This document shows, piece by piece, positions 1 to 40,407 of a stretch of DNA of 40,407 nt (position 1 is the stretch's first letter; each line of letters begins with the position of its first letter). The translations under genes and the position numbers were made by a program. Source of the DNA: Sulfobacillus benefaciens (lineage in GTDB: Bacteria; Bacillota; Sulfobacillia; Sulfobacillales; Sulfobacillaceae); the NCBI GenBank assembly GCA_003023725.1, contig PXYT01000033.1:1-40407 (forward strand), written 5' to 3'. The notes beneath the pieces are model-generated. The model ran no database searches. It saw only the letters and a program-made list of their open reading frames with translations, and was not told the origin of the DNA.

Positions 1-83
1 TCGCGGAGTACCTGAATATCGTCTTCCGAGAAATACCGATCCCCAATCCAAAAGGGCGCATCAAACCTTGTCGGCATCCGCAT
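1..83 (-). CDS. 5' end of an unrecognised gene, cut by the window edge
   Basis: The frame opens with ATG at 83-81, preceded on the minus strand by GGAGG six bases upstream, and stays open for 27 codons to the left edge. The visible residues begin MRMPTRFDAPFWIGDRYFSE and are acidic and aromatic. I recognise no family from so short a piece. It lies about 160 bp downstream of lipS2 in the same direction, so it could belong to the lipoate operon, where accessory lip genes are known in related clusters. It could equally be an unrelated gene. The ribosome-binding site makes a real start likely; the function is unknown. Confidence 0.5.
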   Translation of the reverse strand, partial: MRMPTRFDAPFWIGDRYFSEDDIQVLR

Positions 84-246
84 GATTCCTCCCACACACG
101 TTTTGAGGATATCATCTCACGTCGTGCTGTGCCTGTCCACCCCCTTTGTGGAATAAATTTTTCATAGAATCCGCGCGGCAGTTAGCTTTAAACCCTCATG
201 CGTCAGCACTGCCTCTTTGGGGGCCTCTTTGCCGGGTTCTTCAATC

Positions 247-1203
247 TCAGGCCGGAAGCGAGCAGCATTTTTCATGGTAGCAAATTTCGTAACCTTGTGC
301 CTCGGCATAGCGAATTGTCTCCGGCAGAGGGTAAGCGATGTTCTGCACGCCCACGTCGACTGCATAAAATTCCATGCCCTTTTTTTGGTCTCCGACCGGT
401 TTGGCGCATCCCAGCGACATCGGTGTGGAGGGCATCATGAGCCGGGCACTCGCTAAAACCCGCCCTACATCTTTTGCCGAAATGGCCGGAACGGCAGCCA
501 TTTTTGTTCCGGGCAACGGCATCAACGCCACAATGACCAGTTGTGCGCACCCTTCGTCGCGAATCATCTCCAAGGCATGAAATTCACCCCGGAGGCGTCC
601 AAAATGCAATCCAGCAATGACATGCGGCACCGCTTTAAGCCCTTCCTCCCGGAGAATAGCCAAAGATTCACGGTAGGCTTCAGTGGTTTTATTTAAATGG
701 TAGACTTGGCGAATGGTCTCGTCATCACCGATAATGTCGAGAAGAATTTGATCGACTCCGGCCTCTTTCAAGGCCCGGGCCACATGTCTTTTTACGAGCC
801 CGGTATGGACCAGAACAGTCAATCCTTGGGATTTCATGCCGGCAATATCCGCCACGAACCGTTCCAAGGGCACTGAACCGTCGTCCAAACACCCTCCGCT
901 GATCAACACGCCTTCCGCTCCCGACTCAACCAAACCGTCGGCAACCATTTGGAATCGGGATGGGCTATTGGCCACCGCCATGGTTTCCAAAACCTGGGTG
1001 CCACAATGATCACACATCAAAGCGCAGTGAGAACCCGTCACACTCATTGTCATAAAGCTCTTGCGCTGATTCTGATAAATCCCGGTGTCGTAGTGCTTTT
1101 GACTGGGGGCCGATACCGTTAAGCGCATCGGGAAATTTTTCCGGGATAAACGCGAAGCTTCCTCAACCAGTGCCCTTAATGGCTCATTTTCCCAGTTCAG
1201 CAA
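247..1203 (-). CDS. lipS2: Radical SAM lipoate-assembly protein LipS2
   Basis: A 318-residue radical SAM protein. The cluster-binding motif is CALMCDHC near residue 60 (CxxxCxxC), followed by a TIM-barrel pattern with GVLISGGCLDDGS around residue 100. It ends in a Cys-containing tail (CYHEKCCSLPA). LipS1 and LipS2 are known as a two-protein lipoyl synthase that inserts the two sulfurs into protein-bound octanoate, replacing LipA in many archaea and sulfur oxidisers. Here it overlaps lipS1 by 20 bp and follows an LbpA-like carrier and two ligases, which strongly supports the assignment. I assign LipS2 rather than LipS1 from its shorter length and tail; the two could be swapped in name. It acts in the cytoplasm on lipoyl-domain substrates. 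Confidence 0.8.
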   Translation of the reverse strand: MLNWENEPLRALVEEASRLSRKNFPMRLTVSAPSQKHYDTGIYQNQRKSFMTMSVTGSHCALMCDHCGTQVLETMAVANSPSRFQMVADGLVESGAEGVLISGGCLDDGSVPLERFVADIAGMKSQGLTVLVHTGLVKRHVARALKEAGVDQILLDIIGDDETIRQVYHLNKTTEAYRESLAILREEGLKAVPHVIAGLHFGRLRGEFHALEMIRDEGCAQLVIVALMPLPGTKMAAVPAISAKDVGRVLASARLMMPSTPMSLGCAKPVGDQKKGMEFYAVDVGVQNIAYPLPETIRYAEAQGYEICYHEKCCSLPA

Positions 1204-2395
1204 AATTCCCTCCTTTGTTCCTCACGCTCCCTGTCCCTAGGACCTCCATAGTCTCTTCTACCTCGAAAACCTCCGGCCTCAGGTCTTCGTCCAACCCGGT
1301 AAACAGCTGGGCACGAATGTCTTCGATGTCTCTCGGTGTGGGATCAAATGCAAAGTTACGGATTTTCTCGCTCGGCCGGCCGTTACCGTACGGACGGTTG
1401 CAAGCGGTTTCTCCATGTTCGTCCGGGCACCCGGACGTCATAAACGGCCGGCCGGACTCCACGATCTTTTCCAGAGTTGCCTGATCCAAACCAAAATCCA
1501 CCACCTGCTCCGCTCTATTGAAACGGAAATGATGAATGTGAATGCCCAGCTCATTGATCAGATAACGTCCCAGCTGACACCGGCGGTAGTGTCCGACGGG
1601 AGGCTGGGGATAGTCACCCAGCAAGGTGGAAGGTTCAGGATTAAAGGAAAATAAGTGCGTTACCACATTCATGTCCTGAGCTTTCTGACAGGCCTCCAGC
1701 AATTCTTTTTCACTTTCTCCGAGGCCCGCCACTAAATGAATACCTACGGTACCCGCTTCAAAAACTTTCGTCGCTTCTTCCGTGACCCACCAAAAATGGT
1801 CCCAGCGGTGAGGGCCTTTCACGGGACGCCCCCGGTGTTTGTCAAATAATTCGGGGGTCGCCGCATCAATCGCAATGTCGACCCGATCCGCTCCGGCATC
1901 GCGAATCTTCTCCAGATCCTCCCGGTTTTTTATGAGCGACGCGGTAATGAGCCCCGAAATCAGCAAGGGTGTCTTTTCGTGAAACTGGCGAATGATTTGG
2001 ACCGAATGGTCAAACGATTGCCTGTTGGCCAGCATTCCCACACACAGTCTTCGCATCTGGTGCGGAACCTGAACGCTGCGTCTTATCAATTCGTCCACGG
2101 GAACAATGGGCCACTTGACGCGAATAAAGGTTGATTCTTCCCGCGGTACCCGCCTTTCGCGAGACATCCCGCAATACGAACAATTGGCCACGCAATTTTC
2201 CGGATAAGTTGTTAAAATATTGAGACCACGCAAGACCGTTTCTTCTCGGGCAAATTTTCCTTTTTCAAAACCCAGAGTCATGGCCCCCGCTAACGACGTC
2301 ATCACATATTCGGGGCTCTCCCGGAAGTCTTCCTGAACAGGGCGCAGTTCAATCGCATCCGAAAAATCCTGTTTCTGACTTTTCTCCTGACTCAC
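1184..2395 (-). CDS. lipS1: Radical SAM lipoate-assembly protein LipS1
   Basis: A 403-residue radical SAM protein with CVANCSYC near residue 68 as the [4Fe-4S]/SAM motif. A second Cys-containing segment near residue 320 (SGCPDEHGETACNRPYGNG) could hold an auxiliary, sacrificial cluster. It resembles biotin synthase-like enzymes in overall form, as LipS1 proteins do. The start overlaps the stop of the upstream ligase gene by 4 bp and its end overlaps lipS2, so the three are translationally coupled. The likely role, with LipS2, is converting octanoyl-lysine to lipoyl-lysine on LbpA. The family is well supported; no classical lipA is in the window. Confidence 0.8.
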   Translation of the reverse strand: MSQEKSQKQDFSDAIELRPVQEDFRESPEYVMTSLAGAMTLGFEKGKFAREETVLRGLNILTTYPENCVANCSYCGMSRERRVPREESTFIRVKWPIVPVDELIRRSVQVPHQMRRLCVGMLANRQSFDHSVQIIRQFHEKTPLLISGLITASLIKNREDLEKIRDAGADRVDIAIDAATPELFDKHRGRPVKGPHRWDHFWWVTEEATKVFEAGTVGIHLVAGLGESEKELLEACQKAQDMNVVTHLFSFNPEPSTLLGDYPQPPVGHYRRCQLGRYLINELGIHIHHFRFNRAEQVVDFGLDQATLEKIVESGRPFMTSGCPDEHGETACNRPYGNGRPSEKIRNFAFDPTPRDIEDIRAQLFTGLDEDLRPEVFEVEETMEVLGTGSVRNKGGNFAELGK

Positions 2396-3480
2396 AACAA
2401 TCCCTCCTGATTTTGGTCACACACTGTAGCCAGTGCCTGAAGCCAATCATTCACGCCGACACCCATATAGTTGAAATTTTGCCGATAATGCGCTTTCAGA
2501 ATGTCCGATAGGTCCTTGAGCCTCAAGGGAGCTTCCTTTAAAGCCGCCTCCAAATCGAGAACGGCGCGTTCCGGATAAACAAAAAAGTCTCCGGTAATAA
2601 AAGCCTTCTTGATATGTTTTTGGCCCACATCCGTTTGCAAAAGAATGCGCAAAAGTCCTCCCGGAGCTTTATAAGTTAGAGAATGTACTGGGTAGTTTTC
2701 TATGGGATTAGGCACCTTGCGCAAATCAATCCACTTGTCCGTATGGTAGAAGGGCTGAATAGCATCCCAGGCCCGTTTCTCTTCGGGGCTCAACTCGGAA
2801 GGTGTCAGCTTTACTCCAAGCACACGCGTTAAAGCCTCTTTGACACTCCGTTTCACGTCATCCATGGCGGGCATGTAGCCTAGAATCTCGCGCATGGTTA
2901 CCAGCCGCTTTTGAAATGAGTCAATAACCTTGTCGGTAAGCTTTTCAATGGGGAGTTTGAGAACCCGCAGCATGATTTCGACATTGAAATCCAACAGCAG
3001 CGTTCCCTGATAAATAACTGCCCCGCGATAATCCGATCCACCCGTGCCTGAAATCTTTCGTCCTTCAATTTCCACATCATTGACCGGGCGAAATTTCGCC
3101 TCAATGCCCCACGACTTCAGGGATTCAATCACCACTTGCGCCAACTTGGGATAGAGCGCTTCGGGACGGATACGCTTGTCCTTGTCGAACCTGACACACA
3201 ACTCCCAGCCCAACTGCCGCTCGTCCATATAAATGGCTCCGCCTCCCGTTATGCGGCGGTTGATATCGACCCCGATCCGCCGGGCCTCGTCCCGGTCAAT
3301 TTCGAGGTCAACAGCCTGGTGATAGCCCACAAGTGCAGTATGCGGCGAAAATTCCATAAACCGGAGGGTGTTGGGCACTTGGCCATCAGCCCGGGCCTCG
3401 ATCACGACCTTGTCCAAAGCCATCTGCTTCCATGCTGGCATTGGCCCCGGATCCAGTAAGCGCCACTCCTCCATGTCCAT
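2392..3480 (-). CDS. Lipoate/octanoate-protein ligase, sLpl(AB) type
   Basis: A 362-residue member of the BPL/LplA/LipB superfamily. RRITGGGAIYMD near residue 75 and GRKISGTGGSDYRG near residue 140 are the acyl-AMP binding loop and the catalytic-lysine motif. A C-terminal region of about 100 residues resembles the LplB accessory domain, so this is a fused LplA-LplB type ligase. It would activate lipoate or octanoate with ATP and load it on the lysine of the neighbouring LbpA-like protein. The start codon overlaps the LbpA stop (TGATG), so the pair is coupled. In sHdr systems a dedicated ligase of this form is encoded next to lbpA, and this is the better candidate of the two ligases here. Confidence 0.78.
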   Translation of the reverse strand: MDMEEWRLLDPGPMPAWKQMALDKVVIEARADGQVPNTLRFMEFSPHTALVGYHQAVDLEIDRDEARRIGVDINRRITGGGAIYMDERQLGWELCVRFDKDKRIRPEALYPKLAQVVIESLKSWGIEAKFRPVNDVEIEGRKISGTGGSDYRGAVIYQGTLLLDFNVEIMLRVLKLPIEKLTDKVIDSFQKRLVTMREILGYMPAMDDVKRSVKEALTRVLGVKLTPSELSPEEKRAWDAIQPFYHTDKWIDLRKVPNPIENYPVHSLTYKAPGGLLRILLQTDVGQKHIKKAFITGDFFVYPERAVLDLEAALKEAPLRLKDLSDILKAHYRQNFNYMGVGVNDWLQALATVCDQNQEGLL

Positions 3481-3896
3481 CAGCGTTCATCCAAGCTATC
3501 CAAGAAGCGGGCGTACTCGCTATCCGTCAACAGAGAGTCCCGGGGATTATCGGCAGACGGCCTCACTTTGATCAGCCAGCCACGGCCATAGGGATCCTGA
3601 TTCAAAAGCTGTGGATTTTCCGAAACCAGTTCGTTAGCGGCTATCACCACCCCGTCAAATGGCGCATACAACTGCCCGACCCACTTTCCCGACTCGATGC
3701 TTCCGAAAGGCTGTCCTTTCTCCAACATGGTCCCTGGTTGCGGAAGAGAAATATATAAGATATCGCCAGCCGTATCCTGGGTGTAATCGGTAATCCCCAA
3801 AGTCAGCAATACACCATCCTCAAGTACCCACTGGTGGCGGGTATCATAGAGACGGTCACCCAAAATGCGCCAACGATGCATGGGTTCTGTAGCCAT
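3480..3896 (-). CDS. lbpA: GcvH-like lipoate-binding protein (LbpA type)
   Basis: A 138-residue lipoyl-domain protein. The lipoylation site is ESGKWVG with Lys71, followed by APFDGVV, the standard beta-hairpin of GcvH/LbpA domains. The start ATG has AAAGGGG upstream. No gcvT or gcvP gene lies nearby. Instead it is embedded between two lipoate ligases and upstream of lipS1/lipS2, which is the arrangement seen for LbpA. LbpA is the carrier for the sulfur-oxidising heterodisulfide reductase-like (sHdr) complex. The sHdr genes themselves are not in the window, so its partner is inferred. It could be a glycine-cleavage H protein; the context argues against that. Confidence 0.75.
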   Translation of the reverse strand: MATEPMHRWRILGDRLYDTRHQWVLEDGVLLTLGITDYTQDTAGDILYISLPQPGTMLEKGQPFGSIESGKWVGQLYAPFDGVVIAANELVSENPQLLNQDPYGRGWLIKVRPSADNPRDSLLTDSEYARFLDSLDER

Positions 3897-3982
3897 CAGT
3901 TATTTCCCCTTTCCCGTTCGTATCAAAAACCTTTTGGGTCATTCACGGCACAAACCTGCCCGCCTCCTGTCCTAAAACCGGC

Positions 3983-4966
3983 TTAGGATAGCATCGGGTC
4001 CTTGGTACGGACGTCCAACAATTCATAGAGAATCAAACGGAGCGGAGAGTCCTGGATTTGTTCGCCAATCCCTGCCGCGTTTAAGGGCAGCGAAAATTGG
4101 ACCGGACAATTCCATAGCGCCGTGATGACCTTACTCTCGGTATTTACTTCGGCAATGACTTCCGGATATCTGTCCCGCCGTGTTTGGCGAAGATAGACTC
4201 CTTCCCGCACTTTAACCTGATGGTAGGGGGGACGGTAACCCGCGGCATGCAGCCATTCCGGCTGCAAAAGCCGCTTCCCCGTTTGGTCCAGTACCTCATC
4301 CCACCGATCCCAGGGGATAGAGTCTTGAATTTCCGCACCCATTTCCTGATGAAAAAATCGGGCTAAAAGCCGCATAACTTCTTCGCGGGTCCATACCCGT
4401 CCGGGTGCAGTTAAGGCATTGAGGGTCACCAAATGCCGCGCCATAGCCTCGGCAAAGGCTCCCTTCAACAGGGTGGATCCGGCACGAACTCGGGCCATAT
4501 TCTCGGGAGAAAATTCCAGCAGAATGTTGCCCACCACAACCGCACTGTCCTCGATCTGACCGCCGGCATTCCCGGAAATCTTACGATCATCAACCAGGAT
4601 ATCGGCAGGGGCCTTGAACCGCGCCTCGAATCCGAGGTGTTTTAAAGAAGCAATTACCGGGTAAAGAGCGAAATGGTACCACTGCTCAGGTGTTTTCAGC
4701 CGAGGATGTTTTGACGGATCCGCAATGACCTGAAAGAAAACTTGCTGATTATCAAGATAAACCAAGGAACCGCCGACTTGCCGGCGTATGGCGGGAATGT
4801 TAGACGATTCGTCAAACTCGTCCCAGTCCTGGTGACACCCCAAAGACACATAAGATTCTTTGGGCCAGCATAAAATGACTCCTTCTTCGCCCAATACCGG
4901 CAACCCATGATACAATGCCTGACTGGTCAGCCAATTAACCTCTCCCACTGGGTACAATGGCAGCAT
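3983..4966 (-). CDS. Second lipoate/octanoate ligase or transferase paralogue
   Basis: A 327-residue LplA/LipM-type protein. RRQVGGSLVYLD near residue 60 corresponds to the RRxxGGGxVyhD loop with one Gly changed to Ser, and DRKISGNAGGQ near residue 125 holds the catalytic lysine. It is the first gene of the operon, 86 bp before lbpA. It may be an octanoyltransferase or ligase that supplies the octanoylated carrier to LipS1/LipS2, while the other paralogue salvages lipoate. That split is speculative. The start ATG has GGGGTGAG just upstream. Confidence 0.72.
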   Translation of the reverse strand: MLPLYPVGEVNWLTSQALYHGLPVLGEEGVILCWPKESYVSLGCHQDWDEFDESSNIPAIRRQVGGSLVYLDNQQVFFQVIADPSKHPRLKTPEQWYHFALYPVIASLKHLGFEARFKAPADILVDDRKISGNAGGQIEDSAVVVGNILLEFSPENMARVRAGSTLLKGAFAEAMARHLVTLNALTAPGRVWTREEVMRLLARFFHQEMGAEIQDSIPWDRWDEVLDQTGKRLLQPEWLHAAGYRPPYHQVKVREGVYLRQTRRDRYPEVIAEVNTESKVITALWNCPVQFSLPLNAAGIGEQIQDSPLRLILYELLDVRTKDPMLS

Positions 4967-5027
4967 TCGCTCACCCCGTTAATTGTCATGCAATTTATTG
5001 TATTCAAGTTTAAATTATATCACGAAC

Positions 5028-5056
5028 ATTATAAAAATACTTTCTTAGCCTATGAA
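5028..5056 (-). promoter_or_regulatory. Sigma-A-like promoter of the lipoate operon
   Basis: On the minus strand TTCATA (5051-5056) and TATAAT (5028-5033) are spaced 17 bp apart. The -10 is a perfect consensus and the -35 matches 4 of 6. It sits about 60 bp upstream of the first ligase start. A second TATAAT-like hexamer (5014-5019) lies downstream without a good -35. Confidence 0.45.
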
Positions 5057-5660
5057 TTTTTTTGACCGCCTGGCCTAGTTACATCGGCGAGCGATAGTGA
5101 TTTCGTATCTTGAGATATTTTCTGCTCAGATATCCCCAAGGAGAATAGGGTTCAGTGTGCATAGATTTCTGGTTTCCTCCAGGATAATCCATTGCTTCTG
5201 AACTTGCCTCGCCATTGAGAACCTGCTGGGCGTTCCGTGCCCGTTTATGGCCGCGGACGACCTTAATCGCTCTCAAGTACGGCGCCGCTTGAGTTCTCAT
5301 CCTGGCCGCTGTTTTGACTTTTGCGGGTTTCGCTGATATTCAAAGAAATTACAGAATACCAAAGGGATCCGATACCGTTCCCTCGAAAAATCAAAAAATC
5401 AAATGAAAGCCTCTTTCTCTTTTCCCCACATCATAGGGTTCCCGTGCCAGAAGCCATCAAAGGCCGTCACCGGCACAAAAATCTTTGATTCTTGGAACTT
5501 TTTCCCATCATGGTGAATATCTGTAATAGAGAACAAGCCCCTTATGGCCGGGTACCATCGTCTTCGGTGCCCATGGGGATAAGGAAAGGGGTGGAGAACA
5601 ACGCGTCCAGATTTTAGGTTTTTCCTACCGTCTTTATGCGGCATTCCATCGCGAAAGCCT
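5057..5660. other. Intergenic stretch with no confident gene
   Basis: This stretch separates the divergent lipoate operon and the glycosyltransferase run. Short minus-strand frames exist at 5079-5300 and 5399-5668. The latter reads protein-like at its C-terminus (FDGFWHGNPMMWGKEKEA) but has no ribosome-binding site and overlaps the start of the next gene. I cannot support either as a gene. A remnant of an inactivated gene is possible. Confidence 0.4.
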
Positions 5661-6455
5661 GTGAACAACCGAGTGGATATTGTCGTGATCAGCTATAACT
5701 GTGTGGATTACCTTAAAAGGTGCATTAACAGCATTGAGCGTTATGCCGATTATCCTTATGCGTTATGGATTGTCGATAATGCCAGCACGGACGGAACCCA
5801 GGAATATCTGTCCACTCTGAGTCGGGCCACCGTAATCACCAACCCCGTGAACCGGGGTTACGCGCAAGCTTGCAATCAGGGAGCACGTTTGGGAACCGGG
5901 CGTTATATTCTCTTTCTCAATGCCGATACCGAGGCAACACCAGGATGGTTAAGTCCCCTTGTTAAGTGTTTTGAAACGGATTCGCACATTGCTGTCGTGG
6001 GACCCAAGTTAGTGAATTACAACAACAAAATTGTAGGTGCCGGGGTGGTCGGAGCCAATGGGTCACCCTTAATCCGGGGATGGATGGAACCGGACGATCC
6101 GGACCGGTTCGCAGTTCAAACGGACTGTCTGAGCGTCTGCGGCGCGGCGTACATGATTCGCCGCGACCTTATTCCGGAACTGGGGTTATTCGATGAACAC
6201 TACTTCTTCTATTTTGAAGAGACCGATTACAGCTATAATGCCCGGTACAACGGCTATCGGGTGGTATACTGCCCCGCAAGCCGGATGTACCATGCCGTGG
6301 CGGCATCGAGTCAGGACAAGACTCCAGAGCAGTTGCGTGGGCTCTTCATGGAAAGTGAACGCTATTTTCAGCAGAAGTGGGGCGAATTCTTAAAGGAGGT
6401 GAGAACGTATGGGGACGAGGGAACCGCGGTTAGTAGCCGGCATGATCGTTCATAA
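5661..6455 (+). CDS. Family 2 glycosyltransferase (rhamnosyltransferase-like)
   Basis: A 264-residue GT-A fold enzyme. The nucleotide-sugar binding N-terminus is DIVVISYNCVDYLKRC, followed by DNASTDGTQ, the DXD-equivalent region FLNADTEA near residue 95, and EETDYSYN near residue 190, typical of GT2 enzymes that build surface polysaccharide. The start is GTG with only a weak purine stretch upstream, so the N-terminus is somewhat uncertain, though the first strand of the fold begins at once. Its 3' end overlaps the next gene by 47 bp. It probably transfers a sugar to a cell- or spore-surface glycan; donor and acceptor cannot be told. Confidence 0.82.
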   Translation: MNNRVDIVVISYNCVDYLKRCINSIERYADYPYALWIVDNASTDGTQEYLSTLSRATVITNPVNRGYAQACNQGARLGTGRYILFLNADTEATPGWLSPLVKCFETDSHIAVVGPKLVNYNNKIVGAGVVGANGSPLIRGWMEPDDPDRFAVQTDCLSVCGAAYMIRRDLIPELGLFDEHYFFYFEETDYSYNARYNGYRVVYCPASRMYHAVAASSQDKTPEQLRGLFMESERYFQQKWGEFLKEVRTYGDEGTAVSSRHDRS

Positions 6456-7107
6456 TGAAGCCGGCCGGTACCTGCCCATGGTGCTGAAGGATCTCCAAGC
6501 ATACTGTGATCGCATCGTGATTTTGGATGATGGGTCAACCGATGCCACACCCCAGATTTGCCAGAGTTTTTCGCGGGTCCTCTTGCATCGGCAGACCGAG
6601 AGCTTGTTCTGGACCAACGAATCGGCCCTGCGAATCAAACTGTGGAATCTTGTCCTAACCCAGGACCCCGACTGGATTTTAGCTATCGACGCCGACGAAA
6701 TGTTGGAACCGCGTTTCAAACAGGAAAAAGCTCGGTGGCTAACACAAAAGGAATACCCCGTCATTGCCTTCCGGCTCTATGAGTTTTGGAATTCGTTAAC
6801 GCACTACCGTGTTGACAAGTTATGGAACCCCCAGATGAAGATCACTCCGATGTTGGTGCGCCACCAACCGGGAAGTGTCTATCACTGGCTGCCTCAGCCG
6901 CTCCACTGTGGCCGTATCCCTATGGGCCTCGGTCCCTTTGTCTTCAGCGGACTGCGGTGTAAGCATTTTGGCTACGCCAACCCCCAAGATCATCGCCGTA
7001 AGTATGAGATGTACACACGCCATGATCCTGAGGGCCGATTCAGCCCCCGATCCCATTACGACAGCATCCTCGACGAGAATCCGATCTTGGAACCGTGGCA
7101 AGACTGA
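6409..7107 (+). CDS. Family 2 glycosyltransferase, short form
   Basis: A 232-residue GT2 protein. The start ATG is preceded by AAGGAGGTGA at ideal spacing, which fixes the start even though it lies 47 bp inside the previous gene. Motifs are AGMIVHNEAGRY, LDDGSTDATPQ and AIDADE (metal-binding DXD). It resembles the short SunS/WaaE-like glycosyltransferases often attached to protein O-glycosylation or spore-surface loci. Translational coupling to the gene before it is likely. Substrate unknown. Confidence 0.8.
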   Translation: MGTREPRLVAGMIVHNEAGRYLPMVLKDLQAYCDRIVILDDGSTDATPQICQSFSRVLLHRQTESLFWTNESALRIKLWNLVLTQDPDWILAIDADEMLEPRFKQEKARWLTQKEYPVIAFRLYEFWNSLTHYRVDKLWNPQMKITPMLVRHQPGSVYHWLPQPLHCGRIPMGLGPFVFSGLRCKHFGYANPQDHRRKYEMYTRHDPEGRFSPRSHYDSILDENPILEPWQD

Positions 7108-7196
7108 AATGCCGCCAGGGGCGCGAAGACAATGTTCTGGCACTCACACACGCCACCGGCAACGGAATACGTTAAAAAAGAAAGGGGGGAAAGCCC

Positions 7197-8531
7197 TTGT
7201 CATCCATGGTTTTAACCATCGTTCTGCTTTCCTATAATACCCGGGAGGCTACCCGGGTGGCACTGGATCAACTCATCCAGTGTACGGATATCCCGTTTCG
7301 GCTCATTGTGCTGGATAACGGTTCGACGGACGGCAGTGTAGAGGAACTCAAAAGCTGGACATCGGGGCACCCGGATCATATCCGTTTGATTGTCAGTCCC
7401 GACAATTTGGGATTTGCTCAGGGCGTTCAGCGAGCACTGGAGGAACGCGTTCCCGACAGTTTTATTGCCCTCGTCAATAGCGATGTCGTCGTCGGTCCTC
7501 ATTGGGCTTCCCGCTTAATGGCCCACTTTACGGATACGGATACCGTCGGGGCGGTGGGGCCGGTTGGTCGAGCCATCGGGGGCCGTCAGGATTATGCGCG
7601 GTTCCATGGACCGGCGGAGTACCGGGACGACACCTGGCCACCCGGCGATGACTACCGGCGGTTTGTCGAATCCCTCTATTGGAGTCGCCGTGGCTGTTTT
7701 TGCACGGTGAAAAGTTTGTCCGGGTCGTGTCTGGTGATCTCTCCCGACGCCTACCGTCTCGTGGGTGGATTAGACCCCCGTATGAACTTTGGGGCAGAGG
7801 ATCTGGATTGGTCGCTGCGAGCGCGCATAGCCGGGTATGACCTTATTATGGCGGACGATACGTATGTCTGGCACCAGGGCAGCGCCTCCTGGGATCCCGA
7901 GACTCCTGGACGGGCCAATGAGGCTTGGGCCTGGTTCAATGCCAAATGGGCAAACCAATTCCCCCAGGATTGGGATTTATTAACCTTCAGCCAAGAAGAA
8001 ACGACGCACCCGCCCTTCATCTTGCGACAACGGTGTTCCCAACCTCTGCCCGAGATACAGCCCTTGAAACTCAATTTGGGTTCGGGGTCCTTTCCCTTGA
8101 GCAACTACGTCAATTGCGACATCCGCGACGTACCGGGAGTGGATTGCTTGACCGATGTGAGGCATCTGCCCTTCCCCAATTCGTGTGCCCGTGAGGTCTT
8201 GGCCTCTCACCTCCTGGAACATCTTCCCCCGGAAGATACCGAAGGCACTCTCCGGGAGTGGGTCAGAGTGCTGGCGCCTGGGGGGAAAATGGTCATTATT
8301 GTGCCGGATTTGGAGTACTGTGCTCGCCGGTACCTGGATAAAACTTGGTCTGCCACCTTGTTTTCACGCATTATTTTCGGCGACCAAGGATTTGAGGAAA
8401 ATCTCCACCGAACAGCCTTCGATGAGGAAATCTTAACCTACTTTCTCCGCCACGTCGGATTAACCCAGGTTACCCGCCACAATCTCTCACCGGAGTGGCA
8501 GCTTATGCTCACGGCCGTGAAGCCCGATTAA
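7197..8531 (+). CDS. Glycosyltransferase-methyltransferase fusion protein
   Basis: A 444-residue two-domain protein. Residues 1 to about 255 are a GT2 domain (LLSYNTREATRV, LDNGSTDGSV, LVNSDVVVG, AEDLDWSLRARIAGY). Residues about 285 to 444 are a SAM-dependent class I methyltransferase with the glycine-rich motif LNLGSGSFPL, the acidic DCLTDVRHLPF and HLLEHLPPEDTEGTLREWVRVLAPGG. The start is TTG with AAAGGGGGGA upstream; 89 bp separates it from the preceding gene. Such fusions suggest that a sugar is added and then O-methylated, making the surface glycan more hydrophobic. The target is unknown. Confidence 0.82.
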   Translation: MSSMVLTIVLLSYNTREATRVALDQLIQCTDIPFRLIVLDNGSTDGSVEELKSWTSGHPDHIRLIVSPDNLGFAQGVQRALEERVPDSFIALVNSDVVVGPHWASRLMAHFTDTDTVGAVGPVGRAIGGRQDYARFHGPAEYRDDTWPPGDDYRRFVESLYWSRRGCFCTVKSLSGSCLVISPDAYRLVGGLDPRMNFGAEDLDWSLRARIAGYDLIMADDTYVWHQGSASWDPETPGRANEAWAWFNAKWANQFPQDWDLLTFSQEETTHPPFILRQRCSQPLPEIQPLKLNLGSGSFPLSNYVNCDIRDVPGVDCLTDVRHLPFPNSCAREVLASHLLEHLPPEDTEGTLREWVRVLAPGGKMVIIVPDLEYCARRYLDKTWSATLFSRIIFGDQGFEENLHRTAFDEEILTYFLRHVGLTQVTRHNLSPEWQLMLTAVKPD

Positions 8532-8561
8532 TTTATCCCTCTGCCGAAGGAGTGGTAGCAG

Positions 8562-9431
8562 ATGCGTGTCTCCTTGATAGGAAAATATGGGATTTCCGAG
8601 TTGTGCAACGCCTTTTTGGCGCAGGGATGGGAGTGTTCACCCCACTCGGATGAAATGATCCTGCGGGACGAAATGGGGCGCCCCGCAACCCCAGGGGTGT
8701 TGACTCCTGCGGATTTATACCTGCTGATTGGAGAGCATGGCGACGCCCAAAAATTGCCGTCATGGGCTCACCCGCTGGCTCTGTGGGTAATCGATCCCCA
8801 TTTCTCTCCCGGATTGGAATGGGCTCTCGGCAGTGCCTCCCGGGCCGATATCGTCTTCGTGTCCCAAAAACAGGCCGTTCAGGATTTTAGGATGCACGGC
8901 CGAGACAGCCAATGGATGCCGTTGGCGTGCGGCGACGAACCCAGACCATTGGCGCGTGAGGAGATCTATGATGTGACTTTTGTGGGCTCTTTAGGCCCCG
9001 GCACCGCCGAAGACCGCAACCGGCTGTGTCACATCATCCAAGAGGAGTTCCCGTCACATTATATTGGAACCGCTTGGGGAGAAGACCTCACACGTGTGTA
9101 CGCCCAGTCCCGCATAGTTCTCAACTCCAGTATGGTGACCACCTACCGCAATTTGCCTCCCCGTGTCTTTCATGTGTTGAGTGCCGGAAAATGCTTACTG
9201 ACCGATCCCTGCAATGGTCTAGCCGATCTGTTTGAGGATGGGCATCATCTCGTCGTGTACCACGATGACAACGAGTTTCGAGAAGAACTACGGCAATTAC
9301 TGGCCGATCCTCGCCACCTTAAAGAAATCGCGCAATCCGGCCATGAGTACGCCATGGCGCACCATACGTTTCACAACCGCGTGGATCAAATATTGAAAGC
9401 GTGCAAAGACCGTCATCTCATCACCGCGTGA
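8562..9431 (+). CDS. CgeB-like glycosyltransferase
   Basis: A 289-residue GT-B-like protein resembling the CgeB/glycosyl transferase 1_2 family. The N-terminal part carries a Rossmann-like half. The C-terminal half shows FVGSLGPG, YAQSRIVLNSS, PPRVFHVLSAGKCLLTD and a terminal HTFHNRVDQIL, all typical of this family. AAGGAGTGG precedes the ATG at good spacing. CgeB in Bacillus subtilis belongs to the sigma-K/GerE-controlled genes for maturation of the outermost spore layer. This is one reason to suspect a spore-surface role for the whole cluster, although CgeB-like enzymes also occur in maykinoside-type and other glycan loci. Confidence 0.75.
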   Translation: MRVSLIGKYGISELCNAFLAQGWECSPHSDEMILRDEMGRPATPGVLTPADLYLLIGEHGDAQKLPSWAHPLALWVIDPHFSPGLEWALGSASRADIVFVSQKQAVQDFRMHGRDSQWMPLACGDEPRPLAREEIYDVTFVGSLGPGTAEDRNRLCHIIQEEFPSHYIGTAWGEDLTRVYAQSRIVLNSSMVTTYRNLPPRVFHVLSAGKCLLTDPCNGLADLFEDGHHLVVYHDDNEFREELRQLLADPRHLKEIAQSGHEYAMAHHTFHNRVDQILKACKDRHLITA

Positions 9432-9808
9432 GAAGAGCCTGGCCGCTAAAAATCCAAGACTCCTGCTCTGTACCCTCGCCAATCATCCTGAGCATTCCCC
9501 ACAGGCAGCCATTGGCGGCACGCGGGGTCGGATAACCGAACTTCCCCAATGTCGGGATTTACCGGAACCGGATGCCCGGGACCTTACGCCTTTCTGTAGG
9601 CCGAGCACCGGTTCGTCCTGACACAATCCCGGGATACAGCGGCCCCGGGCCCAGTCCGGTAAGTCCCAAAAACTTTAGCCGGATCGGGCCCTTTTTCCCG
9701 GAAATGACGCCACGACCTCATTTCCGGAAAAGAAGACCGGCGGCAATATCCCCGTAGCCGTTTACCGCCCTAAACTGGCGGCATTTCCACAGAGGAGGAA
9801 TAACACCC
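9432..9808. other. GC-rich intergenic leader with an inverted repeat
   Basis: 377 bp without a supported gene between two glycosyltransferase genes. It is rich in CCGG-containing words and holds an inverted repeat at 9692-9733 (listed separately). The repeat lies 75 bp before the next start. No promoter hexamers stand out. Confidence 0.4.
9692..9733. repeat. Inverted repeat (about 14-bp stem)
   Basis: The arms TTTTCCCGGAAATGA and TCATTTCCGGAAAAG pair with one bulged base around a 10-base loop (cgccacgacc). As RNA it would form a stable hairpin. There is no following T-run, so a simple Rho-independent terminator is less likely than a leader hairpin or a protein-binding site. Confidence 0.6.
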
Positions 9809-11260
9809 TTGAAGAAGTCCCCGCGATTCACCCATATTCGCAAGCACTTAGAGGCCGGTCGGTTTCAAGAAGCCATCTCGCTCATTCGAAGGACATTGAC
9901 GGCTCACCGTGCGGATCCTGAGGCCTGGGTCTATCTGGCTCAGGCATTGGAGAAAACCTCGTTCAAAGACTACGCCGGCTTGGCTTACGAACGGGCATGG
10001 ATTCTTGACCCGCGAGCTGAGTGGATTTCCCGCACGCCATCGTATCCACCCCGGGTTTCGGTAGCAGACGCTCCGTCCTGGCTGCAAGAATTGCTCAACG
10101 TCCCTCTGCTCTCCCTCAGCGCTGCTATCATTGCCCGCAACGAAGCACAATCCCTCAAGCGGTGTCTTGAGGCGGTTCAACCCGCCGTCGATGAAATTGT
10201 CGTCGTCGATACGGGCAGCGAAGATCAAACCCCCTCTATCGCACAAGATCTGGGAGCACGAGTCTATTCTTGTCCGTGGACCGACAATTTCAGTGCCGCC
10301 AGAAACTTTGCCATGGAAAAAGTGCGAACGGATTGGGTCTTCTGGATTGACGCCGATGAAATTTTCGATCCCGACGACATCCATGTTCCCCGTGTTGTGG
10401 CGGGATTATTGGATAATTGCAATCCTCCGGTCATATTGCGCGTGGTGCTGATCAATAACACGGGGTCCGAAACCCACTATAATTTTGACGTCTCACGCTT
10501 ATTCCCCACGCGATTTGGACTGAGGTTCCGGGGTCGAATCCACGAACAAATTGGTCCGCCCGACGGGGATCTTTATGCCGCAGCATACAACCATCCTTTG
10601 GTGCGAATCCGGCTGCACCATGACGGCTATCATCCTGATTTAATTCCCAGAAAACTCGAGCGAAACATCCGGATCCTCCGTCTGGCCATTCACGACAATC
10701 CGGATGACGTGGCCTCGTGGGGGTTTTTGGGACGTGAATTATATCTGCAAGGAAATCTGATGGAGGCGGTGGACGTACTGTACCAGGCCGAACGCATGGC
10801 GTCGAATGTGGCAATGTATGGCCGATTGCCGGAAATTCAGGCATACTTGGCGGACGCTCTAATCCAACTGGGGCGTCTGGACGAAGCCATTACCGTGTCT
10901 CGCAGAGCCGTCGAATCCAATCCCCAATTCCCCCCAGGCTGGTACAATTATGGAAAGGCACAGCTCATGATGGCGTGGCAATTCTCAGAGTCGGCACGAC
11001 GCGCCTTAATTGCCGCCCGGGAACAGGCACCGCTTTATGAGGGGATCATCACTTATGATCCTCAAATACCCCGGTGGAAGTCACTTGTCGCTTTGGCTGA
11101 TGTGGCGAAACTGCAAGGTGACTGGATGGCGGCGGTTCGCCTGTATCAACAGGCCCGGAACGAACAGGCTCCCGATCAGGCCGTTCACGTCCCGTTACAG
11201 CATATCAGGGATCAGCTATCCCAATTGCAGAACATATTGGGTCAAGACGAAAAAGACTAA
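9809..11260 (+). CDS. TPR-glycosyltransferase (GT2)-TPR protein
   Basis: A 483-residue protein starting with TTG behind GAGGAGGAAT. Residues about 10-65 form TPR-like helices (RFQEAISLIRRTL, PEAWVYLAQALEK). Residues about 105-290 are a GT2 domain with IIARNEAQSLKRCLE, VVDTGSEDQTP, FSAARNFAMEK and WIDADEIFD. Residues about 300-480 are a TPR array (DDVASWGFLGRELYLQGNLMEAVDVL, LIQLGRLDEAITVSRRAV, PGWYNYGKAQL). This architecture is common in spore-forming Firmicutes, where TPRs probably hold a protein acceptor. It closes the glycosyltransferase run. Confidence 0.85.
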   Translation: MKKSPRFTHIRKHLEAGRFQEAISLIRRTLTAHRADPEAWVYLAQALEKTSFKDYAGLAYERAWILDPRAEWISRTPSYPPRVSVADAPSWLQELLNVPLLSLSAAIIARNEAQSLKRCLEAVQPAVDEIVVVDTGSEDQTPSIAQDLGARVYSCPWTDNFSAARNFAMEKVRTDWVFWIDADEIFDPDDIHVPRVVAGLLDNCNPPVILRVVLINNTGSETHYNFDVSRLFPTRFGLRFRGRIHEQIGPPDGDLYAAAYNHPLVRIRLHHDGYHPDLIPRKLERNIRILRLAIHDNPDDVASWGFLGRELYLQGNLMEAVDVLYQAERMASNVAMYGRLPEIQAYLADALIQLGRLDEAITVSRRAVESNPQFPPGWYNYGKAQLMMAWQFSESARRALIAAREQAPLYEGIITYDPQIPRWKSLVALADVAKLQGDWMAAVRLYQQARNEQAPDQAVHVPLQHIRDQLSQLQNILGQDEKD

Positions 11261-11960
11261 AAATCACCCTGTGCTTTTCCCGCATGGCCATCCCGGTATC
11301 TGAAGAGGCATAACCTCCTGTCGCCCCGCTCTTTGATCCCCAAGACGCTTTCGGCCTAGGTCCCGATGCGCAAAAGGGCAAGTGCGTTGGCCCAGAATGC
11401 ACCATTGGCTGCCGGAAAGAATTCTCTGGGTGCAGGTTCATGGGACCTTATAGGCGCCATGCCGCCCATAAGGCAACAGGCGGTGCGCAATTCATCGTGG
11501 GCAGCGGTGGGAGAGCCATAATCCACGCCGTTTTCCTCAATGTCGCCAATTGTCTGACGGCAGATGGTGGGGCGTCACCGGGATCATAGGCCCAAAAATA
11601 CCTATCACGACAGAGAAATGATCCCGCCCAGGGACAGAATAAAGCCACAGCCTTTCCCACCGCCGCTAACGGCCGTGAAAATCCACGAGTTTGTCTCCAT
11701 AGGGGATTTCGGCAATGCCGTATGAATTATCCCTGGGTCAATACGGCCACCCATGGCCCACAAACTTTCGAGGCAGGAAAAATTGATACCCGTCAAATAT
11801 CTGCAGGCCGATGACGGGCTCATCCAAAGAAGGGAAGGCAAGTGAGCCGCTCAAACATGGGGGCACGACAAACACTGGCGTAAAAGAATCAATTCCCATC
11901 CTGTCGGCTTGCTTTCCCAGAAAGATCTTATGAGATCCGCCGGATCCCTCACTTTGACCC
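11261..11960. other. Gene-poor stretch, possible decayed minus-strand gene
   Basis: No intact gene is supported. On the minus strand a frame of about 85 codons, entering from inside the next gene, reads protein-like down to about 11730 (IDSFTPVFVVPPCLSG, FPSLDEPVIGLQIFDGYQ) and then hits a stop. Further protein-like pieces follow in the same or shifted frames (GIAEIPYGDKLVDFHG; ENGVDYGSPTAAHDELRT; FFPAANGAFWANALALL). This is the pattern of a gene broken by stops and frameshifts. I cannot name the family; a weak likeness to StrF-type glycosyltransferase segments is a guess. Confidence 0.3.
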
Positions 11961-12710
11961 TCACGGTTTATAAGATGTTCGCCGTGATGGTTGAGAACGA
12001 CTCGTCGGTTTCGGGCCGTCCGACTTCTGATTTTTTCTTTCTAGACCCTCCTGGGTTACTGAATTGGTGAATTTTTTTGAGAACGACGGCGCTGCGACAT
12101 TATTCATGTCCGGCCTCAGATATTTTGGCCCCTCCATCACCGGGCGGGCAACAGCTTGAGACTTTGTGGGCGCATGGCCCTCCTCGGCATCGCCCAAGGG
12201 TTTGCCCGCATCCTGTTCGTTTAATGGGTTGTTCACGGAAACGGACGGGTCTTGGTCTTCACCGAGAGATGACTGAGGGGCGGGTAATTCCTCGGGCCGA
12301 TGTTCCCACGATGCATTAAACAATTCATGAAGTCTTCTTCCATCATAACTCGCCATCCAGAAAAAAAGGCCTCGAATAATACTATGAATTGCCTCGTTTT
12401 GTAAGTTATGAAAATGCACGGAAATTTTGTTCGTATCCCGCCACCAATGATGTCCATGCTCAAGACTGGCTTCGTCGGCCAAAATGTGCGCGAGTCGATC
12501 GCTCATGGTCCAGGGATATGCGGATGTTACCCGAGGCGGAAATGTGTTGCGATGGCAATACAATGCGACCGAAGTAGGTAAAGAGTAGGTGATGATTTCG
12601 GCTCCCCATTGCCGAAGGCTCGATTTGAGACGGGCTATAATTTCTTGGTCATCACCCGCGACGAAGACACTCAATCCGGACAGCAAATTGAGCGTTCGAC
12701 TCCAAGACAT
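11961..12710 (-). CDS. Unknown protein with a Rossmann-like N-terminus and disordered tail
   Basis: A 249-residue protein of no recognised family. The first 40 residues (LSGLSVFVAGDDQEIIARLK, then RQWGAEIITY) look like one beta-alpha-beta unit, as in receiver or NAD-binding folds. The middle (residues 85-130) is rich in His and Trp (EHGHHWWRDTNKISVHFHN). From residue 135 it becomes a Pro/Ser/Glu-rich, probably disordered tail with a basic end. The start has GGGGGGAT upstream, and a sigma-K-like promoter lies 37-63 bp before it. It is divergent from the Cys-rich coat-like gene, so a spore-layer role is possible. Confidence 0.6.
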   Translation of the reverse strand: MSWSRTLNLLSGLSVFVAGDDQEIIARLKSSLRQWGAEIITYSLPTSVALYCHRNTFPPRVTSAYPWTMSDRLAHILADEASLEHGHHWWRDTNKISVHFHNLQNEAIHSIIRGLFFWMASYDGRRLHELFNASWEHRPEELPAPQSSLGEDQDPSVSVNNPLNEQDAGKPLGDAEEGHAPTKSQAVARPVMEGPKYLRPDMNNVAAPSFSKKFTNSVTQEGLERKNQKSDGPKPTSRSQPSRRTSYKP

Positions 12711-12746
12711 TGCAAATCCCCCCTAGACTAGAAAACTTTTCCTTGC

Positions 12747-12773
12747 CAGTATATGCAAACAACGCGGTATGGT
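12747..12773 (-). promoter_or_regulatory. Sigma-K-like promoter, AC-N16-CATATACTG
   Basis: Read on the minus strand, AC (12773-12772), a 16-bp spacer and CATATACTG (12755-12747) fit the mother-cell sigma-K pattern (AC, then CATANNNTA) except for the last base. It begins with the same ACCAT and ends with the same CATATNNTG as the site at 13183-13209, which faces the other way. The -10 lies 37 bp before the start codon. Confidence 0.4.
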
Positions 12774-13182
12774 GCGTTATTCCAGGCGAACTGGGACGCG
12801 AACGGCGTGAACACCACCAACCCCGGTGGCCACCGGAGAAAAATTCAACCCGGGTGCCCATAATGGGCCGGACAAACAAGACGACTGTCTCGAAAGAATG
12901 TGCGTCTCTTCCTACGCCGCGATGATGGCACTTCCCCCTTCTCACGTCGTTGCCGGTGTAATCTCTTGCCAGTTTCCTGTCTCCTGACACCGTGGCTCTT
13001 TACATAGGGTTGACTCCCGTCGTACACCCTCAAAATGTTCCGCAAGCTGTCATAAAGACGGTAAGACCCAAAGCGGGGGGCTGGCCTCCCATCAAACCTT
13101 CGACCCCTGTCGATAAGTTGACGATGGCCTGCATATCGCGAATCGCCGTTGGCCTGCTCGAAATTTTTTGGCTATTATTGGA

Positions 13183-13209
13183 ACCATTGGTTAAATTGTG
13201 CATATGGTG
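13183..13209 (+). promoter_or_regulatory. Sigma-K-like promoter, AC-N16-CATATGGTG
   Basis: AC (13183-13184), a 16-bp spacer and CATATGGTG (13201-13209), 51 bp before the Cys-rich coat-like gene. It matches the sigma-K consensus in all but the last -10 base and mirrors the site before the divergent gene. Confidence 0.42.
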
Positions 13210-13259
13210 CGGGTAAGGCAGCTTCCAAAAGCTACCGGTTCTTAAGGAGGAGATAACGT

Positions 13260-13868
13260 ATGGCTGCTCAGCCCCCAGTGCCCTCGCCGGGATATTATTC
13301 GGACGGCGTCCCCACCGCTTACTGGGTTGATTGTATTTGGATCGATAAGGTCTTTGGTTCCTGCCAAAAAGTGGTGACAGCGAACGGGACGGGCGCTGTT
13401 CCCATCTCATGCACAACCCTCACAACCGTGACATGTGCCACCCCCAGTTGTACCTTCCTAAACAGCGTCCCCAGCGCCGATGATTTTGCCACCTTGTCAT
13501 GGCTTGTCACCGTGCCTGTAAACTATACCTGTGATGTGGGAAGCGGCACAGTCCTCGTATCCACACAGGTAGTGGCGACGATTTACAGCCCCACCGGCAC
13601 CACCCCTGCCTGCATCCCATTTTCGGTGAGTTGTGGGGCCAATATTCTAAACGGAATCGCATATGCCACCGTGACACTCTGCCTCGAGCTCAAGACATCT
13701 GCCAAGGTCCAGCTCCTGGTGCCAGCCTACGGTTATTGCGTTGAACCTCCGTGCGGGATTGAAACCCCCTGCCCGTCTCCATTCCCGCCACAGCTTATGG
13801 CACCGGTTCCGCCTCCGCCGCCACCACCTCCACCTCCGCCGCCTCCGCCCCCGATCATCGATCCCTAA
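13260..13868 (+). CDS. Cys-rich spore-coat-like protein with polyproline tail
   Basis: A 202-residue protein with an ideal AAGGAGG site eight bases before the ATG. There is no signal peptide. Residues 23-60 include DCIWIDKVFGSCQKV, close in form to the (I)x(V)DKVxDSC signature seen in many clostridial and Bacillus coat-associated proteins. Thirteen or more cysteines, many paired in TxxCxxPSC-like spacings, suggest disulfide cross-linking. Residues 60-170 are Thr/Val-rich beta-type sequence. The C-terminus has a PCPSPFPP segment and then 15 consecutive prolines. The likely role is a structural coat or appendage protein. The family call rests on the short motif, so it is moderate. Confidence 0.6.
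   Translation: MAAQPPVPSPGYYSDGVPTAYWVDCIWIDKVFGSCQKVVTANGTGAVPISCTTLTTVTCATPSCTFLNSVPSADDFATLSWLVTVPVNYTCDVGSGTVLVSTQVVATIYSPTGTTPACIPFSVSCGANILNGIAYATVTLCLELKTSAKVQLLVPAYGYCVEPPCGIETPCPSPFPPQLMAPVPPPPPPPPPPPPPPPIIDP
13809..13853 (+). repeat. Fifteen-proline tract
   Basis: Fifteen consecutive CCN codons with mixed third bases (ccg, cct, cca, ccc) code for a polyproline run near the C-terminus of the Cys-rich protein. The mixed codons argue for selection on the peptide rather than simple DNA slippage. Translation would probably need EF-P. Confidence 0.9.
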
Positions 13869-14365
13869 ACCCCCAGGGATTGGGCAATTTTAAGCCAATG
13901 GCAGCCCCAGGGCTCCCGTTGGTTCCCACCGGTGCGAAACGGCCTTCTTCACCCAAGTCGGCACAGAAAACGGGTCGGGATTCATAGAGTAAACAATCGG
14001 CCGGTGAATATGCGCGGCGCGAGAGAGAAAACCAGATCCGATTGCTCACTGACAGGACTCACGGGAGAAAGAAATATTTAGCTGAAAGCTCCGGCAACTG
14101 GCAGCACGAAGATTCCGCAACCAATCACCAAGCCAAAATCCCATCAAGGTGCATGGGAACTCTCCTTGTGCTGCAGAATCTCAATTGTCCGGAAGGATAC
14201 CACTGCCCGTAAAGTCACCAAATCTCTCTCAGTTGCCGCAGCCATGGATTCATCGCCCCCACCCCCTATTTCCCTTCGGAAACCCTGACACCAAAGAACC
14301 CAACGGAGAACAGGGAGGGCGGACCAGTCTCTCACTTATTCGCACTGGTAAGGAGGAGCAACAAG
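13869..14365. other. Intergenic region upstream of the gas-vesicle operon
   Basis: About 500 bp without a confident gene. Directly after the preceding stop, ATCCCT and AGGGAT form a small hairpin followed by AATTTT, a weak terminator. Frames at 14144-14335 (minus) and 14149-14451 (plus) lack convincing starts. Confidence 0.4.
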
Positions 14366-14476
14366 GTGACATCTGCCCTGAGACAAAGTATCAAACCAGT
14401 GACGTCACGCATACAGTACTTCTGGAGGATATTGTCTCCAAAGCAAACTAGTTCATTTGAAAGGACGGATCCATGA
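14366..14476 (+). CDS. Possible 36-residue leader peptide before gvpA
   Basis: AAGGAGGAGC at 14350-14359 stands six bases before a GTG that opens 36 codons; the TGA overlaps the gvpA start (ATGATG). The peptide is basic and aromatic ([15 protein letters not shown]). No homologue is recognised. The strong Shine-Dalgarno site and the stop-start overlap suggest translational coupling to gvpA. The competing idea, that a promoter at 14410-14418 drives gvpA, would leave this frame unexpressed. Confidence 0.35.
14410..14418 (+). promoter_or_regulatory. Sigma-K-like -10 element CATACAGTA before gvpA
   Basis: A perfect CATANNNTA lies 55 bp before the gvpA start. The best AC for a -35 (14395-14396) is only 13 bp away, so the -35 is poor. 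It is listed because the same -10 type precedes three other genes nearby. Confidence 0.28.
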
Positions 14477-14706
14477 TGGCCATCAGGACTAGTACCGGAG
14501 GATCGAGCCTCGTTGAAGTTTTGGATCGGGTTCTCGACAAAGGTGCCGTAATTGACCTTTGGGTCAAAGTCAATCTAGTCGGCATTGAACTGCTGTCGAT
14601 CGAAGCTCGTATTGTCATTGCATCGGTGGAAACGTGGCTCGTGTATGCCCGAGCCGTGGGTCTCTTAGAACCTCATCCACTCGTGGACGAGGAAGTTGTC
14701 GCTTAA
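14473..14706 (+). CDS. gvpA: Gas vesicle structural protein GvpA
   Basis: A 77-residue GvpA. The core [23 protein letters not shown] and [21 protein letters not shown] match the most conserved part of GvpA/GvpB: an amphipathic helix, a beta-turn-beta that forms the ribs, then a second helix. It has no coiled-coil extension, unlike GvpJ, so this is the shell protein. GAAAGGA lies seven bases before the first of two ATGs. It is first in a ten-gene plus-strand operon. The protein would assemble the hollow, gas-filled shell in the cytoplasm. Confidence 0.93.
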
Positions 14707-14777
14707 CCATTTATCCGGCGGGAGCAAATACTGCTCTCGCCGGGTCCTGCATCCGTAAATCGAGGAGAGTGATCCTA

Positions 14778-15674
14778 TTGGCCTTAGCGCTGGACACCGT
14801 CTCAAGACAAACACCCTTTGTTCGCTCGCCATACTTCGCAAACTTGATGGAACGCGGATCATATTACTTAAAAAACGGACTCGCGCTTAACTTGATGGGC
14901 CCTTCCGGTGTCGGCAAAACCTCTCTCGCCCTAACATTGGCTCGTGATTTGGGAAGATCGGCACTCTTTGTGCAGGGACATAACGAAATGTCCATCAACG
15001 ATCTTGTCGGGGGCTATCAAGGTTACCGCTACCACAAAGTCGTAGACAATTTTATCCGCGATGTGGTCAAAATCGATCAGCGTGTCGAAAGCCACTGGAC
15101 AGAAGGTTGGTTGTCGCAAGCTGTGAAATACGGCCACACAGTGGTTTTTGACGAGTTTAGCCGGGCCCCGTCCGAGATTCAGGCCGTGTTTCTCGCCATC
15201 TTGCAAGAGCATGTCCTGCCGATATCACGAGTAGGGCACAACCAGATAATACCGGTGCACCCCCACTTCCGGCTGGTTATGACCACAGGCTTGCCCAATC
15301 AAATAGGAATCTATCCGATAATAGAGGGATTGTGGGACCGAATCGTCACCATAACCATGGATATCCTCGATGAAGAATCGGAAGTCTTGATCGTGGCCAC
15401 TCATTCCCAATTACCCATGGAAGAATCCTTGCAGGTTGTTCGGCTCATGCGCCATATTCGCCAGCATACCTCGTCACGGAATCAGAAGTCCTTGCCACCG
15501 TTTCCTTCCATCCGCACCGGTGTGACGATGGCTTTATTGCTTCAGGCCGAGGGATGGTCACTGGTGCGCAAGGAATATCCGAGCTTCTTTCCCAAAATCG
15601 TTGAAGATTTGTGTGGGCCCTTCACCCGAACATCTCTGAAAGATGTGGAGGATTTTCTGAGTAAGGAGAAATGA
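14778..15674 (+). CDS. gvpN: Gas vesicle AAA+ ATPase GvpN
   Basis: A 298-residue MoxR-like AAA+ protein starting at TTG, ten bases after GAGGAG. A longer reading from 14634 runs over gvpA and is rejected. Motifs are Walker A GPSGVGKTSLAL, Walker B VVFDEFSRAP and the sensor-like FRLVMTTGLPNQ. GvpN is the ATPase needed for gas vesicles to grow to full width and works with the assembly factors encoded next to it. Length fits the family. It lies 71 bp after gvpA. Confidence 0.9.
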   Translation: MALALDTVSRQTPFVRSPYFANLMERGSYYLKNGLALNLMGPSGVGKTSLALTLARDLGRSALFVQGHNEMSINDLVGGYQGYRYHKVVDNFIRDVVKIDQRVESHWTEGWLSQAVKYGHTVVFDEFSRAPSEIQAVFLAILQEHVLPISRVGHNQIIPVHPHFRLVMTTGLPNQIGIYPIIEGLWDRIVTITMDILDEESEVLIVATHSQLPMEESLQVVRLMRHIRQHTSSRNQKSLPPFPSIRTGVTMALLLQAEGWSLVRKEYPSFFPKIVEDLCGPFTRTSLKDVEDFLSKEK

Positions 15675-15742
15675 CCTGAACTGTCCTGACATATAGAGCG
15701 GACTCGGCGCATAGCGTAACTTAAAAGCGGGAGGAAGATGCA

Positions 15743-16474
15743 ATGTTTTATGTCTACGGGATTGTCCGCAAGGACAGCATAAACTCCCTGGCAGATTACA
15801 CGGGAATTGGCAATCCCCCTTCGCCAATCAAATCTATCAGTGTCGATGGTTACGATATTATCGTATCCGAACTGGAACATCTGGAAAAGTTGGAACCGGA
15901 AGATGTTGTCACCCATTCGAATGTTCTTAATAAACTGTTCGCGGTCACTGAAGTGATCCCCGTTAAATTTGGCACGGTATCCCCTGAATCGTTGGAGTTA
16001 TTCAACATTATCCGCAGCAATTCGACGAAACTCAAGGATACTCTAAGAAAGATCCAGGGGCGTATGGAAGTAGGTTTGAAGATTTATTGGCAGCAAAGTG
16101 CGCTGCAAGCCAAAATTTTGGAATATTTTGATCTGGCTCGCGCCCAGAAAGAATATGGTCAGAACCGAGACGGATCATACGCTCTGGAAATAAAAATCGG
16201 CCAAATCGCCGAAGAGATCGTTGAGCAATGGCGCGAAACGCTTATTCATACCATTGAAACAATGATTGAACCGTTGGCAGACGATGCGGTGACCGGGAAA
16301 CTGATTTCGATCTATATGCTATGCAACTTGTCATTCCTGATACCACGGGCCAAACGCGATGTCTTTCAAGAACAAATCTACAAGTTGGAAGACAAATTCG
16401 GCCGGGAATTGCAAATCAATTACGTGGATAATCTACCGCCCTTTAATTTCATCGATCTTAAGTTAGGGAGCTAG
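15743..16474 (+). CDS. Gas vesicle assembly protein GvpF/GvpL (copy 1)
   Basis: A 243-residue GvpL/GvpF family protein. It begins FYVYGIVRKD; the family signature VIPVKFGTVSPE lies near residue 72 and the C-terminal LIPRAKRDVFQEQIYKLE near residue 195. GGAGG is eight bases before the ATG. GvpF binds GvpA monomers and keeps them from aggregating at the start of assembly. This copy stands in the position of gvpF (after gvpN, before gvpG), as in Bacillus megaterium. Confidence 0.88.
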   Translation: MFYVYGIVRKDSINSLADYTGIGNPPSPIKSISVDGYDIIVSELEHLEKLEPEDVVTHSNVLNKLFAVTEVIPVKFGTVSPESLELFNIIRSNSTKLKDTLRKIQGRMEVGLKIYWQQSALQAKILEYFDLARAQKEYGQNRDGSYALEIKIGQIAEEIVEQWRETLIHTIETMIEPLADDAVTGKLISIYMLCNLSFLIPRAKRDVFQEQIYKLEDKFGRELQINYVDNLPPFNFIDLKLGS

Positions 16475-16478
16475 ACCT

Positions 16479-16757
16479 ATGGAAAATGTGCATCTCAGTT
16501 TTTGGGATATCCTGTTTTTGCCCATTTCGTTACCGATTAAATCGATTGGATGGACTCTTGCCTACCTCCAAGATGAAGCCGAAAAAGAGGACGGAGGGCA
16601 AGAGGGAATGTGGGCATCATTGTTGGAGTTGGAAGTTCTGAGAGATATCGGCAAAGTAAGCGAGAATGAGTACCAGGAACGTCGACAGAAGCTTCTCGCG
16701 GCGGGAAACGAAACATCAAAGATAGAATTGACGGGGGATACGGAGGATGATGAATAA
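16479..16757 (+). CDS. gvpG: Gas vesicle protein GvpG
   Basis: A 92-residue GvpG. An N-terminal hydrophobic helix (FWDILFLPISLPIKSIGWTLAYL) is followed by a charged helical part (LLELEVLRDIGKVSENEYQERRQKLL) and an acidic tail. Both features and the position directly after gvpF are typical. GGGAG lies eight bases before the ATG. It is an essential accessory factor of the assembly complex. Its stop overlaps the next start by one base. Confidence 0.85.
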   Translation: MENVHLSFWDILFLPISLPIKSIGWTLAYLQDEAEKEDGGQEGMWASLLELEVLRDIGKVSENEYQERRQKLLAAGNETSKIELTGDTEDDE

Positions 16758-17014
16758 TGGACATCCAAACGGTTATCCAGATTGCAAGCAAACAAATCGG
16801 CACCGTAACGGGTCTGAATATTGACCGGGTGGTCGGTTGTTCCAGGCGGGAACATGGGTGGATTCTTGAATGCGAAGTCTTAGAGCGGGCCGCCATTCCC
16901 AACGCCATGGATGTTCTCGGACTCTATGAATTTGAACTCGATCCGAAAGGAAGCTTAGAACAATTTCGCCGGAAAAGTTCCCGGCACCGTGGTGATGTAA
17001 TCCCGGAGCTTTAA
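16757..17014 (+). CDS. gvpO: Gas vesicle protein GvpO
   Basis: An 85-residue GvpO-type protein. The central region VIQIASKQIGTVTGLNIDRV, then GWILECEVLERAAIPNAMDVLGLYEFELD, matches the conserved GvpO core. In haloarchaea GvpO influences gvp expression; in actinobacteria it is a regular cluster member. It is not usual in the B. megaterium cluster, so its presence gives this operon a mixed composition. Confidence 0.82.
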   Translation: MDIQTVIQIASKQIGTVTGLNIDRVVGCSRREHGWILECEVLERAAIPNAMDVLGLYEFELDPKGSLEQFRRKSSRHRGDVIPEL

Positions 17015-17132
17015 ACATTGCTTCATGGGTTTGAACAGGCATTATTTACGGGCCGGGAACAATAACCGGGCTATTGCCACAGGTTTTAAAAAGCCTTTTC
17101 TTGAGCTTTGGCGTTACTATGAGGAGGGCAAG

Positions 17133-17834
17133 ATGAGCCGGCCACTGTATTACTGGTACGCCGTTATTCCCTGCATATCCTTTAACCCGGATCAATTTCC
17201 CGTAACCGTCACTTCGATCCCGCTTGAGGTGTTGGCATTTCGCGACTTATCCGCCGTAGTATCGCCCACGGCGGCTCCCCGCGAACTCCTGAATTCGCGG
17301 ACGGCCCGGAAGCACGAACGGATCATGGAATGGATCTCGGAAGTCAGCAGTTACCGAATATTGCCCTTTCGCTTTGGCTCAGTTGTATCCGGCGAGCAGA
17401 TAGAGAGAACGCTGGCTGAACGTTACGACGAATGGTTTCGTACCCTGCAAACCGTGAGCGGGCGCGTTGAAATGAGTCTCAAAGTCCTCCAATCTCGGCC
17501 TCAAGAGATGGCTATCAGCACTCCTGCCCTGCCTTCCTCATATCTGACCCGACGTCTCCGGGAGCGATCACGGCAGCAAGCCTGGCACTGGGAAGCCGAG
17601 TCCATTAATGAGAGAATTCAGCAGCATCTGGAGCCATGGTACATTCGAAAATATGAGAATGTGACGCGCCCCGCGCCGATCCTAATCAACAGTGCGTATC
17701 TCGTGGAGAAGGACACGGTGCCTATGTTCGCCAATGCGATCCGAACACTCATCCGGGAATTTACGGCGTTTCAATGGCTTTGCACCGGCCCCTGGCCCCC
17801 ATACCACTTTGTTACGGAAGGAAGAGCACAATGA
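17133..17834 (+). CDS. Gas vesicle assembly protein GvpF/GvpL (copy 2)
   Basis: A 233-residue GvpL/GvpF protein: YYWYAVIPCIS at the N-terminus, SYRILPFRFGSVVSGEQ near residue 75 as the family signature, and APILINSAYLVEKDTVPMF near residue 190. ATG at 17133 has GAGGAGGGC just before it and is preferred over the longer reading from 17025. It sits in the position of gvpL, before gvpK, and overlaps gvpK by the four bases ATGA. It diverges strongly from the other two copies. Confidence 0.87.
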   Translation: MSRPLYYWYAVIPCISFNPDQFPVTVTSIPLEVLAFRDLSAVVSPTAAPRELLNSRTARKHERIMEWISEVSSYRILPFRFGSVVSGEQIERTLAERYDEWFRTLQTVSGRVEMSLKVLQSRPQEMAISTPALPSSYLTRRLRERSRQQAWHWEAESINERIQQHLEPWYIRKYENVTRPAPILINSAYLVEKDTVPMFANAIRTLIREFTAFQWLCTGPWPPYHFVTEGRAQ

Positions 17835-18181
17835 GTTGGGAAGACGACCGATTGATAATATCTCACGACGGACATCAGGCATTTCGTGACGTCCTTGCCG
17901 AATCAGTGGGGAAAAAATGCCTGGCCATCAATGCCGATACAGAACGACCGGAACAAGGGCTGGCTAAACTCGTTCTCACACTCATTGAACTTCTTCGCCG
18001 TCTGTTGGAACAAGAAGCCTTGCGCCAGATTGATCGGGATCAACTAACAGATACACAAATTGAGCGTATGGGATGTGCTTTCGAGCAACTTGACATACAA
18101 ATGCACCAATTACTGGCAATATTCGGACTCAGTGAGCACGACTTGAATCTTGACCTGGGGCCTTTAGGGACTTTAATGTGA
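17831..18181 (+). CDS. gvpK: Gas vesicle protein GvpK
   Basis: A 116-residue GvpK. GLAKLVLTLIELLRRLLEQEALRQID and LTDTQIERMGCAFEQLDIQMHQL are the conserved helical core. The start ATG overlaps the previous stop; a longer reading from 17774 is rejected. GvpK is an essential accessory protein of gas vesicle formation. Confidence 0.9.
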   Translation: MSWEDDRLIISHDGHQAFRDVLAESVGKKCLAINADTERPEQGLAKLVLTLIELLRRLLEQEALRQIDRDQLTDTQIERMGCAFEQLDIQMHQLLAIFGLSEHDLNLDLGPLGTLM

Positions 18182-18182
18182 G

Positions 18183-18569
18183 GTGAACAAGTTGGGGAAC
18201 AGACCGATAACCATGTCTCAGAGCACTAGTCTAGCGGATTTACTGGAACGGGTCCTGGATAAAGGGGTTGTCATTGCCGGTGACATCACCGTCCTAGTTG
18301 CCGATGTTGAGTTACTGACCATCAAAATCCGGTTGCTCGTGGCGTCAGTTGATAAAGCCATGGAGATTGGCGTCAATTGGTGGCAAGACGATCCCTATTT
18401 GAATATTCGCGCCAAACAGTTAGTAGAACGTAACCGGGAATTGGAAACGGAACTGGCATCATTAAGGCAAGCCAACCTGGAGACCATTCAGACGCGACTT
18501 GATGTGCTCGAATCCGCTTTGAAGAAGCCTGGACCCCGCGATTCCCGGAGAAAGAGCGAGAAACCGTGA
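18183..18569 (+). CDS. gvpJ: Gas vesicle GvpA-like protein GvpJ
   Basis: Up to 128 residues. The GvpA-like core LADLLERVLDKGVVIAGDITVLVADVELLTIKIRLLVASVDKA is followed by a coiled coil (ERNRELETELASLRQANLE) and a basic tail, as in GvpJ. The start is uncertain: GTG at 18183, TTG at 18192 (five bases after AGGTGA, which I favour) or ATG at 18213. GvpJ and GvpM-type proteins probably form the nucleating tips of the vesicle. The stop overlaps the next start. Confidence 0.86.
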   Translation: MNKLGNRPITMSQSTSLADLLERVLDKGVVIAGDITVLVADVELLTIKIRLLVASVDKAMEIGVNWWQDDPYLNIRAKQLVERNRELETELASLRQANLETIQTRLDVLESALKKPGPRDSRRKSEKP

Positions 18570-19345
18570 CAGGGCATGACTTGTGGGTCTATGGAGTGGT
18601 GGCCCAGGGCGATGAAGTGCGGCCTGAAGAACGCAACATCGAAGGTGGGGAAGATTTCGTATGGATTAGGGCAGCCTCGCTTGCCGCCTTGGCGAGTTAC
18701 GTGCCGGCAGCTGACTACAATGAAAAGGCCCTGGCGAGACACCAGGACGATGCCAGCTGGGTTGTCGGTCGGGTTCAGGCTTCCGCCGCAGTGATTGCTG
18801 ACGTTTTCTCACGCCGTGTGATCATTCCTTTTAAGTTTGGGGCCGTTTTTTCCACGCCAGAGAGTCTCCAAAAGCGCCTTCATGAGCAGCGGACCGAATT
18901 TCATGAGTTGTTGAAACGCCTCGAAAATAAGGAAGAGTGGGGCGTGAAAATCTTTGGTTCCATCGAGGCTCAATCCATACGGATGGTGGAATGGAAACTA
19001 GACCAGGCCGTGAAAAATGGCGTGACCTCGGGAAAATTGTATATGCTGAAGAAACAGTTGCGTCAATCCAATCTGAGGGATGCGGAAAGGGATTTGAAAG
19101 AAAAGGCGCGGCGAGTGCATCAGTTGTTGTTGATGTCAACGGACGCCCATCAAATAGGCAAAGCGGCCAGCGAGCCGCCGATTTCCGGTAATTCCGTCTG
19201 TTTGATGAAATCGTCATACTTGGTTTCCAGCTCCGAACGCAATCAGTTTCTCACCCGAATCCACGATGCGGGGCGACAATATGAAGAGTTGCAGGTAAAA
19301 GTTTCGGGACCATGGGCTCCATACAGTTTCTGTCGGACGAAATAA
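18566..19345 (+). CDS. Gas vesicle assembly protein GvpF/GvpL (copy 3)
   Basis: A 259-residue GvpL/GvpF protein starting at GTG that overlaps the gvpJ stop. It has HDLWVYGVVAQGD at the N-terminus, FSRRVIIPFKFGAVFSTPE near residue 90, and CLMKSSYLVSSSERNQFLTRIHD near residue 215. It is the longest of three paralogues. In other organisms extra GvpF/L copies bind different partners, so each copy here may serve a different A/J-type protein. Confidence 0.87.
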   Translation: MTGHDLWVYGVVAQGDEVRPEERNIEGGEDFVWIRAASLAALASYVPAADYNEKALARHQDDASWVVGRVQASAAVIADVFSRRVIIPFKFGAVFSTPESLQKRLHEQRTEFHELLKRLENKEEWGVKIFGSIEAQSIRMVEWKLDQAVKNGVTSGKLYMLKKQLRQSNLRDAERDLKEKARRVHQLLLMSTDAHQIGKAASEPPISGNSVCLMKSSYLVSSSERNQFLTRIHDAGRQYEELQVKVSGPWAPYSFCRTK

Positions 19346-19408
19346 TTGTCCCCACCGGGGACAAATCCAATCACCCAGCACTCGGACACAATTTGTGAAC
19401 CGGAGGTC

Positions 19409-19633
19409 ATGACACAAATGGATGAAGTTCTAACCGAACAGAATGTCACGTTGTTGGACTTGTTGGACAGGATTATTGATCATGGGGTTGTCATTCAAGG
19501 AGAGCTGAAAATTTCGGTAGCCGAAGTCGACCTCATTTATATTAACGTGAAGTTATTGGTGTCTTCGATATCCCAACTCCGGCGAAATCAAAACGACGAA
19601 GACAATTTGACAAACGATGTGACCAATTCCTAA
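19409..19633 (+). CDS. Second short GvpA/J/S-like protein
   Basis: A 74-residue protein with the GvpA-family core NVTLLDLLDRIIDHGVVIQGELKISVAEVDLIYINVKLLVSS. The rib sequence departs from GvpA (AEVDLIYINVKLL in place of [12 protein letters not shown]), so it resembles GvpJ/GvpS minor proteins more than the shell protein. GGAGG precedes the ATG. It is the last gene of the operon. No gvpC, gvpP, gvpQ, gvpR, gvpT or gvpU was seen. Confidence 0.82.
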   Translation: MTQMDEVLTEQNVTLLDLLDRIIDHGVVIQGELKISVAEVDLIYINVKLLVSSISQLRRNQNDEDNLTNDVTNS

Positions 19634-20096
19634 AGATTCATGGACCCGGGAACTCTTCAATGACCTAGACGGTTAACAGAAACCTGCGACATAACGCGGA
19701 TCTGGCTCATAATCTTCCGGCAGTCCGACACCCCTGTTTATCACAGCAAGGGAACCGCCCCCAAGGGTTGATCCACTCAGCGCATTCATACATAGCATCA
19801 GGCCTGTTCGGTGCTCCAGACGCCGCCACTAATCAACGAGTACCGGCGCTGGGCCAAATGAAAAACCATGAAAGTAGGAATGTCGGCGGGCTCTAGGCCA
19901 ACCGCACAGACCGGGCACTGTTGAGTGCGCCCGCCTGCGCGAATAGCCCTTGATTCCCCGAGCGTATTAGTCGTGATCTTGAGGGCAATCCTCAAGGTTG
20001 CCGCCTATCAGATGTTCGTAGGGGGTCGCTGACCGGATGAGTTAGGCACACCTGGTGCTCATAGTCGTCGGGACAGCGAGAAAATGAAGAATCCCG
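19634..20096. other. Intergenic stretch after the gas-vesicle operon
   Basis: No confident gene. A minus-strand frame at 19798-19995 (65 residues, TTG start) contains QQCPVC and reads moderately protein-like, but has only a weak ribosome-binding site. No terminator hairpin with a T-run was seen directly after the last gvp gene. Confidence 0.35.
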
Positions 20097-20651
20097 TTAA
20101 TTTAACAAGACAGCATGGGAGAACCAACCCATCTGTTGTGAGACGGGGTTAATGGCCACGGCCTGATTGGTGACGATGAAAAAGCGGAATCCGAACAAAT
20201 TTCCGGTAGCGGTTGGATCAATCACGCAAGGAATATCATGATATGCCACCAACACACCATCGGGTCCCGCAGCCGCCACCCCAACACGACTTCGGTAGGC
20301 TTCCACGCTTCCCGTAACACCCCCAACCTCGATGGGGCCCAAATTGGGCAACTGCAGCTGATCAGCTATGCTTTTCATCAGGAGCATTTCAAAGGCTCCG
20401 GTATCGAGAATGAAAGGCGCGTTCATTTTTCCGCCAGGTCCCCCCAACTCCGCGAAGAAATGAAAGGCATCGTCGATCACGGCTCCCGTTACCATGACTT
20501 CGGGCTTAACGCTTGAGGAAGGCGAAGAGGCAGGCTGGCTATCATGATCCGGACATCCGCCCAACAATGCTGCCAAATGGCAGAGCATCTCATCCAGCGA
20601 TAGTTCCGGCACAATATCAATGAGCTGGTGCAACGAGCTCCGCTTGTTCAT
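20097..20651 (-). CDS. Small retropepsin-like aspartic protease domain protein
   Basis: A 184-residue protein. APFILDTGAFEML (Asp83-Thr84-Gly85) is the active-site motif of clan AA aspartic proteases, followed by SIADQLQLPNLGPIEVGGVTG, the usual second strand and flap region. The single lobe implies that it works as a dimer, as in retropepsins. Residues 1-30 (SSLHQLIDIVPELSLDEMLCHLAALLGG) form an amphipathic helix; a Ser/Pro linker follows. No signal peptide. AAAGGAGG precedes the chosen ATG at 20651; a longer reading to 20780 is rejected. A sigma-K-like promoter is upstream, so it could act on coat proteins. Confidence 0.65.
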   Translation of the reverse strand: MNKRSSLHQLIDIVPELSLDEMLCHLAALLGGCPDHDSQPASSPSSSVKPEVMVTGAVIDDAFHFFAELGGPGGKMNAPFILDTGAFEMLLMKSIADQLQLPNLGPIEVGGVTGSVEAYRSRVGVAAAGPDGVLVAYHDIPCVIDPTATGNLFGFRFFIVTNQAVAINPVSQQMGWFSHAVLLN

Positions 20652-20777
20652 GGCAAATGTTCCTCCTTTACTCACCTTACCCACCATCAACGTTATTCTT
20701 GAGTGGTGAAATTGTTGGTGATGACACCAACAGCGGGATATCGAAGAGTTCTTATGGCCACTGCATACCGATGAGTC

Positions 20778-20804
20778 CACTTTATGAGGAAAAATGGGAC
20801 CAGT
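20778..20804 (-). promoter_or_regulatory. Sigma-K-like promoter, AC-N16-CATAAAGTG
   Basis: On the minus strand AC (20804-20803), exactly 16 bp and CATAAAGTG (20786-20778) lie about 127 bp before the retropepsin-like gene. Spacing and sequence type equal those of the two sites at 12747 and 13183. Confidence 0.35.
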
Positions 20805-20814
20805 TCGCTTGTGA

Positions 20815-21162
20815 ATGCTTGACGTTCGGTGCGCGATTTTTGATCACCATTTATTGGTCTCGATACCATATTATTCAAATCACTTTAAAGTGTTCTTCTC
20901 ATCACATACCGGCGGAAATATCCGATTCGCCTGCCTATTTGAGATCGGTGCGGCCCAAGAGGAAGTCAATAAATACATCGTAGCGGGATTCTTCTCAGAA
21001 AGGGTCAAAGCGGCAGCCAAAGCTCGGGCTCTTCCCGATGCCATTAACCAGTTTCACGGTCAGCGCCGTACCGCCTCAAGACCTTGGTCCTCACCGAAAG
21101 ATTGCGCAAGCCCTTACTCTAAAAAGATCCCTCTGATCTGTCCGTAGGCCATCTGTTGGCCT
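20815..21162 (+). other. Possible gene remnant ending at a terminator-like hairpin
   Basis: A plus-strand frame of 110 codons (20815-21147) has a protein-like middle (FEIGAAQEEVNKYIVAGFFSERVKAAAKARAL, shown here only as a guide to composition) but no ribosome-binding site. Its stop is at the foot of the hairpin AGGCCA-tctgt-TGGCCT (21146-21162), which is followed by TTCTTT. Another frame overlapping its end reads PYRLKTLVLTERLRKPLL. I suspect a decayed gene; the family is unknown. Confidence 0.2.
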
Positions 21163-21170
21163 TTCTTTGG
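21146..21170 (+). terminator. Terminator-like hairpin AGGCCA/TGGCCT with TTCTTT
   Basis: A six-bp perfect stem with a five-base loop followed by a short T-rich run on the plus strand. No intact gene ends before it, which suggests that a plus-strand transcript once ran through this stretch. Confidence 0.4.
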
Positions 21171-21564
21171 GCGATTTTGCCGGGTGAATACTGCATCTTG
21201 CACTCATTCGATTTGTATTTTATTTCGACATTCCGCCCCAGACTACTTGGAGGTGACGGGTAACAAATTTTCCACATCTTACATATTATGGAATCACAGC
21301 GATAACCCTCGCTAGCACACACAGCTGGACATTACTCAATGTATTCATCAGGAAGAATAACCCTCAACGATATTCAGGAGAATGACAGCCTTTCGCAATG
21401 CCGTGGGTGGCTTTCCGCAAGGATCGGTATTCGGCTACCCAGAACGTTGCTTCGGGTGGGCTCGGTTGAAATAATGGTTTTGATGCCCATGGCATTGAGA
21501 AATCCATATTGCAGAAAACCCCAAATTAGCCCGTGCAAGGGTCTCGGAAAGGAAGTCCTTTATC
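21171..21564. other. Leader region of the DUF1906-type gene
   Basis: No gene is supported. CATATTATG at 21282-21290 with AC 17 bp before it (21263-21264) is a further sigma-K-like match, 275 bp upstream of the next start. The start of that gene has GGAAAGGAAG close upstream. Confidence 0.3.
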
Positions 21565-22662
21565 ATGGCCTTAAATCCTTCACAAGTCTACCTCTATGCG
21601 GCCGACCCGCCTGATTATCAAATTGCCCTGGGCGCCGCAGCGATATCCGGGATTCCCTGGGAACAGGTGATGGGAAATTTCTACGATGCCTGGAATACCG
21701 TGGCGAATGGCAGCTATTTGGTCATTGCCGTAGGCGCTCCAGCGAATAACGCGTTGTACTACAATCCGTGTGGTTGGCCCAATCCATCCCATGAAGCCCA
21801 GGGTTCAACTCCCTTTGATCTGGCCCCGTCACCCGCGGATACCCTGCCAGGACGGAATTGGTATGAAAGTGCAGCGGGAGAATTCGGCTACCAAACTTTT
21901 CTCATTGCGGCAGCCTTTGCCTATTATGCTACCCACGGATCTCTCCCCAGCACTCTATCCTCCTATCCCTCCCCTATCAGTCCCCTGCATGTCTGCGATG
22001 GCAGTCTGGTTGTCGCATTTCCTTCCATATCATCTTGCGTCAACGGGGTGGATTCGGCCACAAATCTCGGTCCTGTGGCAACTTGTCTGAAGAGCCATGG
22101 CTATGATTTTGTGGCGAGATATCTTGGCGGACCTTGTTTTGCCGGCACGCCTTTAACCCGAAGTGAGATCCAGCAACTCACCTCGGCCGGGCTACTCGTC
22201 GCCAGCATTTATTCCGGGGCAAACGGAACGAGCCTGGTTAACTGTGGAACGCAAGATCTCACTCAAGGACAATTGGACGGGAATTCTGCGGCCACACTGG
22301 CCCGAGCGATTGGCCAGCCCGCCGGCACAGCGATTTATTTGGGAATGGAATCGGATCAAACTCATCCGTCTTGGCTCGCTTATGTTCAGGGATGGACCCA
22401 AGCCGTCGCGGCCCAAGGATATATGCCGGGTGTCTATTCGTCGCAAAGTCAGCTAACCACAATTCATGAGCAACCCTGGGGACTCTCTCATCTTCTCTAC
22501 TGGCTTGCCCAATGGACGCACCCAGGCGCCATAACTCCAGCTCCGTGTCCGTCCACCATGTTGAGTTACGCCAGAATGTGGCAATATGTCGGAAACAGCA
22601 GCATGTGCAACACCGCCATTGATGTGAACAGTGCCCAAGGAACAGTGGGGATGTGGTCCTAA
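21565..22662 (+). CDS. DUF1906 (Rv2525c-like) glycoside-hydrolase-fold protein
   Basis: A 365-residue protein. Residues about 155-365 match the DUF1906/Rv2525c-like TIM-barrel family: start GVDSATNLGPVATCLKSHGYDFVARYLGG, then LTRSEIQQLTSAGLLVASIYSG, IYLGMESD (catalytic-type acidic strand), GYMPGVYSS, and a C-terminal WQYVGN...AIDVN. Residues 1-150 are a separate, unrecognised domain (YAADPPDYQIALGAAAISGIPWEQV). No signal peptide, yet such proteins usually act on peptidoglycan or glycans; in Firmicutes many are spore- or phage-associated. Cysteines are unusually common. A role in remodelling cortex or surface glycan is plausible. Confidence 0.72.
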   Translation: MALNPSQVYLYAADPPDYQIALGAAAISGIPWEQVMGNFYDAWNTVANGSYLVIAVGAPANNALYYNPCGWPNPSHEAQGSTPFDLAPSPADTLPGRNWYESAAGEFGYQTFLIAAAFAYYATHGSLPSTLSSYPSPISPLHVCDGSLVVAFPSISSCVNGVDSATNLGPVATCLKSHGYDFVARYLGGPCFAGTPLTRSEIQQLTSAGLLVASIYSGANGTSLVNCGTQDLTQGQLDGNSAATLARAIGQPAGTAIYLGMESDQTHPSWLAYVQGWTQAVAAQGYMPGVYSSQSQLTTIHEQPWGLSHLLYWLAQWTHPGAITPAPCPSTMLSYARMWQYVGNSSMCNTAIDVNSAQGTVGMWS

Positions 22663-23215
22663 AACTCAAGAATTCCCGTCGTGTGGATGTCATTTCGGAT
22701 TTTGTGATGGCCCCCCAGATCACGTCTGCTACTATCGCCCGCCGGTATCGCAAGCCTTCTGAATCTCCCAGAGGGCGGGCGGCGAACGGCCGGCAGTAAG
22801 AGTATGATGCGTGGGCCGACAAATGTCACAGGCGGATTTTTCAAGTGTTACCTCATTATGTGTGGTCCCGTGAGTCCTCCCGCTCAGCGATCTTCCCCAT
22901 GGGAATCCCTTGTGGTGGCATGTTGGCTTCCTGGCGAGACAAACACGCCAGGATGGCCGATCCCGTTTCCACACTCTTATTGTGCCGCGATATGGAAACT
23001 GTCTCCTCCTTTACCCCGGACCCGAACCCGGGCAACCCGAACAAGCGGTGCGAGACGCCACGGTATCTCAATTAAAGAGGAGATGGCCATAGCAGTGAGA
23101 GGACATCAAAATCAGTCCCTTAAACATCCCCGGAATTCTCCAAGCCGAATCAAAACTCTTCGAGCCACTCAAGAGATGGACGCGGGGAGGACAAACCGGA
23201 CAGGAAGAAAAGCCT
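22663..23215. other. Intergenic stretch with no confident gene
   Basis: About 550 bp. Long open frames exist on both strands (for example 22804-23394 plus), but none has a suitable ribosome-binding site and the longest runs antisense through panD. A GC-rich inverted repeat (CGCCCGCC / GGCGGGCG, about 22739-22785) follows the DUF1906 gene and could act in termination. Confidence 0.4.
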
Positions 23216-23260
23216 TGACTGAAGACATCATGTATTCTCACACAACGATGTCTTCAGTCA
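23216..23260 (-). terminator. Rho-independent terminator of the sulfonate/panD operon
   Basis: TGACTGAAGACATC and GATGTCTTCAGTCA form a perfect 14-bp stem around a 17-base loop. On the minus strand it is followed closely by GGCTTTTCTT. It begins 18 bp after the panD-like stop. Confidence 0.7.
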
Positions 23261-23277
23261 TAACAAGGATGAATATC

Positions 23278-23667
23278 TCACTCCGGCACGGTGCGGAAGG
23301 CAATTTCTTCCCGCACGACTTCGGTGATATGGTTGTTTTCGTCGACAAATACCACGGCGGGGCGATGGGATGTCAACTCCTGGTGATCATATAACCGAAA
23401 TCCGATGATGATAACGAGGTCGCCAGGATGAAACAGTCTAGCCGGCGGACCGTTAAGACAGATGTCTCCCCCATGGGGCGGACCGGGAATAATGTAAGTG
23501 TGCCACAATTCTCCATTGGACAAATTGGTGATCTGAACCATTTCGTACGGCAAGAGTCCTGTAGCATCCAGCAACTCTTGGTCAATCGTAATCGAACCCA
23601 CGTAATTCAAATTGGCTTCGGTAACCCTAGCCCGGTGAATCTTTGCAGCCATCATGCGATATTGCAT
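23278..23667 (-). CDS. panD: PanD-like pyruvoyl decarboxylase with altered substrate site
   Basis: A 129-residue homologue of aspartate 1-decarboxylase. The self-cleavage site Gly24-Ser25 (NYVGSITID) is intact, as are Lys9, His11, Thr57 and Tyr58, so pyruvoyl formation is expected. The residue matching Arg54, which binds the substrate carboxylate in the Escherichia coli enzyme, is Leu (NGELWHTYII), and the Ala74-Ala75 pair is Pro-Pro (LNGPPARL). In B. subtilis PanD this stretch reads NGARLETYII. The start was chosen at ATG 23667 for exact family length. No panB or panC is nearby; instead it follows sulfolactate-type genes, so the substrate may not be aspartate. Confidence 0.8.
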   Translation of the reverse strand: MQYRMMAAKIHRARVTEANLNYVGSITIDQELLDATGLLPYEMVQITNLSNGELWHTYIIPGPPHGGDICLNGPPARLFHPGDLVIIIGFRLYDHQELTSHRPAVVFVDENNHITEVVREEIAFRTVPE

Positions 23668-23725
23668 CCCTATGCCCCTTTCTCTCATCCTTTCAATGGT
23701 AACGTGAAATATCAACAGGGAAAAG

Positions 23726-24628
23726 TCATCGCTTCAAGTCCAAAACCTCTTTTATGCCCTCTGCGACGTAGCGAGCAATAGCTATTTGACTATCCTCGGT
23801 CAATCCGGCGATATGCGGAGTGCTCCACACATTCGTCAACATTCGCAGCCTGTCGTCTTGCAAAGGCGGCTCGATCTCGCGAACGTCCAAAATGGCTCCC
23901 CCCAGTTGTTTTGCTTCCAGTGCATGCAATAAGGCCGTCTCATCAATTAATTCTCCTCGGGCAGTATTGATCACGACAGAATGAGAATGTAAACGCTTTA
24001 GTGTGGTCTCATTGAGGAGATGAAAGGTCTCGTGCGTCAAAGGAACATGGAGGCTGAGAATATCTGCCCCCTCTAAGGCCTCCTCCACGGTTTCGGCTTT
24101 CAGTGATCCGGGAACCTCGGCAAACGGATCGAAGATCCTCAGCTTCATACCGAAGGACCGCGCACGATTGATCACGGCCTGGCCCGCCGCTCCATATCCT
24201 ATCACGGCCAACGTCTTTCCTGCGAGCTCCACACCGGACATGTCCCGAACCCATTGTCGCTCCCGAACCTGTAATGTCATTCGAAGAAAGTGGCGCTGAA
24301 AAGCAATGGCCATCCCGATCACATATTCTGCCACAGAAATAGCATTTGCTCCCCGGGGAACAATTAAACCAATATCCCTTTCTCGCAGCACCTCCTGATG
24401 AATGTTGTCGAGGCCGACCCCCAGTCGTCCCACCACTTGTAACAAGGGTGCCCGCTCAATCAATTCGGCATTCACCTGGGTTTTGTTGCGTACGATTAAG
24501 GCCCGGGCTCTGGCGATTTGGCTTAACAAAGCGTTCGAGTCCTGGTGAAGATCGGGATCATAGTAAACCTCATACGAAGACAGGATATCCAAGCCAACAG
24601 GGTGAATCATTTCGGAAATCAGGATCAT
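23726..24628 (-). CDS. D-isomer-specific 2-hydroxyacid dehydrogenase (sulfolactate dehydrogenase candidate)
   Basis: A 300-residue NAD-dependent dehydrogenase of the SerA/2-hydroxyacid family without a C-terminal ACT domain. Seen are the Rossmann motif VIGYGAAGQAV, the substrate/catalytic Arg in INTARGELIDE, the Glu in VREIEPP and the His in TPHIAG. The start overlaps the comA stop by four bases, so the products probably act in one pathway. SlcC, a known sulfolactate dehydrogenase, is of this family. It would oxidise 3-sulfolactate to sulfopyruvate or work in reverse. 3-Phosphoglycerate dehydrogenase is the main alternative. Confidence 0.78.
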   Translation of the reverse strand: MILISEMIHPVGLDILSSYEVYYDPDLHQDSNALLSQIARARALIVRNKTQVNAELIERAPLLQVVGRLGVGLDNIHQEVLRERDIGLIVPRGANAISVAEYVIGMAIAFQRHFLRMTLQVRERQWVRDMSGVELAGKTLAVIGYGAAGQAVINRARSFGMKLRIFDPFAEVPGSLKAETVEEALEGADILSLHVPLTHETFHLLNETTLKRLHSHSVVINTARGELIDETALLHALEAKQLGGAILDVREIEPPLQDDRLRMLTNVWSTPHIAGLTEDSQIAIARYVAEGIKEVLDLKR

Positions 24629-25425
24629 TTGTTATTCCGCCCGGACCCGACATGTTCGTGGTAGGCCGACAAACCCAGAGCATCCATGGTATCGTAGCGC
24701 AACCCGACGCGCAACGCTTCCAGACTCAGGATGTCTGCATGGGCAATATTGCCCAGATTGACGTTGCTGCCAAACTCCCTGATAAAGAGAATTTGCTGTG
24801 ATTCCAAAGGTGCCTCGAAGATCACTTCTTCAATTGGCAGCACTTCAAGAACCGCATTCATAATATGTACGTCCAGACGACCGTCTTGTCCATAAATTCC
24901 ACCGCGACCGCTTCCTCTTCCTTCCAGTATCACCTTATCGGCTCCGGCCTCGCGCAATTTCAAGGCTTCTTCGGCATAATCCTCTGCTGTCATTGACGAT
25001 AGGTCGGATTTTTGCCCAACCTCTGCCATAACATGAAAATGATGATGACGAGTAAAATCCTTGACCAATGCGGCTTTCTCATCCAGTGGTATCGGATAGC
25101 TTCCCGATGAAATTTCAACCCACTTCAAACCGCTGTGCGCGAGCAGTACCCGGTACTGGTCAAGCTTGTCTTGCGCCCAATATGTTTCAAATAACGTGCC
25201 GCCTAGAATAACCTCGATATCGTGAGCCTTGAGCCAGGAAATCTTCTCGTCCAGATTTTCAATGAGGTACGCAGTTCCAATGCCCAGCTTCGCGAAATCA
25301 ACATAACTCCCGGCCATTTTGGCGATATCCATCCACACATTAATCCCAATCCCACGGTCATTGACGACTGTCCATCCGTATTCTCTGGGCTTGGACGGAC
25401 GATATGGAATATGCAACACTCCCAT
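24625..25425 (-). CDS. comA: Phosphosulfolactate synthase (ComA family)
   Basis: A 266-residue TIM-barrel protein of the ComA family, which adds sulfite to phosphoenolpyruvate to give (2R)-phospho-3-sulfolactate. Recognisable segments are DFAKLGIGTAYL, EVILGGTLFETYWAQ, WVEISSGSYPIP and ILEGRGSGRGGIYG. ATG at 25425 is preferred (AGGTG nine bases upstream) over a longer reading. In archaea the product leads to coenzyme M; in B. subtilis the homologue makes sulfolactate, a major spore solute. Sulfite from sulfur oxidation could feed it here. Confidence 0.85.
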   Translation of the reverse strand: MGVLHIPYRPSKPREYGWTVVNDRGIGINVWMDIAKMAGSYVDFAKLGIGTAYLIENLDEKISWLKAHDIEVILGGTLFETYWAQDKLDQYRVLLAHSGLKWVEISSGSYPIPLDEKAALVKDFTRHHHFHVMAEVGQKSDLSSMTAEDYAEEALKLREAGADKVILEGRGSGRGGIYGQDGRLDVHIMNAVLEVLPIEEVIFEAPLESQQILFIREFGSNVNLGNIAHADILSLEALRVGLRYDTMDALGLSAYHEHVGSGRNNK

Positions 25426-25769
25426 GATTAAACACCTACCATTCCCTCTAAATTGTAGAGATTGTTTCGCCACCGACCTTCGGGTGCACAATTTTCAGGA
25501 GGAGGCGATGTATCGTGTTTTCAACGGGATAGCCTGAGACTCCATCACTCCACGGCTTATGGAGCGATCATAAAATCTAGGAGAAAAAAGGTTGAGGTGT
25601 TCCTATCTCATTGTCAGTAAATTCTGGGTAATAGTACCACCGACTTTATCCCCCGTCAAAACCTCTAACGGGTACACAGAGACTAAGAGGTGCATTGTCG
25701 TCCCCACATCTGAGATAAAAACTGGTTTCCTCCCATTTCCGCCGTTCTCGTCACTTATCGTACCAAATG
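25426..25769. other. Leader between the phosphatase and comA
   Basis: 344 bp without a supported gene, unusually long for the inside of an operon. comA may have its own promoter here; I found no convincing hexamers. Confidence 0.35.
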
Positions 25770-26345
25770 TCAATGGTTCGAAAGAATCTGTTCGATTTGC
25801 ACATGTGAGGACTCATCCGTAATTCGAACACGGATGATTGCGGTATTAGGAATATTGATGGTATGTATTCGATCCAGAGTCCAGCCCTGAAAATGGCACA
25901 AGAGACTTTTTAACGCCAAGTGATGCGACACCATAATGATCTGACTGTAGCGCATACGATAATCGTGGAATGCTCCCAGCATTCGCATTTGTAAATCCTT
26001 GAGGCTTTCTCCTCCGGGAAACCGAAAGGTTGCCGGTGATGATTGATACTCTTGCCACAGAGACGACCCTTCTAGATGTGCCTTGGACATCCCCTGCCAT
26101 TCTCCCACGTCAATTTCCCGAAGTCTCGCATCCGGTTGCACTTTCTGACCGGGCAAAGCCAACAACCGCGCCGTGTTTACGGCCCGTTGCAAATCGCTGG
26201 TGAATAGAGGCCATGGCGGCAGCGTGCCGCGGAGGCGTTCGGCCTGCATCACCCCGTCCTCCGATAGCTCCGCATCCGCCCAGCCTTGAAGAACCTTCTC
26301 TTTGTTCAGATTGGTTTCGGCATGGCGAATCAAATAACATTCCAT
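25770..26345 (-). CDS. Histidine phosphatase family protein (phosphosulfolactate phosphatase candidate)
   Basis: A 191-residue phosphoglycerate-mutase-like phosphatase. YLIRHAETNLN carries the phospho-accepting His of the RHG/RHA motif; TSDLQRAVNTA, LREIDVGEWQG and VSHHLALKSLLC give the other active-site Arg, Glu and His. Two starts are possible (26357 or 26345); the second fits the family. It lacks likeness to ComB, but its place 344 bp upstream of comA and on the same strand suggests that it dephosphorylates phosphosulfolactate. Cobalamin-pathway or general phosphatase activity is the alternative. Confidence 0.75.
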   Translation of the reverse strand: MECYLIRHAETNLNKEKVLQGWADAELSEDGVMQAERLRGTLPPWPLFTSDLQRAVNTARLLALPGQKVQPDARLREIDVGEWQGMSKAHLEGSSLWQEYQSSPATFRFPGGESLKDLQMRMLGAFHDYRMRYSQIIMVSHHLALKSLLCHFQGWTLDRIHTINIPNTAIIRVRITDESSHVQIEQILSNH

Positions 26346-26728
26346 GATGAGTAACATCCTTCCCTTCCTTCCTTCATTTCCTTATCGGATGTGAAGGTTT
26401 TTGGCTACATTAGCACGCACTTCGCGGGAATTCAATAGCACCGCCCCGGGCAGATTCCTCGTACCCCTAATTACTATGAGAAAACCCTGGCAGTCGTCCA
26501 TCATTATTTGTCACACGAGAGAAAGGCATGAATATGATGTGGATGAAGTCAGTAAATGGAAGGTATACAGCTGGCAACTGTGAGTTCAGCACATGAGTGT
26601 CATCATCGCCGCTTTCCATTTGACTTGCTTTTTCTGGCCGTACTTTTCATCGACCTTAGGGCATCCTTGATGCCTCACTCACCTATCATTGCTTAACCAA
26701 CCCGTCGCAACAAGGAGGTATGGCCCAA
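26346..26728. other. Intergenic stretch with no confident gene
   Basis: Nothing here has a convincing start. A plus-strand frame at 26401-26583 lacks a ribosome-binding site. Confidence 0.35.
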
Positions 26729-26863
26729 ATGACCCCACGCAGCAGTTCTTCATGTCACCACCATCACCATCATCACCACCGCCAGTTCCCGATGGACTTG
26801 ATTTTATTGATGGTGTTACTGGGAAAATTTCCACGAAGCCGGAGTTCCCACTCGTGCTCCTGA
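26729..26863 (+). CDS. Possible 44-residue octahistidine microprotein
   Basis: AAGGAGG (26712-26718) stands ten bases before an ATG that opens 44 codons. The product reads MTPRSSSSC, then eight His in a row, then RQFPMDLILLMVLLGKF and a basic Ser/Arg tail. It would combine a metal-binding His/Cys segment with a short hydrophobic helix. Another frame over the same bases gives a Pro/Ser-rich peptide (MSPPSPSSPPPVPDGLDF) but lacks a ribosome-binding site in range. Function unknown; metal binding is only suggested by the His run. Confidence 0.42.
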   Translation: MTPRSSSSCHHHHHHHHRQFPMDLILLMVLLGKFPRSRSSHSCS

Positions 26864-26913
26864 TAATGGGGTGAGAACCTTGCCCGGAGGTTGAATTTAC
26901 GGGTCGGGTCGTT

Positions 26914-26948
26914 CCGGACCTTACCGGCATTCTCGGCTTAAGGTCCGG
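26914..26948. repeat. Inverted repeat, 10-bp perfect stem
   Basis: CCGGACCTTA (26914-26923) and TAAGGTCCGG (26939-26948) pair perfectly; inner CCG/CGG may extend the stem. No T-run follows. It lies 50 bp after the His-rich frame and 90 bp before the next gene, so it could be a terminator of the former or a leader hairpin of the latter. Confidence 0.55.
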
Positions 26949-27037
26949 AGCCCTGCCCTATGGAATCGTGACGTACCACGCGAAGAAAATTCCAGAAAAT
27001 CATTATTGGAAAGACCCATTATGAGGAGGAGTTGTCT

Positions 27038-27445
27038 GTGAATACATCATGGGATGAGTTGTTGCCGTTATTGCTCATGGGCCAGCGGCGCGAATTACTG
27101 CCCCTATTGTTATTGCTGGGAGAGAACCGATCTTGCAGTGCCAGCGAATCTTCGGAAGAAGAGTCCCATATACCCGCTAGTTTTGATGCCTATCTGTCCT
27201 CACTCCTGGGAGACTATGTGCGGGTAAGCCTGTCCGCTCCGGTTGACAATGCCCCCACCCTGGTGGGAACTCTCACCCGAGTCGGCAGCGATTTCATTGT
27301 CCTGCGGGATGTCATTGCCGGCAGCGTCAGCTTAGGGTTTCGGGACGAAGTGGTTATTCCAATTTCAAATCTGGTGGGGATCGACCGTCTCCCGTTTCTC
27401 GACCGGATTTTGCCGCTCATCGGGCGACTTTCATCCCACTCCTAG
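27038..27445 (+). CDS. Small protein with a Sm-like/DUF2642-type domain
   Basis: A 135-residue protein starting at GTG eight bases after GAGGAGG. Residues 1-30 hold two Leu-rich repeats of near-identical form (RRELLPLLLL and WDELLPLLLM). A Ser/Glu linker follows. Residues 55-120 (LLGDYVRVSLSAP, LVGTLTRVGSDFIVLRD, VVIPISNLVGID) resemble the small beta-barrel of DUF2642-type spore-associated proteins in Bacillus. That likeness is by pattern only. A coat or coat-assembly role is possible. Confidence 0.55.
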   Translation: MNTSWDELLPLLLMGQRRELLPLLLLLGENRSCSASESSEEESHIPASFDAYLSSLLGDYVRVSLSAPVDNAPTLVGTLTRVGSDFIVLRDVIAGSVSLGFRDEVVIPISNLVGIDRLPFLDRILPLIGRLSSHS

Positions 27446-27530
27446 CGTCTCCCCGGGGATTCGGCCGAATTCCTGTAGCCGCAGGATAGCCCATCCCTGG
27501 GATCTCCCTTCTCGGGTGTCTCAAGGCACC

Positions 27531-28046
27531 TTAGGACTTGAAAAGATACTGACGCAAGATTTCCTGCAAATCGGGGCGGTCCCGAACCAACTGTGATAAG
27601 TTCGGCGTCACGGATTCTTTAGGTGGTCCGGAGGTGGAACTGCGATGCAAAATCGCTTCGAGTTGTTCCAAGCTGTAAGCTAATTGCACCAGGGAGGACG
27701 CAAGGGCATGCAATTCGTTTATCAGTTCGGAAGGATTTAAGGGAGTGGGAGACAGATCATCCCCATGTTTAGATCCGGCGTCGGAAAGGGGAGGGTGTTT
27801 CGGTGAGGATACGGATTCTTGACGAGGGGAGTCTGGAGAATTCGCCCTGTCGTCTTGAGAATTTCCGTGACGCCTCTCCTCCTCGCCTGTTCTGCCAATG
27901 GAATCAATGGAACCCTGGCGCGCCATAGGCTTCCATTTTGCCTGCAATGGATTGTTTCTCATGGCTGTGGTCGCATCGTTCCCACTACGATCCTTCCCAT
28001 TACGGGCCTGAGATTCCGCGGTGTCCCCAGCGCTTTTGTCCATCAT
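27531..28046 (-). CDS. Unknown protein with disordered N-terminus and helical C-terminus
   Basis: A 171-residue protein. Residues 1-105 are polar and low in complexity (Ser, Asp, Arg, Gly, Pro). Residues 107-171 (LNPSELINELHALASSLVQLAYSLEQLEAIL, then LVRDRPDLQEILRQYL) form two or three amphipathic helices. GGAAAGGAATG lies just before the two ATGs. CATAAAGTG, the same -10-like word as before the retropepsin gene, lies 44 bp upstream (28090-28098). It is divergent from the HipA-like gene. No family recognised. Confidence 0.5.
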   Translation of the reverse strand: MMDKSAGDTAESQARNGKDRSGNDATTAMRNNPLQAKWKPMARQGSIDSIGRTGEEERRHGNSQDDRANSPDSPRQESVSSPKHPPLSDAGSKHGDDLSPTPLNPSELINELHALASSLVQLAYSLEQLEAILHRSSTSGPPKESVTPNLSQLVRDRPDLQEILRQYLFKS

Positions 28047-28120
28047 ACTATCATTCCTTTCCTATTTTCTTGCTTATGTCTTGGCCCGTCACTTTATGAC
28101 TCCTGAATGGAGGAAGCACC

Positions 28121-29086
28121 ATGAGAACGCCTCAACACTCTATCCGTATTATGAAAGCAGTTGATTTCGTAAGGAAACAGAGATCGGGAGGGTCCAAGCC
28201 CCTTTTGTTGCGTCTCGAGGACGGCCGTATTGCCCATGTTAAGTTTCAACGCAATCCTCAGACCACCCGCAGTTTGGTCAATGACCTTATCGGGACTTTG
28301 CTAGGCCACTCTTTAAAGGCTCCCGTAGCGGAAGCCGTATTGGTTGACGTTCCTTCGACACTGAGGGCCCAAATTCCCTATCTTACGAAATACCGCTGGC
28401 TGCCAGGCTTACAGTTCGGAACCATATATATCGAAGACGCCATTCCTATAAAACAATCCAAACGGCATCAAGACATTTCCAACTGGTCGGAGCTCCCTCT
28501 GTGCGCACTACTAGAGACATGGCTGTTTAATCAAGACGTTAAGCTGTCCCATGTGTTGTGCGTCCCCGAAAACGGCATGAGCCGGTTTATGATAGTTGAC
28601 CATGGATTCATTTTCCCGTCAGGGCCGTTATGGTCCATTCATGATTTGAAACGCAGAAAGGGAGAATTCCCCTCACCTGACGCCTTAACCTGGCTGGCCC
28701 TCAGGTCTCCTCACCGTTTCAATTTTGAGGATGCGCTGAACCGAATCAGTGCCTTGTCTTCTGATAACATAACCTCCGTCATCAGTCTTGTTCCTGCCGA
28801 GTGGGGGCTCTCCTCACAGCGCATGCGAGCCATCGCCGATTTTTTGGCATATCGGCAGAAGAAACTGGGAAACGTGGCAACAAAATTCCAAACCCTGTGG
28901 AATCGCAACAAGGAAGAGGTCGACGACGATGTGAAAACCCCGGACAGTCCGTCGTCTTCTCTTAATCTCCCGCTTGTGGCGGAACCCGTAACCTTTCACG
29001 AGGTTCCGCATATCCCAGACGTTCCGTTCAAAGAGGATATGTCTCAAAGTTCCGAAAAAGAAAGCAAAAAATCCGACCCGAGGTAA
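28121..29086 (+). CDS. HipA-like kinase-fold protein, probably inactive
   Basis: A 321-residue protein. Residues 20-240 resemble the HipA-like kinase family: PLLLRLEDGRIAHVKFQRNPQTTRSLVNDLIGTLL is the glycine-loop/Lys region and LFNQDVKLSHVL the catalytic loop, then FMIVDHGFIF the metal-binding Asp. The usual DRxxxNxN pattern of the catalytic loop is reduced to a lone Asp without the Asn residues, so it may be a pseudokinase. The last 80 residues are charged and disordered. GGAGG precedes the ATG. No HipB antitoxin gene is adjacent, so it is not a classical toxin-antitoxin pair. Confidence 0.6.
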   Translation: MRTPQHSIRIMKAVDFVRKQRSGGSKPLLLRLEDGRIAHVKFQRNPQTTRSLVNDLIGTLLGHSLKAPVAEAVLVDVPSTLRAQIPYLTKYRWLPGLQFGTIYIEDAIPIKQSKRHQDISNWSELPLCALLETWLFNQDVKLSHVLCVPENGMSRFMIVDHGFIFPSGPLWSIHDLKRRKGEFPSPDALTWLALRSPHRFNFEDALNRISALSSDNITSVISLVPAEWGLSSQRMRAIADFLAYRQKKLGNVATKFQTLWNRNKEEVDDDVKTPDSPSSSLNLPLVAEPVTFHEVPHIPDVPFKEDMSQSSEKESKKSDPR

Positions 29087-29109
29087 GCACAGATTCAGGA
29101 GATAAAGTC

Positions 29110-29505
29110 ATGAACCCTGTCAGCTTCATTCAAATATCGCAAGACTCCAAGCGCTACGTTTTGACGATTCAGTCTTTGCCCATTGATGCCGCTACCGCAC
29201 GCCAGTTTACGCGCTTTCCCGAGGCACAGTGGCCCCATATCATGTCTTTGATTCTATCTACGGGATTGGGACTTTTGCAAAGACTGGAACCAAACCACAT
29301 TGAGAAAATTGTTCAATATCACGAGCTCGAAGAAATTCAACGCACAATGCCCGATTTGCAAACCCATGACGGGAGTGAAAGGGAGGAGGAACTTCTACGC
29401 CAAGTTCTTCGCCAACACATTGAAACCTTATTTGATGACTGGCAACAACGTCTGACCAAGAGACTGGACAATCACCTCAGTCAAAGGGACATGAAGACAC
29501 CGTAG
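29110..29505 (+). CDS. Small helical protein of unknown function
   Basis: A 131-residue protein, 23 bp after the HipA-like gene, with CAGGAG before the ATG. Residues 1-30 (SFIQISQDSKRYVLTIQSLPIDAATARQF) look beta-rich; the remainder is helical and charged (EEELLRQVLRQHIETLFDDWQQRL). The pairing with the HipA-like gene suggests a shared job. No family recognised. Confidence 0.5.
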   Translation: MNPVSFIQISQDSKRYVLTIQSLPIDAATARQFTRFPEAQWPHIMSLILSTGLGLLQRLEPNHIEKIVQYHELEEIQRTMPDLQTHDGSEREEELLRQVLRQHIETLFDDWQQRLTKRLDNHLSQRDMKTP

Positions 29506-29636
29506 CACCTCACAAAGAGTCCCATTCCTAACAAGGTCATCACGTCTTCACAAGAGCGCTTCTCATGCAGGCATTGACGCTCGTAAGTGACTTCGTTCGT
29601 CCGGCCAAAACCCCACGCACGTTCATCACTGTGACT

Positions 29637-31400
29637 TCAGGGTGCCAGGGATCCATGCAAGATCACCGGCACCCAGCCATAAAGGCTGTTGATGAACCAC
29701 ATCTGCTCACAATCTTCCACCATCCCGGGCCCTATCCTTTCCTCGCGGATGATGCCGCGCTCAAGCAGCAAGGACCGGAAAGTGCCTGCTAAAAGCCCAC
29801 TTTCCCTAGTAGGCGTCAGTAATGCGCCGCGGTAGCGGATGACGAGATTTCCCCGCGTGAATTCCGTTACTTCTCCGTGTTTGTTCCACAGAAGATGGTC
29901 AAAGCTCTCCGATTGTGCCGGATGAACCCGGTTATAAAAATCACGGCAGGTTGTTTTATGAAAGAACAGAGGATCGTCGGAGAAGATGGGTTCCTCAGCC
30001 CAGAGCACAGGCTGAACACCGGGAGAAAGACGCGTTAAGGGCAGCACCTGGCTCGAGATTCTCCCCGAACCATCCACGGTGATACGCACGCGCCACAGAC
30101 CAGAAGGACACCGATCTTCAATGTTCCGCAGGCGCTCTTGCAGTGTCGCGGAATCGAACGGGATCCGGTAATAGACGGCGGACTCCTCCAGCCGCGCCAG
30201 GTGATAAGACTTAAGCCAATACCGGCCTTGGTCCAGTTTCATCGTCTCAAGTAACGACACAGCCTGTTGTCTCCGAGTTAAGAATCGGGATTTCGTCAAG
30301 AGCTCGTCATATTCGTCGCCGGCAGTGGAATCCCAAGTGATTCCGCCGCCCGTACCGAAAAATGCTTCCTGGCGTGTGCGATCGATCCACACTGTCCGAA
30401 TGGCCACATTAAATTCTGCTTGTCCAAAAGGCGCGGCATACCCGAGAGTCCCGCAATAGATGCCGCGCGGAGATGACTCCAGCTCGCGGATGATTTTCAT
30501 ACTGCTAAGCTTCGGTGCTCCCGTGATCGAACCGGACGGAAACAATGTTTTCAGCACCTCTGAGAATGGAAGTTCCTGGAGTGTCTCCGCCCGTATTTCC
30601 GTCGTCAGCTGCCACACCGTGGGATAGGCTTCGGCCCGGCACAAGGAAGATACCTCTACACTGCCTGTCCGGGCAATTCGTCCCAGGTCATTGCGGAATA
30701 AATCGGCAACCATAATGTTTTCGGCGCGATTTTTTTCGGACTTTTCCAGTTCTTCTTTGTACCTCATATCCTCAGCATAAAAACGCCCTCTCTTGGCTGT
30801 CCCCTTCATCGGACGGGTAATCAAGGAACTCCCCTTTTGAGCAAACAATAATTCCGGAGACAACGACAAAATCACATGATTATCCCATTCCAGGTACGCG
30901 GTGTAAGAAGCTTCCTGTGCCTGTCTCAGCATCACATATAAGGACCAGGGATCCCCTTCAAAATGGGACGAAAGCCTTAGTGTGAAGTTGACTTGATAGA
31001 CTAGTCCCCGAGCAATGGCCTGTCTGATATCGGCAATCTTCTGATCATATTCCACCCGGGGCATTGGAGGATCCAGACACCACTCACCGATACTGTAGGC
31101 TGCTGAGCTCCCAACGTCCCACATTTTTGTCGGTTCTTGAAAGACGCCGAACCCGAGGAGGGGCAATTCTCTTAAAGATGATTGGGTAGAGAAATAAGGC
31201 GCATACTTGCCCGCTTCCACCAACCCATAAGCCGCTTCGTAACTTAAAAACCCTGCAACCCAATAACCTCTCCGTGTCCAGTTTTCCAATTCCTCCAGCG
31301 CCGGAATCACCTGGTCATAGGCCGTCACCCTAAGAACCTTTACGGGATCCGTAAAGACAAAAGGGGTGCCGCTACTCGGAAAATCCAGTCGAATTCGCAT
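29637..31400 (-). CDS. pabBC: Aminodeoxychorismate synthase component I fused to aminodeoxychorismate lyase (PabBC)
   Basis: A 587-residue bifunctional protein for p-aminobenzoate (folate) synthesis. Residues 1 to about 365 are the chorismate-using PabB domain: PMKGTAKRG (with the PIKGT-type Lys), FPSGSITGAPKLSSMKII and GIYCGTLGY. Residues about 380-587 are a class IV aminotransferase-fold lyase, PabC (LLETMKLDQG, YHLARLEES, EVTEFTRGNLVI). The start ATG 31400 has AGGTGG at good spacing. It is the last gene of the nad operon. No pabA glutaminase gene is in the window. Confidence 0.88.
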   Translation of the reverse strand: MRIRLDFPSSGTPFVFTDPVKVLRVTAYDQVIPALEELENWTRRGYWVAGFLSYEAAYGLVEAGKYAPYFSTQSSLRELPLLGFGVFQEPTKMWDVGSSAAYSIGEWCLDPPMPRVEYDQKIADIRQAIARGLVYQVNFTLRLSSHFEGDPWSLYVMLRQAQEASYTAYLEWDNHVILSLSPELLFAQKGSSLITRPMKGTAKRGRFYAEDMRYKEELEKSEKNRAENIMVADLFRNDLGRIARTGSVEVSSLCRAEAYPTVWQLTTEIRAETLQELPFSEVLKTLFPSGSITGAPKLSSMKIIRELESSPRGIYCGTLGYAAPFGQAEFNVAIRTVWIDRTRQEAFFGTGGGITWDSTAGDEYDELLTKSRFLTRRQQAVSLLETMKLDQGRYWLKSYHLARLEESAVYYRIPFDSATLQERLRNIEDRCPSGLWRVRITVDGSGRISSQVLPLTRLSPGVQPVLWAEEPIFSDDPLFFHKTTCRDFYNRVHPAQSESFDHLLWNKHGEVTEFTRGNLVIRYRGALLTPTRESGLLAGTFRSLLLERGIIREERIGPGMVEDCEQMWFINSLYGWVPVILHGSLAP

Positions 31401-31484
31401 CTTTGCCCACCTAACGTCCGTTATGCCGTCGTTACACACTAATCGTGCCGGCCCGACTAGCGGCCGACATCCAGAATGTTTAGT

Positions 31485-32417
31485 TTAACCCACGGCGACC
31501 ATTCGTTCCAGAGGAATGAGGGCCTTCTTTCCGACGGCAGCAGGCACGTTGACCTGATACTGCCCATCGCGCAAGGAGTCGCGAATCTTCTCCAGCGATA
31601 TCATATTCATAAAAGGACACAGTGCATCGTCATGAGCGGCAATAAAGGTCTTTTCCGGGTTTTCCTTGCGCAGGCGGTACAACAGTCCGACTTCGGTGGC
31701 CACAATAAAAGTCCCGGACGGAGATGTTCGGGCGTAGGAGAGCATGCCATCCGTAGACAAGATCCGGGAAGTGGCCTCCCTAGGCGGTATAGCCAACGCT
31801 CTTGTGGTACAGCCGCATTCCGGATGAATCAACAGTTCCGAATCCGGATGACGGCGCACTTTGTTGATCATGTTCTCATTTTCAATGGCCGCATGGACAT
31901 GGCATTCTCCATTCCAGACATGAATGTTCTTACGCCCTGTCATCCGCACCACATGCGAACCCAAAAAGAAATCCGGTAAAAACAGAATATCCCTATCCGG
32001 ATCAATCGCCTCGACAACCTTGACCGCATTTGAAGATGTGCAGCAATAATCCGATAGGGCTTTAATAGCGGCCGAGGTGTTCACATAGGAGATAACCACG
32101 GCATCCGGATACTCTCTCTTCCACCGGATCAGCTGATCTTCCGTAATCGTATCCGCCAATGAACAACCGGCGTTAAGATCAGGAATGAGAACGGTTTTGG
32201 CGGGACATAAAATCGACGCAGTCTCGGCCATAAAGTACACACCCGCCAAAACCAAAACCTCGGCGGCGCTCTTCTGTGCCCAGCGCGCTAACGCCAGGGA
32301 ATCTCCCACAAAGTCGGCGATATCCTGAATGGGTCCCGGTTCATAATTGTGAGCCAAAATCACCGCATTGTGCCTCGCTTTCAATGCCCGAATTTCCTCA
32401 ATCAGATTTTCTTCCAT
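31485..32417 (-). CDS. nadA: Quinolinate synthase A
   Basis: A 310-residue NadA. It starts ALKARHNAVILAHNYEPGPIQ; the Cys ligands of the [4Fe-4S] cluster are in LNAGCSLAD, DYCCTSSN and HPECGCTTR. It condenses iminoaspartate from NadB with dihydroxyacetone phosphate to quinolinate. It lies 63 bp after nadB. Confidence 0.93.
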   Translation of the reverse strand: MEENLIEEIRALKARHNAVILAHNYEPGPIQDIADFVGDSLALARWAQKSAAEVLVLAGVYFMAETASILCPAKTVLIPDLNAGCSLADTITEDQLIRWKREYPDAVVISYVNTSAAIKALSDYCCTSSNAVKVVEAIDPDRDILFLPDFFLGSHVVRMTGRKNIHVWNGECHVHAAIENENMINKVRRHPDSELLIHPECGCTTRALAIPPREATSRILSTDGMLSYARTSPSGTFIVATEVGLLYRLRKENPEKTFIAAHDDALCPFMNMISLEKIRDSLRDGQYQVNVPAAVGKKALIPLERMVAVG

Positions 32418-32480
32418 GTATTTCTCTGTCCTTTCCTTCTCACTAATTGGCGGTCCCTACCTGCAGCGAGCACGGGAACG

Positions 32481-34004
32481 TTACCGGGGTTTTAAGACGC
32501 CGCTCACTTCTCTGAATTCGATTCCTCTACTCTCCAAGTGGATCAGATGACCCGCCCAATCGGTTTCGCTCTCGGGGAAATCGGAACGGCAATGAGCTCC
32601 CCGGCTTTCCTCACGCCGCAGAGCCGACTGCCCGATTAAAAGACACAGTTGCAAAATTCGATGATTGTCTGCAGTTTGCAGGGATTTGAGGCGTTCAAGA
32701 CCTTGGACCATGAGATGAGGGTGGCGAATAACCCCAAAATGCCGATCCATGATATCTCCCAAACGCCGCAAAATTTCCGTCTGAGCCGCTTTACGTGACA
32801 GCATGGGAGGATCTGGCAGCACGAAGCTATCCGGCCGTTTTAGGTTTTCCGTAATATGGCGCGCAATTCTCGCCGAAAAGACCAGGGCCTCCAAGAGTGA
32901 GTTGGAGGCCAGTCGGTTGGCTCCATGTACACCGGTATTGGCTGCTTCCCCCGCAGCATAAAGACTCTGGACCCGGGTTTCTCCAAAATAACCGGTGCAA
33001 ACCCCGCCCATCGAAAAATGGGCCCCAGGCGCAACAGGCAATAAATCCTGGGCCAGATCAAAATGTCTTTGGGACAGAAGGTCGGCTAACTGGCCAAAAT
33101 GATCATAAACCCGGTCCCGGTTAAGGTGCCGAAGCGTTAGATACGCTGTCCCCTGCTGATAAACAGCACGGGCAACTTCGTCACGCCCTGCCAATTCCTG
33201 TCCGGGGTAGTCTTGCATAAAACGCTCACCTGCAGCGTTGACCAGATGCGCACCGAACCCTCGCAAGGCTTCGGTAAGCAACAGCGCCCCGCCCCGCGGC
33301 ACATCCTGGGCCAAGATTGTAGGATGAAACTGAACAAATTCCAAATCGGACAACTCTGCTCCCGCCTCATACGCCAAGAGCAATCCGTTCCCGACCGAAG
33401 CGGGATGGTTACTGGTCCGCTGCCATAACGCAGCATACCCTCCAGTGGCCAGAACCGTCGCCGGAGCCAAGATCCCGATGATCCGGGAAGACGGGGTTCG
33501 AATCCAGCTTCCCCGGCAGATCTCTCGGGAATCCACGATCAGTTTTTCCGCAAACCCTTCTACGAAGCGTATGCGGGGATGCGACAGGGCCTGTTGATAG
33601 AGGTAGCGGGAAACCACCCGTCCCGTTAAACCTCCCTTGGCATGGAGAATTCGAGACCGGCTGTGTCCCGCCTCACGGCCTAAGTCCGGATGAAAAGAGT
33701 CCGCCATTTCAAAGATACCGGCTTCCACTAATGGAGCCACCGCCTGACGAGCTTCTTCCGCCAGGATTCTCACCGCTCCGGGGTCGGCAAGGCCCCTGGT
33801 CACCAATAGGGTGTCCTCAAGATGGCGATGCCAGTCGTCATCCTCTCCCCATGCGGCAGCAATTCCGCCCTGGGCTCGGTAGGTACTCCCTTCCCGCCAC
33901 CCGTCGGGCGGTGCGCAAATCACGACGTTGTCATACCGGGCAATGGCCAGGGCTGTGGCCAGTCCGGCAATTCCCGCACCGATTACCAGCGCACGAACAC
34001 TCAC
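32481..34004 (-). CDS. nadB: L-aspartate oxidase
   Basis: A 507-residue flavoprotein of the succinate dehydrogenase/fumarate reductase family. The FAD-binding GAGIAGLATALAI is at the N-terminus; RAQGGIAAA, HSRSRILHAKGGLTG and GAHFSMGGVCTGYFGETRV are family motifs. It oxidises aspartate to iminoaspartate. The start overlaps nadC by four bases. Confidence 0.93.
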   Translation of the reverse strand: MSVRALVIGAGIAGLATALAIARYDNVVICAPPDGWREGSTYRAQGGIAAAWGEDDDWHRHLEDTLLVTRGLADPGAVRILAEEARQAVAPLVEAGIFEMADSFHPDLGREAGHSRSRILHAKGGLTGRVVSRYLYQQALSHPRIRFVEGFAEKLIVDSREICRGSWIRTPSSRIIGILAPATVLATGGYAALWQRTSNHPASVGNGLLLAYEAGAELSDLEFVQFHPTILAQDVPRGGALLLTEALRGFGAHLVNAAGERFMQDYPGQELAGRDEVARAVYQQGTAYLTLRHLNRDRVYDHFGQLADLLSQRHFDLAQDLLPVAPGAHFSMGGVCTGYFGETRVQSLYAAGEAANTGVHGANRLASNSLLEALVFSARIARHITENLKRPDSFVLPDPPMLSRKAAQTEILRRLGDIMDRHFGVIRHPHLMVQGLERLKSLQTADNHRILQLCLLIGQSALRREESRGAHCRSDFPESETDWAGHLIHLESRGIEFREVSGVLKPR

Positions 34005-34840
34005 GGCTCACTCTCCCAATCGGCGCCGATGTCAACATGAGGCGCGGAATGAGTAAGATAACCCAACGAAATGGCGTCCACTCCGGTCTCGGCCATTTCC
34101 CGCAAATTGGCCGGGGTAATTCCCCCGGACGCTTCCACCACCGCACGGTGATTAATATGCGCCACAGCTTGGCGCACTTTCTCCCCAGACATGTTATCCA
34201 GCAATATTCCATCCACCCCCTCCCCCAAGGCCTCATCAATTTGGTCGAAGCGGTCCACTTCCACTTCAATAAAGATCCCATGAGGAGCGTGCCGCCGAAT
34301 ATTCTCAAGGACCTGCTTTAGGCTACCTCTGGCAGCGATATGATTGTCCTTAACCAACACCGCGTCGAATAGACCGAACCTGTGATTATGCCCTCCTCCG
34401 ATTCTTACCGCATATTTTTCGTAGACTCTTTGCCCCGGGCGGGTTTTACGCGTATCAAGAATTTTGACGTCAAGCCCTTCCACCAAATCCACCGTGGTTC
34501 GTGTTATTGTGGCAATCCCGCTCAGCCAGCTTAAGACGTTCAACACAACCCGCTCCCCGCTCAAAAGAGCGTGCACAGGCCCCTCCACCATTGCCAGTTT
34601 GTCGCCCGCCGCGCACCTTTTTCCTTCTTCACTATGAAGCTCTACCTTGATCTTTGGACTCAATATCGAATAAACCGCGGCAATAACGGGCAGGCCGCAC
34701 ACGATCAAATTCTGCCGGACTTTGAACATCATGCGGCCATGTAAGTCCGTAGGAATCGTGAGTTCGGTGGTGATGTCGCCATGACCCACATCTTCCCGTA
34801 AACCGTCTTCAGCCAATTTGTTCCACACATATGGTTGCAT
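34001..34840 (-). CDS. nadC: Nicotinate-nucleotide pyrophosphorylase (carboxylating)
   Basis: A 279-residue NadC. EDVGHGDITTELT at the N-terminus, TRKTRPGQR and RIGGGHNHRFGLFDAVLVKDNH in the centre, and DGILLDNMSGEKVRQ, VEASGGITPANLREMAETGVDAISLGYLT at the end are the quinolinate/PRPP-binding segments. It turns quinolinate and PRPP into nicotinate mononucleotide. It is the first gene of the operon. Confidence 0.93.
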   Translation of the reverse strand: MQPYVWNKLAEDGLREDVGHGDITTELTIPTDLHGRMMFKVRQNLIVCGLPVIAAVYSILSPKIKVELHSEEGKRCAAGDKLAMVEGPVHALLSGERVVLNVLSWLSGIATITRTTVDLVEGLDVKILDTRKTRPGQRVYEKYAVRIGGGHNHRFGLFDAVLVKDNHIAARGSLKQVLENIRRHAPHGIFIEVEVDRFDQIDEALGEGVDGILLDNMSGEKVRQAVAHINHRAVVEASGGITPANLREMAETGVDAISLGYLTHSAPHVDIGADWESEP

Positions 34841-34861
34841 GAATTCCTCCCTGGGATTCTT

Positions 34862-34920
34862 ATGTCAAGACATCTGTATTGTAACGATTCATGAATACAT
34901 GTGACAAGACATGTGTAATC
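34862..34920 (-). promoter_or_regulatory. nad operon promoter with paired operator sites
   Basis: On the minus strand TTGTCA (34902-34907) and TACAAT (34878-34883) form a sigma-A promoter with an 18-bp spacer. Each end carries a copy of CAAGACATsTGTA on the plus strand (34866-34878 and 34905-34917). One covers the -35 and the other the start point, where ATGTCAAGACAT is palindromic. This is a repressor arrangement; a NiaR/YrxA-type niacin repressor is the likely binder in a Firmicute, though I cannot confirm the exact consensus. Confidence 0.55.
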
Positions 34921-35265
34921 TGTTTCCTCAATAGGACAGATCACCATGCAAGACAAGAACACGCATCTCCTAGGAATTACTATTATTGTTAATCACTGTC
35001 ATGCAAAGAGGTCACTCGAAGGTCCTCATGCCATGGCGTTCACCCGCTACGCCAGGGTCACCGCCGGCAAACCATGTCCTATGGGAGCTGCCGTTGGCGT
35101 CGGTGATGATCCCCTGTTTTCTCCACCACGAGTTGTATTGGCTTTCTCTGGCGCCATTTTCACCCAGGAGACTGTTTTAATCTGAGTCATCTTAGGACGT
35201 ATGTACGACAAAGACCCGGCAAGTCTAAAGGGAACGACAAGATGATAATTTTGTGGTAAAGTGTA
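34921..35265. other. Intergenic region between the nad operon and the MFS gene
   Basis: No confident gene. A 79-codon plus-strand frame at 34946-35185 starts after AGGACAG but has low-complexity sequence and no recognisable likeness. Confidence 0.35.
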
Positions 35266-35269
35266 TAAG

Positions 35270-35299
35270 TGTCTTTCTTATTAGACAGACAATGTCTGT
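35270..35299 (+). promoter_or_regulatory. Operator before the MFS exporter
   Basis: ACAGACA-A-TGTCTGT (35285-35299) is a perfect inverted repeat with 7-bp arms. TGTCT (35270-35274) with AGACA (35283-35287) makes a second overlapping dyad. They lie just after a TATAAG hexamer (35264-35269) and 47 bp before the start codon, as for a repressor covering the transcription start. Confidence 0.5.
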
Positions 35300-35345
35300 A
35301 TTCATTCTCCTTTAACGGAAATCAAAACAGAAAGAAGGATCGAGG

Positions 35346-36839
35346 TTGCCTACCACTGGGTCACGCGGCAAGGTATGGATTGTTATTGCCATTTTGCTGG
35401 CAATGTTTCTCTCGGCTTTAGACATGACCATAGTCGGCACCGCGATGCCCAGCATCATCAATGCGTTACACGGGGTCGCCATATACGGTTGGGTGTTTTC
35501 GGCATATCTTTTGACCTCAACCACACCGGTGCCTATTTATAGCAAATTAGCGGACATGTACGGACGCAAGTCCGTGTTCTTGGCCGGGACCTTCGTCTTT
35601 ACTTTAGGTTCCGTGCTATCGGGATTATCCCAAAACATGCCCGAACTGATAGCGTTCCGGGCGTTACAAGGCCTGGGCGCGGCGGGTGTGCTGCCGGTGG
35701 CCTTAACCATAATCGGCGATTTATTTTCTTTGGAACAGAGGGCCAAGGTTCAAGGGCTGTTTTCAGCCGTATGGGGTCTTTCCGCCATCATTGGACCTAT
35801 CATCGGCGCATGGATTGTGGAAAACATGAGCTGGCAATGGGTTTTTGAAATTAACTTGCCGGTGGGTCTTTTGGCCATGGTGATTCTCCTAACGACATTT
35901 CATGAAACCGTCGAGAAGAAGCCGCACCAACTTGATACGTTAGGTACCTTGCTTCTTACGGTCGGCGTCACCGGATTTTTGGTCGGCCTCATGCAAACGT
36001 CGTGGAATTTACCGACACGTCTGGTATTTATGGGATTGGGCGCTGTCATTATCTGGGCTTTCTTGCGCGTAGAGACCATAGCCAAAGAACCCATCCTGCC
36101 CTTGCCGTTATTTCGTCAACCATTTGTTTTTTTCAGTACGGGCGTCAGTCTTTTCGCGGGAATGTTATTGTTTGGCCTGATTTCCTATGTTCCTTTATTC
36201 GTGCAAAGTGTGCAATTAGGCACAGCGACCGAAGCTGGGCGGGTCATCACCCCCATGCTGGTGGGCTGGCCTGTTGCTGCGATGGTTTCCAGTAAACTCA
36301 TCGTTCGCTCGGGTTACCGGCCTGTTGCCGTCACCGGTGGCATTTTGCTGGTAGTGGGGTCTTTATTCCTGGCCATCCCTCAAATTCCCCCGACTACCGT
36401 GGTCCTCGTGAGCACCTTTCTCATCGGTTCCGGACTTGGGTTGTCTCTGACCAGTTTATTAATTGGTTTGCAGAGTCAGGTCCCTTGGGAGCTTCGGGGT
36501 GTGGTGACGGGAAGCACTCAATTTTCCCGAACAATAGGCGGATCCATCGGTGTGGCACTCATGGGTACCCTAATTAACCTCCCTCACTACGGAAACTTCA
36601 CGGCGAACCAGGCCACCCAGCTTCTCTTAAATCCGGTCAAGCGGGAAGATGTGCCGCCTGCTTTGAGAACGCTGGCGCGTCATCTCGCAGCAGCTGGCCT
36701 GCACCATGCCTTTGAGCTGGCTCTGGGTTTCGCTCTTGTTACCATGATTAGCACGTGGCTCCTACCGCGAAAGCCCAGAACCTCTTCCGAGGCTCTGACC
36801 GAAAACAACTCTCAGGCCGGTATCGAACAGGATGCTTAA
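35346..36839 (+). CDS. MFS exporter of the DHA2 (EmrB/QacA) family
   Basis: A 497-residue membrane protein with about 14 hydrophobic segments. Motifs include LSALDMTIVGTAMPSI near residue 20 (DHA2 motif D1), LADMYGRKSVFLAG (motif A) and FRALQGLGAAGVLPVALTIIGDL (motif B). The start is TTG behind GAAGGATCGAGG. It would be a proton-driven exporter in the cytoplasmic membrane, probably for a drug or organic compound. No regulator gene is adjacent, yet an operator-like dyad lies directly upstream. Confidence 0.88.
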   Translation: MPTTGSRGKVWIVIAILLAMFLSALDMTIVGTAMPSIINALHGVAIYGWVFSAYLLTSTTPVPIYSKLADMYGRKSVFLAGTFVFTLGSVLSGLSQNMPELIAFRALQGLGAAGVLPVALTIIGDLFSLEQRAKVQGLFSAVWGLSAIIGPIIGAWIVENMSWQWVFEINLPVGLLAMVILLTTFHETVEKKPHQLDTLGTLLLTVGVTGFLVGLMQTSWNLPTRLVFMGLGAVIIWAFLRVETIAKEPILPLPLFRQPFVFFSTGVSLFAGMLLFGLISYVPLFVQSVQLGTATEAGRVITPMLVGWPVAAMVSSKLIVRSGYRPVAVTGGILLVVGSLFLAIPQIPPTTVVLVSTFLIGSGLGLSLTSLLIGLQSQVPWELRGVVTGSTQFSRTIGGSIGVALMGTLINLPHYGNFTANQATQLLLNPVKREDVPPALRTLARHLAAAGLHHAFELALGFALVTMISTWLLPRKPRTSSEALTENNSQAGIEQDA

Positions 36840-36878
36840 AGCTCGACAACTATAAGTCGGCATGATCGGAACCGGCAC

Positions 36879-36929
36879 AGAATATCCCAAAACACGGTAC
36901 CGCCACAAATCCGTGCTTTGGGATATTCT
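36879..36929. terminator. Long near-perfect hairpin after the MFS gene
   Basis: Two 19-base arms (36879-36897 and 36911-36929) pair with a single mismatch around a 13-base loop. On the plus strand TCTCTG follows, a poor T-run. Bidirectional termination between the MFS gene and the convergent zinc-ribbon gene is the simplest reading. The stem is longer than usual for a terminator. Confidence 0.55.
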
Positions 36930-37155
36930 TCTCTGTAACATTGACGCGACGCCTTTGTTTCCTATGCCTTCCTACCGGAACATACTGCCCAATCTTGTTC
37001 ATGCCCGAAGCACCGGCAGCTCGGACAAATGGGACTTTATTGAATGTGGAAATACTTCAAGAGAAAATGCAGCGTTCGCCCGCTGGTGCCTTGTTCCCTG
37101 CGACAATCCCTTTTCCGAGTCAAGCATATACCCCCCGGAAGAGGTCCGTCAGGGT
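36930..37155. other. Intergenic stretch between convergent genes
   Basis: Nothing supported as a gene. The frames here lack ribosome-binding sites. Confidence 0.35.
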
Positions 37156-37944
37156 TCAACTGACATGAACGCTTTGAGCAATGCGGGATAGCCAGCTCTC
37201 GTGTTTGGCTGGTACCTGGATGGCCACACCCACCCACCAATGACCGGTCCAATGAATGTAAATCGATTGGGATACAACCTTCCCCTGCTGCGTAATAGCG
37301 GTTCCGAATGTTTGGGGACCTAACGGTTGCGTGATGTCCGCTGGTCTTTGCGCTGTCACAAACAAGCTCACCTGTCCTTTTTTACTTCCCCATTGCCATG
37401 ACCCGGGACTCGAGGATTCAAGATGGTCGAGTGGCTGGGGAAGGCTGAGTCCCAGCGTCGCGCCACGAAATGAGGTACTAACATTGACAAAATTCCCGGA
37501 CAGCGACGGTCCAGTCGAGGGACTCGGGTTGGAACCGGGCGAACTGCTCGGGCTAGGACTCGGCGAGGCGCTTGGCGAGCTGCTGGGACTGGGACTCGGC
37601 GACACGCTATGGGATGGGGACGAGGACGCTGTTTTCTGAGTTGTGGGCAAATTTTTTCCCGAACGCGACGACGGTTTCAGAGCACTTGTTGTGGCCATTC
37701 TCTGTGAATGAGCGCCAAACACCAACGCCGCCACTACTCCCACTCCGACACCGGCAGCGACGAAAGGCCACCGGGGAATGCGTTTCTTTACGGGAGATGC
37801 CGTCGTGGCCTGAGAGGGTGACCCAGGTTTAGCGATACTGCCTTTCAAATCATATCCGCAATGACGGCAGAAACGATCTCCACCGCGCGCCGGTTGACGG
37901 CACCGGGGACATAAAGGTGTTTGTGAATCCGTGTGCTGACCCAA
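37156..37944 (-). CDS. Zinc-ribbon, single-pass membrane protein with Ser/Pro linker
   Basis: A 262-residue protein starting at TTG eight bases after GGAGG. Residues 12-31 hold CPRCRQPARGGDRFCRHCG, a four-Cys zinc ribbon. Residues about 58-80 (WPFVAAGVGVGVVAALVFGA) are a membrane helix, so the ribbon is inside and the rest outside. A linker of Ser-Pro repeats (about residues 108-150) carries a C-terminal domain of about 110 residues (NFVNVSTSFRGATLGLSL, WQWGSKKGQVSLFV, HWTGHWWVGVAIQVP). The end domain is unrecognised. A role in the envelope is likely. Confidence 0.7.
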   Translation of the reverse strand: MGQHTDSQTPLCPRCRQPARGGDRFCRHCGYDLKGSIAKPGSPSQATTASPVKKRIPRWPFVAAGVGVGVVAALVFGAHSQRMATTSALKPSSRSGKNLPTTQKTASSSPSHSVSPSPSPSSSPSASPSPSPSSSPGSNPSPSTGPSLSGNFVNVSTSFRGATLGLSLPQPLDHLESSSPGSWQWGSKKGQVSLFVTAQRPADITQPLGPQTFGTAITQQGKVVSQSIYIHWTGHWWVGVAIQVPAKHESWLSRIAQSVHVS

Positions 37945-38122
37945 GTCTCATACCTCCACATCCTAAATTATCGGCACATTCCGGACCCGGTTGCGCTTTT
38001 GTATCCATACCTCTGATTGTAACAACTGCCAGCTACACCCGAAGAAACATTTTTACCCAGTATCATACCATGAAGCAAGATACCCATCCCGTGACGGGCA
38101 ACATACGCCCCTATTCTGTTCA

Positions 38123-38151
38123 TTGCCTAATTCTACTCTTTGATACATAAT
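38123..38151 (+). promoter_or_regulatory. Sigma-A-like promoter of the ccdA gene
   Basis: TTGCCT (38123-38128) and CATAAT (38146-38151) are spaced 17 bp apart, about 100 bp before the start. Matches are 4 and 5 of 6. Confidence 0.38.
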
Positions 38152-38249
38152 CCACATAGTGTTAACTGTTTCGGACTCTGCCTGGGAGTGAGAGGAACCC
38201 ATGGTCCGCACAGCAGAACGTCCATGGCAAAAGGGAGGGTTGACAATTC

Positions 38250-38951
38250 TTGTCGGTTCCTGATGTTCTCGCATATTCGGCCGGATTACTGACCGCGTTT
38301 AATCCTTGCGGGGTGGTTCTGTTGCCGTCATATCTGCTCTATTTGCTCTCGGGCCGAGTTTTTCCCAGTCAATGGCGCTGGGCCAATGGCATCAAAGCCG
38401 GCTTATTGACCTCTCTCGGAGTCTCGGCAATTTTTGGAGTAGCCAGTATCGTACTCTCACTGGTTGGCCATGTCCTTTTTCGCATAGTACCGATGTTTTC
38501 GTTGATTATGGTGCTGTTTTTACTGATTCTGGCCATTTTTACATGGCGGGGTTCACTGGGTTTCGGAAGGATTCCAGGCACGCAGAGCCTATCCCGTTTG
38601 CAGCGTTTTTTCGAACAAGGTAGCGCCCTCGCCTTTATTACCTATGGCTTAAGCTACGGCATGGTCTCGCTGACTTGTAGCCTCCCGGTATTTATGGTCG
38701 TAATAGTGGCCCATCTCAGCACTAACGGCATGGCATCATGGCTCGTCTATGCCGCCTTTACTCTGGGAGTGGCCACCGTCATCACGGGATTGTCGGCCGT
38801 TACCGCTGTTGCCCGCAGTCTGGTTGAACGCGTCATTGCACAAATTATCCCTATGGTGCAGAAATTGAGTGCGCTCATTATGGTAGGTGCCGCTCTCTAT
38901 TTGGTATGGTATTGGCTTTTAGGTCCGGGTCTTCCCACAGTTTTTTCATAA
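38250..38951 (+). CDS. ccdA: CcdA-type membrane thiol-electron transporter
   Basis: A 233-residue membrane protein of the CcdA/DsbD transmembrane family with six hydrophobic helices. The two redox cysteines are in FNPCGVVLLPSY (first helix) and SLTCSLPVFM (fourth helix). The start is TTG with GGGAGGG upstream at rather long spacing. It passes reducing power from cytoplasmic thioredoxin to extracytoplasmic proteins. The next gene, 24 bp on, encodes the likely partner. Confidence 0.85.
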   Translation: MSVPDVLAYSAGLLTAFNPCGVVLLPSYLLYLLSGRVFPSQWRWANGIKAGLLTSLGVSAIFGVASIVLSLVGHVLFRIVPMFSLIMVLFLLILAIFTWRGSLGFGRIPGTQSLSRLQRFFEQGSALAFITYGLSYGMVSLTCSLPVFMVVIVAHLSTNGMASWLVYAAFTLGVATVITGLSAVTAVARSLVERVIAQIIPMVQKLSALIMVGAALYLVWYWLLGPGLPTVFS

Positions 38952-38975
38952 GTTTTAGGCCGGAGGTCTTGGAAT

Positions 38976-40166
38976 ATGCGTAAAACAACTTTGTGGGCCG
39001 TTACAATCGTGATTTTTTCCGCACTCGCAGCCGTTGTCTTTGGTGTCTTCAGAGCTGTATCTCAGGTGCAGGTCGCGGCATCCAGAGCCCATACGACGCC
39101 GACTTCGTCCCAAGAGCCGTCTTCCGTTGACCCAGGAGCACCGCTTAATGGTAAACCGGCTCCCAATTTTCACCTCACCAACCAGTTCGGCCAATCTGTG
39201 TCCATAAGGTCTTTACGCGGCAAGGTAGTTGTGATGGGATTTGTTAACAGTGCCGGTGACACGGTCAGTCCGTTAATTGCCACGATTATGCATAATGTGC
39301 TATACGATTTGGGGATACACCGTTCGGCCGTAGCGTTTGTTGCTGTCAATGCCAATCCGGTGACCGCTTCCACCCATGATGTCTATTCCTGGTCCACTAA
39401 ATACCATATGCTCCACAACTGGCAATTTCTCACGGGGTCCCCTACTCAGCTCAAATCCGTCTGGCAAAATTACTTTATGCAAACCCAAATACTTCATGGA
39501 TCATTGATTACCCATACACCCGGTGTTTTCGTCATTGGTCCTCACGGACACGAAAATTGGGTTTACCTCAATTCTCCCAGCACTTCCACCCAGGCTCTTG
39601 GCGCCCAAGTGCAAAATATCCTGAAACACGTTATTCCTCTTTTGCCGGGACATCCCGCACTGCGGATCCCGCCTGCCAGACAATTGGCGTATTACCCGGC
39701 CTCTATTGGCCCATCCCAAAGAGTCAACCGCTCATTTCACCTCCCGGCGATTTTGCCAGGGGGCAAACGGGGGTCAGTACAGATCGGTTCGGGGAGTCCC
39801 GTAACGTTAGTGGATTTTTTCGCCACCTGGTGCCCCGATTGCCAGGAAGAAATGCCGGTTTTGGCTCGCTTGCAGCGGTGGGACTCGCTGCATCCCCGTT
39901 ACCCGCATGTGGTGGCGGTCGACTTACGCATGTCCGAATCGTCGACGGCGCACGTCAGAGATTATGCCAGTCGCCTCCACCTCCCTTTTCCGGTAGCCTT
40001 GGACAATCAGGGTAAAATCGCCGACCGCTATGGCGTCTCGGGTATCCCGACTCAGGCGTTAGTTTCTTCGGGCGGACAAATTCTCTGGTATCACGAAGGG
40101 CTCATCTCCTGGAAGTCTTTAATCCATGACATTCAACCGCATCTGCCCCGGTCCGCCTCGTCTTAG
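38976..40166 (+). CDS. Membrane-anchored fusion of a Cys-less SCO-like domain and a TlpA-like thioredoxin
   Basis: A 396-residue protein. An N-terminal anchor (residues about 5-27, LWAVTIVIFSALAAVVFGVF) is followed by a first thioredoxin-fold domain (residues about 50-205) of SCO1/SenC form: GKPAPNFHLTNQFGQSVSI, GKVVVMGFVNSAGDTVS, ITHTPGVFVIGPHG. The CxxxC copper site of SCO proteins is replaced by SAGDTV, while the His is kept. The second domain (about 245-390) is TlpA/ResA-like with ATWCPDCQEEMPV (Cys286, Cys289) and GVSGIPTQALV. It is probably reduced by CcdA and acts in cytochrome or oxidase maturation. Confidence 0.82.
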   Translation: MRKTTLWAVTIVIFSALAAVVFGVFRAVSQVQVAASRAHTTPTSSQEPSSVDPGAPLNGKPAPNFHLTNQFGQSVSIRSLRGKVVVMGFVNSAGDTVSPLIATIMHNVLYDLGIHRSAVAFVAVNANPVTASTHDVYSWSTKYHMLHNWQFLTGSPTQLKSVWQNYFMQTQILHGSLITHTPGVFVIGPHGHENWVYLNSPSTSTQALGAQVQNILKHVIPLLPGHPALRIPPARQLAYYPASIGPSQRVNRSFHLPAILPGGKRGSVQIGSGSPVTLVDFFATWCPDCQEEMPVLARLQRWDSLHPRYPHVVAVDLRMSESSTAHVRDYASRLHLPFPVALDNQGKIADRYGVSGIPTQALVSSGGQILWYHEGLISWKSLIHDIQPHLPRSASS

Positions 40167-40309
40167 ATTAGACTCTTTTGCTGTGTTTTCGAGGACACTT
40201 CCCCTCCACAGCTGTATTTTTCTCAAGCTGCATTTTTTCGTTCCCACGACCCTGAATGATCTCTCTCGGGAAAACAACCGGTCGAGGGGGAATTCCGAAT
40301 TTTAGGGCC

Positions 40310-40407
40310 CTTGACACTCCCCACGCCTAAAGGCGGGGGATTCTTACGAGGAACCCACTCACGTGAGCTTTACTCGCAAAGGGTTCGCCAAAAGCCCTCT
40401 AGCCACT
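40310..40407 (-). mobile_element. Right end of an IS200/IS605-type element (cut by the window)
   Basis: On the minus strand the sequence ends AAGAATCCCCCGCCTTTAGG, then CGTGGGGAGTGTCAAG. The hairpin CCCCGCC-TTTA-GGCGTGGGG followed by GTGTCAA is the familiar right end of tnpB-carrying IS605 elements, where the 3' part of the omega RNA is formed. tnpB would lie to the right, on the minus strand, outside the window. No left end was seen, so this could be a solitary end. Confidence 0.6.

Follow-up and report, generated by a model that had tools for sequence, protein, structure and literature searches.

Canonical aspartate decarboxylases (PanD; TIGR00223, PF02261), such as those of Escherichia coli, Bacillus subtilis, and Mycobacterium tuberculosis, are the closest described relatives of the protein considered here, with which they share a fold family, length, and Gly-Ser processing site, as well as Lys9, His11, Thr57, Tyr58, and Asn72. 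In the M. tuberculosis enzyme, the carboxylate of pyrazinoic acid, a competitive inhibitor, is held by the guanidinium group of Arg54 and the backbone NH groups of Ala74 and Ala75, in a position equivalent to that of the isoasparagine side-chain carboxyl; the R54A variant is inactive (PMC6969166). Arg54 is the residue that binds the beta-carboxylate in the M. tuberculosis enzyme (PMC6969166) and in the H. pylori enzyme (PMC3975893), and residues 55 and 56 of the C. jeikeium enzyme lie within 5 Å of docked aspartate (PMC10743139).

The operon described below also resembles known routes of sulfonate synthesis. The coenzyme M route of methanogens (ComABC-DE) and the synthesis of sulfolactate in B. 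subtilis spores (YitC) share their first steps, ComA and ComB, with related operons; these differ in that they end in a PanD homologue, with a D-2-hydroxyacid dehydrogenase or an ATP sulfurylase in between, and no ComDE was noticed among the genes examined. The PLP-dependent cysteate and cysteine-sulfinate decarboxylases catalyze the reaction proposed here, the conversion of cysteate to taurine, but have an unrelated fold and use PLP, not a pyruvoyl group, as their cofactor. Known cysteate synthases (the archaeal threonine-synthase paralogue and the CapA type) belong to the PLP beta-family fold, a class that they have in common with the PLP enzymes found beside PanD homologues in Bacilli and CPR bacteria; NCBIfam lists one such synthase. 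Searches of open-access literature for a pyruvoyl cysteate decarboxylase, or for a connection of PanD with cysteate and taurine, brought up no enzyme of this kind among the titles and abstracts retrieved.

Results

The PanD-like protein and its operon

The window, a stretch of 40,407 nt, is a whole contig from the 4.56-Mb draft assembly of the host, Sulfobacillus benefaciens, which is 98% complete. It encodes a PanD-like protein (Table 1) that matched Pfam Asp_decarbox (PF02261; E value of 4e-45, 152.8 bits against a cutoff of 25) and the NCBIfam panD model TIGR00223 (137.2 bits against a cutoff of 106). Its residue numbering is collinear with that of E. coli PanD, and the alignment with the E. 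coli and B. subtilis references is free of gaps up to residue 76, with identities of 36% and 52%, respectively. The alignment bore out the initial annotation with regard to the residues retained (Lys9, His11, Tyr58, and Gly24-Ser25, to which Tyr22, Thr57, and Asn72 can be added) and those replaced (Arg54 by Leu and Ala74-Ala75 by Pro-Pro); in addition, the canonical Phe/Leu55 and Glu56 are Trp and His. Leu54 has no guanidinium group and Pro74-Pro75 have no backbone NH, and because all three carboxylate contacts would thereby be removed, normal aspartate binding is argued against. The lost contacts do not by themselves argue for cysteate, which is likewise an anion; to judge from the alignment, a newly acquired Lys, Arg, His, or Gln at position 56, together with Trp55 and Thr47, may provide replacement contacts. 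Leu54-Trp55 and Pro-Pro are invariant in six of the other seven species in the genus; the remaining species is represented by a 61% complete genome that gave no PanD match. Since the pocket residues are fixed across species and define a clade (see below), chance or sequencing error was ruled out as their source.

Table 1. Features of the PanD-like gene and its operon in the window
Feature	Positions	Strand	Basis or remark
Trp55-type PanD homologue, 129 aa, predicted pyruvoyl-dependent decarboxylase	23278..23667	-	Family models, alignment, tree; ATG at 23667, stop codon 23280-23278
Gly24-Ser25 codons, predicted self-cleavage site yielding the pyruvoyl group	23593..23598	-	Ser25 in 170/170 and Gly24 in 168/170 Trp55 proteins
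Leu54-Trp55-His56 codons; Arg-Phe/Leu-Glu in canonical PanD	23500..23508	-	Alignment
Pro74-Pro75 codons; Ala74-Ala75 in canonical PanD	23443..23448	-	Alignment
Hairpin with U-rich tail, resembling an intrinsic terminator, after PanD stop	23203..23260	-	Folding z = -5.0
D-isomer 2-hydroxyacid dehydrogenase, 300 aa, PGDH-like	23726..24628	-	Profile matches; candidate sulfolactate dehydrogenase
Second, divergent ComA (phosphosulfolactate synthase homologue)	24625..25491	-	Pfam ComA, 245 bits
Promoter-like site, TTGACG-17-TACTAT, in the phosphatase-comA interval; matches the consensus weakly	25631..25659	-	Site scan
Histidine phosphatase	25770..26357	-	Profile match; position upstream of comA or dehydrogenase kept in relatives

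The PanD-like gene is the last of a row on the minus strand in which it follows genes for a histidine phosphatase, ComA, and a 2-hydroxyacid dehydrogenase, and it is thus linked to comA, unlike canonical panD, which is linked to panBC. The order comA, dehydrogenase, and panD-like gene had been recognized correctly in the initial annotation, which named no strand; with the histidine phosphatase upstream, the operon may have one member more, and this phosphatase could possibly stand in for ComB. The dehydrogenase start (24628) overlaps the comA stop (comA, 25491-24625), and the profile search matched no ACT domain in the dehydrogenase. The ComA protein is divergent; its score with NCBIfam arch_ComA (228.7) falls under the cutoff of 280, and it aligns to 1u83 and 1qwg. 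This operon contains no aminotransferase gene.

Where the initial annotation had a terminator, folding gave a 20-bp hairpin with a U-rich tail behind it, close to the PanD stop; this hairpin is absent from the list of a consensus scanner. The number of promoter-like sites found by the scan, including that in Table 1, was not above the shuffled background. Elsewhere on the contig, positions 17025-17834 encode a gas vesicle protein, GvpL/GvpF, near which ORFs up to about 19.6 kb resemble gas vesicle genes; a weak match to a HipA-like kinase (28121-29086) is near the operon, and a gene for an Rv2525c-like glycoside-hydrolase-like protein (21565-22662) lies downstream and is convergent with it.

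PanD and sources of beta-alanine in the host and its genus

One of the refuting conditions named in the initial annotation counts against an exclusive nonvitamin role. A profile search of the host genome found one PanD, the Trp55-type copy of the operon, together with panB and panC on other contigs, unlinked to it. Since the sole PanD is in a genome with panB and panC, there is still room for a role with aspartate in vitamin synthesis. The other genomes of the genus with a PanD match likewise have one PanD each, of the Trp55 type, and panC. The host has two ComA genes, the divergent one of the operon and a canonical one on contig C68 that is followed by comB (L122:5196-7026).

Two other sources of beta-alanine were considered. 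A PLP-type aspartate decarboxylase (PanP) was rejected, as the only PF00282 protein of the host is a glutamate decarboxylase. Most of the genus has a strong dihydropyrimidinase, which could belong to a route from uracil to beta-alanine; however, none scored over the cutoff in G001 and G006, and the enzyme does not provide a universal alternative. In G048, a genome of family f10, panC is present, there is no PF00282 protein, and the only PanD is of the Trp55 type. Complete coenzyme A pathways have been reported for Sulfobacillus genomes (PMC4378227), a count that may have included the Trp55 gene as panD.

The Trp55 branch of the PanD family

We aligned 213 PanD proteins, which comprised relatives of the host, sets from the class, and matches from a pattern scan of species genomes (Trp55-x-Thr-Tyr...Asn-Gly-Pro-Pro-Ala, with residue 54 left free). 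The scan returned at least 118 matching stretches, 80 of which were examined as loci; among the matches listed were Paenibacillus, Alicyclobacillus, Brevibacillus, Virgibacillus, Heliobacterium, MAGs, and CPR bacteria, and residue 54 was Arg in 36 of those listed, Leu in 27, Ile in 8, and Phe in 6. Residue 55 was Trp in 170 of the 213 proteins, Phe or Leu in 42, and odd in one; the scan fixed Trp55 and Pro-Pro and inflates the frequencies at those positions in its part of the set, whereas the relatives and class sets came from the family model and are free of that bias.

All 170 Trp55 proteins formed a single clade without an intruder (FastTree local support of 0.88, rooted on E. coli). Lys9, His11, Gly24-Ser25, Thr57, Tyr58, and Asn72 were common to both groups. 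The 42 canonical proteins had Val, Ala, or Ile at position 47, always Arg at 54, Phe or Leu at 55, Glu or Asp at 56, and Ala/Gly-Ala at 74-75, whereas the Trp55 branch had Thr at 47; Leu, Arg, His, Phe, Ile, or Trp at 54; Gln, Lys, Arg, Val, or His at 56; and mostly Pro-Pro at 74-75. The pattern at 54-56 and 74-75 persisted after thinning at 85% identity. The host protein, with Trp55, Thr47, and an intact processing site, falls within the clade. Leu54 alone was rejected as a marker of the branch, as 49 of its 170 members have Arg54; in the alignment, Trp55/Thr47 and the change at 74-75 mark it better. By the evidence of this alignment and tree, the Trp55 branch is a separate and widespread group of PanDs that has so far gone unrecognized.

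In the 60 relatives of the host, nearly all PanDs are of two kinds, one of the host type (mostly Leu54-Trp55 with Pro-Pro) and one with His54-Trp55 and mostly Thr-Ala, and the family-model search found no Arg54-Phe/Leu55 PanD in any genome of the order examined. The His54-Trp55 paralogue, found in the order at L073, L080, L087, and further loci, groups in a clade of its own (support of 1.0), mostly has Val56, reads SLTLG after the cleavage site, as opposed to SITID, and is the only PanD in several panC-containing genomes. The f33 PanDs (L293, L326, L335, and L336) combine Arg54-Trp55-Gln56 with Ala-Ala at 74-75 and are possible intermediates between the canonical and Pro-Pro types.

Linkage of Trp55 PanDs to comA within the class

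Searches for ComA and PanD over 154 genomes of the class, followed by reading of the loci, identified comA and panD genes that were codirectional and separated by at most one gene in 16 genomes (the host and 15 others) from four families. In the host's own family, phosphatase-comA-dehydrogenase-panD and reduced forms of it were found in G000, G002, G006, G008, G017, G024, and G032, and comA-panD was found in G009 and G018, the comA gene of the latter being degraded. The arrangement was comA-dehydrogenase-panD in f30 (G129, G130, and G131), comA-ATP sulfurylase-panD with a divergent comB in f41 (G160 and G161), and aminotransferase-comA-ATP sulfurylase-panD, again with a divergent comB, in f10 (G048 and G150). 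Adenylylsulfate reductase was rejected as the identity of a gene beside the G048 ATP sulfurylase, which is that of the succinate dehydrogenase SdhA. Because the ComA proteins of f10, f30, and f41 score like canonical ComA and those of the host's family are divergent, the linkage has probably originated, or been retained, on more than one occasion.

Every one of the 16 comA-linked PanDs carries Trp55 and Thr47, with Leu or Trp in place of Arg54, whereas all 16 of the panC-linked PanDs examined have Arg54-Phe/Leu55-Glu56 with Ala/Gly-Ala. Fisher's exact test gave a value of 3e-9 for this split, ignoring kinship among the genomes; since the genomes are related, the four families are the fairer count. 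The linkage is not invariable: G003 (L103) and G004 (L102) keep the phosphatase, dehydrogenase, and PanD genes, the comA gene of the operon is gone, and a canonical ComA is encoded elsewhere. Two relatives in the class, G047 and G056, have a Trp55-branch PanD and no panC. The comA-linked PanD of G161 (L292:3143-3538) has Trp in place of Gly24 at the cleavage site; the protein may be unable to process itself, or the residue may be due to an assembly error.

The Trp55 branch outside the class

Among 30 genomes chosen for a Trp55/Pro-Pro PanD, 22 hold a further PanD, which was canonical in all 22 read; Bacilli usually carry both types. Of the CPR-size genomes (0.4 to 0.7 Mb) with a member of the branch, 13 of 14 are without panC. 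Among the matches listed, the close neighbors of Trp55 PanDs in the 80 loci examined included YheC/D-like ATP-grasp proteins at 34 loci, PLP enzymes resembling threonine synthase at 16, most of them in Bacilli, and, in CPR bacteria, CysM-like PLP enzymes at 15. None of the PLP neighbors in Bacilli or CPR bacteria scored above the cutoff of a cysteate synthase model, and for this reason they are suggestive only. In Bacilli, the ATP-grasp neighbors are found at L151:2617-3387, L142:3628-4812, and 32 other loci, and F420-ligase-like proteins adjoin Trp55 PanDs in some CPR bacteria; these ATP-grasp and F420-ligase-like neighbors may join the amine product of the Trp55 PanD to a carboxylate.

Discussion

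The best explanation of these data is that the Trp55 branch consists of predicted self-cleaving pyruvoyl alpha-decarboxylases with a side-chain pocket remodeled to take a substrate other than aspartate. From branch membership, the intact cleavage site, the changed contact residues, and the repeated operon linkage, we infer the reactions that follow. By analogy with known PanDs, the chain would cut itself between Gly24 and Ser25, with conversion of Ser25 to the pyruvoyl group, which would form an imine with the substrate amine; CO2 would then leave, Tyr58 would reprotonate the intermediate, and the amine would be released. L-Cysteate is the simplest substrate, because the operon places PanD after ComA, the phosphatase, and the 2-hydroxyacid dehydrogenase. 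We postulate that ComA makes phosphosulfolactate from sulfite and phosphoenolpyruvate (PEP), that the histidine phosphatase, or ComB in other families, yields sulfolactate, that the dehydrogenase oxidizes it to sulfopyruvate, that an aminotransferase encoded elsewhere produces L-cysteate, and that the Trp55 PanD converts L-cysteate to taurine and CO2. We put the probability that the PanD of the comA operon chiefly carries out this last reaction at about one in two. In f10, it may be speculated that the class III aminotransferase returns the amino group of taurine to sulfopyruvate and thereby makes sulfoacetaldehyde, bypassing ComDE.

The idea of a cysteate-to-taurine reaction, first raised in the initial annotation, is therefore partly sustained: it gains strong independent support at the genome level from the linkage to comA seen in four families, the presence of ATP sulfurylase and comB in two of these, the split between comA- and panC-linked proteins, and the CPR genomes without panC, and it is weakened by the sole-PanD status of the host. 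Several other points count against it. A sulfonate needs anion-binding groups, and the only candidates left are His56, Thr47, Trp55, and Lys9. In a genus that has panB, panC, and a sole PanD, the Trp55 protein may still feed coenzyme A. Operons without comA in G003 and G004 and the want of an aminotransferase gene in the host operon also argue against the route. Finally, ComA leads to (R)-sulfolactate, and the relatives of the known ComC are lactate/malate dehydrogenases acting on (S)-malate (PMC5695019). (R)-Sulfolactate is L-like, and a D-specific dehydrogenase family would be a stereochemical mismatch unless the enzyme is atypical.

It is unlikely, in our judgment, that the protein is simply the aspartate decarboxylase of pantothenate synthesis, its pocket having drifted and its place beside comA being incidental. 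That explanation would fit a host that has panB and panC, no PanP-type enzyme, and a single PanD scoring above the NCBI cutoff, and an order in which all PanDs, those of panC-containing genomes included, are of the Trp55 type. Against it stand the inactivity of the M. tuberculosis R54A variant (PMC6969166), the canonical residues in 16/16 panC-linked and 0/16 comA-linked PanDs, the canonical copy that Bacilli keep beside the Trp55 protein, and the retention of the branch without panC in CPR genomes, G047, and G056; in most of the genus, although not in G001 or G006, the dihydropyrimidinase could meet the need for beta-alanine from uracil. Less probable is a dual enzyme that acts on both L-aspartate and L-cysteate where it is the sole PanD and is specialized where a canonical PanD is present. 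This would reconcile comA linkage with sole-PanD status in genomes with panB and panC, but residues 54, 55, 74, and 75 of the host protein are the same as those of the comA-linked copies of f10 and f41, and there is no sequence mark of dual use. Least probable is a substrate whose side chain is neutral or bears another charge, such as cysteine or a beta-substituted alanine from the PLP neighbors, whose amine would pass to a ligase; a pocket less cationic without Arg54 and the 74/75 NH groups and the PLP beta-family, YheC/D-like ATP-grasp, and F420-ligase-like neighbors in Bacilli and CPR bacteria are consistent with it, yet comA, comB, and ATP sulfurylase point to a sulfonate, and most members of the branch have exchanged the acidic residue at position 56 for Lys, Arg, His, or Gln.

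More tentatively than for the operon protein, the cysteate reading can be extended to the whole branch, which would then be a widespread pyruvoyl L-cysteate decarboxylase that ends a ComA taurine pathway in the class and is paired in Bacilli and CPR bacteria with PLP enzymes that possibly make cysteate, with many "aspartate 1-decarboxylases" misnamed. If so, the PanD fold would have a new substrate, bacteria would have a new route to taurine from sulfite and PEP, and the residue signature would tell the branch from the vitamin enzyme. It would also correct a common annotation that is used to infer pantothenate prototrophy from genomes and would account for the "panD" kept by tiny CPR genomes without panC. 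The branch bears, in addition, on PanD as a target for beta-alanine engineering. In two Bacillota MAGs, genes for a PLP enzyme and an aldehyde dehydrogenase, with a class III aminotransferase in one of them, precede PanD. The row at L146:111-4721 (threonine-synthase-like enzyme, aldehyde dehydrogenase, class III aminotransferase, and PanD) could be read as a path from cysteate through taurine and sulfoacetaldehyde to sulfoacetate or as one of beta-alanine breakdown.
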